Assembly: GCA_029247025.1 (NCBI GenBank)
Contig: JAQWLZ010000001.1
Coordinates: 1-61,882, forward strand
Source: Alphaproteobacteria bacterium
GTDB taxonomy: Bacteria > Pseudomonadota > Alphaproteobacteria > TMED109
Reading direction: 5' to 3'
Length of the DNA stretch: 61,882 nucleotides
A model generated the notes under the pieces. That model searched no databases. It was not told the DNA's origin and was given only the letters and a program-made list of their open reading frames with translations. The position numbers and the translations under genes are program-made. Shown piece after piece: positions 1 to 61,882 of the stretch; position 1 is the first letter of the stretch, and the number at the start of each line of letters is the position of its first letter.

Positions 1-772
1 CTTTGTATATTTCAGTTTTGTATAACTGACCATTTTCCCAGTAATGAATATTTTCACCATCTCTTTTACCGTTTTTATAATTATTTTTCTTTTTTAACTG
101 ACCACTCTCATAATAGATTAAATATTCACCTTCTAATTTACCATCTTTGTAATTACTTTTACCCCCTAACTGACCATTATCATGGTACCATAACTGTTCA
201 CCTTCTTTTTTACCGTCTTTGTAATTACTTTTACCCCATAACTTACCATTCTCATCGTACCTTAAATATTCACCTTCTTCTTTACCGTCTTTGTAATTAC
301 CTGTTTCTTTTAACTGACCATTCTCATAATATTTAAAAACTACTTCATCTTCTAATTTACCCTCTTTGTAATTACTTTTACCCCTTAACTGACCATTCTC
401 ATAATAATGTACCCATTCACCATCTCTTTTACCGTTTTTATAATTATTTTTCTTTTTTAACTGACCACTCTCATAATAGATTAAATATTCACCTTCTAAT
501 TTACCATCTTTGTAATTTCTTTTAAATCTTAACTGACCATTCTCATAATACTCTAAATATTCACCTTCCCTTTTACCGTCTTTGTAACTAACTTTAATTG
601 TAATTATATTTTTATCTTTATAAGCATACCAAAGTATATTTCCAGTAAAAGGTACATCTGAATTTTTCTCATAATACAATCCATCTCTTTGTACCAAGTC
701 ATCCATAGAGACATCTTTACTCCAACTAACGGAAGTAAATAAAAGACAGGATATAATAAGTAAGTATTTCAT
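1..772 (-). CDS. Secreted MORN-repeat (YwqK-like) protein, partial at window edge
   Basis: The reading frame opens at an ATG at 772 and stays open to the window edge, so the C-terminus is missing. It begins with a signal peptide (MKYLLIISCLLFTSVSWS). From about residue 60 there are eight tandem 24-residue units of the type YKDGK-x-EGEY-x2-YYENGQL. This matches MORN_2 repeats, annotated in databases as YwqK-family antitoxin, although that toxin-antitoxin role is rarely shown. Such repeats form an extended beta-hairpin ladder. Unit 4 has one extra residue. Units 2-3 and 7-8 are nearly identical at DNA level, pointing to recent internal duplication. No clear Shine-Dalgarno is seen. The location is probably periplasmic or surface; no specific function can be given. 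Confidence 0.8.
   Translation of the reverse strand, partial: MKYLLIISCLLFTSVSWSKDVSMDDLVQRDGLYYEKNSDVPFTGNILWYAYKDKNIITIKVSYKDGKREGEYLEYYENGQLRFKRNYKDGKLEGEYLIYYESGQLKKKNNYKNGKRDGEWVHYYENGQLRGKSNYKEGKLEDEVVFKYYENGQLKETGNYKDGKEEGEYLRYDENGKLWGKSNYKDGKKEGEQLWYHDNGQLGGKSNYKDGKLEGEYLIYYESGQLKKKNNYKNGKRDGENIHYWENGQLYKTEIYK
55..517. repeat. Internal duplication within MORN-repeat gene
   Basis: About 100 bases at 55-154 recur apparently without change at 418-517, an offset of 363 bases (five 72-base units plus one extra codon). The other 72-base units in the array have diverged. The pair therefore looks like a recent duplication or gene-conversion event inside the coding array. Confidence 0.75.
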
Positions 773-1080
773 AAGATTAGTATAGGTAATTCTCTATGAA
801 TACCAAAATTGTATTATGAATTAAGAACTGCAGTTGTTCATTATAGGGTAAGATTTACCTCTACTTTGAATCAACTTTGAATCTGGTGAATTCAGGATTA
901 AATTATTGAAAACAATCACTTATCAAAATGGAACTTATGAACCCCAATAATTCCCAACCTTTGAATCAACCTTTGGATCTAATGACTCAAAAATGGGAGA
1001 AAATCAAGACTCTTTGAATCAACTTTGAATCAAGGGAAATCTCTGTAATCGTTGGTGAGTAAGGGTTTCAGTTTTAGGAA
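773..1080. other. Intergenic region with three ctttgaatcaac-type repeats
   Basis: This is a 308-base stretch between the MORN-protein start and the guaA stop, with no convincing gene. A 20-mer, CTTTGAATCAACTTTGAATC, occurs at 864-883 and again at 1012-1031. A degenerate copy, CTTTGAATCAACCTTTGGAT, lies at 959-978. Each is itself a tandem pair of an 11-base unit. A GAAC-N7-GTTC dyad centred on AACTGCAGTT lies at 825-839. Either could be a regulatory site for the leftward MORN gene, but nothing in the sequence proves it. Confidence 0.5.
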
Positions 1081-2661
1081 TTATTCCCACTCAATCGTTC
1101 CTGGAGGTTTTGAAGTTATATCATAAGTAACTCTATTAATTCCTTTTACTTCATTAACAATTCTAGTTGATACTCTATTTAAAAAGCTATGTTCAAAAGG
1201 ATAAACTTCAGCGGTCATTCCATCAACTGAAGTAATTGCTCTTAACACTAATGCTTTATCATAAGAACGCGAATCCCCCATTACACCTACACTTTTAACA
1301 GGTAATAACACACAAAAAGCTTGCCAAATTTTATCGTATAAGTTTGCATTTCTTATTTCTTCAATAAAAATATTATCTGCTTTTTGTAAAGTTACTATAG
1401 AATCATTGGTTATTGTTCCTGGGATTCTAATTGCCAAGCCTGGTCCTGGAAAAGGATGTCTTCCTATCAAGTTTTTAGGAAGACCTAACTCATCCCCTAA
1501 TGCTCTTACTTCATCTTTAAATAATTCTCGTAAAGGCTCAACTAATTTTAAGTTCATTTTTTCAGGTAAACCTCCTACATTATGATGAGATTTAATTGTT
1601 ACAGAAGGCCCCCCTGAAAAAGATACTGATTCTATTACATCTGGATATAATGTTCCTTGAGCTAAAAATTTTATATCTCCTAATTTTTTTGCTTCAGCTT
1701 CAAAAACCTCTATAAATTTATTACCTATAATTTTTCTTTTTTTCTCAGGATCACTAACACCTTGTAAAGCTTCTAAAAATATTTTAGAAGCTTGAACATT
1801 AATAAACCTCGAACCAAGTCTTTTTGAAAAAATAGTATTGATCTCTTCTGCTTCACCTCCTCTAAGTAGTCCATGATCAACAAAAACACATACTAGCTGG
1901 TCTCCTATAGCTTTGTCTAAAATAGCTGCTGTAACTGATGAATCTACGCCTCCCGATAAACCACATAAAACTTTTTCTTCACCAACCTGATCTTTTATAA
2001 TATCAATTTTATAATCTAAAAAGGACTCCATACTCCAAGTATTTTTACAAGCTGAAATTTTTTTAACGAAATTATGAATTATTTTTTTTCCTTCCAGTGT
2101 ATGAACTACCTCAGGGTGAAATTGAACACCATACTGTTTAGACTCTTCATTTGCAATTACAGCATAGGCAGCTCCTTCAGTTTCAGCAACTACATTGAAA
2201 CCCTCTGGCATTTTTACTACACTGTCTCCATGACTCATCCATACTTGATACTTCTTTCCAATTTCCCATATCCTATCAGTTAATGAACAAGATGATATTA
2301 CTTTAATGTTTGCTCTTCCAAATTCGCTTGTGTCTGACGATACTACAGAGCCACCAAGTTGTTGGACTAAAACTTGCTGTCCATAACATATTCCTAAAAT
2401 AGGCCTTCTCATTTCAATAATTTCTTTTTGTATTCTTGGGGTTTCTATACCTAAAACAGAAGAAGGACCTCCAGACAAAATAATTCCTTTAGGAGTATTT
2501 GTGTTAAGATATTCACTAACTTTATTATAAGGCACTATTTGACAAAAAACGCCTTCTTCTCTAACACGCCTTGCTATTAATTGTGTAAATTGGCTTCCAA
2601 AATCTATAATTAAAATATTATCACTATTAAATTTATCGACTATATTAAAATTATTATTCAT
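1081..2661 (-). CDS. guaA: GMP synthase (glutamine-hydrolysing)
   Basis: Converts XMP, glutamine and ATP to GMP, the last step of GMP synthesis in the cytoplasm. The N-terminal class-I glutamine amidotransferase domain carries GICYGQQ with the catalytic Cys near residue 92 and the HPEVVHT histidine. The ATP-pyrophosphatase domain has the P-loop SGGVDSS near residue 240. The C-terminal dimerisation domain ends in [13 protein letters not shown] place the start at the ATG at 2661 ([11 protein letters not shown]), which overlaps the upstream TPR stop in ATGAATAA and has GAGG seven bases upstream. An earlier in-frame ATG at 2682 would add only seven residues. The length, about 526 residues, is normal. 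It is the last gene of the run that also contains guaB. Confidence 0.97.
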
Positions 2662-3118
2662 TATTTGCCTCATAAAATGCAATTTTATTTTTTAAATCGT
2701 AAAAATCATCACAACCAAATAAACAAATCAAATCTAGTTGATTTAGATGATATTTAGCGCTTTCTAGATCATCCATTTCTAGATAAGTAATAGCAATATA
2801 ATGATGAGCACCTGTAAAATTTTCATCCAAAGATATTGCTTTTTTATAAAAATTAATTGCTAATTCATAATTTTGTAATTGCCTCTCTACATAGCCTAAT
2901 AAATTATAAGCCTCATAGTCAGCAGTATTATTTTCTAAAAAAACCTTTAAATTATTTCTAGCTAACTCGTATTCACCTGATTCAATAGTATTTTGAATAT
3001 CTTTTTTATCCATTAAAATTTTATTATCGTTAACTTTAGCTGGAGGTTCTTGCATATTAGCTAAAACAAATTTAGAAAATAATATAAAAACTATTACAGT
3101 AACTAAAAAATATCTCAT
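2654..3118 (-). CDS. Secreted TPR-repeat protein
   Basis: A 154-residue protein with an N-terminal signal peptide (residues 1-20, ending FVLA) followed by two to three tetratricopeptide repeats at about 35-130. Typical TPR spacing is visible in [18 protein letters not shown] and [20 protein letters not shown]. The C-terminus contains a CLFGC pair before a last helix. TPR folds are protein-binding scaffolds; the partner is unknown. It lies 9 bases after the rRNA methyltransferase gene and overlaps the guaA start, so it is probably translated from the same message. It is not known to take part in purine synthesis. Confidence 0.85.
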
Positions 3119-3127
3119 TTCATTTTC

Positions 3128-5874
<2,747 letters not shown>

Positions 5875-5942
5875 TTATCTCTCTTTTTTTTATATAAATA
5901 GTTTATATACTAATTATTTACAGAATATACATAATTATTTAA

Positions 5943-6629
5943 TTACGCCAAGTCCTGATTATTAAAATTTAAACCAATTAAAAATATTTCTGCAGAATCT
6001 TTTCTACTTGCTGTTGGTTTAAAACGTTTAATTTCTGAAAAGTTTGCTCTCATATTTTTTACTAAATCTTCTTCACCCTTACCTCTTATTAATTTACAAC
6101 AAAAGGTTCCATTTTCTTTTAGTAATTGAATAGCTGCTTCTAGAGCTAATTCAGCTAATAGTAATGATCTAGTTTGGTCAGTACTTTTATGACCAGATGC
6201 ATGCGGAGCCATATCAGAAATTATTAAGTCCGCTTTACTGTTTAGTTTTTGTTTAATAAGCGTTATAATTTCTTCATCCATAATACTTCCATTTATGAAT
6301 GTAACACCTTCTATAGGTTCAATATCTTGAATATCTATAGAAACTATTTTTCCTTTATTAGGAGACCCTATAAGTTTGCTGGCTACTTGACTCCATCCTC
6401 CAGGTGCAGAACCTAAATCTACAACCGCTTGTCCCTTTGTAAAAAAATTATATTTTTCATTTATTTCTATTAACTTATAAGCAGATCGAGATCGGTAACC
6501 ATCATTCTTTGCAGCAATAACATAAGGGTCATTTAATTGACGCTCCAACCATCGCCTAGAGGAAACAGATTTAGCACCTTTTTTAACTTTTACTTTAACT
6601 CTAGAATTGTTTATTAAATTGTTAGCCAT
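5943..6629 (-). CDS. rlmE: 23S rRNA (uridine-2'-O)-methyltransferase RlmE (FtsJ/RrmJ)
   Basis: Methylates the 2'-O of U2552 in the A-loop of 23S rRNA, acting on the 50S subunit. At 228 residues it has the SAM motif VVDLGSAPGGWSQVA (69-83). All four members of the K-D-K-E tetrad are visible: Lys52 (SAYKL), Asp139 (ISDMAPH), Lys179 (CKLIRGKG) and Glu214 (AEIFLIGL). The basic N-terminal extension is typical of alphaproteobacterial members. It starts 12 bases after the acyl-CoA synthetase gene, in the same direction as the downstream guaB. Confidence 0.95.
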   Translation of the reverse strand: MANNLINNSRVKVKVKKGAKSVSSRRWLERQLNDPYVIAAKNDGYRSRSAYKLIEINEKYNFFTKGQAVVDLGSAPGGWSQVASKLIGSPNKGKIVSIDIQDIEPIEGVTFINGSIMDEEIITLIKQKLNSKADLIISDMAPHASGHKSTDQTRSLLLAELALEAAIQLLKENGTFCCKLIRGKGEEDLVKNMRANFSEIKRFKPTASRKDSAEIFLIGLNFNNQDLA

Positions 6630-6641
6630 ATAAAACCTTTA

Positions 6642-8204
6642 TTAATTTATAGTTTCTAAATTAAAAAATGATTTTAGCATCTTTTCCACTAAATGTCTTT
6701 GAACCTTGCCCGTAGTACTTCTTGGTATATCAGTTTCTTTAATAACTAATATTTCTACAGGCTGTTTATAACCTGCTAAATATTTCCTACATGATTTTTT
6801 TAAATCTTCTATAATAATTTTTTCTTTATCTTTTTGACTAATACTAATAATAGCGATAGGAGATTCTCCCCATTTTTTGCTTTTTATTCTTACTACTACA
6901 GCTTCAGTTATCAATTCATGCCTGAGCATTACTCTTTCTATCTCTGCAGGATAAATATTTTCACCACCGGATTTAATCAAGTATTTTTTTCTATCAACAA
7001 AGTCTAAAGTATCTTCCCTGGTTCTTTTCATCATATCTCCCATGTGGAACCATCCTCCTCTAAAGTCCTTTAAATTAGTCTCTTCTGCATCCCAATATCC
7101 GCTAAATAATGTTGGCCCTCTAACAGCACATTCACCGGGCTTCTCATACCCCACTTCTTTATTATTACGGACTAATTTTACTTCGCAAAAGCTACTTTGT
7201 ACTTTCGACAAAGAAAAATTATTTTTATTTTTTTCTATAATACCTTTTGACGCCGGAGGCATTCCAGTTTCAGTTGAGCCAAAAGAATTAAGATAAGGAG
7301 TATCTAGTAGTGAAGTAATTGTTTTGATTTGATTTTTAGGAATCAAATCAGCCATAGCACCCATTGCTTTAATACCCTTAACTTGAATTTTTTTTCCATC
7401 AATAAAATTGATAAATTCTTCTAACATTCCTGGCATTAATACTAACCATGATAATTTATATTTTTTAATTAAATTCATAAGTAACGTCGAATCAAATCCA
7501 TCTACAATTGCCACAGAACCTCCTATTAAAAGTGACCCAATAGAAAGATCCGTAGATGCCATATGAAACATTGGAGCCCAAGCAGGAAAAGTATCCTTTT
7601 TATCCACATTATATTCAAATACAAAATATAAAGCTCTATAAATGAATGCTCTATGAGAAATTTTTGCCCCTTTAGGATAACCAGTGGTTCCTGAAGTAAA
7701 TAAGATTACAAGAATATCTTCACCACCACCTAAACTTTTTCCTAAATATGGTTCTGAATTAGTAACTAATTTTTCAAAGCTTAAATTTAATGAAATAAGT
7801 TTCTTATTTTTTATAGAGCTTAATTTATTTTTACTTTTAAACCTTGGAGATAAGACAATTAATTTTGGTTTTACTAAATTTATACAATAATTTATTTCAT
7901 TGTCAGATAGCCTCCAATTAATTGCAACTAATACAGCGCCAACTTTAGCACATGCCATTTCTATTTCTACGAACTCCATTCTATTTTCAGAAATAATTGC
8001 TATTCTATTTTTTGGCCTAATCCCTTTATTGATAAAAATTTTTGATAATTTAAGAATTCTATTTAGTGTTTCATTATAATTATATTTTTTACCCTTAGCG
8101 TTTATCAATGCTAGTGCTTTAGGATTATTTTTTGCTTGTGTTTCGAATAGCTCAGCTACAGATAAACTGGCAGCTTTTGAAACTAAAATATTATCTTTTT
8201 TCAT
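6642..8204 (-). CDS. AMP-dependent acyl-CoA synthetase
   Basis: A 520-residue member of the ANL adenylate-forming family. It would activate a carboxylic acid to an acyl-adenylate and then the CoA thioester. The P-loop ILFTSGTTGYPKGAK lies near residues 166-180. Later motifs are the A5-type LNSFGSTETG, the A7/A8 GWFHMGDM and DRKKYLIKSGGENIYPAEIE, and the C-terminal catalytic lysine region RSTTGKVQR. The substrate cannot be read from the sequence; a medium-chain, long-chain or aromatic acid are all possible. It starts one base before the upstream rhodanese stop, so the two are co-transcribed. There is no membrane segment, so it acts in the cytoplasm. Confidence 0.9.
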   Translation of the reverse strand: MKKDNILVSKAASLSVAELFETQAKNNPKALALINAKGKKYNYNETLNRILKLSKIFINKGIRPKNRIAIISENRMEFVEIEMACAKVGAVLVAINWRLSDNEINYCINLVKPKLIVLSPRFKSKNKLSSIKNKKLISLNLSFEKLVTNSEPYLGKSLGGGEDILVILFTSGTTGYPKGAKISHRAFIYRALYFVFEYNVDKKDTFPAWAPMFHMASTDLSIGSLLIGGSVAIVDGFDSTLLMNLIKKYKLSWLVLMPGMLEEFINFIDGKKIQVKGIKAMGAMADLIPKNQIKTITSLLDTPYLNSFGSTETGMPPASKGIIEKNKNNFSLSKVQSSFCEVKLVRNNKEVGYEKPGECAVRGPTLFSGYWDAEETNLKDFRGGWFHMGDMMKRTREDTLDFVDRKKYLIKSGGENIYPAEIERVMLRHELITEAVVVRIKSKKWGESPIAIISISQKDKEKIIIEDLKKSCRKYLAGYKQPVEILVIKETDIPRSTTGKVQRHLVEKMLKSFFNLETIN

Positions 8205-8205
8205 A

Positions 8206-9171
8206 TTATTCTGGTGGTTTCATCGAAAATGAATCTATTTCTTTTTCGCTGTCCTTATTTTTACTTAAGTTCATTATATCCATCATTGGTAATGAATTAT
8301 CTGTTGACCATTCTGCTAATGATGATTCATAAAGTTTATTATTAGGAAATTTTAATATTTCAGACATGACAAACCATGATAACGCGCTTTCTAAACCAGC
8401 ATTACAAAATGAAATTTGGCCATCTTTTTTAGATATTCCCGAATATGTAAATATTTTTTCTAAATCATCTTTTTTTTGAAAAGATAAAGCATCATTATTA
8501 AGCAACCAATCATTTGGAATATTTATTGAATTAGGAATTGTTCCTGAACGAAGTGAAGGAAAAGATGAATTGATTCCCATATACATATCAGAAGACCTTG
8601 CATCAATTAAATAACCATTTTTACTAATGACTTTTAATATATCTTCTTTATTAGCTATGATATTATTATTGATTTCAGATTTATAGACCTTTTCTTCTAG
8701 AACAGAAAACCCTGTTTCTATATCATTATCCCAATCTTCCTTCCAACTTTTTAAGCCTCCATTTAAAATAGAAATATTTTTATGCCCCAAATATTTAAAT
8801 GTAAAATATATTGAAGCTGCTTCAGCCATATCATATTTACCTAATCCAGGAGCTACTATAATAACATAATCGGAAATAGATATACCTAACGAACCTATTA
8901 AAGCTTCTAGAGTACTCTTAGAAGGCATTAATAACGGCATTTTTTTTCTAGTTTCTCTCCAACCATCTGCATAAAAATTAGTAAATATAGAACAAGGAAT
9001 ATGCGCAAGCTCATAGTCTTTCTTAGATCTATGAATTTCTAAAACTTTAATATTGTCATTACATATTTTATCTTTTAACCAATCTTTATTAACCAATGGG
9101 GTTGCATTAACAACATTAAAATTAAAAATTAAAACTAAAAAAAATAAAATATATTTTTTAAATACAAACAT
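8206..9171 (-). CDS. Periplasmic tandem-rhodanese sulfurtransferase
   Basis: A 321-residue protein with a signal peptide (residues 1-23) followed by two rhodanese domains, as in thiosulfate/3-mercaptopyruvate sulfurtransferases. The C-terminal domain carries the active-site loop FCNAGLESA with the persulfide-forming Cys near residue 257. The N-terminal domain has VIIVAPGLGKYDMAEAA in the equivalent place and no cysteine, as expected for the inactive half. Export makes it a periplasmic sulfur-transfer enzyme, unlike the cytoplasmic SseA. It is divergent from pqqA across a 170-base promoter region and heads the leftward run. Secreted rhodanese-like proteins are known near PQQ-dependent catabolic genes, so a link is plausible but inferred. 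Confidence 0.85.
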   Translation of the reverse strand: MFVFKKYILFFLVLIFNFNVVNATPLVNKDWLKDKICNDNIKVLEIHRSKKDYELAHIPCSIFTNFYADGWRETRKKMPLLMPSKSTLEALIGSLGISISDYVIIVAPGLGKYDMAEAASIYFTFKYLGHKNISILNGGLKSWKEDWDNDIETGFSVLEEKVYKSEINNNIIANKEDILKVISKNGYLIDARSSDMYMGINSSFPSLRSGTIPNSINIPNDWLLNNDALSFQKKDDLEKIFTYSGISKKDGQISFCNAGLESALSWFVMSEILKFPNNKLYESSLAEWSTDNSLPMMDIMNLSKNKDSEKEIDSFSMKPPE

Positions 9172-9248
9172 AAAACATCCTTAATTATAAACATTACTAT
9201 CGATATATTATATTATATGTGATTACAATATTAAGTATAGATTTGCAC

Positions 9249-9267
9249 AATACAATTTTTCTGTATT
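9249..9267. promoter_or_regulatory. Dyad AATACA-N7-TGTATT in the pqqA / rhodanese divergent region
   Basis: A 6-bp inverted repeat with a 7-base spacer sits about 75 bases before pqqA and about 78 bases before the divergent rhodanese start. TTGCAC (9244-9249) and TATTAT form a weak rightward promoter-like pair overlapping it, with poor spacing of 15. It may be an operator shared by both genes. Short AT-rich dyads are common by chance here, so confidence is low. Confidence 0.25.
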
Positions 9268-9341
9268 ATTCTGTATCTTAAGCGGTAATAACTTAGGTTG
9301 TTATCAATTTTTAACTAAAAGTAAGAAAGGGAGGATATCTT

Positions 9342-9416
9342 ATGTGGAAATCTCCTGTAGTTCGCGAAGTAGCTGTTGGTCTAGAAATCAACTGTTACGC
9401 TTGCGCAGAAATCTAA
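9342..9416 (+). CDS. pqqA: PQQ precursor peptide PqqA
   Basis: A 24-residue ribosomal peptide (MWKSPVVREV, then AVGLEINCYACAEI) that is the substrate for PQQ biosynthesis. The glutamate and tyrosine joined by PqqE fall at the expected places, Glu15 and Tyr19, in the E-x3-Y motif. The ending around EINCYACA is typical of alphaproteobacterial PqqA. A strong Shine-Dalgarno, GGGAGG, ends seven bases before the ATG, fitting high expression. It is separated from pqqB by 65 bases holding two hairpins. PqqA and PqqD together present the peptide to PqqE. Confidence 0.97.
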   Translation: MWKSPVVREVAVGLEINCYACAEI

Positions 9417-9429
9417 TCTGAAAGATTAG
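9413..9429 (+). terminator. Hairpin at the pqqA stop, possible attenuator
   Basis: CTAATCT-GAA-AGATTAG forms a perfect 7-bp stem with a 3-base loop, and it contains the pqqA stop codon. In other bacteria a stem-loop between pqqA and pqqB keeps the peptide message more abundant than the enzyme message. This stem is well placed for that, either as a partial terminator or as a 3' stabiliser. There is no U-run after it, so full termination is unlikely. Confidence 0.5.
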
Positions 9430-9446
9430 TTATGATATTCTCACCA

Positions 9447-9462
9447 GCTTCTGTACCGAAGC
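9447..9462 (+). other. Second hairpin in the pqqA-pqqB spacer
   Basis: GCTTC-N6-GAAGC is a 5-bp stem, one of the more GC-rich spots locally, ending 19 bases before the pqqB ATG. Together with the preceding stem it could set the pqqA to pqqB expression ratio. Confidence 0.35.
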
Positions 9463-9481
9463 GTAAATAGGATTATATAAT

Positions 9482-10417
9482 ATGTATATTCGTGTGCTCG
9501 GAGCAGCTGCTGGTGGGGGTTATCCACAATGGAATTGTAATCACCCAAATAGTAGATCAGCTAGAAATAAAGACCCTAATGCAATAGCTAGAACCCAATC
9601 CTCTATAGCAATAAGCTTAGATAAGAAAAGATGGTTTATTTTTAATGCTTCACCAGACCTTAGGCAACAATTATGGAATAATCCTGAATTGATGCCCTCT
9701 GCAGAAGATCCTCTAAGATACAGCCCTATTATGGGAGTTTTGCTTACAAATGCAGATGTAGATCATACAGCTGGCCTTATTAATTTAAGAGAATCACAAA
9801 GTTTTAATCTTTATGGAACCGAGAGAGTTTTAGGCGTTTTACAAAGTAATACAATATTTAACGTATTAAACCCTAAATTTGTGATAAGAAATCCTGTAAA
9901 ATTAAATGAACCCATTCCATTAAAATATACTGATAACCAAGAAAGTGGCATTACAGTTACACCCTTTGCTGTACCAGGAAAAGTAGCTCTATGGCTAGAA
10001 GATGAATCTAAAGGTTCAAATTTTGGTTCGGTTGAGGAGGATACTATAGCGCTTGAAGTTAAAGGTCCTGAAGGTAATACTGAATTTTTTTATATACCTG
10101 GCTGTGCAAATATGCCTGATTGGTTAAAAGATAAAGTCGACAATTCTAATTTAATATTATTTGATGGGACTTTATGGACAGACGATGAAATGATAAAAGA
10201 AAACGTTGGTATTAAAACAGGTCAACGTATGGGTCATATGAGTATGTCAGGCGCTGAAGGCTCAATAGAGGCTTTTAAAAACTTAAATATAAAAAGAAAA
10301 ATATTTATACATATTAATACAACTAATCCTGCTTTATTAGAAAATTCTTCCGAAAGAAAAATAGCAAATGAGGCTGGATGGGAAATAGCTTATGATACAA
10401 TGGAAATCGAAATATGA
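9482..10417 (+). CDS. pqqB: PQQ biosynthesis protein PqqB
   Basis: A 311-residue metallo-beta-lactamase-fold protein of PQQ synthesis, thought to hydroxylate the tyrosine of the peptide-derived intermediate. Family marks are the N-terminal VLGAAAGGGYPQWNCNH, the metal-binding-like NADVDHTAGL near residue 97, and GQRMGHMSMSGAEGS near residue 250. The length is normal. Its stop overlaps the pqqC start (ATGA), so the two are translationally coupled. The protein is cytoplasmic with no signal peptide. Confidence 0.97.
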   Translation: MYIRVLGAAAGGGYPQWNCNHPNSRSARNKDPNAIARTQSSIAISLDKKRWFIFNASPDLRQQLWNNPELMPSAEDPLRYSPIMGVLLTNADVDHTAGLINLRESQSFNLYGTERVLGVLQSNTIFNVLNPKFVIRNPVKLNEPIPLKYTDNQESGITVTPFAVPGKVALWLEDESKGSNFGSVEEDTIALEVKGPEGNTEFFYIPGCANMPDWLKDKVDNSNLILFDGTLWTDDEMIKENVGIKTGQRMGHMSMSGAEGSIEAFKNLNIKRKIFIHINTTNPALLENSSERKIANEAGWEIAYDTMEIEI

Positions 10418-11226
10418 TTATGCCTGCACCATTTTACCCGGGCTCTCCACAAGAACCTAGTAACAAAAATATTATGAACAGAGACGAGTTTATTACTGCA
10501 CTGACTCAGCTAGGAAAAGAAAGATATCATAGCCTTCATCCTTTTCATAAACTTCTTCATTCTGGAAAATTATCATTTGAACAAGTTCAAGCTTGGGCAC
10601 TAAACAGATTTTATTATCAATGGAGTATTCCTAGAAAAGACTTAACACTTATGGCAAGAATGAATGATGTTGATATAAGAGTAGAATGGAGATCTAGAGT
10701 TATAGACCATGAGGGAGATATAGATGGTCAAGGAGGCATAAAGAGATATTTACAATTATGTGAAAGATTAAACCTTGATATAGACTATGTAAAATCTTGT
10801 AAAGGCTTATTACCTGCATCGAAATTTGCGGTGGACGCCTATGTAAATTTTGTAGGCAGTAGATCTTTATTGGAGGCTATAGCATCCTCTTTAACAGAAA
10901 TTTATGCGCCAGCAATTCATGCCGAAAGAATATCAGGGTTGTCCAAACATTATGAGTGGGCCGATGATTATGCACTTGCTTATTTTAAAAAAAGAATAGG
11001 ACAAGCGCGAAAGGATGTAGAATTTGGAAGAGAATGGGTAATTGATAATGCTATAACTAGAGATGATCAAGACGCCGTTCTTGGGGCTGTTAGATTTAAA
11101 ACAGAAGTACTATGGGCTCAATTAGATGCACTATATTATGCATATGTAGACCCAGGATTTATTCCACCTGGAGCATTTGTACCTAAAGGCTTTGATGAAA
11201 AAAAATGGGCACAAAATAATGACTGA
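10414..11226 (+). CDS. pqqC: Pyrroloquinoline-quinone synthase PqqC
   Basis: Cofactor-free oxidase that performs the final ring closure and eight-electron oxidation to PQQ. At 270 residues it has the helical TENA/PqqC fold. Recognisable stretches are LHPFHKLLHSGKLS, QAWALNRFYYQWSIPRKD, VIDHEGD and AERISGLSKHYEW, which include the conserved active-site His, Arg and Tyr residues. About 20 N-terminal residues precede the conserved core. An internal ATG at MNRDEF is another possible start, but the first ATG overlaps the pqqB stop and is favoured. Its end overlaps pqqD by 8 bases. Confidence 0.96.
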   Translation: MIMPAPFYPGSPQEPSNKNIMNRDEFITALTQLGKERYHSLHPFHKLLHSGKLSFEQVQAWALNRFYYQWSIPRKDLTLMARMNDVDIRVEWRSRVIDHEGDIDGQGGIKRYLQLCERLNLDIDYVKSCKGLLPASKFAVDAYVNFVGSRSLLEAIASSLTEIYAPAIHAERISGLSKHYEWADDYALAYFKKRIGQARKDVEFGREWVIDNAITRDDQDAVLGAVRFKTEVLWAQLDALYYAYVDPGFIPPGAFVPKGFDEKKWAQNND

Positions 11227-11509
11227 ATTACTTACATTAAACGAAGAATGTATCCCTAAATTACCAAGACATGCTAAATTACGGTTTGATGAAGCAAGAA
11301 AAAAATGGATAATAAATGCTCCCGAAAGAGTGTTTGAGTTAGATGAAATTGCATCAGAGATTATACAGCTTGTAAATGGAGAATCTTCTATCAGCGTTAT
11401 AATTGATGCACTTTGTGATAAATTTGAAGGAGCACCGAGGGAGGTTATTTCTAAAGATACGTTATCGATGCTTCAATCATTAGCAGATAAAGGCTTTGTA
11501 ATTATATGA
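11219..11509 (+). CDS. pqqD: PqqA-binding chaperone PqqD
   Basis: Small (96-residue) RiPP-recognition-element protein that binds PqqA and hands it to the radical-SAM enzyme PqqE. It shows the usual PRHAKLRFDEARKKWI, APERVFELDEIASEII and C-terminal LADKGFVI. I start it at the ATG at 11219, which overlaps the pqqC stop in ATGACTGA. This gives the standard family length; the 14 further upstream residues of the open frame lie inside pqqC and are unlike PqqD. The stop overlaps the pqqE start (ATGA). PqqD is a separate gene here, not fused to PqqC or PqqE. Confidence 0.95.
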   Translation: MTELLTLNEECIPKLPRHAKLRFDEARKKWIINAPERVFELDEIASEIIQLVNGESSISVIIDALCDKFEGAPREVISKDTLSMLQSLADKGFVII

Positions 11510-12702
11510 GTGAATTAGAAATAAAACAAAACAATACAATTGAAGTTAAATCAAAAACATTAGTTAAAGAAAAACTACAAATTCCTTATGCTGTACTTTG
11601 TGAACTTACCCATAGATGTCCTCTATCATGTCCTTACTGCTCAAATCCGGTTGAACTTGAAATGAAATCAAAAGAAATTGATACGGAAACATGGAAAAGA
11701 GCACTTAGTGAAGCTGTGAAAATTGGTATATTGCAAGCACATTTTTCAGGTGGAGAACCTACAGCTCGTAAAGATTTGGAAGAGTTAATACAGCACGCTT
11801 GTTCTATAGGACTATACACAAACTTAATAACTTCTGGTGTATTAATTACTGAAGAAAGATTAAAAAAATTCTATGACGCTGGACTAGATCATGTGCAAGT
11901 ATCAATTCAAGATACTGACCCTGAAAATTCTGAAAAGATTGCTGGATACAAAGGACACGCTAAGAAGTTACATACTTGTGGTCTCATTAGAAAAGTAGGA
12001 TTACCTCTTACAGTAAATGCTGTTATGCATAGGCAAAATCTGCATAATTTAAAAAGTATGATTGATTTAGCTGTAGAACTTGATGCAGAGAGACTTGAAG
12101 TTGCACAAGTTCAATATTATGGATGGGCTTTAAAAAACCAAACTGCCTTCTTACCTACTAAGGAACAATTAGATAATGCAACTGAAATAGTAGAGGAAGC
12201 AAGAGTTAGACTTAAAGGAATTTTAGCAATAGACTATGTAGTTCCAGATTATTATGCAAAAAGACCAAAATCCTGTATGGGTGGTTGGGGAAGACAGTTT
12301 TTAAATATTACACCAGCTGGAAAAGTTTTACCTTGTCATGCTGCTGAGTCTTTGAATTTTTTAGAATTTGATAATATCAAAGATAAACCTCTTTCATGGA
12401 TATGGGAAAATTCAGATGCGTTCAATAGATTTAGAGGAACTTCTTGGATGCCAGAACCTTGTCAATCATGTGATAGAAAAGAAATAGATTGGGGAGGCTG
12501 CAGATGTCAGGCTTTTGCATTAACAGGGAATGAAAATGCTACTGATCCTACTTGTGAATTTTCTCCTTATAGGAATGTTTTAGATGAACCGTTGTCTAAT
12601 GTGGGAAAAGAAGAAATACCAGAATTTATTTATAGAAAAATTAATGTAAGAAAACCTTTGAACGGTATTGGTCATAATTCTAATAAATCACCAAAATCCT
12701 AA
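11506..12702 (+). CDS. pqqE: Radical-SAM PqqA peptide cyclase PqqE
   Basis: Forms the carbon-carbon bond between Glu15 and Tyr19 of PqqA using SAM and a 4Fe-4S cluster. At 398 residues the radical-SAM motif THRCPLSCPYC gives Cys38, Cys42 and Cys45. The C-terminal SPASM domain has its cysteines in KSCMGGWG, VLPCHAAE, EPCQSCDRK, GGCRCQAF and PTCEFS, which bind the auxiliary clusters. The last about 35 residues (INVRKPLNGIGHNSNKSPKS) form a polar tail. It ends the pqq operon. No pqqF or pqqG protease follows; the next gene is convergent. Confidence 0.97.
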   Translation: MSELEIKQNNTIEVKSKTLVKEKLQIPYAVLCELTHRCPLSCPYCSNPVELEMKSKEIDTETWKRALSEAVKIGILQAHFSGGEPTARKDLEELIQHACSIGLYTNLITSGVLITEERLKKFYDAGLDHVQVSIQDTDPENSEKIAGYKGHAKKLHTCGLIRKVGLPLTVNAVMHRQNLHNLKSMIDLAVELDAERLEVAQVQYYGWALKNQTAFLPTKEQLDNATEIVEEARVRLKGILAIDYVVPDYYAKRPKSCMGGWGRQFLNITPAGKVLPCHAAESLNFLEFDNIKDKPLSWIWENSDAFNRFRGTSWMPEPCQSCDRKEIDWGGCRCQAFALTGNENATDPTCEFSPYRNVLDEPLSNVGKEEIPEFIYRKINVRKPLNGIGHNSNKSPKS

Positions 12703-12712
12703 ACTATATTAT

Positions 12713-13744
12713 TTAATTAGATTTAGGGACTTCAAATATTTGTCCAGGGTAAATTAAATCAGGATTATCTATTTTATTTTGATTAGCCTTAAATATTAAG
12801 GTATAAAGAATTCCTTTTCCGTAAAAACGTCTTGATATTCTCCATAAACTATTGCCTGGCTGGACCAATATTGCATTATCCGATATATCAACTTTAGTAA
12901 GATCAGATTGTCTTATAGGTGTTTCTAAGCTTGCTATTACTTTTTCATCCTGAATTTCATTAAACCTCAGAATATAATCACCTGGTTTTACAGGTTTATC
13001 TAAAATAATATTCCAAAAACCATCCTCATCAGCATATGCAGTGCCAACTAAATTCTTTCCAATATATATATCAATTTTAGAGCCAGGTTTAGCTTTACCA
13101 GATAAATTAAGACTGCCTTTATCCGAATAGGACAATGAGTCAAATGATAAGTTATTAGCTTGATTACTATTGGATGCTCCTTGTAAAACTTTTTTTATTG
13201 TTCCATCGGGTTTGTTTACTGTTACAATTACATCATTAGCTGTACTGCTTCCAGCCACAATATTTTGATTTTCTGGAACTATTATTGAAACAGAATCTAT
13301 AGATTTTTTCCCTTCAGAAACTAAGTTTAAATCATAAGCTCCCGGTACTAATTTTTCATCAGGCATAAATACAAATTCTCCAAATTGATTAGTAGTGACT
13401 TCTCCTAATAATTGGTCTCCATTATAAATTTGTACTAATTGGTTTTTACCAGCTCTGCCTGCAATTATTAATTGCCCTTCTTTATCCACATTTACAACAT
13501 CAAATGTTGGTTCTAAAGATGAAGATATAATTTCAGGTTTAATATTATCTTCCTTAATTACATCATCATCACTTAAATTTGGATCTACCTCATAGTGCAA
13601 TTTTTCCTCAAACGGTTCTACTTCAACTTTAGTAGGATCTAAAGGAACATATTTTATAACTAAAAGTAAAAATATAATAGCAGCTGTAATTAAACCTCCA
13701 CCAATTAAATATTGTTTTGTATTTTCACCAAAGATCATTTTCAT
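12713..13744 (-). CDS. Membrane-anchored LysM / Ig-like domain protein
   Basis: A 343-residue protein with one transmembrane segment at about 10-30 and a periplasmic body. Residues about 50-285 hold two Ig-like or bacterial Ig-type units (AGRAGKNQLVQIYNGDQLLGEV and SGKAKPGSKIDIYIGKNLVG). A LysM peptidoglycan-binding domain lies at about 290-340, with VQPGNSLWRISRRFYG and YPGQIFEVP. This layout is common in alphaproteobacteria beside a LOG-family gene, exactly as found here. It probably binds cell-wall glycan; no enzymatic residues are seen. It is divergent from the LOG gene and convergent with pqqE. Confidence 0.88.
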   Translation of the reverse strand: MKMIFGENTKQYLIGGGLITAAIIFLLLVIKYVPLDPTKVEVEPFEEKLHYEVDPNLSDDDVIKEDNIKPEIISSSLEPTFDVVNVDKEGQLIIAGRAGKNQLVQIYNGDQLLGEVTTNQFGEFVFMPDEKLVPGAYDLNLVSEGKKSIDSVSIIVPENQNIVAGSSTANDVIVTVNKPDGTIKKVLQGASNSNQANNLSFDSLSYSDKGSLNLSGKAKPGSKIDIYIGKNLVGTAYADEDGFWNIILDKPVKPGDYILRFNEIQDEKVIASLETPIRQSDLTKVDISDNAILVQPGNSLWRISRRFYGKGILYTLIFKANQNKIDNPDLIYPGQIFEVPKSN

Positions 13745-13819
13745 TTATTCTATCCCGAGGTATATATATTTTTTATATTAGATAAATATATATATAAAAT
13801 ATAGAAAAAATTAAACATT

Positions 13820-14380
13820 ATGAAAAAGATAAAAAAAAATAAAACTATTGCTATATTTTGTGGCTCTAAAATAGGTGAAAGAGATATTTATGAAAAAGAA
13901 GTAACTACTATGGCAACTCTGCTATCTAATAATGGTTTTAAAGTAATTTATGGTGGCGGTAAAATTGGTTTAATGGGAGTATTATATAAAATATACACTA
14001 ATTTAAATGCTAAAATTTTTGGAATTATTCCTAAGTTTCTAAATAAGCCTGAAATACGACAAAAAAACCTTAAAACATTGCAAGTAGTTAATTCTTTGCA
14101 TCAACGAAAAATTTTAATGATTAAAAAAGCAGATTTTTTTATAATTTTACCAGGAGGTTTTGGGACATTAGATGAATTATTTGAAATTTTAACCTTAAAT
14201 CAACTAAATTTATATAATAAACCCGTAATTATATTTAATATTAGTAATTATTGGAAAAACCTAAAACTTTTGATAAAAACAATGCATAATGAAGGATTTT
14301 TATATAAACAAGATATAGATAATATAATTTGGGTAAATAATAACAAAAAATTAATAACCATATTAAACTCATTAAGTTGA
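13820..14380 (+). CDS. LOG-family protein (TIGR00730)
   Basis: A 186-residue Rossmann-like protein related to lonely-guy phosphoribohydrolases, which cleave nucleoside 5'-monophosphates to base plus ribose-5-phosphate. The two signature stretches are VIYGGGKIGLMG near residue 44 and PGGFGTLDELFEILT near residue 111; the glutamate is the catalytic one in the family. In bacteria without cytokinin signalling the substrate is more likely AMP or a related nucleotide, but this is not proven. It is divergent from the LysM protein. Confidence 0.9.
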   Translation: MKKIKKNKTIAIFCGSKIGERDIYEKEVTTMATLLSNNGFKVIYGGGKIGLMGVLYKIYTNLNAKIFGIIPKFLNKPEIRQKNLKTLQVVNSLHQRKILMIKKADFFIILPGGFGTLDELFEILTLNQLNLYNKPVIIFNISNYWKNLKLLIKTMHNEGFLYKQDIDNIIWVNNNKKLITILNSLS

Positions 14381-14439
14381 ATTTTTAATTTAATATATAA
14401 AAAAATTATAGAAATACATAAGAATATTAAGGGGAAGAA

Positions 14440-15654
14440 ATGAAAAAAATTAATGTTAGCACGCCTGTTGTTGAAATAGATGGTGATGAAATGACAAGAA
14501 TAATATGGGAACTAATTAGGGAAAAATTAATTAAACCCTATTTAGATATAGAAACTTTATATTATGATTTAAGTATAGAAAATAGAGATAAGACATCTGA
14601 CCAAGTAACGATTGATTCTGCGAATGCAATAAAAAAATATGGTGTAGGTGTTAAATGCGCTACTATAACTCCAGATGAGCAACGAGTAGAAGAATTTAAT
14701 TTAAAAAAAATGTGGCGTTCTCCTAATGGTACTATTAGAAACATTTTAGGTGGGACAGTATTTAGGCAACCAATTATATGTAAAAATATACCTAGATATG
14801 TTCCGGGCTGGACTAAACCAATAGTTATAGGTAGACATGCATATGGTGATCAATATAGAGCGACTGATTTTCTAATTCCTGGTGCAGGCAAACTAATCAT
14901 GAAATTTATTCCTGAAGATGGAAGTGAAGAAATTGAGCATGAAGTAAACCAATATGATAGTCCAGGTATTGCGATGGGAATGTATAATTTAGATGAGTCT
15001 ATAAGAGGATTTGCTAGAGCTTGTTTTAATTATGGTTTAAATCTGAATTGGCCAGTATATCTTTCTACAAAAAATACAATTTTAAAAGCATATGATGGTA
15101 GATTTAAAGATATTTTTCAGGAGATTTTTGATACAGAATTTCAACATAAATTTGTTGAAAAAAATATAACATACGAACATAGATTAATTGACGATATGGT
15201 AGCTGCTGCAATGAAATGGGTAGGCGGTTTTGTCTGGGCATGTAAGAATTATGATGGAGATGTTCAATCTGATGTAGTAGCTCAAGGATTTGGCTCACTC
15301 GGTCTAATGACATCTGTTCTAATGACACCTGATGGTAAGACTATTGAGTCTGAAGCAGCTCACGGGACTGTTACAAGACATTATAGAGCCTATGAAAAAG
15401 GAGAAGCTACATCTACTAACCCAATTGCTTCAATATTCGCGTGGACAAGAGGGTTATGGTATAGAGGCCAATTTGATAAAAATATTGAATTGCAAAGTTT
15501 TTCAAAAGAATTAGAAATGGTATGCATTAATACTATTGAAAGTGGTGCAATGACAAAAGATTTAGCTTTACTAGTAGGAAATAATCAAAGCTGGATGGAA
15601 ACTATAGAGTTTTTAGCAGAACTAGAGAAAAACCTTAAAAAAGCAATTAATTAA
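14440..15654 (+). CDS. icd: NADP-dependent isocitrate dehydrogenase
   Basis: TCA-cycle enzyme converting isocitrate to 2-oxoglutarate, CO2 and NADPH. At 404 residues it is of the eukaryote-like homodimeric type (subfamily II), as in many alphaproteobacteria. Marks are the N-terminal [16 protein letters not shown], the substrate loop [30 protein letters not shown], and the NADP-binding [15 protein letters not shown] near residue 307. A good Shine-Dalgarno, AAGGGGAAG, precedes the ATG. It stands alone and is convergent with alaS, whose stop lies 5 bases away. Confidence 0.97.
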
Positions 15655-15659
15655 TTATT

Positions 15660-18302
15660 TTATATAGATTTTATTAAATTTATAATTTTATTTATTGCTT
15701 CTTCTGTATTTTGAAAATCAGGGCCTCCACCTTGGGCCATATCTGCTCTTCCACCGCCTCCTTTACCACCTAAAATCTCTACAGCTGCCTTTGTAAAATC
15801 TATTGCATTGTACTTATTTGAAATATCCTCTGTTACTCCTACAACTATTGACGCTTTTTTATCCATAGTACTAATAATAATAACTATTCCAGATACAATA
15901 TCTTTTTTTAATTGATCTACTAAACCTTTTAATTCTTTAGGAGGCATTGTATCTATAATTTTACTTATAACTTTTACATCGTTAATTACAACATTCTCAT
16001 TGCTTACACCTGACAACTTTGTGGAATTAACTTTTTTATTTAAATCAATTATTTGTTTTTCTAGTATCTTTCTATCTGAAATCAAAGAACTTACTCTATC
16101 TGTTAATTTTTCACTAGAAACTCTCATTTCAGAGGAAATTTCACTAATTACATTAGTATAATTTTGAAACACTTCAAGTGCAGCCTTTCCAGCAACTGCC
16201 TCTATTCTTCTAATACCTGAGCCTAAGGCAGATTCAGATAATATTTTAAATAAACCTATATCACCAGTTCTACTAACATGAGTACCTCCACAAAGTTCAA
16301 TAGAATATTTATCTTTATCATTATTCTCCATTTTAACTACTCTTACTTTTTCACCATATTTCTCACCAAATAGAGCTAAAGCTCCCATCTGCTGTGCATC
16401 ATCTATTGTCATAATGTCTGTTAAAACTTCATAATTGCCTCTTATTTTATTATTAATTTCTCTCTCTATTAGTTCTATGTCTTTATTACTAATTTGTTTA
16501 TTATGACTAATATCAAATCTTAATTTATCTGGAGCTACTAAACTTCCTTTTTGGCTAATATGTTCTCCTAAATGCCTCCTTAAGGCTTCATGAAGTAAAT
16601 GTGTAGCACTATGATGAATTTTTAAAGAATTTCTTCTATCTATATCTATATTTAAACTTACATCATCATTAACTTTTAAAACTCCTTTAATCACCTTTAT
16701 AAAATGAATGATTAGGTTTCCAAATTTCTTGGTATCTAGAACAATAGCTTCCCCATTTTTCCATCTTATCGTTCCAGTATCACCAAGCTGTCCACCTGAT
16801 TCAGCATAAAATGGTGACGCAATAGTAATAACATTTGCTTCTTCCCCTGTTTTAGCCTTATCTTCTTGCTTATTATTAATGACTATATTACTCACTTTAG
16901 AATTAGTATGGGTATTTTCGTACCCTACAAATTTTACCTCTTCTTCTCTTTCATTAATAGCAATCCAAGTTAAATCAGTTTCTTTATCACCTGTTCCACT
17001 CCAGGCTTGCCTAGCATTTTCTCTTTGTTTATTCATACTTTCTTCAAAACCTTTAAAATCTAACTCTCGCCCTTGCCCTCTCAAAATATCTGCTGTTAAA
17101 TCAACTGGAAAACCATAGGTGTCATACAATTTAAATGCCACATGTCCAGGTAAATGTTCTGTATTATTTAATTTTTGAATAGATTGATCCAGTAAACCTA
17201 AACCTCGCTCTAGAGTTTCTCTAAATTTAATTTCCTCTTCCTTAATAGTATTTTCTATTAATAATTTTCCACGATTTAACTCCGTGAAAGATTCTCCCAT
17301 TTGATTTTTTAAACTATCTACTAAACGATACATATGAGGATCCTTGACACCTAATTTATGTACATGTCTCATTGCCCTCCTCATAATTCTTCTTAAAACA
17401 TAACCTCTTCCTTCATTAGATGGCAAAACTCCATCCGCTATTAAAAATGCTGATGCTCTCAAATGGTCTACAATAACTCTATGTGAAATTAGATTATCTT
17501 TATTATTTTCAACGCCTGCATAATCTATAGATGTATTTATTAATTCTTCAAACAGATCAATTTCATAATTATTATGAACGCCTTGTAAAACAGCTGCCAT
17601 TCTCTCTAAACCCATTCCAGTATCAATAGATGGTTTAGGTAAATCGTTTCTCTTTCCATCTTTTAACATCTCATACTGCATAAAGACTAAATTCCAAATT
17701 TCTATAAAACGGTCCCCATCTTGATCTTTACTTCCAGGAATGCCTCCTTGAATTTTAGATCCATGATCATAAAATATTTCTGAACATGGACCACATGGAC
17801 CAGTGTCTCCCATAGACCAAAAATTATCTGATGTACCAATTTTTACAATTCTACTTTGAGGTAAACCAGAAATTTTCTTCCATAAATTATTTGCTTCCTC
17901 ATCTTCTGAATAAACAGTTACTAATAATTTTTTTGGGTCCAAGCCATATATTTTAGTTACTAGATTCCATGCGTGTTCAATTGCTATATCTTTAAAATAA
18001 TCACCAAAACTAAAATTTCCTAACATCTCAAAAAAAGTATGATGACGCGCAGTATACCCAACATTTTCTAAGTCATTGTGTTTTCCACCAGCCCTTAAGC
18101 ATTTCTGAGAAGTTGTTGCCTTCTTAAATTTACTATTCTCTTTACCAGTAAAAATATTTTTAAATTGAACCATACCAGCATTTGTAAATAACAATGTTGG
18201 GTCATCTTGAGGAATTAAAGGCGAAGAAGGAATCTCTTTATGATTATTTAATTTAAAATAATCTAAAAAAGCTCTTCTAATTTCTTTAGTTGAATTAGTC
18301 AA
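15660..18302 (-). CDS. alaS: Alanine-tRNA ligase
   Basis: Charges tRNA-Ala and edits mischarged Ser/Gly. At 880 residues it is full length. The class-II catalytic domain opens with IRRAFLDYFKLNNHKEIPSS. The editing domain carries the zinc and water ligands HHSATHLLHEAL near 563 and the CGGTHVSRTGDIG cysteine and histidine near 665. The C-Ala domain ends with LGGKGGGGRADMAQGGG. alaS next to recA is a common alphaproteobacterial order. The gene starts 84 bases after the recA stop, on the same strand. Confidence 0.98.
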   Translation of the reverse strand: MTNSTKEIRRAFLDYFKLNNHKEIPSSPLIPQDDPTLLFTNAGMVQFKNIFTGKENSKFKKATTSQKCLRAGGKHNDLENVGYTARHHTFFEMLGNFSFGDYFKDIAIEHAWNLVTKIYGLDPKKLLVTVYSEDEEANNLWKKISGLPQSRIVKIGTSDNFWSMGDTGPCGPCSEIFYDHGSKIQGGIPGSKDQDGDRFIEIWNLVFMQYEMLKDGKRNDLPKPSIDTGMGLERMAAVLQGVHNNYEIDLFEELINTSIDYAGVENNKDNLISHRVIVDHLRASAFLIADGVLPSNEGRGYVLRRIMRRAMRHVHKLGVKDPHMYRLVDSLKNQMGESFTELNRGKLLIENTIKEEEIKFRETLERGLGLLDQSIQKLNNTEHLPGHVAFKLYDTYGFPVDLTADILRGQGRELDFKGFEESMNKQRENARQAWSGTGDKETDLTWIAINEREEEVKFVGYENTHTNSKVSNIVINNKQEDKAKTGEEANVITIASPFYAESGGQLGDTGTIRWKNGEAIVLDTKKFGNLIIHFIKVIKGVLKVNDDVSLNIDIDRRNSLKIHHSATHLLHEALRRHLGEHISQKGSLVAPDKLRFDISHNKQISNKDIELIEREINNKIRGNYEVLTDIMTIDDAQQMGALALFGEKYGEKVRVVKMENNDKDKYSIELCGGTHVSRTGDIGLFKILSESALGSGIRRIEAVAGKAALEVFQNYTNVISEISSEMRVSSEKLTDRVSSLISDRKILEKQIIDLNKKVNSTKLSGVSNENVVINDVKVISKIIDTMPPKELKGLVDQLKKDIVSGIVIIISTMDKKASIVVGVTEDISNKYNAIDFTKAAVEILGGKGGGGRADMAQGGGPDFQNTEEAINKIINLIKSI

Positions 18303-18386
18303 TTCATCCCTCCTAAAACCATCTTAACATTTTATTATTTAATGTTAATAGATTGTTTTAAAAGGGATAGAATAATAAGTCTATAT

Positions 18387-19487
18387 TTATTCTAAGCTTT
18401 TTGCTTTTTTATCGGACCCATTATCCTCTAATGAGTCAGATTCTTCTAGTTCTTTAGATAATCCTAAACTATTTTTAATTTCTAATGCTATACTTTCTGC
18501 TACATCTGGATGATCTTCTAAATATTGCTTAACATTTTCACGTCCTTGCCCAATTCTTTCATCCTTATATGAGTACCATGAGCCAGCCTTCTCTACCACC
18601 TCTGCTTTTACCCCAAGATCTACTAATTCTCCATTATAACTAATACCTTTACCATACATTATATCGAATTCTACAACCTTAAAAGGCGGAGCAACCTTAT
18701 TTTTTACTACCTTAACTCTCGTTTGATTTCCTACCACTTCATCTCTTTCCTTTATTTGACCTATTCTTCTAATATCCATTCTGACTGAAGAGTAAAATTT
18801 TAAAGCATTTCCTCCTGTGGTAGTTTCAGGACTTCCAAACATTACACCTATTTTCATTCTAATTTGATTAATAAATATTATTGTTGTATTTGACTTAGCT
18901 ATTGTTGAAGTTAGCTTTCTAAGTGCTTGACTCATTAATCTAGCTTGTAAACCAACATGATGGTCTCCCATTTCACCTTCTAATTCAGCTCTAGGAACCA
19001 AAGCTGCAACTGAATCAATAACTATTAAATCTACAGCTCCCGACCTAACCAAAGTATCAGCAATTTCTAATGCCTGTTCTCCAGCATCCGGCTGACTAAT
19101 TAATAAATTTTCAACATTTACTCCTAATTTTTTTGCATATACTGGGTCTAAAGCATGCTCTGCATCTATAAATGCACATACACCACCTTCTTTTTGTGCT
19201 TGTGCAACGGCATGTAAAGTCAAAGTTGTTTTTCCAGAGCTTTCAGGGCCATAAATTTCTATGATTCTTCCTCTTGGTAAGCCACCTATACCTAAAGCTA
19301 TATCTAAGCCTAGTGAACCTGTAGATATTGCTTCCATTTGAACAACAGAATTTTCTCCCAATTTCATTATGGAACCTTTTCCATAAGCTCTTTCAATTTG
19401 TGATAGAGCAGCTTCTAATGCTTTACTTTTTTCTTTATCTTCCATTTCAACTATCCTTAATTCTGTTTTTTTTTCATTATCAGACAT
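18387..19487 (-). CDS. recA: Recombinase RecA
   Basis: ATP-dependent strand-exchange protein of homologous recombination and co-protease for LexA self-cleavage. At 366 residues it has the Walker A motif GPESSGKTT at 80-88, Walker [11 protein letters not shown], the L1/L2 DNA-binding loops (around [20 protein letters not shown] and [13 protein letters not shown]), and an acidic C-terminal tail. An alphaproteobacterial LexA box and a TTGACA hexamer lie upstream, so SOS control is expected. The leader is about 125 bases. alaS follows on the same strand. Confidence 0.98.
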
Positions 19488-19587
19488 AACTTTTACTCCT
19501 AATCTTTTTATTCCATTAATATATATTTATAAATAAATATTTTTTTTATTTGCTTATTACAATAATATGATCATGTTTTGTTCTTTT

Positions 19588-19616
19588 ATAAAACATAATA
19601 ATATAAGTCTTGTCAA
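19588..19616 (-). promoter_or_regulatory. Predicted recA promoter
   Basis: Reading leftward, TTGACA (19616-19611) is followed after a 19-base spacer by TTATAA (19591-19586), or by TTTATA with an 18-base spacer. The -35 is a perfect sigma-70 hexamer beside the LexA box. The exact -10 and start point cannot be fixed by eye. Confidence 0.5.
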
Positions 19617-19623
19617 ACATTTT

Positions 19624-19638
19624 GTTCTTATTTTGTTC
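19624..19638 (-). promoter_or_regulatory. LexA (SOS) box of recA
   Basis: GTTC-TTATTTT-GTTC is an exact match to the alphaproteobacterial LexA site GTTC-N7-GTTC. It lies between the dksA stop and recA, seven bases before the -35 hexamer TTGACA (plus-strand 19611-19616). LexA bound here would block recA transcription until DNA damage. Confidence 0.85.
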
Positions 19639-19643
19639 TCTTC

Positions 19644-20087
19644 TTAATCGTCGCGATGAGAACGTTCATATTTTTCATGACGTTCTTGAGCTTGAATAGA
19701 CAACAACGCTATAGGTCTTGCATCTAATCTCTTTAATCCAATAGGTTCTCCGGTTTCTATGCAATAACCATAGGAACCTTCTTTAATCCTTGCTAAAGCA
19801 GCATTTATTTTTGCTAATAATTTTCTCTGCCTATCTCTAGTTCTTAATTCTAACGATCTTTCAGTTTCAGTAGATGCTCTATCAGCAACATCTGCTTCGG
19901 GTGTGTTATTATTCTGCAAGTTTTCACGAGTCTTATCTGAATCAGCCATTACTTCAGATCTCCATTTTTCAAGCTTTAATTTAAAGTATATCAATTGCTC
20001 TTCGCACATAAATGGGTCTTTTTCACTTAATTTATAATTATTAAAAGTAATCTCTTTTTTAGAAATCTTTTTTTTAGAAACTGCCAT
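19644..20087 (-). CDS. dksA: RNA polymerase-binding transcription factor DksA
   Basis: Binds the secondary channel of RNA polymerase and, with ppGpp, adjusts rRNA and amino-acid promoters. At 147 residues the long coiled coil has the tip motif DVADRA near residue 68, matching the DxxDxA that contacts the polymerase active site. The C-terminal globular region (YGYCIETGEPIGLKRLDARP) keeps only one of the four zinc cysteines. This single-cysteine form is common in alphaproteobacteria and works without a classical zinc finger. The basic N-terminus (SKKKISKKE) is also typical. Confidence 0.93.
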   Translation of the reverse strand: MAVSKKKISKKEITFNNYKLSEKDPFMCEEQLIYFKLKLEKWRSEVMADSDKTRENLQNNNTPEADVADRASTETERSLELRTRDRQRKLLAKINAALARIKEGSYGYCIETGEPIGLKRLDARPIALLSIQAQERHEKYERSHRDD

Positions 20088-20175
20088 ATAACTACTTTCA
20101 TATAAATTTTTAAAATTAGTAATTTAGGATTATATTTATACCATAAAAATAATCAACAATACTTTAAAATGATCG

Positions 20176-21390
20176 TTAAAAATATTGTTTTAAATTTATT
20201 TCTACCCAACTATCCTGCCGTAAAATATAAATATTAGAGTTATATTTACCATTCTGATAAATAGAACCTTTAATTCCAAAAGTAAGAGAATCATTTAACC
20301 GTCTTCCGAAATCTAATTGATAGATTTGTCCATCACCATCCAAATCTATAATTGAACCAACTAACATTTGCGTATCATCAGAATCATTTAAAGTAAAGCG
20401 ACCTCCAATAAAAATATCATCTTGAAGAGTGTCACTTGATCTGGATCTTCTGCTATCGTAATTATACTCCATTATGAGGCCAATATCACCGGAATTTCCT
20501 ATTGTCTTATAAAGAGTATGCTCAAAACCTATTACAGATGCAAAATAAGAACCTCTTTTAAATTTTGCGTCTTTTTGTCCAGCCTTAGCTAACCATTCTA
20601 GTTTATATAGTGTTGCGTTAGAAGTTTTTTGAATAGTTCCACCAATTTGTCTTACTCTTTGGTAATTAGGCTGAAACTGGATTTTACTATTAACTAAAGT
20701 AATATCTACAGATGGAGATCTTGCATAACCTAAAAAACTATGCAATGAAAAGTCGTACTCACCGAAACTATTTGACCATCTAATAGCAGCTTCAGGAGTC
20801 CATTGGCTTCCACCTTCATACTTAGTACTCCCTTTTGTGAATTCTGGATCTAATCTTAAACGTCCTTTTTTACCAGGATAAGTTCTTTCACGGAAATAAG
20901 GTAATATAAATAATTCATAATAACCAGTATCTCTAATCAATGTATAATTAACTAACGGCTGTCCTAATTTCGTTTTAAATAATGGATCGTATACTGCATC
21001 AAATTGATTAATAATATCTACTAAGTTTTTTGATTCCGTTACACCCCAAAATATTTGACCTACTCCTATTGATGCTTCCCAGTCATCTCCATACCATGAA
21101 TAAAGGGCTTCACGTATATCGATATGAGATCTATTATTATCTTGGTTATCAAAAAGAAAAAACGGTCTTAATACTAAATTATTTCCTTCAGCCCATTCAG
21201 AATATATTTCTGGTTCAAAAGCTATAGAATAATTATTCTGCTTCTGTCCATCATAAAGAGGCTCTTCAGGAAATAACCAGGAACCAATAGTAATCTCTGC
21301 TTCATATTCTAAAAAAGAAGGTTTTAAATCTGCAAAGCTAATAATCGGAGTTATTATAAAAAATAAGAATGATAAAACCGCTAAAAACAT
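20176..21390 (-). CDS. Putative outer-membrane protein of MMPL export operon
   Basis: A 404-residue protein with a signal peptide (1-20, ending ISFA). The body is rich in alternating aromatic/polar strands such as GSWLFPEEPLYDGQKQNN and SDTLQDDIFIGGRFTLNDSDD. It ends in an aromatic beta-signal-like KQYF preceded by WVEINL, as in outer-membrane beta-barrels. I do not recognise a named family with certainty. Its ATG shares one base with the stop of the LolA-like gene (TAATG), and the MMPL exporter lies just upstream. It is therefore probably the outer-membrane part of one envelope transport system. Porin-like DUF1302-type proteins are the nearest analogy. Confidence 0.75.
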   Translation of the reverse strand: MFLAVLSFLFFIITPIISFADLKPSFLEYEAEITIGSWLFPEEPLYDGQKQNNYSIAFEPEIYSEWAEGNNLVLRPFFLFDNQDNNRSHIDIREALYSWYGDDWEASIGVGQIFWGVTESKNLVDIINQFDAVYDPLFKTKLGQPLVNYTLIRDTGYYELFILPYFRERTYPGKKGRLRLDPEFTKGSTKYEGGSQWTPEAAIRWSNSFGEYDFSLHSFLGYARSPSVDITLVNSKIQFQPNYQRVRQIGGTIQKTSNATLYKLEWLAKAGQKDAKFKRGSYFASVIGFEHTLYKTIGNSGDIGLIMEYNYDSRRSRSSDTLQDDIFIGGRFTLNDSDDTQMLVGSIIDLDGDGQIYQLDFGRRLNDSLTFGIKGSIYQNGKYNSNIYILRQDSWVEINLKQYF

Positions 21391-22193
21391 TAACGAGCAC
21401 GTTTAAGAGACTGCCGATTAAAATCTGCATCTTTTAAACCTGTTTTATATTCCGTTGCACTAATTGCTATATCTGTCTCTTTTCCAGTATTATGGTTTAC
21501 CATTTTAAGAGTATGAGCGGTCCAAAACTTTTCTAGATACTGTTTATAATCAGAAAAAATTAAAGTTTTTAATAGTTTATCTTTACGGTCATAAAAATCT
21601 ATTTTTCGAACTCTATGCTCATTTATATCAACCCAAGATACTCTACGTGTGTAGCCAGAAGATTTTTCAACGGGATAGCTTTCCGAAACATAACACATTT
21701 CATCCTCGTCACCTGGGCAAGGAACATCCTCAATCCATTTATAAGTATATTTTTCTACCTCTTGGCTAGCAAGATCTTCATAAGCAAACTCTGATCCAAC
21801 AAAAGCCCCAGATCTATTATCTGAACTAATCCTCTTTACTCTTTTTAATGCTGGCAGATATAACCATTGATCATCAGGCCCTGTCTTATGTGTAAAAGTT
21901 AATGTAGCTGTACCTTTAACATCTTTAGGGTGATGAAATATAAAGATAGATTTATCTCCATCATTTTCTACTTCTAAAGTTTTCGAAGAGAATTCTCTAA
22001 TACTTTCTTCTCCTTGTGCATTTCTAAGTGTCATTTGACTTTGTGATATAGTATCTATAAAGCCTTCCCCTGTTAAATCTGCCTCAATTGCTAAGCGTAA
22101 ACCTTTTTCTTCAGGAGTTTCTGCTAGTGAGAATGAAACGTTTGAAAGTGATAAAATCAGAATTGATAATATAAATCTAATACATATTTTCAT
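21390..22193 (-). CDS. LolA-like periplasmic protein (outer membrane lipoprotein-sorting family)
   Basis: A 267-residue secreted protein (signal peptide 1-24). It resembles the LolA/LolB-like fold family PF17131, which is annotated as outer-membrane lipoprotein-sorting protein. Typical stretches are TATLTFTHKTGPDDQWLYLP, LKRVKRISSDNRSGAFVGSE and YEDLAS, followed by a hydrophobic half-barrel with repeated DFYDRKDKLLKTLIFSDY. In other bacteria such proteins sit beside MMPL/RND exporters and may carry a lipid across the periplasm. Here it lies 5 bases after the exporter and overlaps the next gene by one base. The cargo is unknown. Confidence 0.85.
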   Translation of the reverse strand: MKICIRFILSILILSLSNVSFSLAETPEEKGLRLAIEADLTGEGFIDTISQSQMTLRNAQGEESIREFSSKTLEVENDGDKSIFIFHHPKDVKGTATLTFTHKTGPDDQWLYLPALKRVKRISSDNRSGAFVGSEFAYEDLASQEVEKYTYKWIEDVPCPGDEDEMCYVSESYPVEKSSGYTRRVSWVDINEHRVRKIDFYDRKDKLLKTLIFSDYKQYLEKFWTAHTLKMVNHNTGKETDIAISATEYKTGLKDADFNRQSLKRAR

Positions 22194-22198
22194 AAAAA

Positions 22199-24508
22199 TT
22201 AATCCTTCTTATTTTTGTTTTTTAAATTCTCTAATTTCATTAATAGAGGAGGTAAGAATAAAAAGTCTGCAATAATTGCAAAAGCTATTGTTATCATTGA
22301 TAATTGCGCAAGATCAGAATTAACTCTGAAACCGGAACTTGCTAAAACCATAAACCCTCCAATTAATGCACAAGAAGTAACAACTAAAGCAAAACCTACA
22401 GTAGAAAATGCATATCTAGTTGCATCTTCTGGTGATTTATTTAACTCTTTTCTGCCTCTTAAATACTTGCTCAAAAAGTGAACAGTATCATCTACAACTA
22501 TACCTAAAGTCATAGCTCCAACAACAGCTATAGCTATACCAACTTCTCCTACTAAATAACCCCATAAACCAAAAGCCATTGCAGCTGGAAAAATATTTGG
22601 TATTAAACTTAAAATACCAATAGGCAAACTTCTTAAAGCAAAAATTAGTATAAAAGAAATTATAACTAATGCCATAAAGGATCCAAATAACATCGAATTA
22701 ATATTTCGTTCTGACAGGTGCGCAAATATTACAGATAAACCTGAACCTACAGTTTTAAATTCTGGAATATTATCTGCAAGCCAAACTTGCGCTTTTTCAT
22801 CAAGTTCTCTTAGATGTGAAGATGAAGCATGCATCACTGAAACTGTCATCCTTGTTGCAGATTTTGTAACATTTATACTACTATTCAAATCTAGACCAAA
22901 AGGTACAGAAAGTTCATACAATAACAAATATTGAGCAGCCAATTCTTGTGATTCTGGAATCTTATAAAAAGACTCATCATCACCATTCATTGCTTTATTA
23001 AGTCTTTTTATAGTATCTGATACAACACTGACATGATTTACACCTTCTTGAGCTCTATACCAGTTAGCAAATTTATCTAAATTTGCTAAATATTCTGGAT
23101 TATTTATTCCATTCTCTTCACCTGCTGGTACTGAATATTCGATTGCATTCAGCCCAGTCAAATTATCTTCTAAGAAATCAGAATGCGACCTTATCTCAAA
23201 CTGTTCAGAAAAATAAGTTGTCCAAGTATCATCCAATTTTATTTGACTAATACCTATCAATAAACCAACTATTATAACACTTGAAATTGATAATAAAAAT
23301 TTTTGTTTTTCTATTACAAAATTAGATAAACTATCCATAATTCTTTGAGAAAAAAATGTTTCCTTTGGTTGTACTTTCGCTGGTAATATAGCTAATAATG
23401 CTGGCAAGACTAAAGATGCATTAACAAAAGCAATCAAATTACCTGCAGCTAGCATATAACCTAACTCTCTAAAAGGAGGAGAATCAGAAAAATGCATAGA
23501 TAAGAAACCTACTGCTGTAGTAGCAGATGTAATAAACACTGGCTTTAAGTTTACTCGCATGGATTCAACTATTGCTTCTTTTTTATCTACTCCAGCCCTC
23601 ATTTGAAGCCTTTGCGTATTTATAATATGAACACAATGCGCAATACTTAAAATAAGTAACATTAAAGGAGCATTTGAAGTAACAGCATTGATTATCACTC
23701 CCATATAACCTGCCGCTCCCATCATACCAATCACTGCTAAAATAGCTATTAATGCGGTCAGAAAAGCTGCTGAAACGGCCCTTAAAGCTACTCCTGCAAT
23801 AATAAAAATAACTAAAAGTGTAATAGGCAACAAAGTTCCAATATCACTCATTGATACTTCTGTAAAAGCTAAAGTAAGAGGCACACCACCAGATACGTAT
23901 AAATCTATTTCTGGCCATTTCTCTGAAAATCTTGCTTGTTCAGCTCTTATAAAACTCATAATTTCAATAGTAGCTCCACCACTAGCAATAGGGTCTTCTG
24001 GCATTATTATGTTTACGTTTAAACCTGTAACTAAACCTTCTGAATCCACTAATAAATTTCTTATTAATGGCTCGGCCAATGCTACTTCCCTAGCATTATT
24101 TGCTATCTCTTCACTAATCTCTCCTTCTTCAACTAAATCACTAATAACTACGTCATCTAAATCTGACCGAGTCCATTGAAAATTAGTAATAGAATCTACT
24201 CTGCTAGAAAAAGGAGTTTGCCATAACCTTTCTGTCATCTCGCGGACTGCTGCTAAAGTATCAGGACTAAAAACATTTTTATCTTTAGGTGCCAAGACTA
24301 AATAAACATTATCATCCCTTGAATATGTTTTTTCCAGCGTTTCTAAAGCTAATAATTGAGGGTTATCTTTTGAAAAAAAAATTCTATTATCTGGATTCAT
24401 ACTTAAACCAGATAATCCACCTATCCAAAAAACTGTAAATAATAAACCAACTATTAATGCTAGCCACTTCCTTTTTACTATTAATTGTCCGTAATCTTTA
24501 GATGTCAT
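22199..24508 (-). CDS. MMPL-type RND exporter
   Basis: A 769-residue inner-membrane transporter of the RND/MMPL superfamily with the twofold layout. One transmembrane helix at about 14-33 is followed by a periplasmic domain (about 40-215) and a five-helix block (about 220-380). A helix near 400, a second periplasmic domain (about 420-600) and a last helix block (about 605-755) follow. Conserved residues include SNAPLMLLILSIAHCVHIINT in the first half and GAMTLGIVVDDTVHFLSKYL in the second; the paired Asp probably belongs to the proton relay. With the LolA-like and outer-membrane genes downstream it probably moves a hydrophobic molecule. A strong Shine-Dalgarno, GGAGGG, precedes the ATG. Confidence 0.9.
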   Translation of the reverse strand: MTSKDYGQLIVKRKWLALIVGLLFTVFWIGGLSGLSMNPDNRIFFSKDNPQLLALETLEKTYSRDDNVYLVLAPKDKNVFSPDTLAAVREMTERLWQTPFSSRVDSITNFQWTRSDLDDVVISDLVEEGEISEEIANNAREVALAEPLIRNLLVDSEGLVTGLNVNIIMPEDPIASGGATIEIMSFIRAEQARFSEKWPEIDLYVSGGVPLTLAFTEVSMSDIGTLLPITLLVIFIIAGVALRAVSAAFLTALIAILAVIGMMGAAGYMGVIINAVTSNAPLMLLILSIAHCVHIINTQRLQMRAGVDKKEAIVESMRVNLKPVFITSATTAVGFLSMHFSDSPPFRELGYMLAAGNLIAFVNASLVLPALLAILPAKVQPKETFFSQRIMDSLSNFVIEKQKFLLSISSVIIVGLLIGISQIKLDDTWTTYFSEQFEIRSHSDFLEDNLTGLNAIEYSVPAGEENGINNPEYLANLDKFANWYRAQEGVNHVSVVSDTIKRLNKAMNGDDESFYKIPESQELAAQYLLLYELSVPFGLDLNSSINVTKSATRMTVSVMHASSSHLRELDEKAQVWLADNIPEFKTVGSGLSVIFAHLSERNINSMLFGSFMALVIISFILIFALRSLPIGILSLIPNIFPAAMAFGLWGYLVGEVGIAIAVVGAMTLGIVVDDTVHFLSKYLRGRKELNKSPEDATRYAFSTVGFALVVTSCALIGGFMVLASSGFRVNSDLAQLSMITIAFAIIADFLFLPPLLMKLENLKNKNKKD

Positions 24509-24604
24509 AATGACTACCCTCCAAGCAAATTTATATTACACAAGTTTTATATACTAATTTCTTTAATTCAACAAAGTATCATATATAATATAGAAGTATT
24601 TATG

Positions 24605-24633
24605 TCTACAATTATTATACCAATCAGTATTAA
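24605..24633 (+). promoter_or_regulatory. Predicted promoter of the DNA glycosylase gene
   Basis: TCTACA (24605-24610), a 17-base spacer and TATTAA (24628-24633) form a sigma-70-like promoter ending 17 bases before the ATG. The palindrome ATACCAATCAGTAT occupies the spacer and part of the -10, a classical repressor position. Confidence 0.45.
24617..24630. promoter_or_regulatory. TetR-type operator upstream of the DNA glycosylase
   Basis: ATACCAATCAGTAT matches ATACTAATCAGTAT (25957-25970) at 13 of 14 positions and resembles two further sites near the tetR start. It lies between the predicted -35 and -10 of the glycosylase gene and close to the divergent MMPL exporter promoter. The neighbouring TetR-family protein is the obvious candidate to bind it. 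Confidence 0.6.
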
Positions 24634-24650
24634 ATAAGGACTTAAATTTT

Positions 24651-25277
24651 ATGATAAATAAAAAACCCATTTGGTGGAATGAAGCTAAATCATTTTTAAA
24701 AAATAATGATCCTATCATGAAAACAATTATAATTCATCATAATGATGGCAACATAGAATCACGGGGAGAACCTTTTAATGCACTTTGTAGAACTATTATT
24801 GGTCAACAAATTTCTGTAAAAGCAGCTGCAAGTATTTGGAATAAATTTGAAAATGGGCTTCAAGAAGTAAACCCAAAAACAATTATTAAATATGGAAATA
24901 CTAAACTACGAAAATTCGGGCTTTCTAATCGAAAAGTTGAATATATAGTTGGCGTATCAAATTTTATTATAAATAACCCAAAAGCTATAAATACTTGGAA
25001 AAAAATGGATGATGATAGCGTTATCAAAGAGCTATGTAAATTAAAGGGAATTGGTCCTTGGAGTGCTGAAATATTTTTAATGTTTGTATTTCTAAGACCA
25101 AATATACTGCCCTTAGGAGACCTAGGTCTTCGAAGAGCTGTAGGTAAAAGTTATTTAAATAAATTTGATCCTAGTTATGAAGAAGTTGAAGAAGTTGCAG
25201 AAAAATGGCAGCCATACAGATCTGCGGCAACATGGTATTTATGGAGATCAATCGATCCTATTGCAGTAGAATATTAG
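24651..25277 (+). CDS. DNA-3-methyladenine glycosylase II (AlkA-like)
   Basis: A 208-residue HhH-GPD DNA glycosylase that would remove alkylated bases such as 3-methyladenine in base-excision repair. The helix-hairpin-helix is LCKLKGIGPWSAEIFLMF near residues 128-145, and the catalytic aspartate is in LPLGDLGLRRA near residue 156. Further family marks are FNALCRTIIGQQISVKAA near 45 and the C-terminal RSAATWYLWRS. It lacks the extra N-terminal domain of E. coli AlkA, as many bacterial members do. It converges on tetR with a 4-base overlap of stops and has an operator-like site in its promoter. Confidence 0.92.
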   Translation: MINKKPIWWNEAKSFLKNNDPIMKTIIIHHNDGNIESRGEPFNALCRTIIGQQISVKAAASIWNKFENGLQEVNPKTIIKYGNTKLRKFGLSNRKVEYIVGVSNFIINNPKAINTWKKMDDDSVIKELCKLKGIGPWSAEIFLMFVFLRPNILPLGDLGLRRAVGKSYLNKFDPSYEEVEEVAEKWQPYRSAATWYLWRSIDPIAVEY

Positions 25278-25879
25278 TTCTTTTTCAAAGGCTCCATAAT
25301 TAAACTAACCATTCCATTTAAAATTTCCTTCGGAACTTTATTATTTGATAATGTCGCTATTAATTTTAGTTGATGATGAAGATAGTTAGTAAAAACATCA
25401 ATATCTACTTCAGAAGAAACTTCACCTAATTCTATAGCTTCTGTTAACTTATTTTTTAAATTGAATAAAATTTCTTTATCTTTTTCGTAGATTATTTTTC
25501 TACATTCAGGTGACATAGCTTTAGATGGAAACCAAGATTCTTTATTATATAAGCAAGGATATGAATTCTCATTATCAAAAAGATTATTAACTAGATAATT
25601 TAAAGCTGCCTGAATATTTTCTACAAATGTATTTTCACTAAAAAGGTATTCCGCTAAAATATTAACTCGTTTATCTAAATATAGTTTTAAAGCCGAAGCC
25701 TTCAAACCATTTTCCCCTCCATATTCTCTATAGACACTCGGTTTTGATTCTCCAATTTTGCGACAAATTTCATTTAAAGATACATTATCCATACCTTCTT
25801 TCCAATAAGTATACATAGCTATACTATCTGCATTATGCTTATCGAATGTTTTTGGCCTACCTTTTTTAGTTATTTTCAT
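25274..25879 (-). CDS. TetR-family transcriptional regulator
   Basis: A 201-residue repressor-type regulator. The N-terminal helix-turn-helix spans about 25-55, with WKEGMDNVSLNEICRKIG and SKPSVYREYGGENGLK. The C-terminal part is a divergent ligand-binding domain of helices. The basic GRPKTFDK start is typical of the family. The operator-like GTACCAATTGGTAT begins four bases upstream of the ATG, where a Shine-Dalgarno would be, suggesting tight self-control. Its divergent promoter overlaps that of the efflux block. The ligand is unknown. The glycosylase operator suggests it may answer to a toxic or alkylating compound. Confidence 0.9.
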   Translation of the reverse strand: MKITKKGRPKTFDKHNADSIAMYTYWKEGMDNVSLNEICRKIGESKPSVYREYGGENGLKASALKLYLDKRVNILAEYLFSENTFVENIQAALNYLVNNLFDNENSYPCLYNKESWFPSKAMSPECRKIIYEKDKEILFNLKNKLTEAIELGEVSSEVDIDVFTNYLHHQLKLIATLSNNKVPKEILNGMVSLIMEPLKKN

Positions 25880-25882
25880 TTT

Positions 25883-25896
25883 GTACCAATTGGTAT
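25883..25896. promoter_or_regulatory. TetR-type operator O1 at the tetR start
   Basis: GTACCAATTGGTAT contains the perfect 12-bp palindrome TACCAATTGGTA. It ends four bases upstream of the tetR ATG (25879) and resembles the other three sites, supporting autorepression. Confidence 0.6.
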
Positions 25897-25903
25897 TTAA
25901 TTA

Positions 25904-25941
25904 TTGACATATTTATACTAAATAGTATTTAAATAAAACAA
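25904..25941. promoter_or_regulatory. Overlapping divergent promoters for tetR and the efflux block
   Basis: Rightward, TTGACA (25904-25909) and TATTTA (25926-25931) are 16 bases apart. Leftward, TTGTTT (25941-25936) and TATAAA (25917-25912) are 18 bases apart. The palindrome ATACTAAATAGTAT at 25915-25928 lies inside both, so one bound repressor could shut both promoters. Confidence 0.5.
25915..25928. promoter_or_regulatory. TetR-type operator O2
   Basis: ATACTAAATAGTAT (ATACTA / TAGTAT arms) lies between the -35 and -10 of the rightward promoter and overlaps the leftward -10. Confidence 0.55.
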
Positions 25942-25956
25942 GAACAATTTATATTT

Positions 25957-25970
25957 ATACTAATCAGTAT
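25957..25970. promoter_or_regulatory. TetR-type operator O3
   Basis: ATACTAATCAGTAT, the site closest to the one before the DNA glycosylase (13 of 14 bases). It lies downstream of the rightward promoter and upstream of the leftward one, so it may act as a roadblock or auxiliary site. Confidence 0.55.
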
Positions 25971-25994
25971 ATAAATAAATTGTATAAATGCAAG

Positions 25995-26046
25995 TAGTTG
26001 GGATTCCTCCCGTGTAAATATATATCTATGTTTTACTCCCCAACTA
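25995..26046 (+). other. Structured leader: 8-bp dyad TAGTTGGG ... CCCAACTA
   Basis: The arms TAGTTGGG (25995-26002) and CCCAACTA (26039-26046) are perfectly complementary across a 36-base loop. A smaller hairpin GGGA-TTCC-TCCC starting at about 26000 competes for the same left arm. The element ends 26 bases before the ATG of the frameshifted small gene, with its Shine-Dalgarno GAGG in between. It could be a switchable RNA leader; I do not recognise a known riboswitch class. Confidence 0.4.
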
Positions 26047-26072
26047 TTTGCTTTACAAAATGAGGAAAAATA

Positions 26073-26304
26073 ATGAAAACTATATTTTTTATAATATTTA
26101 TCTTATCAACTATAATATCAAAAATTAATAATTAAGGTTAATAATAATTTAAATAATAATTTTATTCCAAATGAACTGAAAGAAAATATAATAAATCTTA
26201 GAGATGCAGGAATAGATGCATCAAAAAACTTAGCACTAAGCGAAAGTATAGGAGTAAATTGTGAAGACTTATTAACCGAAGCCCTTAACAAGTCTAGCAA
26301 TTAA
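26073..26304 (+). pseudogene. Small secreted protein gene broken by a frameshift
   Basis: An ATG at 26073 with a good Shine-Dalgarno (GAGG) opens a signal peptide (MKTIFFIIFILSTIIS) that hits a stop at 26135. The next frame, joined across the A-run at 26120-26124, stays open to 26304 with a protein-like composition (residues such as LRDAGIDASKNLALSESIG, one Cys). It has no start of its own. Removing one A fuses them into a 76-residue secreted protein. The cause could be a real mutation, phase variation at the A5 run, or a sequencing error. It lies first in the putative efflux operon behind the TetR operators. Function unknown. Confidence 0.6.
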
Positions 26305-26386
26305 CTATTCAATTAATAAGAAGCTATAATTTAAATTTAATTCATGTTAAACACTTTATTATTCAAAAATTATAATAAGGTTTACT

Positions 26387-27535
26387 ATGACAAAATTTAA
26401 AAATATTGTGAGCAAAACTTTTCATATAAGTTTTATTTTACTTACAATAATATTTTTTCTTAATAAGAATGCCTTTTCTCAAAGCGCAGCATCTGTGGAG
26501 ACTGATCTTGTAGTATTAGAATCTTTAAATCAAACTATACCAGTTATTGGTCGTATAGTTTCACTAAAAGAAGCTGATGTTCCTGCAGCAGTTATAGGTA
26601 AAATAGAAAAAGTATTAGTTGAAGTAGGTGATAAAGTTAAAGAAGGACAAATTTTAGCCTTAATTGATATAGAAAGATATAAATGGTTGGCTGAAATAGC
26701 TTCTGCAAATGTTGCCGCAACTAAAGCAGAAATAAAAAGTGCTAAAGCTGAAACTAATATAAATTTAATTGAGCTAAACAGAATGGAAAACCTAAAAGAA
26801 TCGTCAGCATTTAATGTTGCAAAATATGAAAGACTTCAAAGTTTACATATTTCATTAATTGCAAAAGAAGAAATTGTAGAAGCTAAATTAAAGTCTATTT
26901 TACAAGAGGAAAAACTTGCAAAGTTGAACCTAAAAAGGGCTACAGTAAAAGCCCCATTCGATGGAGTAATAGAATTAAAAATGATTGAATTAGGGGAAGC
27001 CGTTGGACTTGGGTTTACATTATTTAAACTTGTAAGCGACTCTTTGTTAGAGATTGAAGCTGATGTCCCATCTAATAGAGCTAGAATTTTAAAAATTAAT
27101 AATGATATAAAAATAGCTACAACAGATAATCTTTCTTTTAATTCTAAATTAAGAGCCTTAGGCGTTAGAGAGAATTCTAATTCTAGAACAATACCTGTTC
27201 ACTTAAAGTTTAATAATAGTGAAATTTCTAGAAACTTATTTGTAGGAGAAAATGTCAACATATTTGTTCCGATTGGACCTGGACTTAAAGCCCCTACTAT
27301 TCATAAAGATGCCATTCTAAAGCGAGAAGGAATGTCTCTTGTCTATGTAGTTGAAGACGAAAAAGCAATTATTAAACCATTAAAACTTGGAGATGGAGTT
27401 GGTAATAGATTTATTGTTTTAGGAGGAGTCAAAGAAGGTGACATAGTCGTTGTTAAAGGTAATGAAAGATTAAGGCCAGGACAAAGTGTAAAGACTATTC
27501 CGACTAAAAACTCAGATGAAGGTGAGAAAAAATAA
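26387..27535 (+). CDS. RND efflux periplasmic adaptor (HlyD/AcrA family)
   Basis: A 382-residue membrane-fusion protein that links an RND pump to an outer-membrane channel. It has a signal peptide (about 1-31, ending AFS) and a split lipoyl domain, with VIGKIEKVLVEVGDKVKEGQILALID near 66-91 in the first half. A helical hairpin occupies about 95-170, then a beta-barrel and a membrane-proximal domain. No lipobox cysteine is seen, so it is probably anchored by protein contacts. Its stop shares one base with the pump start (TAATG). No outer-membrane TolC-like gene is nearby, so the channel must be encoded elsewhere. Confidence 0.92.
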   Translation: MTKFKNIVSKTFHISFILLTIIFFLNKNAFSQSAASVETDLVVLESLNQTIPVIGRIVSLKEADVPAAVIGKIEKVLVEVGDKVKEGQILALIDIERYKWLAEIASANVAATKAEIKSAKAETNINLIELNRMENLKESSAFNVAKYERLQSLHISLIAKEEIVEAKLKSILQEEKLAKLNLKRATVKAPFDGVIELKMIELGEAVGLGFTLFKLVSDSLLEIEADVPSNRARILKINNDIKIATTDNLSFNSKLRALGVRENSNSRTIPVHLKFNNSEISRNLFVGENVNIFVPIGPGLKAPTIHKDAILKREGMSLVYVVEDEKAIIKPLKLGDGVGNRFIVLGGVKEGDIVVVKGNERLRPGQSVKTIPTKNSDEGEKK

Positions 27536-30500
27536 TGGATATTATTAAAGCATCAATAGAAAGACCTACTGCTGTAGTCGCAGCCATTTTTATGACAATA
27601 GTATTAGGTTTTATAGCTTTAGACAGAATACCAATACAATTAGCACCAGATGTAAATAAGCCAGTGATAACTGTTAGTACTAATTGGTATGGAGCATCTC
27701 CATACGAAATTGAGAGAGAAATAGTAAATAGGCAGGAAGAAGTATTAAAAGGTATAGAAGGATCAAAGAGATTATCTGCAAAAGCTCAAGAAGGTCGTTC
27801 AGAAGTAACTATTGAATTTGATACTAATATAAATATGGATAGAGCATTATTATTAGTTTCTAATCGATTAAATCAAATTGAAGGTTATCCAGATGATGCT
27901 GGTGAACCAAGTCTCGATACTGCTGGCTTAGATGATAATGCAATTGCATGGTTTATTTTAACTAAAACTGAAGGAAATGAGACAGATATAGCTGCCTATG
28001 GAGATATCGTAGAAAATGTAATCCAAGATAAAATAGAAAGAGTTCCAGGAGTTGCCAGAACAACTGTCTATGGTGGAAGCGAAACAGAATTAAGAGTTAC
28101 AATAGACCCAGAAAAAATGGCTAATTATGGGCTTACAGTTGCTCAAGTTGCTTTAGCTCTCCAAAGAGCAAATGCATCCATTTCGGCTGGAGATGTAGAA
28201 GAAGGAAAGAGAAGATACATTGTTAGAGCCGAAGGAGAATTTCAGACGCCAGATCAAGTTAAAGCTGTAGTATTGATAAGCGATAAAAATGAAAATGGGC
28301 GCCTAGGTAGAGTGACTATAAACGATATAGCAGAAGTAGAATTTACTCATAAAGAACCTACCTCAAATATTAGATTTTTAGGAGATTCATCATTAGCTAT
28401 TAATGCCGTTCGCCAATCTGGGGCTAATGTTATTGAGATCATGGTAGGAGTTAGAAATGCTGTTAAAGAACTTAATGAAGATTCCTTACCTAACTTAGGG
28501 CTTAAATTAGAACAAGTTTATGATGAAACCATATATATTGATTCTGCAATAGAACTAGTTAGACAAAATATATGGATAGGCGGAACTCTAGCAATATTAA
28601 TTTTAATATTATTCTTAAGGTCATGGAGAGCTACAGTCATTATTGGACTATCTATCCCTATATCGGTTGTAGCCGCTTTTGTTGCAATGGCTGCTCTAGG
28701 AAGGTCTATAAATGTTATTTCTTTAGCTGGTATAGCTTTTGCGGTAGGTATGGTAGTTGATGCGGCTATTGTTGTTTTAGAAAATATCTATAGACATAGA
28801 GAGAATGGAAAAGAAGCAAATGAAGCAGCGTATTTTGGTGCTAAACAAGTTTGGTCAGCTGTCATGGTATCTGCATTAACAACTGTTTTAGTTTTTGTTC
28901 CAATTTTAATAATGCAATTAGAGGCAGGACAATTATTTAGAGATATAGCAGTTGCTATTTCTGTTGCTGTTACTATGAGCCTCTTAGTTTCTGTTACTGT
29001 TTTACCTGCACTAGCTAAATGGCTTTTAACAGGAGTAAAAGCTACTAAAAAAAATATCTTTATCATAGATAATATAGCTAGAGGCTTTGTTAATTTTACA
29101 ATAGGTTATGTAAAATTAATTACTAAATCTAGAATGGCATCATTACTAGTAGCTGCAACTGTCGCTTTAGGGGCATTATCTATTTCCTATTCTATGCTTC
29201 CTAAACTGGAATATCTCCCTGAGGGAAATAGAAATTTGATCTTTGGTATTATGCTTCCTCCTCCAGGATATAATTTAGAAACCTTAACAGAAATTGCCGA
29301 AAGAGTAGAAATTAGAGTAAAAAATTTATGGGCTTCAGAAACCGGTCCAGAAGCTGAAGAAGGACAACCTCCTAAAATTAGAAACTACTTTTTTGTTGCA
29401 GGTGCTGGAGGAAGAACTCTTTTTGGTGCAAGTGCAATTCAAGACACAAGAGTAAGAGAATTAATTCCAGTGTTGACGCGCTCTCTATTTGGAGAACCAG
29501 GAACCTTTGGTTTTTTTACACAACCCAGTTTATTTCAAAGAGGTTTTGGGGGAGGAAGATCAATAGATTTAGATATTACAGGGCCTGACTTAGAAAAAGT
29601 AGTAATAGTTGCTCAACAAGCAGCAGGTTTGGTAGGAAAGTCTTTTCCTAGAAATGAAGGCAATCAAATGCGTCCTATACCTGGCTTAGTATTAGGAGCT
29701 CCTGAAATACAAGTTAAACCAAATAGAGTTAAATTAGCTGACAATAATATTACAGCACAATCTCTAGCATTAAGTGTTGATGCATTTAATTCAGGTTTAA
29801 GGATTGCTGAAATAACAGTAGACTCCAAAAGAATGGATTTAACACTAAGAGGGAAAGAGAACGCTATTAAAGAAACACAAGGGATTGAAAATATTCCAGT
29901 TGTTACGCCAAGTGGAAAAATACTACCTATATCTTCTATAGCTGACGTAGTTATGACGTCTGGCCCGACGGAAATAAGACATATTGAAAGAGATAGAACT
30001 ATTACCTTACAAATAAAGCCAATAGATAAAATTCCTTTAGAAGCTGCTATTGATACTATAAAAGAAAAAGTAATTTTACCTCTTGAACAACAAGGATTAC
30101 CTACTGGTATTAACTTAAACCTTTCTGGAACAGCTGACGAATTAACAAGCACATGGAATGCAATGGTAATGAATTTAATAGTGGCTATATGTATGGTCTA
30201 TTTATTAATGGCAATATTATTTGAAAGTTTTATTTATCCTTTAGTTATAATGTTATCCGTTCCACCAGCTGCAGCGGGAGGAGTAATGGGATTATGGGTT
30301 CTAAATTTAAATATATTACAACCATTAGATATGCTAACAATGCTAGGTTTTGTAATTTTAATTGGAATTGTCGTAAATAACGCTATTTTATTGGTACACC
30401 AAACCCTACAACATATGAAAGAAGAAAACTTAAATGCTTCTGAAGCAATATTAGAGGCAACGAGAAATCGAATAAGGCCAATTTTCATGTCCACACTAAC

Positions 30501-30699
30501 AAGTGTTTTTGGCATGATACCTCTTGTAGTTTTTCCCGGGGCAGGGTCTGAGCTGTATAGAGGTTTAGGATCAGTAGTAATAGGTGGTTTATGCCTATCA
30601 GCTATTTTAACTTTAGCTATAGTTCCTCCAATGCTAAGAATTTTTATTAGAGAAAATATAGTTAAATCACAAAGAATAAACCATGCTATTGCAGAATAA
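27535..30699 (+). CDS. RND efflux pump inner-membrane subunit (AcrB family)
   Basis: A 1054-residue proton-driven multidrug-type exporter with twelve expected helices and two large periplasmic loops. The first helix is at about 10-30. The second half starts near 520. The proton-relay helix reads AVGMVVDAAIVVLENIYRH near 405-420, with a single Asp where AcrB has two. The second half has GFVILIGIVVNNAILLVHQ. The early segment DRIPIQLAPDVNKPVI and SLAGIAFAVGM are family-typical. The specificity cannot be read. It is co-transcribed with the adaptor and probably apbE, behind TetR-type operators. Confidence 0.93.
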   Translation: MDIIKASIERPTAVVAAIFMTIVLGFIALDRIPIQLAPDVNKPVITVSTNWYGASPYEIEREIVNRQEEVLKGIEGSKRLSAKAQEGRSEVTIEFDTNINMDRALLLVSNRLNQIEGYPDDAGEPSLDTAGLDDNAIAWFILTKTEGNETDIAAYGDIVENVIQDKIERVPGVARTTVYGGSETELRVTIDPEKMANYGLTVAQVALALQRANASISAGDVEEGKRRYIVRAEGEFQTPDQVKAVVLISDKNENGRLGRVTINDIAEVEFTHKEPTSNIRFLGDSSLAINAVRQSGANVIEIMVGVRNAVKELNEDSLPNLGLKLEQVYDETIYIDSAIELVRQNIWIGGTLAILILILFLRSWRATVIIGLSIPISVVAAFVAMAALGRSINVISLAGIAFAVGMVVDAAIVVLENIYRHRENGKEANEAAYFGAKQVWSAVMVSALTTVLVFVPILIMQLEAGQLFRDIAVAISVAVTMSLLVSVTVLPALAKWLLTGVKATKKNIFIIDNIARGFVNFTIGYVKLITKSRMASLLVAATVALGALSISYSMLPKLEYLPEGNRNLIFGIMLPPPGYNLETLTEIAERVEIRVKNLWASETGPEAEEGQPPKIRNYFFVAGAGGRTLFGASAIQDTRVRELIPVLTRSLFGEPGTFGFFTQPSLFQRGFGGGRSIDLDITGPDLEKVVIVAQQAAGLVGKSFPRNEGNQMRPIPGLVLGAPEIQVKPNRVKLADNNITAQSLALSVDAFNSGLRIAEITVDSKRMDLTLRGKENAIKETQGIENIPVVTPSGKILPISSIADVVMTSGPTEIRHIERDRTITLQIKPIDKIPLEAAIDTIKEKVILPLEQQGLPTGINLNLSGTADELTSTWNAMVMNLIVAICMVYLLMAILFESFIYPLVIMLSVPPAAAGGVMGLWVLNLNILQPLDMLTMLGFVILIGIVVNNAILLVHQTLQHMKEENLNASEAILEATRNRIRPIFMSTLTSVFGMIPLVVFPGAGSELYRGLGSVVIGGLCLSAILTLAIVPPMLRIFIRENIVKSQRINHAIAE

Positions 30700-30749
30700 A
30701 AATTTGATTAAATTTGAATTAATACTATTATTTATTTAAGGAGTTTATT

Positions 30750-31754
30750 ATGTCTGCATTAAATAATAATAAAACTAGAAGAAGATTTCTTAAAATCGTT
30801 GGAATAGCTTCCATTGGAGTAATATCTGGGACTGCACTTGTTAAACTAACCAAAGAAGACACCCTAAAAAGGGTAACATGGAATGGAATAGCTCTTGGTT
30901 CCCCTGCGGAAATTACTATTTACCATCCTAACCAGAAAGAAGCTGAAAATATTTTAAGTAATAGTTATAAAAAATTAGTTCAACTAGAAAGCCTTTTTTC
31001 TCTGTATAAAGATAATTCACAATTATCAATGTTAAATAAAAATGGATATTTAAAAAACCCTGATCCAGATATGATAGCATTATTAAATTTATCGAAAAAG
31101 TATGCAGAAATAACTAATGGTGCTTTTGATGTAACAGTTCAACCACTATGGAATCTCTATAATGAGGCATTTACAAAAACAAATAAACCTCCTTCAGAAT
31201 CTGAAATAGAAAAAACTTTAAGTCTAATAGATTGGAAATCCATCTCTATTAATAAAAATTTAATTAATTATGAAATAAATGGGATGTCATCAACTTTAAA
31301 TGGAATTGCTCAAGGTTACATCACTGACAAAATTTCTGAAAATTTAATTAATTCTGGAATAAATAATACATTAGTTCAACTTGGTGAATACAGAGGTATT
31401 GGCGATCACCCAGATGGAAGACCTTGGCGTTTACTATTATCAAACCCAGAACATACAGATAGTATTGGAGAAATAGAATTTACAAATGCTGCTGTAGCAA
31501 CTTCTGCAGGATTAGGAACCCCTTTTGATTTGTCTGGAAAATACCATCATATTTTTGATCCTAAAAATGGGTATAATGCAAACAAACTCTTACAAGTTAG
31601 CGTTCTAGCTAAAACTGCAGCTGAAGCAGATGCTTTAGCCACTGCTTTTTTAGTTTTGGACCAAAAGGCTGCTAAAAAAATTGCTAAAAAACTAAATGTT
31701 GGTTTTGAAATTCTTGATAACAGCAGAAATAGAAAAATTATTACTTCTATCTAA
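30750..31754 (+). CDS. apbE: FAD:protein FMN transferase (ApbE family), Tat-exported
   Basis: Covalently attaches FMN from FAD to a Thr/Ser of target proteins in the periplasm. At 334 residues the N-terminus has a twin-arginine signal (TRRRFLKIVG then a hydrophobic stretch to about 32). The ApbE domain shows QLESLFSLYKDNSQLSMLN, NGAFDVTVQPLWNLY, a degenerate metal/FAD region, and the C-terminal VLAKTAAEADALATAFLVL. It starts 50 bases after the RND pump on the same strand. Usual partners (Rnf, NqrC, NosR) are not in the window, so the target of flavinylation is unknown. Confidence 0.92.
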   Translation: MSALNNNKTRRRFLKIVGIASIGVISGTALVKLTKEDTLKRVTWNGIALGSPAEITIYHPNQKEAENILSNSYKKLVQLESLFSLYKDNSQLSMLNKNGYLKNPDPDMIALLNLSKKYAEITNGAFDVTVQPLWNLYNEAFTKTNKPPSESEIEKTLSLIDWKSISINKNLINYEINGMSSTLNGIAQGYITDKISENLINSGINNTLVQLGEYRGIGDHPDGRPWRLLLSNPEHTDSIGEIEFTNAAVATSAGLGTPFDLSGKYHHIFDPKNGYNANKLLQVSVLAKTAAEADALATAFLVLDQKAAKKIAKKLNVGFEILDNSRNRKIITSI

Positions 31755-32074
31755 TCAATTTTTGGAATTTTCGCAAAAGGTGCAGGAATTAATATTTGAG
31801 TTTTCTGAGCCATTATAAACTTTCTTAGTTCAGGTAACATTTTTTGCCACCTTTCATCTTGCATTAACTTAGCTCTTCTTTCTACTCGGCTATTTAAACT
31901 ATCGTAAGCCCACATATGAACTACTTGATTTAATTCTCCTATCTCTGTCGCATAATAACCAACCATATGTCCCAATATTTCCTTTTGAGCTTCCATTCCC
32001 ATAGTTTCATAAACCTTAAAATACTCAGGTGTAGATCCTGGTTGAATAGTGTAAGTTCTCATTTCTACAATCAT
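31751..32074 (-). CDS. NIPSNAP-family protein
   Basis: A 107-residue protein of the NIPSNAP (dimeric alpha/beta barrel) family. It begins MIVEMRTYTIQPGSTPEYFK and ends with the typical ILIPAPFAKI; HMWAYDSLNSRVERRAKL is also conserved. The biochemical role in bacteria is not established; such proteins often sit with catabolic genes. It follows the amidase by 29 bases on the same strand and overlaps the apbE stop by 4 bases from the other side. Confidence 0.88.
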   Translation of the reverse strand: MIVEMRTYTIQPGSTPEYFKVYETMGMEAQKEILGHMVGYYATEIGELNQVVHMWAYDSLNSRVERRAKLMQDERWQKMLPELRKFIMAQKTQILIPAPFAKIPKID

Positions 32075-32103
32075 AAATTTTCTCCTTAAATTATGTAATT
32101 TAT

Positions 32104-33519
32104 TTAAATATCAGGCCAATTATCTTTTAAAGATAGAGCCTCCTCTAATGCTGCTGCACAAACAAATGTATCAACATCATAATCTTTTTTTGCAATTATT
32201 TGAAAACCAATTGGTAGTCCATCAGAAAAACCACAATTTATAGTAGCGGCTGGATGACAAGTCATATTAAAAGGATAAGTAAATGGAGTATAGTCAAACT
32301 CGTCTTGATCCCAACCATCTGGTACTATATTTTCAGCCTTAAATGCTACTGTTGGCATTGTTGGACCAACAATTAGGTCAAAGTTTTGGAAAATTTCATT
32401 AATTACTGCAGCATTTTCGCCTCTAGAATTTTCAGCAGCTATGCGCGTAAATAAAGGATGCTCTTTCCCTATATCACAAAACTTTTTAAAAACTGGGTCT
32501 AAAAGATTATTTTCTTCTTCAGTAAAGTCTTTTGATAGAAATGCGGCACCTGAAGTCCATAAAATATTAAAAGCTTCTTTTGGATTGCTTGCCCAGTTTA
32601 TATCTATTTCTTCAACATAAGCACCTAAATCTTCTAGAAGCTTTACAGTATTTCCTACATTTAGGATCACATCTTTATCCATAAGTTCAATATTCCAAAA
32701 AGGACTCATCCCAAAATCTTTACTGTAGGCTATTTTTTTTCCTTTAATACCCTCGCTCAACCTATTTATAAAATTACTACTCATAGAAGAGTCTGCATGC
32801 CAATCTCTCCAATCCGGTTGACTTATTTGTGCATACAGCATAGCGCCATCTCTAACGGTTCTCGTCATAGGGCCAACATTAGCTATAGTTCCAAATGGAG
32901 ACAGAGGCCAAGCTGGAATTTTTCCAAAAGTTGGTTTTATTCCAAATAAACCTGTATATGCACATGGTATTCTTACACTTCCTCCTCCATCTGTTCCTAT
33001 GGCCAAAGGACCCATTCCTGAAGCTACAGAGGAAGAAGAACCTCCAGACGACCCACCAGAAGTTTTTTCTAAATTCCATGGGTTTCTCGTAATGCCAGTC
33101 AAAGGACTTTGAGTAGTGCCTCTATGTCCAAATTCAGGCGTTGTTGTTTTACCTATTAAAATACTACCAGCTTCTTTTAATCTTGCAGTAACTGGAGCAT
33201 CATCATTCCATTCTTTATTAGAGTTTATTGTTTTAGAACCTCTAAGTGTGGGCCATCCCTTTGTATATAGTAAATCTTTAATAGCTGTAGGCACACCATC
33301 AATAGGGCTTTTTTGAGAGCCATTTTTCCATCTTGACTCGGAATCTTTAGCCTGTTTCATAGCACTTTCCTCATCTATAAAAACATATGCATTTATTTTA
33401 TCATCAACATCTTTAATTCTGTCTATAATAGAATTAGTAACTTCTACAGGAGATAAAACTTTATTTTCATATGCTTTAGATAACTCTGAGGCAGATAATT
33501 TATAAATTTCTGTTTTCAT
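32104..33519 (-). CDS. Amidase (amidase-signature family)
   Basis: A 471-residue hydrolase that would cleave an amide or related C-N bond. The Ser-cisSer-Lys triad is visible: Lys81 in PTAIKDLLYTKG, the cis-Ser in TSGGSSGGSSSSVASG near 157, and the nucleophile Ser181 in GTDGGGSVRIP. The length fits stand-alone amidases rather than GatA, and no gatB or gatC is adjacent. Substrate unknown. It forms a two-gene unit with the NIPSNAP protein and is divergent from the hydroxyacid dehydrogenase. Confidence 0.92.
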   Translation of the reverse strand: MKTEIYKLSASELSKAYENKVLSPVEVTNSIIDRIKDVDDKINAYVFIDEESAMKQAKDSESRWKNGSQKSPIDGVPTAIKDLLYTKGWPTLRGSKTINSNKEWNDDAPVTARLKEAGSILIGKTTTPEFGHRGTTQSPLTGITRNPWNLEKTSGGSSGGSSSSVASGMGPLAIGTDGGGSVRIPCAYTGLFGIKPTFGKIPAWPLSPFGTIANVGPMTRTVRDGAMLYAQISQPDWRDWHADSSMSSNFINRLSEGIKGKKIAYSKDFGMSPFWNIELMDKDVILNVGNTVKLLEDLGAYVEEIDINWASNPKEAFNILWTSGAAFLSKDFTEEENNLLDPVFKKFCDIGKEHPLFTRIAAENSRGENAAVINEIFQNFDLIVGPTMPTVAFKAENIVPDGWDQDEFDYTPFTYPFNMTCHPAATINCGFSDGLPIGFQIIAKKDYDVDTFVCAAALEEALSLKDNWPDI

Positions 33520-33631
33520 ATTTTATTTTCCTTATGCTATAATTAAAAGCTATTAAGGATAAATAATACTTAAAAAGTTTCTTTGAGGAAAGTATTATAC
33601 CTATTTAAATTAAATTAAAGGAAAATTTACT

Positions 33632-34642
33632 ATGTATTCTGTTTTATATCCTGACTATTTAGCCAAGGATGATTTTAAATATGAGAAACCCATCGCAGAT
33701 GGAATATGTAATTTAATTAAGTATGATGCTAAAAAAGCGAATGAAATTCCAGATGAAATATGGAATAAAGCTGACGGATTAGTTACAGGTTTATATATGA
33801 AAATAGATGAATCATTAATTCCTAAATTAAAGTCTTGCAAAATAATTACCAGAATGGGTGTAGGATATGACTTAATAGATGAAATTAAATGTGGAAAAGC
33901 AGGTATTATAGTATGTAATGTTCCAGACTATGGAACATACGAAGTAGCAGATCACGCTATTACTTTAATAATGAATTTTGCTAGAGGAATTTCGGAATAC
34001 AATAGATTATTAAAGAAAAATATAAATGATAATTGGCATCATTCTGCTGTATCAACAATTGATAGAGTAGTTGATAAAAAAGTTGGCATAATCGGTTTAG
34101 GAAGAATTGGAACAGCGTTTGCACTTCGGGCTAAAGCCTTTGGGTTTGATGTTAGTTTTTATGACCCTTACGTACCTGACGGTCAAGAAAAAGCTATTAA
34201 TGTACATAGACATAACAAATTAGAAGATTTAATGTCAGATTCTGATTACATTTCTATTCACTGTCTTGCTAATAAAGAGACTACAAACTTAATTGATGAT
34301 GCTATGTTTAAAGTTTGCAAGCCTAACTTAGTAATTGTTAATACTGCAAGAGGGGCGATCATTGACCTAAATGCTGCCTATATTGCATTAAAATCCGGAA
34401 AGATAAGTGCTATAGGTTTAGATGTTCTTCCTAACGAGCCCGCTGATAATAACCATCCTTTAGTTAAAGCGTGGCTAAATGAAGAATGGGCAGATGGTAA
34501 AATTATATTAACTCCTCATTCTGCATTTTACAGTCCCACCGGACTAATATTTCTTAGAGAAAAAGCTTTAAAAACTTGTATAGATCATTTACAAGGAGTT
34601 AAAACTTCAAACTGTGTAAATAAAGAATATTTAAATTACTAA
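33632..34642 (+). CDS. D-2-hydroxyacid dehydrogenase
   Basis: A 336-residue NAD(P)-dependent dehydrogenase of the PGDH/CtBP-like family, interconverting a 2-hydroxy acid and a 2-oxo acid. The nucleotide-binding motif is KVGIIGLGRIGTAFA near 150-165. The catalytic Arg, Glu and His lie in NTARGAIIDL, GLDVLPNEPAD and ILTPHSAFYS. No ACT or regulatory domain is present, so it is not a typical SerA. The substrate is unknown. It is followed 22 bases later by the HCCA-isomerase-like gene, suggesting a small catabolic unit. Confidence 0.92.
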   Translation: MYSVLYPDYLAKDDFKYEKPIADGICNLIKYDAKKANEIPDEIWNKADGLVTGLYMKIDESLIPKLKSCKIITRMGVGYDLIDEIKCGKAGIIVCNVPDYGTYEVADHAITLIMNFARGISEYNRLLKKNINDNWHHSAVSTIDRVVDKKVGIIGLGRIGTAFALRAKAFGFDVSFYDPYVPDGQEKAINVHRHNKLEDLMSDSDYISIHCLANKETTNLIDDAMFKVCKPNLVIVNTARGAIIDLNAAYIALKSGKISAIGLDVLPNEPADNNHPLVKAWLNEEWADGKIILTPHSAFYSPTGLIFLREKALKTCIDHLQGVKTSNCVNKEYLNY

Positions 34643-34664
34643 AAGTAAGTATAAGGATAGAATT

Positions 34665-35264
34665 ATGACTAATACACTTGATTATTATTTTGCCACTCCT
34701 TCACCTTGGGCATATTTGGCTACACCAAGAATAATAGAATTCCAAAAGAAATATGATTTAAAAATAAATTGGAAGCCTTCTGATCTAATGGAAATTTTTG
34801 CTATTCATGGCGTAGCTAACGTAAAAGATCGCCCTAAACCAGTTCAATTGAATAGACTAACTGAATTAAAAAGATGGAGTAAATTCTTAGGTATACCTCT
34901 AACAATTCAACCAAAGTTTTTTCCTGTTGATCCAACGTTATCTCATAGAACTATAATTTTAGCTCAAAAAAATAATATAAATGTTAAAAATTTAATTTTT
35001 TCATTTCAAAAAGCTGTATGGGCAGATGAAAAAAATATTTCAGATGAAAATATTATTATAGAAATTTGTAAAGCAAATAATTTTAACTCTAATTCTATTA
35101 TAGAAGATGCTAATTCAGAAGAAATAATTAATGAATATAAGAATAATACTGAAGAAGCTCTCAGTAAAAATGTATGGGGAAGCCCCACGTTTATATATAA
35201 TAATGAACTTTTTTGGGGACAAGACCGTATAGATTTTCTAGAAAGAGCAATTCAAAATAATTAA
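34665..35264 (+). CDS. 2-hydroxychromene-2-carboxylate isomerase-like protein (DsbA family)
   Basis: A 199-residue kappa-class GST/DsbA-fold protein. The N-terminal LDYYFATPSPWAYLATPRI holds the Ser used by HCCA isomerases in place of the DsbA CxxC. WKPSDLMEIFAIHGV, the Pro-rich hinge KFFPVDPTLSHR and the C-terminal NVWGSPTFIYNNELFWGQDRIDFLE are family-typical. HCCA isomerases act in naphthalene and related aromatic breakdown with glutathione, but many family members have unknown substrates. It is co-oriented with the hydroxyacid dehydrogenase 22 bases upstream. Confidence 0.9.
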   Translation: MTNTLDYYFATPSPWAYLATPRIIEFQKKYDLKINWKPSDLMEIFAIHGVANVKDRPKPVQLNRLTELKRWSKFLGIPLTIQPKFFPVDPTLSHRTIILAQKNNINVKNLIFSFQKAVWADEKNISDENIIIEICKANNFNSNSIIEDANSEEIINEYKNNTEEALSKNVWGSPTFIYNNELFWGQDRIDFLERAIQNN

Positions 35265-35334
35265 TATATTATTATTTAACATAATACCATTGCTTACTTA
35301 ATGTTTATTAATTTTTTTAATTTGGTTTAAAATC

Positions 35335-37227
35335 ATGGCAGAAAATATATCTGATAAATCCTTACTTGATAAAATAAATTCTACATCTGATATTCGTCAG
35401 CTTACTGAAAAAGATCTTGCTACTCTGTCTGATCAGGTTCGTCAGGAAATGATAGAATCAGTTTCGGAAACTGGTGGACATCTTGGAGCAGGCCTTGGAG
35501 TAGTAGAACTTACCGTGGCTTTACATTATGTTTTTAATACTCCATATGATCGTTTAGTTTTTGATGTTGGACATCAGAGCTACCCTCATAAAATATTGAC
35601 AGGTAGAAGAAACCAAATGAAAACTTTAAGGCAAGAAAGAGGTTTATCAGGTTTTACTAAAAGAGCTGAAAGTGAATATGACCCTTTTGGAGCTGCACAT
35701 GCTTCAACCTCTATATCTGCTGCATTAGGAATGGCAGTTTCTGCAGATTTAAATAATCAAGATAGAAGAGCAATTGCTGTTATTGGTGATGGAGCCATGA
35801 CGGCTGGAATGGCTTATGAGGCTATGAATAATGCAGGTTCCATGAAACTACCTTTAATTGTTATTTTAAATGATAATGATATGTCAATTGCACCTCCAGT
35901 AGGAGCAATGAGTGCATATTTATCAAAATTAATTTCATCTTCTTCGTATAGAAGTTTAAGAGAAGTTGCTAGCCAAGTAGCAAAAAGACTTCCAAGACCA
36001 ATAGCAAACACTGCTAAAAAAGCAGAAGAATACGCAAGAGGTATAGTAACAGGTGGTACTTTATTTGAAGAATTAGGTTTTTATTATATTGGCCCTATCG
36101 ATGGGCATAATATTCAACATTTAATTCCTGTACTCAAAAATATTAGAGATAAAAGAGAACAAGGGCCTATTCTAGTTCATGTAGTCACTCAAAAAGGATA
36201 TGGCTACACTCCTGCAGAACAAAGTTCTGATAAATTTCACGGTGTGTCTAAATTTAATATTAAAACAGGAACTCAAAATAAATCAAATAATGGACCTCCC
36301 AATTATACATCAGTTTTTTCTAAAGAACTTATAAAGATAGCAAAAAAAGATAAAAAAATTGTTGCTATTACAGCCGCAATGCCATCTGGAACAGGATTAG
36401 ATAAATTTGCAGAAAAATTTCCTGAAAGATTTTTTGACGTGGGTATAGCTGAGCAACATGCTGTAACATTTGCTGCAGGTTTAGCAGCAGAGGGTATGAA
36501 ACCATTTGCTACTATATACTCTACTTTTTTACAAAGAGCATATGATCAAATAATTCATGATGTAGCTATTCAAGAATTGCCAGTAAGGTTTGCAATAGAT
36601 AGAGCAGGATTAGTAGGAGCAGATGGGCCTACTCATGCTGGATCATTTGATATAGCTTATTTAGCTAATATCCCTAAAATGGTATTAATGGCTGCTGCCG
36701 ATGAGAACGAATTAAAAAGAATGGTTCTAACGGCAGCTAATATTAATGATAGACCTTCTGCTTTTAGATACCCCAGAGGAGAAAGTATTGGGATAGCATC
36801 AACCAATAAAACTGAGCCACTAACTATTGGAAAAGGACGTATAATAAAAAAAGGTAACAAAGTAGCTATTTTATCTTTTGGTGCTAGATTATATGAATCT
36901 TTAAAAGCAGCTGAAATTCTTGATAATAAAGGTTATAGCACCTCAGTAGCTGATGCAAGATTCTGCAAACCACTTGATACAAAATTATTAAAAAATTTAA
37001 TATCGAATCATGATATATTAATTACTATTGAAGAAGGAGTTGTAGGAGGTTTCGGATCTCATGTTATGCAATATTTAACAGATAACGACCTTCTTAAGAT
37101 TAATTCCAATATCCAAACAATAGTTTTTCCTGATAAGTTCATAGACCATGCAAAACCAGATGAAATGTATAAAAGTGCTAAAATGGATGCTTTATCTATA
37201 GTTAAACGTATAGTCAAATTTATCTAA
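35335..37227 (+). CDS. dxs: 1-deoxy-D-xylulose-5-phosphate synthase
   Basis: First enzyme of the MEP isoprenoid pathway: condenses pyruvate and glyceraldehyde-3-phosphate using thiamine diphosphate. At 630 residues it is full length. The ThDP motif is [19 protein letters not shown] near 150. [14 protein letters not shown] and the catalytic [15 protein letters not shown] and [15 protein letters not shown] stretches are intact. Its stop overlaps the convergent ispH by 8 bases, so first and last enzymes of the pathway are tail to tail. The product feeds isoprenoids such as the ubiquinone side chain used by the UbiA encoded downstream. Confidence 0.97.
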
Positions 37228-38149
37228 CTATTTCTGGTAATTTAAAACTTACCTTTTCTTCTTCTCCATCGAGAATTTCAACATCTATATTATTTCCAAA
37301 GCCTCCTTTTAAATACTTTATAAGGTCTGTTACTAAAATCTCAGGAGTTGATGCACCAGCAGTTATTCCAATTATATTATAATTTTTAATTGATTCTATA
37401 TTAAGTTCATTATGATCTGATATTCTGTAAGTTGGAATTCCAGTTAAACTTGAAATTTCTGCTAACCTAACGCTATTTGAGCTATTTTTATTACCTAAAA
37501 CTAAAACAACATCACAAAATTTAGCTAAGTCTCTAACTGCCTTCTGTCTATTTTGAGTGGCATAGCATATATTTCTAGTATCTGGACCCTTGATTGAAGG
37601 GTATTTCTCTTTCAAAGCATTAATTATTTGTTTTGTATCATCTACAGATAATGTAGTTTGTGTAACATAAGCTAAACGATCCTTATTTGAAAATTTTAAC
37701 TTGCTTACATGATCGACAGTCTCAATAACTTTTACTCCACCGGGAACTCTGCCTGCTGTGCCTTCTACTTCTGGATGGCCTTTGTGTCCAACCAATATTA
37801 CTTTATACCCTTTTTCATAATATCTTAATGCCTCTATATGTACCTTCTTAACTAATGGACAGGTAGCATCAACAATAGATAATGATTTAATTTTGGCATC
37901 ATTTTCTACTTTATCAGAGACTCCATGAGCACTAAAGATAGTATTTGAATTCTCTGGAATATCTGATATTTCATCCACAAAAATAGCACCCTTTTTTGTT
38001 AAACTATCAACTACATGTTTATTATGAACTATCTCATGTCTAACAAATACAGGAGATCCAAATTTATCAATAGATTTTTCAACAATATCTACTGCTCGTT
38101 GAACGCCGGCGCAGAAACCTCTAGGTTGAGCTAAAATTATACGCTTCAT
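37220..38149 (-). CDS. ispH: 4-hydroxy-3-methylbut-2-enyl diphosphate reductase
   Basis: Last step of the MEP pathway, giving IPP and DMAPP using a 4Fe-4S cluster. At 309 residues the three cluster cysteines are in [12 protein letters not shown] (Cys13), [12 protein letters not shown] and [11 protein letters not shown]. Substrate-binding [21 protein letters not shown] and ITAGASTPE are present. It lies 5 bases after the acyl-CoA synthetase gene and converges on dxs with an 8-base overlap. Confidence 0.97.
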
Positions 38150-38154
38150 TATTT

Positions 38155-39708
38155 TTACTTTAAATTTCTCAATTCTGTTTTTAAAATTTTTCCCGTAGCA
38201 TTTAAAGGAAGAGAATCATAGAACTCTATTATTCTCGGATATTTATAAGCGGCAATATTAGATTTTGCAAAATTTATAATATCTTCCTTGGAACAATTTG
38301 CGTTCTCTTTTAAAACTATACATGCCTTTATTTCTTCCCCCCATTCATCGTGAGGAACACCAATTACCGCTACTAAAGATATATCCGTATGTCTCATAAG
38401 AACTTCTTCTAATTCTCTTGGATACACATTGTATCCTCCTCTTATAATCATATCTTTTACCCTATCAACAATATAAAGATAACCGTCTTCATCATAATAT
38501 CCAATATCTCCTGTATGAAACCAACCACCTCTTAAAGCATTTTTAGTACCTTCTACATTGTTATAATAACCTTTCATAACTGCATGCCCTCTTACCACTA
38601 TTTCACCTGTATCTTTAGTCTTTACCTCTTTATCATTTTCATCAAATATTTTTATTTCTATACCCCATACAGGTTGTCCTACAGAACCAGGTTTTCTCTC
38701 TCTACCTAAATGATTAAAAGTTATACCGGGAGAAGTTTCGGACAGTCCATAACCTTCAAGAATTGGAACTTTAAATCTCTCTTCAAAATTTTTCAAAACT
38801 TCTAAAGGTAAAGAGGAACCACCTGCAGAGCAAACTCTTAAATTTTTAGAAATAATATTAATATCTACTTTTGATTCATCTAGACTGTTTAATAAGGCCC
38901 AATACATTGTAGGAACTCCTCCAAAAACAGTAGCTTTATATGACTCCATAGCTTTTAAAACCTCTACTGGGTCAAAACGAGGTAATACTATTAAACTTGC
39001 ACCACTTAAAATAGAACTTAACATCATAACGACTTGACCATAAACATGAAATAAAGGTAATGACATTATAACTTTATCAGACTTGATTAACTGAGCTAAG
39101 TCTTTACCAATAAAAGAATTTAATAAAACATTTGAGTGTGTCAGTTCAGCGCCTTTAGGTTTTCCTGTAGTTCCTGAAGTGTATAAAATAATAGCCGTCT
39201 CTTCTGAAGAACTCTGAACTGTATCAAAATCACCATTACTTTCTTCAACCAAAGAAGTAAAGTCAAAAATATTTTTATTATTAATATTAAAATTTTCTGA
39301 AGACTTTATAACCCACATTTTTTTACAAGAGATGGATTTTTCAACCGCTTGCATTACCTCTTCCGCAATAGCCAATTCAGAGGTTCCTTCAAAACAAATA
39401 ATCCCACTAGCTTCTGAATTATTTAAAATAAACTCAATTTCATTGTTTTTTAATAAAACATTAAAAGGTAAAACAACACATCCAGCTTTCAGAATTGCAA
39501 AATAAGAAAAAATAAATTGTGGAATATTTGGACAACATAGAGCAATCTTATCACCTTTTTTAATTCCTGATTTTATTAAACCATTTGCTATTTTATTGGA
39601 CATTATATTTACATCTTTATAAGTAAACATTTTATTAGAAAAATAAATTGCTGGATCATCAGGGTTAGTCTTGGCACTATATTCTAAAGTGGCTGACAGA
39701 TTTAACAT
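38155..39708 (-). CDS. Long-chain acyl-CoA synthetase-like protein
   Basis: A 517-residue ANL-family ligase, predicted to activate a fatty or related acid with ATP and CoA. Motifs in order: AIILYTSGTTGKPKGAELTH near 175, EGYGLSETSPGI near 320, GGWFHTGDIGYYDEDGYLYI near 395, DRVKDMIIRGGYNVYPRELE, and the C-terminal LNATGKILKTELR with the catalytic lysine. It is closer to classical FadD-type enzymes than the ligase at 6642-8204. It lies just upstream of ispH on the same strand. Confidence 0.92.
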   Translation of the reverse strand: MLNLSATLEYSAKTNPDDPAIYFSNKMFTYKDVNIMSNKIANGLIKSGIKKGDKIALCCPNIPQFIFSYFAILKAGCVVLPFNVLLKNNEIEFILNNSEASGIICFEGTSELAIAEEVMQAVEKSISCKKMWVIKSSENFNINNKNIFDFTSLVEESNGDFDTVQSSSEETAIILYTSGTTGKPKGAELTHSNVLLNSFIGKDLAQLIKSDKVIMSLPLFHVYGQVVMMLSSILSGASLIVLPRFDPVEVLKAMESYKATVFGGVPTMYWALLNSLDESKVDINIISKNLRVCSAGGSSLPLEVLKNFEERFKVPILEGYGLSETSPGITFNHLGRERKPGSVGQPVWGIEIKIFDENDKEVKTKDTGEIVVRGHAVMKGYYNNVEGTKNALRGGWFHTGDIGYYDEDGYLYIVDRVKDMIIRGGYNVYPRELEEVLMRHTDISLVAVIGVPHDEWGEEIKACIVLKENANCSKEDIINFAKSNIAAYKYPRIIEFYDSLPLNATGKILKTELRNLK

Positions 39709-39805
39709 TAATTACTCCAAAAACTGTACATAAAAATAGTTTAAATATAATATGATTATAAGATATTAAGTCTAGTAATAATATTCAATTTAGGAGGTAC
39801 ACAAA

Positions 39806-40270
39806 TTGATTAGAGTTATTTTTATTTTTACACTATTATTATCTTCTTTTTTTACGCAAATTAGTTATGCAGAAAACACAGAAGATATTATTAAATATCG
39901 CAAAAATATAATGAAAGCGATAGGAAATCATATATCAATTATTGCGGCAAATTTAAAAGGTAAAGTATCCATAAGTGAAGATATTCTTCCGCACTCTCAA
40001 TCAATTCTATTAACACTTTCCTCAATAAATATTACTAAAACTTTCCCGGAGAATTCGGGTCCAAATCATTCTTCCACAACCAAGTCTCTAGAAAACATAT
40101 GGTCAGAAAAAGATCTATTTAGTATTGCTATGAAAGAATCCGTTGAAAAAGCTAAAGATTTAGTTTTATCTGCTGAGTCAGATGACAAACAAAATATTGC
40201 TAAAAGTTTGGGTGCTTTAGGAAAAACATGTGGCTCCTGTCATAATAAATTTAGAAAAAAGAAAAATTAA
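39806..40270 (+). CDS. Class II cytochrome c (cytochrome c'/c-556-like)
   Basis: A 154-residue secreted four-helix-bundle cytochrome. It has a signal peptide (about 1-22, ending ISYA) and one C-terminal heme motif, CGSCHNKFRKKKN, as in cytochromes c' and c-556. The start is a TTG at 39806 with a strong AGGAGG ending eight bases upstream; no ATG is available near it. The heme binding is periplasmic and the role is electron transfer or gas binding. The next cytochrome gene begins inside its last codons, so both are co-translated. Confidence 0.88.
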   Translation: MIRVIFIFTLLLSSFFTQISYAENTEDIIKYRKNIMKAIGNHISIIAANLKGKVSISEDILPHSQSILLTLSSINITKTFPENSGPNHSSTTKSLENIWSEKDLFSIAMKESVEKAKDLVLSAESDDKQNIAKSLGALGKTCGSCHNKFRKKKN

Positions 40271-41102
40271 AAAAATAATAATACTCTTATTCATTTTTAT
40301 AATATTAAATAAAAATGATGCTTTTAGTAATGAAAACGGAAAGATACTATCTTTTGTTGCTGGTTGTTATGGTTGCCATACAAATAATACCGAAAAACCT
40401 TTTGGTGGTGGTTATAAAATTAAAACAAAGTTTGGCGTTTTTATTTCACCTAATATAAGTAAAGACAGCTTAAATGGAATAGGCACTTGGAATAAGGAAG
40501 ATTTTATAAAAGCTGTAAAAAAAGGAATTAGTCCTAATAATAGACCATATTATCCTGCATTTCCTTATAATTGGTATGTCAATATGAGTGAAAATGATAT
40601 TTTAGACATATATGAATATATATATAGTTTGCCAGCAATTAGTAATAAAACAACTAATCATGATTTAAAATTTCCTTATAATATAAGAGAATTATTATGG
40701 TTTTGGAAGTTTATAGACAAAATAGTTAGTAATAAAAAAGATATAGATAATAGCAAACAATATAAAAGAGGAGAGTATTTAGTAAATTCGGTAGCGCATT
40801 GCGGCGCCTGCCATTCTCCACGAACTTTTCTATCAATAATAAAAGATTATAATAATCTTTCTGGGCAAAAGGAAAGTTCGAAAATATTAAATGACGCCAT
40901 TCCAAATATTTCTAATGATATAAATAATGGTATAGGCTTATGGTCAAATTCTGATTTAATATTTTTTCTTCAAACAGGAATTAAGCCAAACGGAGATTTT
41001 GCTGAAGAGAATATGTCTTTAATAATTGAAAATGGCACTAAATATTTGAGCCTTAATGACTTAAAAGAAATAACAAAATATATATTAAAGAATAATAATT
41101 AA
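40230..41102 (+). CDS. Di-heme cytochrome c
   Basis: A 290-residue protein with a basic N-terminus and one hydrophobic signal or anchor segment (about 14-27), then two class-I heme domains. The heme motifs are CYGCH near 46 and CGACH near 192. Spacing, and phrases such as FGVFISPNISKD and AFPYNWYVNMSENDILDIYEYI, resemble the cytochrome subunits of membrane alcohol or sugar dehydrogenases. The best start is GTG at 40230 with AGGA eight bases upstream, overlapping the preceding gene by 41 bases. It is a plausible electron acceptor for a PQQ- or flavin-dependent dehydrogenase, but none is encoded here. Confidence 0.87.
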   Translation: MAPVIINLEKRKIKKIIILLFIFIILNKNDAFSNENGKILSFVAGCYGCHTNNTEKPFGGGYKIKTKFGVFISPNISKDSLNGIGTWNKEDFIKAVKKGISPNNRPYYPAFPYNWYVNMSENDILDIYEYIYSLPAISNKTTNHDLKFPYNIRELLWFWKFIDKIVSNKKDIDNSKQYKRGEYLVNSVAHCGACHSPRTFLSIIKDYNNLSGQKESSKILNDAIPNISNDINNGIGLWSNSDLIFFLQTGIKPNGDFAEENMSLIIENGTKYLSLNDLKEITKYILKNNN

Positions 41103-41111
41103 AAATTAAAT

Positions 41112-41624
41112 TTAAATATTTTTTGAATCAAAATAATCAGCTAAAATTCCTACTCTTGGAGAAATTTGATCCCATCTTTTAATATTTAGTAGAATAAGAA
41201 TTGCATTAGATGTGGATAAATTACTATTTAAAACTTTATCATAACCTTCGGCATAACTGCTAACTAATGTTAAGGCTAATTCCTGTAAACTTGGTTGATG
41301 ACCAATTATACCTACATTATTAAATTTATCATCTAAACAAGACAGATAATTAATAAGCATTTTATCAGATGCTCCATAAAGTTTTTTATCAACTATTTTA
41401 TTTACGGAATAATTTAAATCATGTGATATAATATCCATAGTTTGAAGAGTTCGGAGTGAAGAAGAACAGAATAAAGCCTCTAAATTTGAGGTTTTGTTTT
41501 TTAACCACTTGTTCAAATTATTAGCTCTTTTTATACCTTTATTTAATAACTTTCTATCATGGTCATCAATCTCATATGATGATGACTCTGCTTTTGCATG
41601 GCGAATGATATATAAGTATTTCAT
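41112..41624 (-). CDS. sixA: SixA-type histidine phosphatase
   Basis: A 170-residue phosphohistidine phosphatase of the histidine-phosphatase superfamily. The catalytic RHAKAESS motif is at the N-terminus (His8), and the second histidine is in NVGIIGHQPSLQEL near 108. Small members like this remove phosphate from histidine phosphotransfer proteins, such as PTS components. It is the last gene of the sox/transsulfuration run, three bases after the upstream PLP enzyme. Its relation to sulfur metabolism is unclear. Confidence 0.87.
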   Translation of the reverse strand: MKYLYIIRHAKAESSSYEIDDHDRKLLNKGIKRANNLNKWLKNKTSNLEALFCSSSLRTLQTMDIISHDLNYSVNKIVDKKLYGASDKMLINYLSCLDDKFNNVGIIGHQPSLQELALTLVSSYAEGYDKVLNSNLSTSNAILILLNIKRWDQISPRVGILADYFDSKNI

Positions 41625-41627
41625 ATA

Positions 41628-42803
41628 TCACATGTCCTTAACTGCTAATATAGCTCTCTCTAGATCATTTATTAAATCATCAATATGCTCTACTCCAACT
41701 GATAACCTAATTAGGCCATCTTCAATTCCTAGATCTTCTCTTACATTTTTAGGTACTGCGGCATGAGTCATAATAGCAGGATGTTCTATCAAACTTTCAA
41801 CTCCACCTAATGATTCAGCTAATTGAAAAATCTGACATGTTTCCAAAAAACGTTTAGCTTTATCTAAGCCTCCAGATAAAACACAAGTTACTATCCCTCC
41901 AAATCCGTTCATTTGTTTTTTTGCAGTTTTATATCCTTCATGATTTTCTAAACCTGGGTAATATACTTTATTAATAATACTTTTTTCAGATAAATATTCA
42001 GCTATTTGCATTGCATTACTACAATGACGTTCCATTCTTAAAGAGAGCGTTTTTAATCCTCTTAATGCAAAAAATGCGTCAAAAGGACCTTGAACTGCTC
42101 CTACTGAATTTTGTAAATAAGCAATTTTCTCAGCTTGCTCTTCTAAGGAACATACTACAATTCCACCAACCATATCAGAATGTCCATTTAAAAATTTTGT
42201 AGCTGAATGAACAACTATATCAAATCCATGTTCTATTGGTCTTTGAATATATGGGCTACAAAAAGTATTATCAGCTACAGTAATAATATTATATTTCTTT
42301 GCTACCTTTGCTATATATTCTAAATCGACAATTTTTAACATTGGATTAGTAGGAGTTTCTATCCATATCATTTTAGTATTTTTGGTTATTAATTTTTCTA
42401 AATTTGAATTAATAGATAAATCACCAAAATTAAATTGTAAATTTGAAGTTCTTTTTCTAACATTTTCAAATAATCTTCTCGACCCACCATATAAATCATC
42501 CATTGCTAAAACTTCATCACCAGAATCAAGTAAAGACAGAACAGTATCAGCTGCAGCTAATCCTGAAGCAAATGCAAAAGCACTTTTACCTCCCTCTAAA
42601 TCAGCCATGCACATTTCATATGCTTTACGAGTAGGATTACCTGTTCGAGCATATTCATAACCCTTATGAACTCCTGGACTATCCTGCACAAAAGTTGAAG
42701 ATGCATAAATAGGAGTCATAATTGCCCCAGTGGATGGATCAGGAGATTGACCTGCATGAATAGTTCTTGTCGCAAACTTTGATTTTGGAAGATTAGAAAC
42801 CAT
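41628..42803 (-). CDS. Cystathionine gamma-lyase / gamma-synthase (PLP enzyme)
   Basis: A 391-residue Cys/Met-metabolism PLP enzyme. The PLP-binding lysine is in VVHSATKFLNGHSDMVGG near 204. YEYARTGNPTRKAYE and FASGLAAADTVLSLL are typical, as is the C-terminal SLGGVESLIEHPAIMTHA. Gamma-lyase (cystathionine to cysteine) and gamma-synthase cannot be told apart by eye. The gene directly upstream is a cystathionine beta-synthase-like enzyme, which favours the gamma-lyase role of reverse transsulfuration. Gap to the upstream gene is 26 bases. Confidence 0.9.
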   Translation of the reverse strand: MVSNLPKSKFATRTIHAGQSPDPSTGAIMTPIYASSTFVQDSPGVHKGYEYARTGNPTRKAYEMCMADLEGGKSAFAFASGLAAADTVLSLLDSGDEVLAMDDLYGGSRRLFENVRKRTSNLQFNFGDLSINSNLEKLITKNTKMIWIETPTNPMLKIVDLEYIAKVAKKYNIITVADNTFCSPYIQRPIEHGFDIVVHSATKFLNGHSDMVGGIVVCSLEEQAEKIAYLQNSVGAVQGPFDAFFALRGLKTLSLRMERHCSNAMQIAEYLSEKSIINKVYYPGLENHEGYKTAKKQMNGFGGIVTCVLSGGLDKAKRFLETCQIFQLAESLGGVESLIEHPAIMTHAAVPKNVREDLGIEDGLIRLSVGVEHIDDLINDLERAILAVKDM

Positions 42804-42829
42804 TTAAATATTCCTTTAATAAATTTTTA

Positions 42830-43807
42830 TTAATTATAGTTATTATCAGCTAACCATTTTTTATCATATATTTTTAAATATTTATTACCAGTATCACAAA
42901 CTAATGTAACAACATTTTTAGGTTTAGTTTGTTCTTTACAATACTTTATAGCAGCAGCAATTAATGTTCCACTTGAACTTCCAGATAAAACACCTTCTTT
43001 CTTTAAAACTAAATTACATGTATTTAAAGCCTCTTTATCGGATATTGCATAAGCATGCGTTATAATGGGAAAATCAAGTAAAGGAGGGATATAATCTTCG
43101 CCTATTCCTTCAACTAACCAACTTCCAACATTATCTGGTATAATTCCAGTTTTAAATTTTGGCTCTAAAATTGAGCCTACAGGATCTGCTAACACGATAT
43201 CGCAATTCTTATTTACATCTCTTAATGCCTTACCTACTCCAGTAATAGTACCTCCTGTTCCCACACCAGCACAAAATGCATCAACTTTATTAGATAATTG
43301 ATCTAATATTTCTGGTCCAGTCCACTCATAATGTGCTTGTAAATTAGCATGATTTCCAAATTGATTAATATATAGTGATCCCTCATGTTTACTAGCAATA
43401 GACTCTGCTAAATCTGCATAATATTCAGGATGACCCTTTTCTACATCTGAACGTGTAATTACTACTTCAGCCCCAAGTGCTTCTAAATGAATTATCTTTT
43501 CTTTTGCCATTTTATCTGGCACCACTATAAGGCACTTATATCCTCTTAGTAATGCTATCAAAGCAAGTCCAATTCCTGTATTGCCCGCCGTAGCTTCAAT
43601 AATTAAACCTCCTTTTTTTAAGTCTCCATTATTTTCAGCTTTCTCAATCATGTACTTTGCCGGCCGGTCTTTAATTGAACCACCTGGATTTTGAGACTCT
43701 AATTTTAAAAATAATTTACATAAGCCTGTATCTATATTCATAACCTCTAGCAAAGGAGTATTTCCTATCAAGTCTAAGACTGAGTTAGTTGGCTGTTGTA
43801 TGCCCAT
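42830..43807 (-). CDS. Cystathionine beta-synthase-like / cysteine synthase family enzyme
   Basis: A 325-residue fold-type II PLP enzyme. The PLP lysine is in NPGGSIKDRPAKYMIE near 47. GNTGIGLALIALLRGY and GTGGTITGVGKAL bind the cofactor phosphate and substrate. The stretches VEGIGEDYIPPLLD and KEGVLSGSSSGTLI, and an ending near IYDKKWLADN, resemble the catalytic core of cystathionine beta-synthase more than CysK. No CBS regulatory domain follows. It probably makes cystathionine from homocysteine and serine, or cysteine from O-acetylserine and sulfide. It sits 27 bases after soxA on the same strand. Confidence 0.88.
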   Translation of the reverse strand: MGIQQPTNSVLDLIGNTPLLEVMNIDTGLCKLFLKLESQNPGGSIKDRPAKYMIEKAENNGDLKKGGLIIEATAGNTGIGLALIALLRGYKCLIVVPDKMAKEKIIHLEALGAEVVITRSDVEKGHPEYYADLAESIASKHEGSLYINQFGNHANLQAHYEWTGPEILDQLSNKVDAFCAGVGTGGTITGVGKALRDVNKNCDIVLADPVGSILEPKFKTGIIPDNVGSWLVEGIGEDYIPPLLDFPIITHAYAISDKEALNTCNLVLKKEGVLSGSSSGTLIAAAIKYCKEQTKPKNVVTLVCDTGNKYLKIYDKKWLADNNYN

Positions 43808-43834
43808 AATAATTCCTGTTTATTTTGATTTTTG

Positions 43835-44638
43835 TTATCTTCTTACAGAAGGACTTTCTAAAAGAAGTCCATTCCCTCTCCATGCAATATAAAGCTGTAA
43901 TGCATTATAGTCATCATGTCCAATTTTTAAAGGTTCAGCTCTTGCTTGATTATTACAAAATTGAAACCTTCTGTGAACAGAAGCAATATTTTCCCATCTC
44001 ATTAAATAAGACGGAAAACCATTAATATGCCCCTGACTAATTTTTTCAGCTCTCAAATAATTTCCTGCTAAATTATCATGACACTGATTACAAGCTAAAT
44101 TCATTTGTCCTACTCTCTCAAAATAAATTTCTTTTCCTCTATTAAAATACTTTTGAGCCTCTGCTTCAATACTAACACTCATTGGCAGGCCTCTAGAAAT
44201 ATAAGTTATAAAACTAGACAAAGATAATAAATTATTACTTTCTAATAAATAGGGTTCTGCATTCATATTATTATCTAAACAAATATTTATTTTTTGTTCT
44301 AAATTAATTAATTTATTTTTATAAATTTTTGGATAAGTAGTTGCTACACCAATCAATGAGTTATTATTTTTATTGTGACAATTAGAACAAGCAATATTAT
44401 TATTCCCAATATGTGTGTTAAATAGCTCACTTCCTCTTTCAACCCAAATCATTCCAGGGTTTTCAAACTCATCTAGCTCTATAGCTCTTGTTTCTTCTCT
44501 AGAAAAATAGCTACCAGATTTTAATTCACTTTTTTTGTAAGGTTTTTCAGAGTTCTTATAATTAGATTTTTCTTCAGCTACTAAATCTAAAGAAGAAAAT
44601 AATATTAAAGCAAAAAAAAATTTAATTAAATAAGACAT
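43835..44638 (-). CDS. soxA: Sulfur-oxidation di-heme cytochrome SoxA
   Basis: A 267-residue periplasmic subunit of SoxAX, which attaches thiosulfate to the SoxY cysteine oxidatively. It has a signal peptide (1-21), two heme motifs, CSNCH near 81 and CNQCH near 183, and the conserved FCNNQARAEP near 228. The Cys of that last motif is the heme-ligating persulfide cysteine in known SoxA. PSYLMRWENIASVHRRF and LQLYIAWRGNG are also typical. Its ATG directly abuts the soxZ stop. No soxB lies nearby. Confidence 0.93.
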   Translation of the reverse strand: MSYLIKFFFALILFSSLDLVAEEKSNYKNSEKPYKKSELKSGSYFSREETRAIELDEFENPGMIWVERGSELFNTHIGNNNIACSNCHNKNNNSLIGVATTYPKIYKNKLINLEQKINICLDNNMNAEPYLLESNNLLSLSSFITYISRGLPMSVSIEAEAQKYFNRGKEIYFERVGQMNLACNQCHDNLAGNYLRAEKISQGHINGFPSYLMRWENIASVHRRFQFCNNQARAEPLKIGHDDYNALQLYIAWRGNGLLLESPSVRR

Positions 44639-45049
44639 TTACATAATATCTTTACTAGAATTTATGCTATCTATTTTTATAGGCAATATTTCTTTACCAT
44701 CATTATCATAAACGACCAGGACCGCTTTTTTATAGCTAGATTGCCCATAGTCATCAACCCATTCTACTTCTACCAATCCAGAAGTAATAGCCTTCATTTT
44801 AAAAGACATAAAGGGATTTGCAGAAACACCAGAATACCATTGACTTCTATAAATTTGCATTCCGTTAAAACGACAAATTACCGTATCTATAATTTTTTTG
44901 GGATATATAACACCAGTTTCGGGGTCTCTTCTTACTCCAGGCTCCATAACATGCTCTGCCATAGTTTTAATTGTTATAATTTCTCCTTTATTAGCACTTT
45001 TAGGAACTTTTAAACGTCTTCTCCAATTTTTTCTTTCTTCATCTGCCAT
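44639..45049 (-). CDS. soxZ: Thiosulfate-oxidation carrier subunit SoxZ
   Basis: A 136-residue Ig-like partner of SoxY. Family stretches are RLKVPKSANKGEIITIKTMAEHVMEPG, DTVICRFNGMQIYRSQWYSGVSANPFMSF and VEVEWVDDYGQSSYKKAVL. About 25 extra C-terminal residues (YDNDGKEILPIKIDS onward) extend beyond the usual SoxZ length. It has no signal peptide, as expected, since SoxZ is exported bound to SoxY via Tat. Its start shares a base with the soxY stop. Confidence 0.93.
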   Translation of the reverse strand: MADEERKNWRRRLKVPKSANKGEIITIKTMAEHVMEPGVRRDPETGVIYPKKIIDTVICRFNGMQIYRSQWYSGVSANPFMSFKMKAITSGLVEVEWVDDYGQSSYKKAVLVVYDNDGKEILPIKIDSINSSKDIM

Positions 45050-45591
45050 TAACTACAAGCCCCAATAGTTACATCCACATAAGACTTTGCTTCACCTACC
45101 GTTCCATCATCCATCTCCGCAATAGCAACTATATTAGAACTAGTTCGCATTCTAATTCTAATAGATACACTTGCTTCTCCAGAAAAAGGTGTGAAATAAA
45201 ATTTAGCAATTTCAGGAAAAGGGTTATCTAAAACTAATATATGAACAGTTTTAGGAAAATCATTCTTCTTCATAGAACAATTTACAGAGAAACTTATTGG
45301 TACTGTATTACCATTTTCAGCTATATCAGGTGCTTTTAAACTGATTAAATTTTTTCTTATTTCTCTGCCTTTAATAATATTTTTAACTATTCTTTGGGCC
45401 TCTTCAGGGTCAGGTTCTATTCTGAAAGTTTGACGATATGTTTGAAAACGATCTCTAAAAGGCTGACCTGCTTTAAATTCAGCTAATGTAGACTTACTAC
45501 ATAAAGCAATAAAAAAACCTGACAAAAAAGAAAAAACCTTTCTTCTACTATAACTTTTATTATTTATATTCATATTTAACCTTACATCCAT
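45049..45591 (-). CDS. soxY: Thiosulfate-oxidation carrier protein SoxY
   Basis: A sulfur-carrier protein of about 180 residues with a twin-arginine-type signal (YSRRKVFSFLSGFF). The Ig-like carrier domain includes ENGNTVPISFSVNCSM and TFRIEPDPEEAQRIV. The C-terminus is VTIGACS, so the swinging-arm cysteine is present but the usual GGCGG ending is altered. I use the ATG at 45591, overlapping the soxX stop (TGATG). A second ATG at 45573 (MNINNKSYSRR), with TAAGG six bases upstream, is also plausible. The arm cysteine would carry thiosulfate-derived sulfur between Sox enzymes. Confidence 0.9.
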   Translation of the reverse strand: MDVRLNMNINNKSYSRRKVFSFLSGFFIALCSKSTLAEFKAGQPFRDRFQTYRQTFRIEPDPEEAQRIVKNIIKGREIRKNLISLKAPDIAENGNTVPISFSVNCSMKKNDFPKTVHILVLDNPFPEIAKFYFTPFSGEASVSIRIRMRTSSNIVAIAEMDDGTVGEAKSYVDVTIGACS

Positions 45592-46040
45592 CAATCTTTA
45601 AGAGTGGCTAACCAACTAATTACATCTTCTATGTCTTGGGCCGATAAAATTGATTTTTCTGTATATTTTTTATCTACTCTTTTTAATCCTCTTACTTTAT
45701 AAAAAGCTGGCATTACACTGTCAGGGTTTAATACATAAGGGTTTACTAACCTAAGCCTTAGTTCTGCAATTGTATAACGGTTCCCAATGCCTGCCAAACT
45801 TGGCCCTATATTTCCTTGAAACATATCATCGTGCATAGGAACTTTATGACATGCTAAACAATTACCTTGCCTTGAAAGCGCCACCTCACGTCCATTTTTT
45901 ATATCACCTTCTCTATTAGTCAATGAATATGGAATGGAATAATCAATTATATCGTATGATATCAAATCGTCATTTGCATTAACATAACTCACTAAAAAAT
46001 ATATATTTGTTATTATTATAATTAATGTTCTTAAACACAT
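45591..46040 (-). CDS. soxX: Sulfur-oxidation mono-heme cytochrome SoxX
   Basis: A 149-residue periplasmic class-I cytochrome, partner of SoxA. It has a signal peptide (about 1-22), the heme motif NCLACHKVPMHDDMFQGNIGPSLAGIGNRY near residue 57 (axial His visible), and the distal methionine in NPDSVMPAFYKVRGL. It is the first gene of the leftward sox run, behind a 207-base AT-rich divergent region shared with the CoA transferase. Confidence 0.92.
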   Translation of the reverse strand: MCLRTLIIIITNIYFLVSYVNANDDLISYDIIDYSIPYSLTNREGDIKNGREVALSRQGNCLACHKVPMHDDMFQGNIGPSLAGIGNRYTIAELRLRLVNPYVLNPDSVMPAFYKVRGLKRVDKKYTEKSILSAQDIEDVISWLATLKD

Positions 46041-46086
46041 CTAATTTCTCAAATATAATCAATAATATCTTATATTATTATATAGA

Positions 46087-46109
46087 ATATTGTTTCAATA
46101 AACCAATAT
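46087..46109. promoter_or_regulatory. Dyad ATATTG-N11-CAATAT in the soxX / CoA-transferase region
   Basis: A 6-bp inverted repeat with an 11-base spacer, containing an inner ATTG-TTT-CAAT. It lies 47 bases upstream of soxX and 139 bases before the divergent CoA transferase. sox operons are often repressed by ArsR-type SoxR proteins that bind AT-rich dyads, but no such regulator is in the window. Low confidence. Confidence 0.25.
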
Positions 46110-46247
46110 ATGATTATAAAGAATAAATAACTATTATAAAGATAATAGCATTATTAATAATTCTAATCAGAATAAAAACTAAAATATAATATTAAATTGT
46201 TAAAAATATTTTTTAAATTATTATATATTATATATATGGAGATTTAA

Positions 46248-47363
46248 ATGAAACCACTTGATGGAATTAAAGTAATAGACTTATCTACTCTACTACCTGG
46301 ACCTTTAGCTACTTTAATTCTAGCAGAAGCAGGAGCTGAAGTAATAAAGGTTGAAAGAATAGGAGGAGAAGATATGAGAAGATCTCCCCCATTTATTGAT
46401 GGTGAGAGTATTCTCTTCGCAATTCTTAATAGAGGAAAACGTTCTATAGAATTAAACATAAAATCTAAGGAAGGCTATGAAAAAATAGCTAAGTTAATTA
46501 AATCAGCTGATATTGTTGTAGATCAGTTTAGGCCAGGAGTTATGGAACGATTAGGCCTTGATTTTAAAAGTTTAATAAAAATTAAACCTAATATTATTCA
46601 TTGTTCTATAACAGGGTATGGCCAAAATGGTCCTAAAAAATTAGTTGCGGCACATGATTTAAACTATATGGCTGAATCGGGGTTACTGTCTCTTGCAAAA
46701 GAAAAAGACGGCTCTCCAGCAATGCCTAATACGCAAATAGCTGATATTGCAGGAGGAAGTTACCCTGCTGTGATTAATATACTTTTAGCATTGAGAGAAG
46801 TTGAAAAAACTGGAAAAGGAAAATTCTTAGATATCTCTATGACAGATAATCTTTTTCCTTTCATGTGGATGGCATTAGGCTTAACTGCTAATAAATTCTA
46901 TTCCAAAGGTGGAGATTTGCAATTGACTGGGGCTAGTCCACGGTACGGAATATATGAGACTTTAGATAAAGGCTATATAGCTTTAGGAGCATTAGAAGAA
47001 AAATTCTGGCTAAGGTTTTGTGAAGTTATAAACTTACCAAATAAATTGATAAATGATAATATTAATCCAAATGAAACAAAAGAAACAATAGTAAAAATAA
47101 TTAAAAATAAGAATACAAAAACATGGAAAGATATTTTAGCTAATGAACAAAATATATGTTGTTCTATTGTAAATTCATTAGAGGAAGCTATGCAAGATTC
47201 TCAAATTATAGAAAGAGAATTATTATCTGCAAAAATGAAATTAGGAAATACAGAGATTTTTCCTATGCCAACTCCTTTAGCTCCTACTTGGAGACCAAAA
47301 AAAATACTTGAAAATGCTCCTAAATTAGGCGAAGCAAATTCTTTTTATATGGAAAAATTATGA
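46248..47363 (+). CDS. CaiB/BaiF-family CoA transferase
   Basis: A 371-residue class III CoA transferase, moving CoA between carboxylic acids, or an alpha-methylacyl-CoA racemase-like member. Marks are LDGIKVIDLSTLLPGPLATLILAEAGAEVIKVE, GKRSIELNIKSKEG, SITGYGQNGP and the catalytic aspartate in QIADIAGGSYPAV near 166. The substrate cannot be read. A GGAG Shine-Dalgarno precedes the ATG. Its stop overlaps the next gene (ATGA). Confidence 0.92.
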   Translation: MKPLDGIKVIDLSTLLPGPLATLILAEAGAEVIKVERIGGEDMRRSPPFIDGESILFAILNRGKRSIELNIKSKEGYEKIAKLIKSADIVVDQFRPGVMERLGLDFKSLIKIKPNIIHCSITGYGQNGPKKLVAAHDLNYMAESGLLSLAKEKDGSPAMPNTQIADIAGGSYPAVINILLALREVEKTGKGKFLDISMTDNLFPFMWMALGLTANKFYSKGGDLQLTGASPRYGIYETLDKGYIALGALEEKFWLRFCEVINLPNKLINDNINPNETKETIVKIIKNKNTKTWKDILANEQNICCSIVNSLEEAMQDSQIIERELLSAKMKLGNTEIFPMPTPLAPTWRPKKILENAPKLGEANSFYMEKL

Positions 47364-47722
47364 AAAATAAAACAGTACATATAATATCAGATTCCTTTTC
47401 TTTAAATAAAATTAAAGAATTTTCTAACGTAAATATAATTAATATTTTAGTTACAGACAAGAATAGCTTATCGGAAGAAATATTAGCCGCATCAAAAAAT
47501 ACTGATTTAATAATTTTAGTAAATTTAATTAATATTTTTGATGAAAATATAATGAATGATATAAAAAAACTAAATTGCAATTTACTGTATTGTTCAGAGC
47601 ATTTTTTTGAAAAAGAAAATAAAGTCAATACAATTGCTACTTTAACACCGTATGTGATTCAAGGTTTTAAAAGTGAAACTAATAATGTTTTATATGAAGC
47701 AATAAAAGAAATAATTAAATAA
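47360..47722 (+). CDS. Unrecognised 120-residue cytoplasmic protein
   Basis: I do not recognise a family. The 120-residue sequence has alternating beta-type hydrophobic runs and helices (KTVHIISDSFSL, NIINILVTD, TDLIILVNLINIF, NCNLLYCSEHFF). This suggests a small Rossmann-like or flavodoxin-like half-domain with no obvious cofactor motif, signal peptide or membrane segment. It overlaps the CoA transferase stop by four bases and ends 17 bases before hisC, so it is probably a real, co-transcribed gene. Confidence 0.6.
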   Translation: MKNKTVHIISDSFSLNKIKEFSNVNIINILVTDKNSLSEEILAASKNTDLIILVNLINIFDENIMNDIKKLNCNLLYCSEHFFEKENKVNTIATLTPYVIQGFKSETNNVLYEAIKEIIK

Positions 47723-47739
47723 ATTTATGGAGATAGAAT

Positions 47740-48825
47740 ATTTCAATTAATCCTAAAAATTCAGTATTAAATATTGCTCCTTATGTTCCAGGTAAATCTG
47801 GAATTAAAGGGACAAAAGCAGTTATTAAATTATCATCAAATGAAACACCTTTAGGTACATCTTCTAAAGCACTAAAAGCAATAAAAAATTCATATGATAG
47901 TCCATCACGTTACCCAGATGGTAGCGCAATAGAGTTAAGAAAAGCTCTCGCAGAGTCTAATAGCCTTAATATGAATAATATTATATGCGGAAATGGATCT
48001 GATGAAATTTTATCTATGTTTGCTAATTGCTTTGCAGGCGAAGGTGATGAAATTGTCTATTCTGAGCATGGTTTTTTAGTTTATCCTATAGCCGCTAAAG
48101 CTGCGGGTGCAACTCCTGTTGTTGCAAAAGAAAAAAAATATAAAGCAGATGTTGGAGAAATTATAAATGTATGTACTAAAAAAACAAAAGTATGTTTCAT
48201 TGCTAATCCTAATAATCCTACAGGTACTTATCTCACTAAAAACCAATTAATCACTTTAAGGAAAAAACTACCAAAAAATTGTCTTTTAGTAATTGATTCT
48301 GCTTATGCAGAATATGTAGAAAAAGATGATTATACTAATGGCTTTGAATTAGTAAATAAATTTAATAATGTTGCTTGTACCAGAACATTTTCAAAAATTT
48401 ATGGATTAGCTGCACTAAGAATAGGATGGGCCTATGCTTCTTTAGAAGTAATAGATTATTTAAATAGAATCAGATTACCCTTTAATATTAATACTATTGC
48501 CCAACACGCAGCAATTGCAGCCATCAAAGATCAGCAATTTATAAAAAAAGCAATTAAGCATAATAATATTTGGAAACCTTTTATAGAAAAAGAATTAATT
48601 AATTTAGGTGTACAAATAATACCAGGCGTAGGAAACTTTGTATTAGCTAAATTTAATAATCCAAAGAAAGCTAATGATTGTTATAATTATATGGAAAAAC
48701 ATAATATTTTTGTTAGAAAAGTGTTAGAGTACGGACTAGCTGATTGCCTTAGAATAACCGTTGGTCTTGAGAAAGAAAATACTTATTTAATTAAAATTAT
48801 TACAGATTTTATAAAAAATAATTAA
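47740..48825 (+). CDS. hisC: Histidinol-phosphate aminotransferase, apparent ATT start
   Basis: PLP aminotransferase of histidine synthesis (also able to act in Phe/Tyr synthesis). The normal HisC N-terminus (SINPKNSVLNIAPYVPGKSG, then VIKLSSNETPLG) is read in frame from 47740, where the codon is ATT. An in-frame TAG at 47734-47736 excludes any earlier start. No ATG, GTG or TTG occurs until ATG 47971, which would remove 77 conserved residues. GGAG ends seven bases before the ATT. The rest is intact: NPNNPTGTYL, the PLP-lysine region TFSKIYGLAALRIGW, and the C-terminal RKVLEYGLADCLRITVG. Length is 361 residues, normal for HisC. Confidence 0.9.
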   Translation: MSINPKNSVLNIAPYVPGKSGIKGTKAVIKLSSNETPLGTSSKALKAIKNSYDSPSRYPDGSAIELRKALAESNSLNMNNIICGNGSDEILSMFANCFAGEGDEIVYSEHGFLVYPIAAKAAGATPVVAKEKKYKADVGEIINVCTKKTKVCFIANPNNPTGTYLTKNQLITLRKKLPKNCLLVIDSAYAEYVEKDDYTNGFELVNKFNNVACTRTFSKIYGLAALRIGWAYASLEVIDYLNRIRLPFNINTIAQHAAIAAIKDQQFIKKAIKHNNIWKPFIEKELINLGVQIIPGVGNFVLAKFNNPKKANDCYNYMEKHNIFVRKVLEYGLADCLRITVGLEKENTYLIKIITDFIKNN

Positions 48826-48868
48826 TCCATTTATATACACAAATCAGTATAGTAAGTAGGAGAGGGAA

Positions 48869-50305
48869 ATGAATGACACTATAAATTTAGATAAAATATT
48901 TTTTGAAAACAATGACATCAATAAAATAGATGCTGAAAAAATAGTTTCTGATTCTCTTGCAGGTGCTGAAGATGGTGAACTTTATATGCAATCGTCAGAA
49001 AATGAAAGTTTCTCTTTTGATGATGGAAAATTAAAATTAGCTAACTCAAATAAAAATATTGGCTTTGGACTGCGGTCATTATCTGGTGAAGTTGTAGGAT
49101 ACGCTCATGCTTCTGAAATTTCAAAAAAAGCATTAGAGAGAGCAGGAAAAACTGTTAGAGATGTTATATCTAAAGATCATAGAGAAATTGATATTTCTCC
49201 AAATAAAACTAACAGAAAATATTATAATTCAAATAACCCAATCGGTGGGATAGCTTTTGATAAGAAAATAAAAATTCTACAAGATATAAATGAATATGCT
49301 AGATCCATTAATAATAAAGTTGAGCAAGTAAGTATAAATTTAGCTAGCTCATGGGAAGCTATCAGAATATTAAGAGCAGATGGAGAGATGCTTGATGACA
49401 TAAGGCCTTTAGTAAGACTAGGGGTAAATATAGCTGTCAAAGAAAATAATAAAATGGAAACTGGCTCTTATGGGTCGGGTGGTAGACATGATTATGACAT
49501 AATCCTTAATGAAAAAAATTGGAAATTCCATGTTGATGAAGCTTTAAAACAAGCTTTAATTATGCTTGAAGCTAAACCGGCTCCAGCAGGTGAAATGAAT
49601 GTTGTATTAGGGCCAGGATGGCCTGGTATTTTATTACACGAGGCTATAGGTCATGGATTAGAAGGGGATTTTAACAGAAAAAAAACAAGTGTATTCTCAC
49701 ATTTAATGGGAGAAAAAGTAGCAACAGATGGAGTAACTGTAGTAGATGATGGCACCCTAAATGCAAAAAGAGGCTCTTTATCTATTGACGATGAAGGGAC
49801 TCCTACAGAAAAAACTGTGCTTATTGATAATGGAAAATTGGTGGGGTATATGCATGATAGATTAAACGCTAGATTAATGGGAACTAAATCTACTGGGAAT
49901 GGAAGAAGACAATCATACGCTCATCAACCAATGCCAAGAATGAGGAATACTATTATGGTATCAGGAGATAAAGACCCTTCAGAAATATTAGAAAGTACAA
50001 AAACTGGTATATATGCAAAATCATTTGCTGGAGGCCAGGTAGATATAACTAATGGTAAATTTGTTTTTTCAGCTAACGAAGCCTATAAAATAGAAAATGG
50101 TAAAATTACTACACCTGTTAAAGGAGCTACCTTAATTGGTTCAGGTTTTGAAGTACTAAAAAAAGTTTCAATGATAGGAAATAATATGGAATTAGACCCT
50201 GGTATAGGAACTTGTGGTAAAAATGGTCAAGGTGTACCAGTAGGAGTTGGGCAACCTACTTTAAAAATTGAAGGCTTAACAGTAGGTGGAACAGAAACTA
50301 AGTAA
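48869..50305 (+). CDS. tldD: Metalloprotease TldD
   Basis: A 478-residue zinc peptidase that with TldE/PmbA degrades unfolded peptides and matures ribosomal peptides such as microcin B17. The HExxxH zinc motif is in LLHEAIGHGLEGDFNRK near residue 258, with the downstream ligand cysteine in MELDPGIGTCGKNGQGVPVG. Family phrases such as GTPTEKTVLIDNGKLVGYMHDR are clear. It has a strong Shine-Dalgarno (AGGAGAGG). The partner gene tldE is not in the window. It is a candidate for PqqA processing, since pqqF is absent here. Confidence 0.95.
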   Translation: MNDTINLDKIFFENNDINKIDAEKIVSDSLAGAEDGELYMQSSENESFSFDDGKLKLANSNKNIGFGLRSLSGEVVGYAHASEISKKALERAGKTVRDVISKDHREIDISPNKTNRKYYNSNNPIGGIAFDKKIKILQDINEYARSINNKVEQVSINLASSWEAIRILRADGEMLDDIRPLVRLGVNIAVKENNKMETGSYGSGGRHDYDIILNEKNWKFHVDEALKQALIMLEAKPAPAGEMNVVLGPGWPGILLHEAIGHGLEGDFNRKKTSVFSHLMGEKVATDGVTVVDDGTLNAKRGSLSIDDEGTPTEKTVLIDNGKLVGYMHDRLNARLMGTKSTGNGRRQSYAHQPMPRMRNTIMVSGDKDPSEILESTKTGIYAKSFAGGQVDITNGKFVFSANEAYKIENGKITTPVKGATLIGSGFEVLKKVSMIGNNMELDPGIGTCGKNGQGVPVGVGQPTLKIEGLTVGGTETK

Positions 50306-50316
50306 GTTAATATTAA

Positions 50317-51651
50317 TTAATAAGAATATCTCTCATATATTTTTTTAATTGCTTCCTCATTGTTATCATTCCAGATAGATAGCATTTCCGTAGCTTGGTT
50401 TTTTCCTGAATAAACTATTTCTTCTAATTGATTTAAATAACCAGTCTCATCATTACCAGATGAATCATACATTTTTCTATTTTTCAAACCTTTTTTAGAG
50501 ATTGTAATTAATTCTTTTGCATAATCTTTAATAGAATTATTATTAATGACTAAATCCATACCTTTTAATGGCACTTCCTTGTAAGCTTTATTATACATTT
50601 CTAAAGTCCAGCTATTAGCAAAACTTTCAGCCTCATTTAGTGCTTCACTATCATATAATAAACCTACCCAAAGGGCGGGTAATGCGCACAAACTTCTCCA
50701 AGGGCCTGTATCAGCTCCTCTAAACTCAATAAACTTTTTAAGTCTTATTTCAGTAAAGATAGTACTTATGTGATCTTCCCAATCCAGTAGAGTAGGTCTT
50801 TCATTTGGCAATTGTTTTAATTCTCCATCCATAAATTTTTCAAAAGAACCTCCAGCACAGTTAATATATCTTCCATTTCTTTTAACAAAATACATTGGGA
50901 CTTTTAATGCGTAATCTACCCAAGACTCGAATCCTAAATTATTTTCAAAAATAAATTTAGGAGTACCACATCTATCTTTATCGACATCAAACCATATTGC
51001 CGCTCTTCTTGATATAAATTTAGAAATCTTCATTTTCTCGATAGGAGAGCTAGCGAATAAAGCTGTAACTATAGGCTGTAATATAAATGAAGTCTTTAAT
51101 TTTCGTCTCATATCTTCTTCTGATGAATAATCTAAATTAACTTGAACAGTACAAGTATCCGCCATCATCTCTAAACCAAGAGCTCCAACTTTAGGCATGT
51201 ATTCTCTCATTATTTTATATCTTGGTTTTGGCATCCATAAATCTGAGGACAATCTTCCTTCAAGCCTAGCTCCAACGCCCAGAAAACCTACATTTAAATC
51301 TTCTCCTACTAATTTTACTTGTCTTAAATGTTCGTAAACCTCGCTACATGTTTGATGAATATTTTCTAGTGGTGCTCCAGATAGTTCTAACTGCCCTCCA
51401 GGCTCTAAAGTAATAGATTGCTTATCTTTTTTAAGGGCTATTAAATTACCTTCTTCATTTATTTCTTCCCAACCATAACTAACTAATGATTTTAGTATAT
51501 TTTTGATACCAGATGATTCATTGTATGATACTGGTTGAAGACTATCCATTTTATAAACAAATTTTTCATGTTCAGTACCAATTCTAAACAATTTCTTTGG
51601 CTTACAACCCTCTACAAACCAATTAATTAAGTCATTTTTTTGAAGATTCAT
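50317..51651 (-). CDS. gshA: Glutamate-cysteine ligase
   Basis: First enzyme of glutathione synthesis, joining glutamate and cysteine with ATP. About 444 residues, of the plant/alphaproteobacterial class. Marks are FRIGTEHEKFVY near 25, TLEPGGQLELSGAPL near 80, VGFLGVGARLEGR, and RLKKFIEFRGADTGPWRSLCALPALWVG. I start it at the ATG at 51651 (MNLQKNDLINWF), which has CAGGA upstream. The extra 13 residues of the longer frame lie within rsmE and look like read-through. It follows rsmE, a common alphaproteobacterial order. It feeds glyoxalase I encoded downstream. Confidence 0.95.
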   Translation of the reverse strand: MNLQKNDLINWFVEGCKPKKLFRIGTEHEKFVYKMDSLQPVSYNESSGIKNILKSLVSYGWEEINEEGNLIALKKDKQSITLEPGGQLELSGAPLENIHQTCSEVYEHLRQVKLVGEDLNVGFLGVGARLEGRLSSDLWMPKPRYKIMREYMPKVGALGLEMMADTCTVQVNLDYSSEEDMRRKLKTSFILQPIVTALFASSPIEKMKISKFISRRAAIWFDVDKDRCGTPKFIFENNLGFESWVDYALKVPMYFVKRNGRYINCAGGSFEKFMDGELKQLPNERPTLLDWEDHISTIFTEIRLKKFIEFRGADTGPWRSLCALPALWVGLLYDSEALNEAESFANSWTLEMYNKAYKEVPLKGMDLVINNNSIKDYAKELITISKKGLKNRKMYDSSGNDETGYLNQLEEIVYSGKNQATEMLSIWNDNNEEAIKKIYERYSY

Positions 51652-51673
51652 ATTTCTTTTTCCTGAATAAAGT

Positions 51674-52390
51674 TTATTGAAATAAAGCAAGAGCTATTAA
51701 TGCAGCTGTCTCTGCCCTATATATTCTTGGTCCTAAACTACATTCTATTAAATTTTCTATATTAGTTTGTACATAATCTCTTTCTTTATCATCAAAGCCT
51801 CCTTCAGGTCCAATTACTATAGCAATATCTGATGGATTCAAATTATTATTAAACTCTTTTATTAATGGTGACATTCTTAGTTCGTCGCAGAATATAATAG
51901 TTTTATTAAATGTTTCACAAATTTTTATTTGTTCCTCATATGCTCTCAATGGTTCAATATTAGGTATACTTAATCTTCCAGTTTGTTCAGCTGCTCCAAT
52001 AGCATTACTTTTATACCTTTCAATATTAATACTTCTTACAGATGTCCTAGTCATCAAACTTGGAAATAAATTTTCCACACCACACTCCGTAGCTTTTTCT
52101 ATTAACCAATCTGATCTTGCTTGCTTTAGTGGTGAAAAAATTAATGATGGGCCATGTTCTTTTTTTACGTCTCTTATCTTTTTTAAACATTCAGCATGAA
52201 TTAAAGATTTTTTTATTTTAATCTTTGCAGACCATTCTCCATAAATATTATTAAAAATAATAATATCATCATTTTCTCTCATTCTAAGCACATTAATTAA
52301 TTTATGTGACTGCTTAAGAGTAAGAGATATTTTTTCATTATTATCTAAAAAAGATTCATTATATACACGAGTTTTAAATTGATATTCCAA
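51674..52390 (-). CDS. rsmE: 16S rRNA m3U1498 methyltransferase RsmE
   Basis: A SPOUT-fold (knotted) methyltransferase for U1498 of 16S rRNA. At 238 residues the N-terminal PUA-like RNA-binding domain is followed by the knot motifs IVIGPEGGFDDKERDYV near 190 and LGPRIYRAETAALIALALF at the C-terminus. SPLKQARSDWLIEKATECGV is also typical. It is divergent from ubiA and lies 22 bases before gshA on the same strand. Confidence 0.95.
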   Translation of the reverse strand: MEYQFKTRVYNESFLDNNEKISLTLKQSHKLINVLRMRENDDIIIFNNIYGEWSAKIKIKKSLIHAECLKKIRDVKKEHGPSLIFSPLKQARSDWLIEKATECGVENLFPSLMTRTSVRSINIERYKSNAIGAAEQTGRLSIPNIEPLRAYEEQIKICETFNKTIIFCDELRMSPLIKEFNNNLNPSDIAIVIGPEGGFDDKERDYVQTNIENLIECSLGPRIYRAETAALIALALFQ

Positions 52391-52505
52391 TTTGATATCC
52401 TATTCTAAAATCTTCTATAAGTTTAATTTATATGGTAAACATTAAATAATTTAAAAATATAGTTTAGTACAAATTAAATTTATATTCCAAACAATATTAA
52501 ATACT

Positions 52506-53372
52506 ATGATGAAAAAAATAAAAAACTATATCATTTTGGGAAGATTTAATAACCCTACAGGTGCATTATTATTAGCATGGCCTTGTTTATGGGGAGTTAT
52601 CATGGCAAAGCCTGAATTTTTACTCTTCTTTAAATACACAATTCTTTTATTTATTGGGTCATTTATTTTGAGAGCTGCCGGATGTGCATGGAACGATATC
52701 TTAGATAGAAATATTGATAAAAAAACTAATAGAACTAAAAAAAGACCAATTGCTTCTGGTAAACTTACAGTTCTAGATGGTTTAGTTTTTATATTTTTAA
52801 TGTTTGTAGTAGGATTGTATATTTTGTATAATCTATCTCTTCCAGCTATAATTATTTCTATAATTAGTATTCCACTAATCATTATTTATCCTTTAACAAA
52901 AAGAATAACCTTTTTTCCACAAATTTGGCTTGGTATTACATTTAATATTGGTATTTTAATTGGTTACAGCTGTATAACAAATAATTATCCAAATTTAATA
53001 ATCTTAACACTATATATTGGAGCTATTTTCTGGACAATAGGCTATGATACTCTTTATGCTATGCAGGATTATGAAGATGATAAAATTACAGGCGTAAAAT
53101 CTTCTGCAACTAAAATGAGACATAATTCAGGTTTATTTGCGGCTTTTGCATACTTTATAAGCAGCATTATATTTAGTATTTCACTATTATTAAATAATTT
53201 TAATTTATTGATTATAATATTGGTTATTGCTCTAGGTTTATGGCAGACTTTTTATGCAGCTTATACCAAAATCACAGATACACATAAATTCAATAAGGGC
53301 TTTAATAATTCAAATTTATGTGGCTTTTTAATGTGGTTAGGTATGATTTTAAATATTTATATTATAAATTAA
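52506..53372 (+). CDS. ubiA: 4-hydroxybenzoate polyprenyltransferase
   Basis: Integral-membrane prenyltransferase that attaches the polyprenyl tail to 4-hydroxybenzoate in ubiquinone synthesis. At 288 residues it has about eight hydrophobic helices. The two aspartate-rich metal/diphosphate motifs are AWNDILDRNIDKKTNRTKKRP near 63 and YAMQDYEDDKITGVKSSA near 183. It is divergent from rsmE. The glycosyltransferase gene follows after two bases. Confidence 0.95.
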   Translation: MMKKIKNYIILGRFNNPTGALLLAWPCLWGVIMAKPEFLLFFKYTILLFIGSFILRAAGCAWNDILDRNIDKKTNRTKKRPIASGKLTVLDGLVFIFLMFVVGLYILYNLSLPAIIISIISIPLIIIYPLTKRITFFPQIWLGITFNIGILIGYSCITNNYPNLIILTLYIGAIFWTIGYDTLYAMQDYEDDKITGVKSSATKMRHNSGLFAAFAYFISSIIFSISLLLNNFNLLIIILVIALGLWQTFYAAYTKITDTHKFNKGFNNSNLCGFLMWLGMILNIYIIN

Positions 53373-53374
53373 CT

Positions 53375-54082
53375 ATGCAAAATTTATTTTTAGAAAACAT
53401 AACTATAGTTATCCCAACTTATAATTCGGAAAAAACAATTAATAATACCTTAAAGCCTATCAGTAAATACTTTAATAAAGTTATAATAGTAGATGCAAAC
53501 TCTAAAGATTTAACTATAAAAATCTCTAAAAAATATAAAACTAAAATAATTAAATCTGTAAAAGGTAGAGGATCTCAATTACTTTTAGGAGCAAAAAATG
53601 TTTCTACTGATTGGATATTATTCCTTCATTCGGATACAATTATAGAGAAAAATAATATAATAGACATAAAAAATTTCATATCGAAAGATATTAATAATTA
53701 CAAAGCTGCTTCTTTTAAAATTAAATTTAATAAAAATAATGTTTGGTCATATTTACTTAAAACGATTGTAAATATCAGATCAAAGTATCTAAAATTACCA
53801 TATGGAGATCAAGGTTTACTAATATCAAAAAATTTTTATAAGAATATTGGAGGCTATAAAAATATACCTATAATGGAAGATGTAGAAATTATTAGAAATA
53901 TTGGTTTTATTAATATAAAAATACTAAATAGCCATGTAATAACTGATGCAATGCGGTTTGAAGATCAAGGATGGTTATTTAGACCAATTATTAATCTTTA
54001 TTGTTTAGCTTTATACTTTCTGGGTTTTAATATTGATAACATAAATAAAATATATTTAAGAAATAAAAATGGAAAAAGTTAA
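53375..54082 (+). CDS. Family-2 glycosyltransferase, rSAM/selenodomain-associated type (TIGR04283-like)
   Basis: A GT-A glycosyltransferase of about 235 residues. It opens ENITIVIPTYNSEKTINNTL, has IIVDANSKDLTIKISKKY and KGRGSQLLLGAKNVSTDWILFLHSDT, and ends in a hydrophobic stretch. The RG-x-QLLLGA phrase and the HSDT metal site match the family called transferase 2, rSAM/selenodomain-associated, some of which make arsenosugars. The start is the ATG at 53375, two bases after ubiA; the longer frame lies within ubiA. The partner TIGR04282-type gene follows with a 14-base overlap. Confidence 0.85.
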   Translation: MQNLFLENITIVIPTYNSEKTINNTLKPISKYFNKVIIVDANSKDLTIKISKKYKTKIIKSVKGRGSQLLLGAKNVSTDWILFLHSDTIIEKNNIIDIKNFISKDINNYKAASFKIKFNKNNVWSYLLKTIVNIRSKYLKLPYGDQGLLISKNFYKNIGGYKNIPIMEDVEIIRNIGFINIKILNSHVITDAMRFEDQGWLFRPIINLYCLALYFLGFNIDNINKIYLRNKNGKS

Positions 54083-54629
54083 TTTAATTATTTTTGCTAG
54101 ACGTCCAGAAATATCCATAGGTAAAAGTCGTTTAAAAAATAAAATAGGAAAAGCATTAGGGGCTAATTTTTATTATCATAATTTATTAAAAACAATTACG
54201 AAAATTAACGCAGATAAAAGAATAAATTTAAAATTATGTGTAACTCCAGATAGTGCTTTACTAAACTGGCCTAAATCAATTTTTCCAAAGATAAGAAGAA
54301 TGCCGCAAGGTCCAGGTGATATTGGAGAAAAAATGTGGAGGGTGTTTTCTAAAAACCCAAATAAAACAATTATTATAGGAAGTGATATTCTTAATATTAA
54401 TAGTAGAATAATTTTAAATGCATGGAAAAAACTATATACATCAAATATAGTATTTGGCCCTGCTGAAGATGGAGGCTTCTGGTTGATAGGAATATCACAG
54501 AGCAAAAAAATAAAAGGGCTATTCAATAATATAATTTGGTCGCAGCATAATACATTAGAGCAAGTAAAAAAAAATATTAATTCCTCTAAGAAAATTTCAT
54601 TTGTGAAGACTTTAAAAGATATAGATTAG
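54069..54629 (+). CDS. DUF2064 / TIGR04282-like glycosyltransferase
   Basis: A 186-residue nucleotidyl/glycosyl-transferase-like protein (transferase 1, rSAM/selenodomain-associated). The N-terminal LIIFARRPEISIGKSRLKNKIG, the PQGPGDIGEKMWRVF near 80, the metal site TIIIGSDI near 100, and FGPAEDGGFWLIGIS near 133 are the family signature. It overlaps the TIGR04283-like gene by 14 bases, so the pair is translationally coupled. No radical-SAM arsenosugar enzyme is adjacent. Product unknown. Confidence 0.87.
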   Translation: MEKVNLIIFARRPEISIGKSRLKNKIGKALGANFYYHNLLKTITKINADKRINLKLCVTPDSALLNWPKSIFPKIRRMPQGPGDIGEKMWRVFSKNPNKTIIIGSDILNINSRIILNAWKKLYTSNIVFGPAEDGGFWLIGISQSKKIKGLFNNIIWSQHNTLEQVKKNINSSKKISFVKTLKDID

Positions 54630-54644
54630 TCAAATTATAATAAT

Positions 54645-54677
54645 TTATAAGACTCTTCAATAAAAAGAGCCTTATAA
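54645..54677. terminator. Hairpin between convergent genes, likely bidirectional terminator
   Basis: TTATAAG-A-CTCTT pairs with AAGAG-C-CTTATAA around a 7-base loop, a 12-bp stem with one mismatch. It lies between the stop of the DUF2064 gene (54629) and the stop of the convergent HbpS-like gene (54698). Neither side has a long T-run, so strength is uncertain. Confidence 0.55.
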
Positions 54678-54697
54678 AAGCACTATAAATATTTATA

Positions 54698-55204
54698 TTA
54701 ATTTAATAAATCGCTTACAGAATCTATCGCAGCTTGTGCACATTCTTCATCCTGATCGGAACTCGCTCCACTAATACCTATAGCTCCAATTAAATGACCT
54801 TTACCAGTTCTAATTGGCAATCCTCCTGCAAATGGAACTAAAAAGTCAACTGTAGCAACACCTGGTCGTGGCCCTAATTTGCCATCTTCAGCATAAGCCA
54901 GTTCACCTACTTTTCTAGTAGAACGCGGAATCATTGCTGAAGAAGTAGCTTTTCTAATTGCAATATCAATACTTCCTAGAAAAGCACCATCTTGCCTTCG
55001 AAATAAAACTAAATCTGCTCCAGAATCAACTATAGCAATATTAATTGGATTCCAATTTTTTTCTGCTCTCTTCGACTCACAAGCATCTGCCATTTGTTTT
55101 GCAACATCTAGACTAATAACTGGTTTAAGCTCTAAAGAAAAAGCACTATTATTTATATTAAGTGTTAAAAAAAGTGTAATAAAAACTAATTTAAAAAATT
55201 TCAT
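54698..55204 (-). CDS. Secreted HbpS/GlcG-like protein
   Basis: About 168 residues with a signal peptide, then a HbpS/GlcG (DUF336) domain. Marks are ISLDVAKQMADACESKRAEKNW, NIAIVDSGADLVLFRRQDGAFLGSIDIA, and LVPFAGGLPIRTGKGHLIGAIGISGASSDQDEECAQA. Members bind heme or small cofactors, and some act as oxidative-stress sensors; the actual ligand here is unknown. I start at the ATG at 55204, with GGAG six bases upstream; the longer in-frame start lacks a ribosome site. Confidence 0.88.
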   Translation of the reverse strand: MKFFKLVFITLFLTLNINNSAFSLELKPVISLDVAKQMADACESKRAEKNWNPINIAIVDSGADLVLFRRQDGAFLGSIDIAIRKATSSAMIPRSTRKVGELAYAEDGKLGPRPGVATVDFLVPFAGGLPIRTGKGHLIGAIGISGASSDQDEECAQAAIDSVSDLLN

Positions 55205-55354
55205 ATCCATCTCCAAAATAAAAATTAAAACTATTAGAATCATAATGTATATATTTGTGTTTATTAACTATAATTATTTTAAATTTAATAATTTGTTAAT
55301 AATATATCTATAAAACAAAATTGTAGAAAAAAAGAATTATGGTAAAACCTTTAT

Positions 55355-55516
55355 ATGATTAAATTAGCTTTACTATTATTAATAATATTTATTTTTGTTT
55401 ATATCTCATATAAATATTTTCCAAAATTAAAATTGTTACTTCTTAGGATTATAAAAAGTCCATTTATATTTATTATTTTAAAAAACTTAATCAGATTAAT
55501 TTTTAGGAGATTTTAA
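55355..55516 (+). CDS. Small (53-residue) membrane peptide, possible gene
   Basis: The open frame gives MIKLALLLLIIFIFVYISYK, then a basic, again hydrophobic tail ending LIRLIFRRF. There is one clear transmembrane helix at 4-20 and a second hydrophobic stretch near 35-48, with Lys/Arg between. No Shine-Dalgarno is obvious. It ends one base before the convergent acyl-CoA dehydrogenase stop. The layout resembles the N-terminal anchors of alphaproteobacterial DnaJ-like membrane proteins without the J domain. I do not assign a function. Confidence 0.45.
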   Translation: MIKLALLLLIIFIFVYISYKYFPKLKLLLLRIIKSPFIFIILKNLIRLIFRRF

Positions 55517-55517
55517 T

Positions 55518-56717
55518 TTATAGCTCTAATACCATTTTTGCTAAAATATTTTTTTGAATTTCAGTAGAACCAGCGTATATGGTAGTTTTTCTCATATCAA
55601 AATACTTTTGTGCCGATGTACTACTCCAAGAAGGTCCTACTATTGGTTCATTCATCCCAGTATCTATAGTATTTGATTGATCAGAATAAGCATAATATCC
55701 GCTAGCTTCTAAAACTAGTTCCGTTAACTCCTGTTGTATTTCAGATCCTCTAATTTTTAACATATTAGCCTCTGCAGATGGAGAAATTCCTTTTATTTCA
55801 TTGGAAATAGCCTTAAGTAAATCATATTCTAAAGCCTGTAATCTTGTATCACACTTAGAAAGTTTATCCATAAAACGTTTATCCTTAATTAGAGAATATC
55901 TTCCATCAATCTCAAGCTTAGCTATTTTTCTTATTTTAGATAAAGCCTTTTTGGAACTTGCGACTTGTGCATTATTTGTACGTTCATGTCCTAACAAATA
56001 TTTAGCCACAGTCCATCCTTCATTCTCTTCATAAATTAAATTTTTATTGGGTATAAACACATCCTCTAAATAAACCATATTTATATAGTGGCTTCCATCC
56101 AAAGTAATAATGGGTTTAACTGATACTCCATCTGATTTCATATCTAATAACATAAATGAAATACCTTCTTGAGGTTTACCTTTAGTACTAGTTCTAACTA
56201 AAATAAACATCATATCTGCAAAATGAGCCATAGTTGTCCATGTTTTTGTACCATTGACTTTATATCCGCCTTTTACTTTTTCAGCTTTTGTAGATAAAGA
56301 AGCCAAATCTGATCCTGACCCTGGTTCAGAATAACCCTGACACCACCAATGAGTATTAGATAAAATTTTTGGCAAATAATACTCTTTTTGTTCTATAGTC
56401 CCATATTTTATTAAAACTGGACCAACCATAGTCACGCCAAAAGTATACTCTCCATCTGGAGCACTTGCTTCAGCACATTCAGTATTAAATATATATCTCT
56501 GTGTTACAGTCCAATTGGTTCCACCATATTTCTTTTGCCAGTTAGGTGCCATCCATCCTTTTGTAGATAATTTATTATACCAATTTACCATATCTTCTTT
56601 ACTTAAATGATACCCCTCTTCTGTCTTTTTTTTAGTAATATGACTTAAATTATCATTTATAAAATCTTTAACTTCTTTTTGAAATATTAAATCTTCTTTT
56701 TTAAAATTTAAGTTCAT
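55518..56717 (-). CDS. Acyl-CoA dehydrogenase
   Basis: A roughly 399-residue FAD-dependent acyl-CoA dehydrogenase. WWCQGYSEPGSGSDLASLSTKAEK near 120 and GYKVNGTKTWTTMAHFAD bind FAD and substrate. LLGHERTNNAQVASSKKALSKI and the C-terminal TIYAGSTEIQKNILAKMVL complete the domain. It is of the type used for branched or unusual acyl-CoAs; the substrate cannot be fixed. The likely start is the ATG at 56717 (MNLNFKKEDL), as family members begin just there. A start six codons upstream (56735) is possible. Confidence 0.92.
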   Translation of the reverse strand: MNLNFKKEDLIFQKEVKDFINDNLSHITKKKTEEGYHLSKEDMVNWYNKLSTKGWMAPNWQKKYGGTNWTVTQRYIFNTECAEASAPDGEYTFGVTMVGPVLIKYGTIEQKEYYLPKILSNTHWWCQGYSEPGSGSDLASLSTKAEKVKGGYKVNGTKTWTTMAHFADMMFILVRTSTKGKPQEGISFMLLDMKSDGVSVKPIITLDGSHYINMVYLEDVFIPNKNLIYEENEGWTVAKYLLGHERTNNAQVASSKKALSKIRKIAKLEIDGRYSLIKDKRFMDKLSKCDTRLQALEYDLLKAISNEIKGISPSAEANMLKIRGSEIQQELTELVLEASGYYAYSDQSNTIDTGMNEPIVGPSWSSTSAQKYFDMRKTTIYAGSTEIQKNILAKMVLEL

Positions 56718-56755
56718 AATAATACCCATCTGCATTCTTAATCATAATATTAAAA

Positions 56756-57106
56756 TTATAAAATATTACATTGATAAAAAACTTTTAAATCAGCCTCATT
56801 ATTAGTAAATATAATTTTACGTTCTACTAAATAATAAATTCCATTCCATAGTTTACTTGAAGAAGATAAAGTATGATTGTCTTTATCATATGAGAATTGC
56901 GTATTAGAAAAGCCCGACCATCTTGTTTCATCTCCAACCCAAACCATAGGTGTAGCAACATCTATTTTGTATTTATTAATTTTGCCATTAATTTGTTTTT
57001 TGTCATTAATCTGCATAACTTGGCACTGCCAAATTAATGTTTTGGCCATAGCTAAAGCACTATTAATAAAAAATATAGATAAAAATATTAATACTAATTT
57101 CTTCAT
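56756..57106 (-). CDS. Small secreted protein, unknown
   Basis: 116 residues with a signal peptide (1-19, ending ALA). The mature part is TLIWQCQVMQINDKKQ, with one Cys after Trp, then beta-rich sequence and a second Cys near the end (FYQCNIL), suggesting a single disulfide. No named family is recognised. It resembles in length and layout (signal, W-x-C near the mature start, Trp-rich middle, final Cys) the secreted protein at 61103-61459. Confidence 0.7.
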   Translation of the reverse strand: MKKLVLIFLSIFFINSALAMAKTLIWQCQVMQINDKKQINGKINKYKIDVATPMVWVGDETRWSGFSNTQFSYDKDNHTLSSSSKLWNGIYYLVERKIIFTNNEADLKVFYQCNIL

Positions 57107-57202
57107 AAAATTATATTATCATAAATATTTTGATCTACCAGCATACACTAAAATTTGTCTAAATTACTTTTTTTATGATAAAAATAACATAGGAGACTTT
57201 AT

Positions 57203-57616
57203 ATGAAAGGTAGACTTGTTGAAAAATTAGCAAATAGAGGATGTATAACTATAAATAAAGGTGCTCTAATTTCTGAATTAATTGATTTGCTATCATCCAA
57301 TAATATCGGAGCAGTAGTTGTAGTTGATAGAGAAAAAAAGCCTGTAGGAATGGTTTCTGAAAGAGATATTATAAAAAATTTAAATAAAAATATAAAAAAT
57401 ATAGAAGATATCATGAGCACTGATATTATAAATTGCGACTTATCTTTTAGTTCATCTGAATTAATGGAGCTAATGAATAAAAATAAAATACGTCATATTC
57501 CAATTATAGAAAAAAATAAGCTTTTAGGTATTGTATCAATTGGTGATGTTGTAAAAAGATTAATTGAAATCTATGAAACTGAAAATTTAAATCTAAAAAA
57601 CTATATTAATTCATAA
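57203..57616 (+). CDS. CBS-domain protein
   Basis: A 137-residue protein made almost entirely of a pair of CBS domains (about 10-68 and 72-130). Typical phrases are GAVVVVDREKKPVGMVSERDII and HIPIIEKNKLLGIVSIGDVVKRL. Such pairs bind adenosine nucleotides and regulate partners, but no fused effector is present. A GGAG ribosome site lies upstream. The adjacent genes do not reveal the partner. Confidence 0.92.
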   Translation: MKGRLVEKLANRGCITINKGALISELIDLLSSNNIGAVVVVDREKKPVGMVSERDIIKNLNKNIKNIEDIMSTDIINCDLSFSSSELMELMNKNKIRHIPIIEKNKLLGIVSIGDVVKRLIEIYETENLNLKNYINS

Positions 57617-57714
57617 TGATATAATAACTATATTTTTAAATATTAATCTTTAATATCTTCAAAAAATTGATATATTGCTCTTGAACAATAAAAAAAAAAA
57701 ATTATTTTAATTTT

Positions 57715-58092
57715 ATGATAATAGTATTTTATGATGGAAAATGTAATTTGTGTAGTAAAGAAATCAATTACTATAGAAAAATTGCTCCTATTGGCAAATT
57801 TAACTGGCAAGATGTAAATATCAAAAGTAATGCTCTAATAGATGAGGGTATTAAAACTTCTGATGCACTCAAAATACTTCATGTGATTGACACTAATAAT
57901 AAATTACATAAAGGAATAGATGCTTTTATTGTTATTTGGAGAAATCTTAAATATTGGAAGTTTTTAGGAAATTTCGCTGCTCTTCCAATTATAAAGCAAA
58001 TATTACATTTACTATACATAGGATTCGCTAATTGGCGTTTTAATAGGCTAACTCATTGTATTATAGCAAAAGAGAATGATAATAAACTATAG
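57715..58092 (+). CDS. DCC-family thiol-disulfide oxidoreductase-like protein (DUF393)
   Basis: A 125-residue protein with the DUF393 signature at the N-terminus: IVFYDGKCNLCSKEINYYRK, where the DG-x-C-x2-C pair is a thioredoxin-like active site. FNWQDVNIK and the later LPIIKQILHLLYIGFANWRF are conserved too. The role of the family is undefined. A run of 11 A residues lies shortly before the ATG, and no Shine-Dalgarno is clear. Confidence 0.87.
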   Translation: MIIVFYDGKCNLCSKEINYYRKIAPIGKFNWQDVNIKSNALIDEGIKTSDALKILHVIDTNNKLHKGIDAFIVIWRNLKYWKFLGNFAALPIIKQILHLLYIGFANWRFNRLTHCIIAKENDNKL

Positions 58093-58158
58093 ATTCTTAA
58101 TGAGACAATGTATTAAGCAAAATTTGTAGATAAATATTTAGTCTGGTAGAATAAGTTT

Positions 58159-59310
58159 ATGAAAATCAAAATTATTGGAAGCGGAATTACAGGCATTACC
58201 ACCGCTTATTATTTAGCTAAAAATAATCATCAAGTAACTATAGCAGATGAAAGAAGGTACCCTGCAATGGCTACCTCTTATGCTAATGGATGCCAAATTA
58301 GCGCATCTAATTCAGAAACATGGAATAGTTGGAAAAATGTAAGACAGGCAAGTAAATGGATATTAAAAAAAGACGCTCCTCTTCTTATTTCATTAAGACC
58401 TGAACTAAATAAAATAAAATGGTTTATAAAATTCATTAATTCAATTTCTCAAAGAAAAAATAACACCTTAGAGACATGTAAAATGGCTTTAAATTCTAGC
58501 AAATTATATAAAATAATAGCTGAGGAAGAAAATATTGAATTTGATATGGTTCAAAAAGGTATCCTACATATTTATAAAGATATAAACCAATTAAATTTAG
58601 CAAGAGAAACTAACAAAATATATAAATTAGCAGGTTTAGAAAGGTGGGAAGTAAATAAGAATGAGTTAAATAATATTGAACCATCATTAGCGAATGAAAA
58701 TATAGTTGGAGGTTTTTATAATACTACTGACTTTACAGGAGACATACACAAATTCTGTATGGAATTAAGTAATATATTAGAGAATAAATATGATGTGAAG
58801 TTCATAAAACATCATGCTAAAAATATTCATGAAGAACTAATTAATTCAGATTTAGTTTTAGTTTGTGCTGGAATAGGTTCTAAAAAACTTGCGAAGAGTA
58901 TTGATGATAATTTACCTATATACCCTGTTAAAGGATATAGTATTACTATTAATAATCCAGGAGATAATTCTCCATGGGTTAGTTTATTAGATGATGAAAA
59001 AAAGATAGTTACTGCGAGATTAGGAGAAAAAAGATTAAGAATAGCAGGAACTGCAGAATTTTCAGGATACAATACGGATATTAAATGGAATAGAGTAAGA
59101 CCGTTGATAAGATGGGCAGAAACTAATTTCCCAAATATTAATACAGAAGATATAAAACCATGGGCAGGCCTTAGACCCATGACACCCAATATGATGCCAA
59201 TTATAAATAGAAGTAAAAAAAACAAGAATGTTTTTTATAATACAGGTCACGGGCATTTAGGTTGGACATTAAGTGCTTATACAGCAAAATATATTAGTGA
59301 ATTAATTTAA
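58159..59310 (+). CDS. dadA: D-amino-acid dehydrogenase-like FAD oxidoreductase (DadA type)
   Basis: A 383-residue FAD-dependent oxidoreductase, likely oxidising D-amino acids to 2-oxo acids and passing electrons to the membrane quinone pool. The FAD dinucleotide motif is [28 protein letters not shown] at the N-terminus. [18 protein letters not shown]-like [10 protein letters not shown] and the C-terminal [14 protein letters not shown] and [13 protein letters not shown] are DadA features. It lies 66 bases after the DCC gene and converges with glyoxalase with a 4-base overlap. Confidence 0.9.
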
Positions 59311-59846
59311 GAAGTTTTTTCTATCATGTTAGCCTGCAATATTTCTATCCAATATCCATCTGGGTCCTCAATAAAAGCTAGACCTTTCATTTTTCCATCA
59401 TCTGGTTTTTTAATAAATTTAACCCCTAATTTTTCAAAGCGTTTTGATGCCTCATATACATCTGGAACAGAAAAACCAATATGACCAAAACCTTGCGGTT
59501 CTGAATTACCATTATGGTGTTTGAAGTTCTCATCATTCTCTGTTCCCCAATTATGGGTTAACTCTAGCATAGCTTTTTGAGAGAATGTCCAAGTAGTTCT
59601 CCTAGTAGAATCTTCAGGAGCATCAATATCGTCTACATCACCTGGCATAGCTAAGAAATATAATGTAAATTGCATATCAGGAAAATCAATTTTTCTATAG
59701 AGTTTCATTCCTATGATGCGAGTATAAAAATCCAATGAAATTTTTGGATCCTTAATTCTAAGCATAGTTTGATTAAAAACATAAGATTGTGTTTCTTTAT
59801 CTATATTTTCGCATAAACCTTCTACTTCTTCATAATGTCTAGCCAT
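59307..59846 (-). CDS. gloA: Lactoylglutathione lyase (glyoxalase I)
   Basis: Zinc- or nickel-dependent isomerase that detoxifies methylglyoxal as its glutathione adduct. At 179 residues it is of the longer eukaryote-like class. Metal ligands are visible in [18 protein letters not shown] (Gln), MLELTHNWG (Glu), [11 protein letters not shown] (His) and [10 protein letters not shown] (Glu). A strong AGGAGG precedes the ATG by about five bases. The glutathione it needs is made with the GshA encoded about 8 kb away. Confidence 0.94.
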
Positions 59847-59972
59847 AATGCCTCCTAATATTAAAGTTAAATAGTTTTCAATAATATGATGCTATCTTCA
59901 GTATTATAAGGGACATAAATGAAACTGAAGAAATATGCAAAGGTAAAAATGGAATTTTATAAAATAAATAAG

Positions 59973-59998
59973 AAAGGCTCAATAAGCAAAGAGACTTT
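59973..59998 (-). terminator. Hairpin, likely terminator of the leftward gene at 60017
   Basis: AAAG-G-CTC pairs with GAG-A-CTTT around a 10-base loop, one mismatch. It begins 19 bases after the stop of the leftward secreted-protein gene and is followed on that strand by a T-rich run (CTTATTTATTTTAT). It resembles the AAG-x-CTC stem at 54645-54677. Confidence 0.5.
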
Positions 59999-60016
59999 AT
60001 TTATTATATAGAATAT

Positions 60017-60442
60017 TTAATTAGTAGAGCATTGCATAGTTACTAAACCCAATGATGCTTCTCGGTTACTGTTAGCAATTTGATATACACAATCACCATT
60101 AATATTTTTATACTTTCCTGTGCCTCCCGACATCTTGGAAACTCCGTCTGTACCTTTTCTCAAAGCATCTGCATATATAATATCACCATCCTCATCTTTG
60201 AGATGACAATCTGCACTAAATTTTTCACCTACAGATCCTATGCATGTAATTGTTCCTTTATAACCTCGACTATCTATGTAGGTGCCTTCCACACTAACGC
60301 CTCTAAGTTTTCCAGATGGAGTCTCTATTTCACTACCCATAGTCCATTTAATACTTTGTGTTAATGTGAAATCTGCAGCCAACAATATTTTGGCATAAAA
60401 TAAAGTAAAACATAATACTAATAATATTTTTATCAATTTCAT
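60017..60442 (-). CDS. Secreted protein of unknown function (glycine-rich beta fold)
   Basis: 141 residues with a clear signal peptide (1-22, ending LAA) and AGGAG before the ATG. The mature domain has TPSGKLRGVSVEGTYIDSRG and YKGTITCIGSVGEKFSADCHL. GGTGKYKNINGDCVYQI follows, with four cysteines in all and a repeating G-T-x-[YC] beta pattern. This resembles lipocalin-like or allene-oxide-cyclase-like secreted barrels, but I cannot name the family. Followed by a predicted terminator. Confidence 0.75.
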   Translation of the reverse strand: MKLIKILLVLCFTLFYAKILLAADFTLTQSIKWTMGSEIETPSGKLRGVSVEGTYIDSRGYKGTITCIGSVGEKFSADCHLKDEDGDIIYADALRKGTDGVSKMSGGTGKYKNINGDCVYQIANSNREASLGLVTMQCSTN

Positions 60443-60570
60443 TTAATATCTCCTGAATAATTATTTTAAATTAAATTAAACCTTTTTTTTCATAAAAATA
60501 CAATATTAAATACTATATGTATTTAATAAATAACTGGAGAATCTTAAAATTACTTTAATCTAAAACTAAC

Positions 60571-60999
60571 CTAATCCAGTATTTGTTGTTTACAAAAACC
60601 AGTGCTTACAAAACCCCCGGAATTTGTAAACAGTGTATCCATATAACTAGATGTTCCTTCTTCTTCATTTAAAAGAGTTATTACTATAAATCCATTAGAC
60701 CGGTTATCTTCATAACTAATATATATATGGTTTTCTGATCTTAGGCGAGTTTCTGTTATTTTCATAATATAATCATTATCTGTTCTGCGTAGTAATTTTT
60801 TTGACCTTAAATCAATAGCAATCTTTACTTGTCTAAGAAAAGGCTCTTTATTTAAATTATCTTTACATATTCCCATATGACAATGTTCATACCATGATGA
60901 CAAACATGCAAATTTCATTTCTGATTGTGCAATTAAAGTTTGAGGTAAAAATAAGAGAAGTATTACTAAAAAAATTTTATTCCTTCTATTATCTAACAT
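60571..60999 (-). CDS. Secreted cysteine-containing protein, unknown
   Basis: 142 residues: a short basic N-terminus, a hydrophobic signal segment (about 9-24, ending IAQ), then MKFACLSSWYEHCHMGICKDN with three cysteines close together and a fourth near the end (GFCKQQ). The rest is beta-type with many charged residues. No named family is recognised. It is one of several small secreted proteins in the last 5 kb. Confidence 0.65.
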   Translation of the reverse strand: MLDNRRNKIFLVILLLFLPQTLIAQSEMKFACLSSWYEHCHMGICKDNLNKEPFLRQVKIAIDLRSKKLLRRTDNDYIMKITETRLRSENHIYISYEDNRSNGFIVITLLNEEEGTSSYMDTLFTNSGGFVSTGFCKQQILD

Positions 61000-61102
61000 A
61001 TAATTTTCCCATCAATAGAAGTGTAAACAAATGCTTCACGTTATATATAGTATCCTTCATGAAAAGCAAATACATGCATTTCTAAAAATTATTATTATAT
61101 AT

Positions 61103-61459
61103 TTATTTTAGTTCACATGACCATTTAGTATTTGATTTATTTTTATCCTTAAATTTAATAATTAGATCTCGAGTTACTAAATCAAATATGATTTCTTTTT
61201 TATCTTGTTCAATATTATAAATCATTTTTACTTGCTTTAGATTAGGGTCATAAATTATATTTACTACTTCAGATTCTTGGCTAGGAGTCCAAAGATTTTT
61301 CCAATGATTCTTTATTCTTTGTGAAGTATTTAATGGCTTAGTAGTATCTATTTTAAATACATCAATTCCATACATACTATTACACAACCATATCTCAACT
61401 TTTGCTAGAGCATTACTGGAAATTAAAAATAATAATATAGCTATTAATAATTTTTGCAT
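61103..61459 (-). CDS. Small secreted protein, unknown (similar layout to 56756-57106)
   Basis: 118 residues with a signal peptide (1-19, ending ALA) followed by KVEIWLCNSMYGIDVFKID, i.e. Trp-x-Cys at the mature start, and a final Cys (KWSCELK). The middle contains WKNLWTPSQESEVVNIIYD. Size, signal, single disulfide layout and Trp placement match the protein at 56756-57106, so they may be distant paralogues. No named family or clear ribosome site. Confidence 0.65.
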   Translation of the reverse strand: MQKLLIAILLFLISSNALAKVEIWLCNSMYGIDVFKIDTTKPLNTSQRIKNHWKNLWTPSQESEVVNIIYDPNLKQVKMIYNIEQDKKEIIFDLVTRDLIIKFKDKNKSNTKWSCELK

Positions 61460-61551
61460 GAATTCAGAATAACATAGTTTTTTTTATCTACCAGCTAGCC
61501 CTCAAAAAGGATATTATTTACCTTTTATTTTTTTTATTATAAAATTTAAAA

Positions 61552-61677
61552 ATGAATTCTAATACAATAAAATATTCTTATGGAATTTTACTAATACTAT
61601 TATTAGCATTTATTAGATTAGTACCTCATGCTCCAAACTTTACTCCAATTATTGCTATTGCTATATATGATGTATAA
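61552..61677 (+). pseudogene. Truncated DUF6580-like (ECF S-component-type) membrane gene
   Basis: An ATG at 61552 gives only 41 residues: a hydrophobic helix (GILLILLLAFIRLV) followed by PHAPNFTPIIAIAIYDV and a stop. The phrase RL-x-PH-x-PNF-x-P is the N-terminal signature of DUF6580-type putative transport proteins, which run to about 170-200 residues with several helices. Only the first helix remains; the following 70 bases show no continuation in any frame. It is most likely a decayed or newly truncated gene. Confidence 0.55.
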
Positions 61678-61744
61678 TATTTTATACAAATATTATCTTT
61701 GATAAATACATAGATAAAAAGTTTCAATTTATTAAATAATTAAC

Positions 61745-61784
61745 GTTCTAGAATACTTACTTGAAGGAATAAGTATTCTAGAAC
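61745..61784. other. Perfect 15-bp inverted repeat upstream of the last gene
   Basis: GTTCTAGAATACTTA (61745-61759) and TAAGTATTCTAGAAC (61770-61784) are perfectly complementary around the 10-base loop CTTGAAGGAA. It is the longest perfect stem I saw in the window. It lies 23 bases before the ATG at 61808. There is no T-run on either side, so it is more likely an operator or an RNA leader structure than a terminator. Confidence 0.7.
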
Positions 61785-61807
61785 TTCACACAAAAGAGGA
61801 GGTAATA

Positions 61808-61882
61808 ATGGCTGTTATTAATTCCTCTACAAGAGAAGATATAAATAAGGATAACAACTTTGTCAATGAGAATGAGACTCAT
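61808..61882 (+). CDS. Start of an unrecognised gene, partial at window edge
   Basis: The ATG at 61808 follows the strong Shine-Dalgarno GAGGAGG. The frame stays open for 25 codons to the window end (MAVINSSTREDINKDNN, then polar residues). There is no signal peptide; the N-terminus is polar and acidic. The strong ribosome site and the hairpin just upstream suggest a well-expressed or regulated gene. Too little is visible for a function. Confidence 0.6.
   Translation, partial: MAVINSSTREDINKDNNFVNENETH

Follow-up and report, generated by a model that had tools for sequence, protein, structure and literature searches.

The locus described here raises the question of how far the reach of a single TetR-family repressor extends when its gene lies between the gene for an AlkA-type DNA glycosylase and those for an RND efflux pump. 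Control of efflux by TetR repressors is known; a glycosylase as a second target is unusual. In this study, we analyzed the locus within its window (the whole stretch of 61,882 nucleotides under analysis), whose source belongs to an order-level group of uncultured marine Alphaproteobacteria. The source genome (G000; 1,496,753 bases in 73 contigs, 74.6% complete) was scanned by pattern, and an order-wide and a family-wide genome search returned an identical set of 28 genomes. Orthologs of tetR were found in four relatives, TMED109 (G009), MarineAlpha9_Bin3 (G011), SFB_27D_100_8 (G014) and SZUA-1021 (G012), and the five tetR-bearing species were compared; G009 is the nearest relative of G000 (RND permease identity 99%) and G012 the most distant of those compared. 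Our preferred answer, which we hold to be somewhat better than an even bet, is that the tetR module regulates itself and that in G000 the repressor would also act on the glycosylase gene and probably on the divergent transcript running toward hlyD.

The identities of the encoded proteins set the frame for that answer (Table 1). Judged by its sequence, the glycosylase is related to AlkA but short, comes nearest to the 2yg8 type and is not E. coli AlkA. Its closest solved structures are the 3-methyladenine glycosylases II 2yg8/2yg9 (6e-26), followed by 2h56; its segment LPLGDLGLRR, which holds the catalytic aspartate, aligns with the GDL of 2yg8; and it scores 26.6 bits against the cut-off of 229 for the E. 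coli AlkA equivalog PRK10308. Its predicted function is the excision of alkylated bases. The AcrB-type permease and periplasmic adaptor of an RND (HAE) pump are both present. The regulator has a TetR_N match of 21 bits, slightly below the Pfam cut-off of 24, and its TetR fold assignment is carried by an AlphaFold model (pLDDT 82.8) with Foldseek matches to TetR regulators at E values down to 5e-8, the top solved-structure match being CifR (profile 1e-9; fold TM 0.77).

Table 1. Positions of genes, predicted operators and other elements at the glycosylase-tetR-RND locus, numbered from the first nucleotide of the window.
Feature	Position	Strand	Remarks
Predicted TetR operator ATACCAATCAGTAT, glycosylase promoter region	24617..24630	.	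Matrix rank 1 in window
AlkA-type HhH-GPD DNA glycosylase, 208 aa	24651..25277	+	Pfam HhH-GPD 64.1 bits, cut-off 26.2
TetR-family repressor, 201 aa, CifR/NemR-like	25274..25879	-	Convergent with glycosylase gene; orthologs in 4 relatives
Predicted tetR-proximal operator GTACCAATTGGTAT, ribosome-binding region	25883..25896	.	-17 from tetR ATG
Predicted middle operator ATACTAAATAGTAT	25915..25928	.	Peculiar to G000/G009 lineage arrangement
Predicted distal operator ATACTAATCAGTAT	25957..25970	.	Identical in 5/5 tetR-bearing species
Predicted RNA hairpin, 13-bp stem	25985..26062	+	Between operators and hlyD; folding z-score -5.7
Conserved hlyD promoter-like element (CTATAATTTAAAT..)	26325..26345	+	Six g1 genomes, G010 (no tetR) and G014 (inverted) among them
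RND periplasmic adaptor (HlyD/MFP)	26387..27535	+	RND_mfp 172 bits, cut-off 94.9
RND permease, AcrB-type HAE	27535..30699	+	ACR_tran 667 bits
Fifth exact motif match, within RND permease gene	27677..27690	.	Encodes STNWY; G000 and G009 only

A first-pass annotation of this DNA had listed four 14-bp palindromes around tetR, whose coordinates and letters were both verified and which fit RTACYAAWYRGTAT exactly. In G000, three of them start at -17, -49 and -91 relative to the tetR ATG, and the 3' end of the fourth, at 24617, is 20 bp upstream of the glycosylase ATG. When a scoring matrix was trained on the tetR-upstream sites of the four other species, with no G000 site included, the four palindromes ranked 1–4 across the 61.9 kb window with scores of 20.0, 19.3, 15.8 and 15.2, the 24617 site being top. 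The annotation had confined the palindromes to the surroundings of this regulator, which is right in that all five exact matches to RTACYAAWYRGTAT in the genome (24617, 25883, 25915, 25957 and 27677, all inside the window) lie less than 3 kb from tetR, but it had overlooked the last of these. The 27677 match, fifth in the window by the same out-of-sample matrix, was rejected as a fifth operator and is probably a coding coincidence, because it codes for conserved residues and occurs only in G000 and G009.

The 24617 palindrome might itself be a product of chance or a promoter feature, with a -10-like left half (TTATACC) and a right half that matches by accident. Such an origin would agree with the left half, TATACY, which four species preserve, also when the right half is gone. 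However, none of 5000 dinucleotide-shuffled glycosylase upstream regions attained the score of this site, which is identical in 13 of 14 bases to the invariant distal operator, and exact matches to the generic motif RTACYRATYRGTAY have a background of about ≤1 per genome (0–3 control matches per genome). Shuffled windows likewise contained a mean of 0.017 matrix hits. We therefore regard an accidental origin as very improbable and treat the palindrome as a predicted operator.

Evidence that the palindromes belong to this TetR came from its relatives. In the tetR-bearing genomes exact RTACYRATYRGTAY matches are almost confined to the tetR locus, as emerged from the motif search of the genome and its relatives that the first-pass annotation had advocated, while the exact matches in G010, G013 and G001, which are without a tetR ortholog, are near unrelated genes or intragenic and at chance level. 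Genome-wide 1-mismatch counts, taken to look for a regulon beyond the locus, equaled those of a reversed-pattern control, and therefore no additional targets can be claimed. Among 25 TetR homologs, a motif with ≤1 mismatch to RTACYRNNYRGTAY was found within 120 bp upstream for nine of the ten with an SKPxxYR recognition helix versus none of the 15 with other helices (Fisher p 5e-6, a value uncorrected for relatedness that overstates independence because five of the nine motif-bearing TetRs are orthologs). The remaining four come from three further genomes, one from another family, and the distant TetR G222b, of another family, has the motif at -61 and -17, a geometry as in the tetR orthologs. 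Identity between the orthologous TetRs drops to 51%, and their recognition helix, SKPSVYREYGG, is unaltered.

Upstream of tetR, the number of operators is two or three in each of the five species. The distal one does not vary between the five orthologous loci and is embedded in a 26-bp conserved block. The proximal operator is variable, with the -17 site present in four of five orthologs by the 1-mismatch rule and degenerate in G011, and G000 and G009 have an additional ~32-bp duplicated unit. With the distal site unchanged throughout and the motif following the SKPxxYR helix type, the palindromes are very probably the operators of this TetR, a prediction from sequence in line with the first-pass reading, and TetR very probably regulates its own gene. 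The placement of the 25883 palindrome over the ribosome-binding region of tetR likewise agrees with that reading. A literature search turned up no relevant published operator with this sequence.

Similar palindromes and regulators were also observed at other loci. Related TetRs of the genus g7 have the same palindrome upstream (L079 4663-4676; L020); in L079, it separates tetR from a divergent gene whose small protein product looks exported. In an RND pump neighborhood of G018 (L075 3563-3576), an exact palindrome, ATACTGATCAGTAT, immediately precedes an ApbE-like gene, and no TetR gene was seen near it. A CifR-like TetR with an SKPTLYR helix lies immediately ahead of an MMPL gene resembling that of the window in a different family (L125, G238); the palindrome is absent there. 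Two tandem TetR paralogs with SRPGIYK or ARAGIYK helices occur in the source genome (L062, G000:C36 10987-12300) and also in G011 and G014, and no such palindrome was found upstream.

The operator at the glycosylase gene has a more uneven distribution. It is intact in two of the five tetR-bearing species, G000 (ATACCAATCAGTAT) and G011 (ATACCAAGTAGTAT). The first-pass annotation had made its proposal depend on conservation of this site upstream of orthologs, and such conservation was not found: the site is broken in G009 by a 1-bp deletion and substitutions, degraded in G014, and absent upstream of the glycosylase gene in G012. Accordingly, the idea that the repressor controls alkylation repair holds up in that the 24617 site is the best-scoring match in G000, but not as a general property of the group. 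Although the conservation test failed, the operator in G000 is, by its sequence, as good as the autoregulatory sites, and since the promoter region of the glycosylase gene contains a near-identical operator, repression of that gene is probable in this genome. As the intact G011 site is at the corresponding position, the operator was probably already present in the common ancestor of G000 and G011; the simplest history would already give it to the ancestor of all members of the group except G012, with several losses thereafter. Possibly, the 24617 site lies between the -35 and -10 of the glycosylase promoter (TCTACA-17-TATTAA), as had been suggested.

The 24617 site is in the intergenic region between the glycosylase gene and a divergent MMPL/LolA/OM-protein operon, which could be the true target instead. 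About 110 bp separate the site from the start of MMPL, the tetR operators are directly upstream of MMPL in G014, and the distant TetR in G238 adjoins an MMPL gene. However, a conserved TGTCTA near 24617 reads on the opposite strand as TAGACA, a good -35 for the MMPL gene, and because this predicted -35 is between 24617 and MMPL, the site would be upstream of the MMPL promoter, whereas the glycosylase ATG is only ~20 bp away. We consider this operon an improbable target and keep the glycosylase gene as the likelier object of repression at 24617.

On the pump side, the operators are at a greater remove. Operators adjacent to hlyD are present in four of the five tetR-bearing species, and the distance from the last operator to hlyD is 417–444 bp in G000 and G009 (417 here) versus 135–187 bp in G011 and G012. 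The promoter-like element CTATAATTTAAAT, ~65 bp upstream of hlyD in six g1 species, is separate from the operators. An operator had been said to overlap the promoter of the pump; this was not upheld, as no operator overlaps the conserved hlyD element and G014 is without an hlyD-side operator. Pump control through repression of a longer transcript is plausible, though not established, from this arrangement. The predicted hairpin in the intervening region is confined to this locus, where it occurs in four of five tetR-bearing genomes with two compensatory pairs (both sides changed), and an Rfam search with it returned no credible family; it may serve the cassette as a leader RNA or an attenuator. 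The gap between the operators and hlyD also contains a gene for a small secreted-looking protein of ~85 aa (window 26073-26300, +; L055 about 7750-8011, -), which is open in G009, broken in G000, a remnant in G014, and absent from G011 and G012.

These features bear on a narrower account, in which TetR is essentially autoregulatory, perhaps together with the divergent transcript, while the glycosylase site is transient, lineage-specific and of little effect, and the glycosylase and pump genes use their own promoters. The tetR operators alone persist in every one of the five species, the glycosylase site having been lost in three, and the inverted cassette of G014 still retains its operators. 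In addition, a conserved promoter-like element belongs to hlyD itself, and TetR regulators encoded >200 bp from a divergent neighbor frequently do not regulate that neighbor (PMC3511530). Less easily accommodated are the top score in G000 of a site at the glycosylase promoter, its intact counterpart at the corresponding position in G011, and the merely 135–187 bp between operator and hlyD in G011 and G012. We judge the narrower account to be a serious possibility, albeit a rather doubtful one, and continue with the reading in which the glycosylase of G000 is repressed as well.

The history of the locus places the regulator in an older setting. The tetR gene sits directly after the glycosylase stop codon, with a 4-bp overlap between the two genes, and before hlyD. 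In tetR-less G010, G001, G008 and the large-genome genus g8, by comparison, the genes for glycosylase, HlyD and the RND permease lie side by side in one direction, and the same co-directional adjacency is also found in G151 and G254 of another alphaproteobacterial family (f125), with a glycosylase identity of 37%. At L104, L105 and L043-L051, in other genera and in another family, an AlkA-type glycosylase gene was observed immediately upstream of an adaptor-permease pair with no intervening TetR gene. Because the adjacency occurs in species without tetR, the association of repair and efflux is older than tetR. In a tree of neighboring proteins, tetR-less G010 is nested among the tetR-bearing genomes, and therefore tetR was probably lost in G010; the change of its glycosylase site to the relic ATACCAAGTAGCAN is what disappearance of the regulator would lead one to expect. 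In G014, glycosylase and tetR together lie in inverted orientation between conserved flanks (L054 8928-10156), so that the operators face MMPL. One breakpoint of that inversion is apparently right beside the glycosylase operator.

In the mechanism we propose, a CifR/NemR-like TetR module would have been recently acquired, within one genus, by insertion between the halves of the older glycosylase-RND unit. A TetR dimer would bind the 14-bp palindromes RTACYRATYRGTAY, and the operators at -17 and about -60, with the extra copy in G000, would silence the tetR promoter and probably also the divergent transcript toward hlyD. Through the 24617 operator, which differs from the invariant distal operator by a single base, TetR would probably repress the glycosylase gene too. 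Release of TetR, by a ligand or by reaction of the conserved Cys109 with a thiol-reactive electrophile, would then cause efflux and base repair to rise together. Of this scheme, sequence comparison bears out the sites, their tie to this class of TetR, the geometry for autoregulation, the insertion history and the older gene coupling. By analogy with related regulators TetR may sense electrophiles, and the Cys109 position is Cys in 19 of 19 aligned homologs; it is nevertheless unspecific to this regulon, because paralogs with other helices also carry it. The full scenario, in which Cys109 senses alkylating or electrophilic compounds for joint derepression of the AlkA-type glycosylase and the RND pump, an Ada-independent expel-and-repair response from a regulator inserted in the older unit with both halves re-linked by flanking operators, is unlikely in our estimation.

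If the preferred reading is true, a repair glycosylase and a pump are under one small-molecule-responsive TetR repressor. With an intact operator in just two of five related species, the glycosylase switch is better described as a plausible variation on known regulation than as a conserved system. In either case, the locus is a clear case of a regulator that enters an existing gene unit, gains and loses operators, and becomes inverted, all within one genus, and the glycosylase-RND adjacency kept in two alphaproteobacterial families is a hint that the pump substrate damages DNA. The pairing of glycosylases with export is a feature of genotoxin self-resistance.

The literature searched, the coverage of which was incomplete, held no comparable AlkA-TetR-RND arrangement or AlkA-TetR-efflux link, and the comparison with known systems is one of partial likenesses. 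YtkR2 and AlkZ are presented in PMC8626424 and PMC9040887 as DNA glycosylases for self-protection from a DNA-damaging compound. They differ in being AlkD-type and HTH_42 enzymes inside biosynthetic clusters, whereas the enzyme here is AlkA-type, with no biosynthetic genes among the neighbors examined. RND repressors of the MtrR/AcrR/TtgR type share the divergent orientation of tetR relative to the adaptor-permease pair (the MtrR family match is weak), but here the distance to the pump is longer, a separate conserved hlyD element is present, and a second operator is predicted at a repair gene. NemR of E. coli is a TetR-family regulator with a cysteine-mediated response to alkylating and thiol-reactive agents (PMC9342713); its structure (PDB 4yze) resembles the window TetR in fold (TM 0.79/0.82), although identity is 13% and its targets, nemA and gloA, belong to neither base excision repair nor RND efflux. 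The closest resemblance is to CifR of Pseudomonas aeruginosa, an epoxide-responsive TetR-family regulator (PDB 6nsn, 6nsm, 6nsr) with two binding sites according to the title of the CifR paper cited in PMC8244358. Identity to CifR is only 21–22%, cysteines are lacking at the positions aligned to CifR Cys99 and Cys181, and the neighbors here are an RND pump and a DNA glycosylase with no epoxide hydrolase, oxidoreductase or MFS operon. Nevertheless, CifR is the best match to the window TetR in both profile and fold, its Cys107 aligns with Cys109, and both regulators would exert control from a divergent intergenic region.
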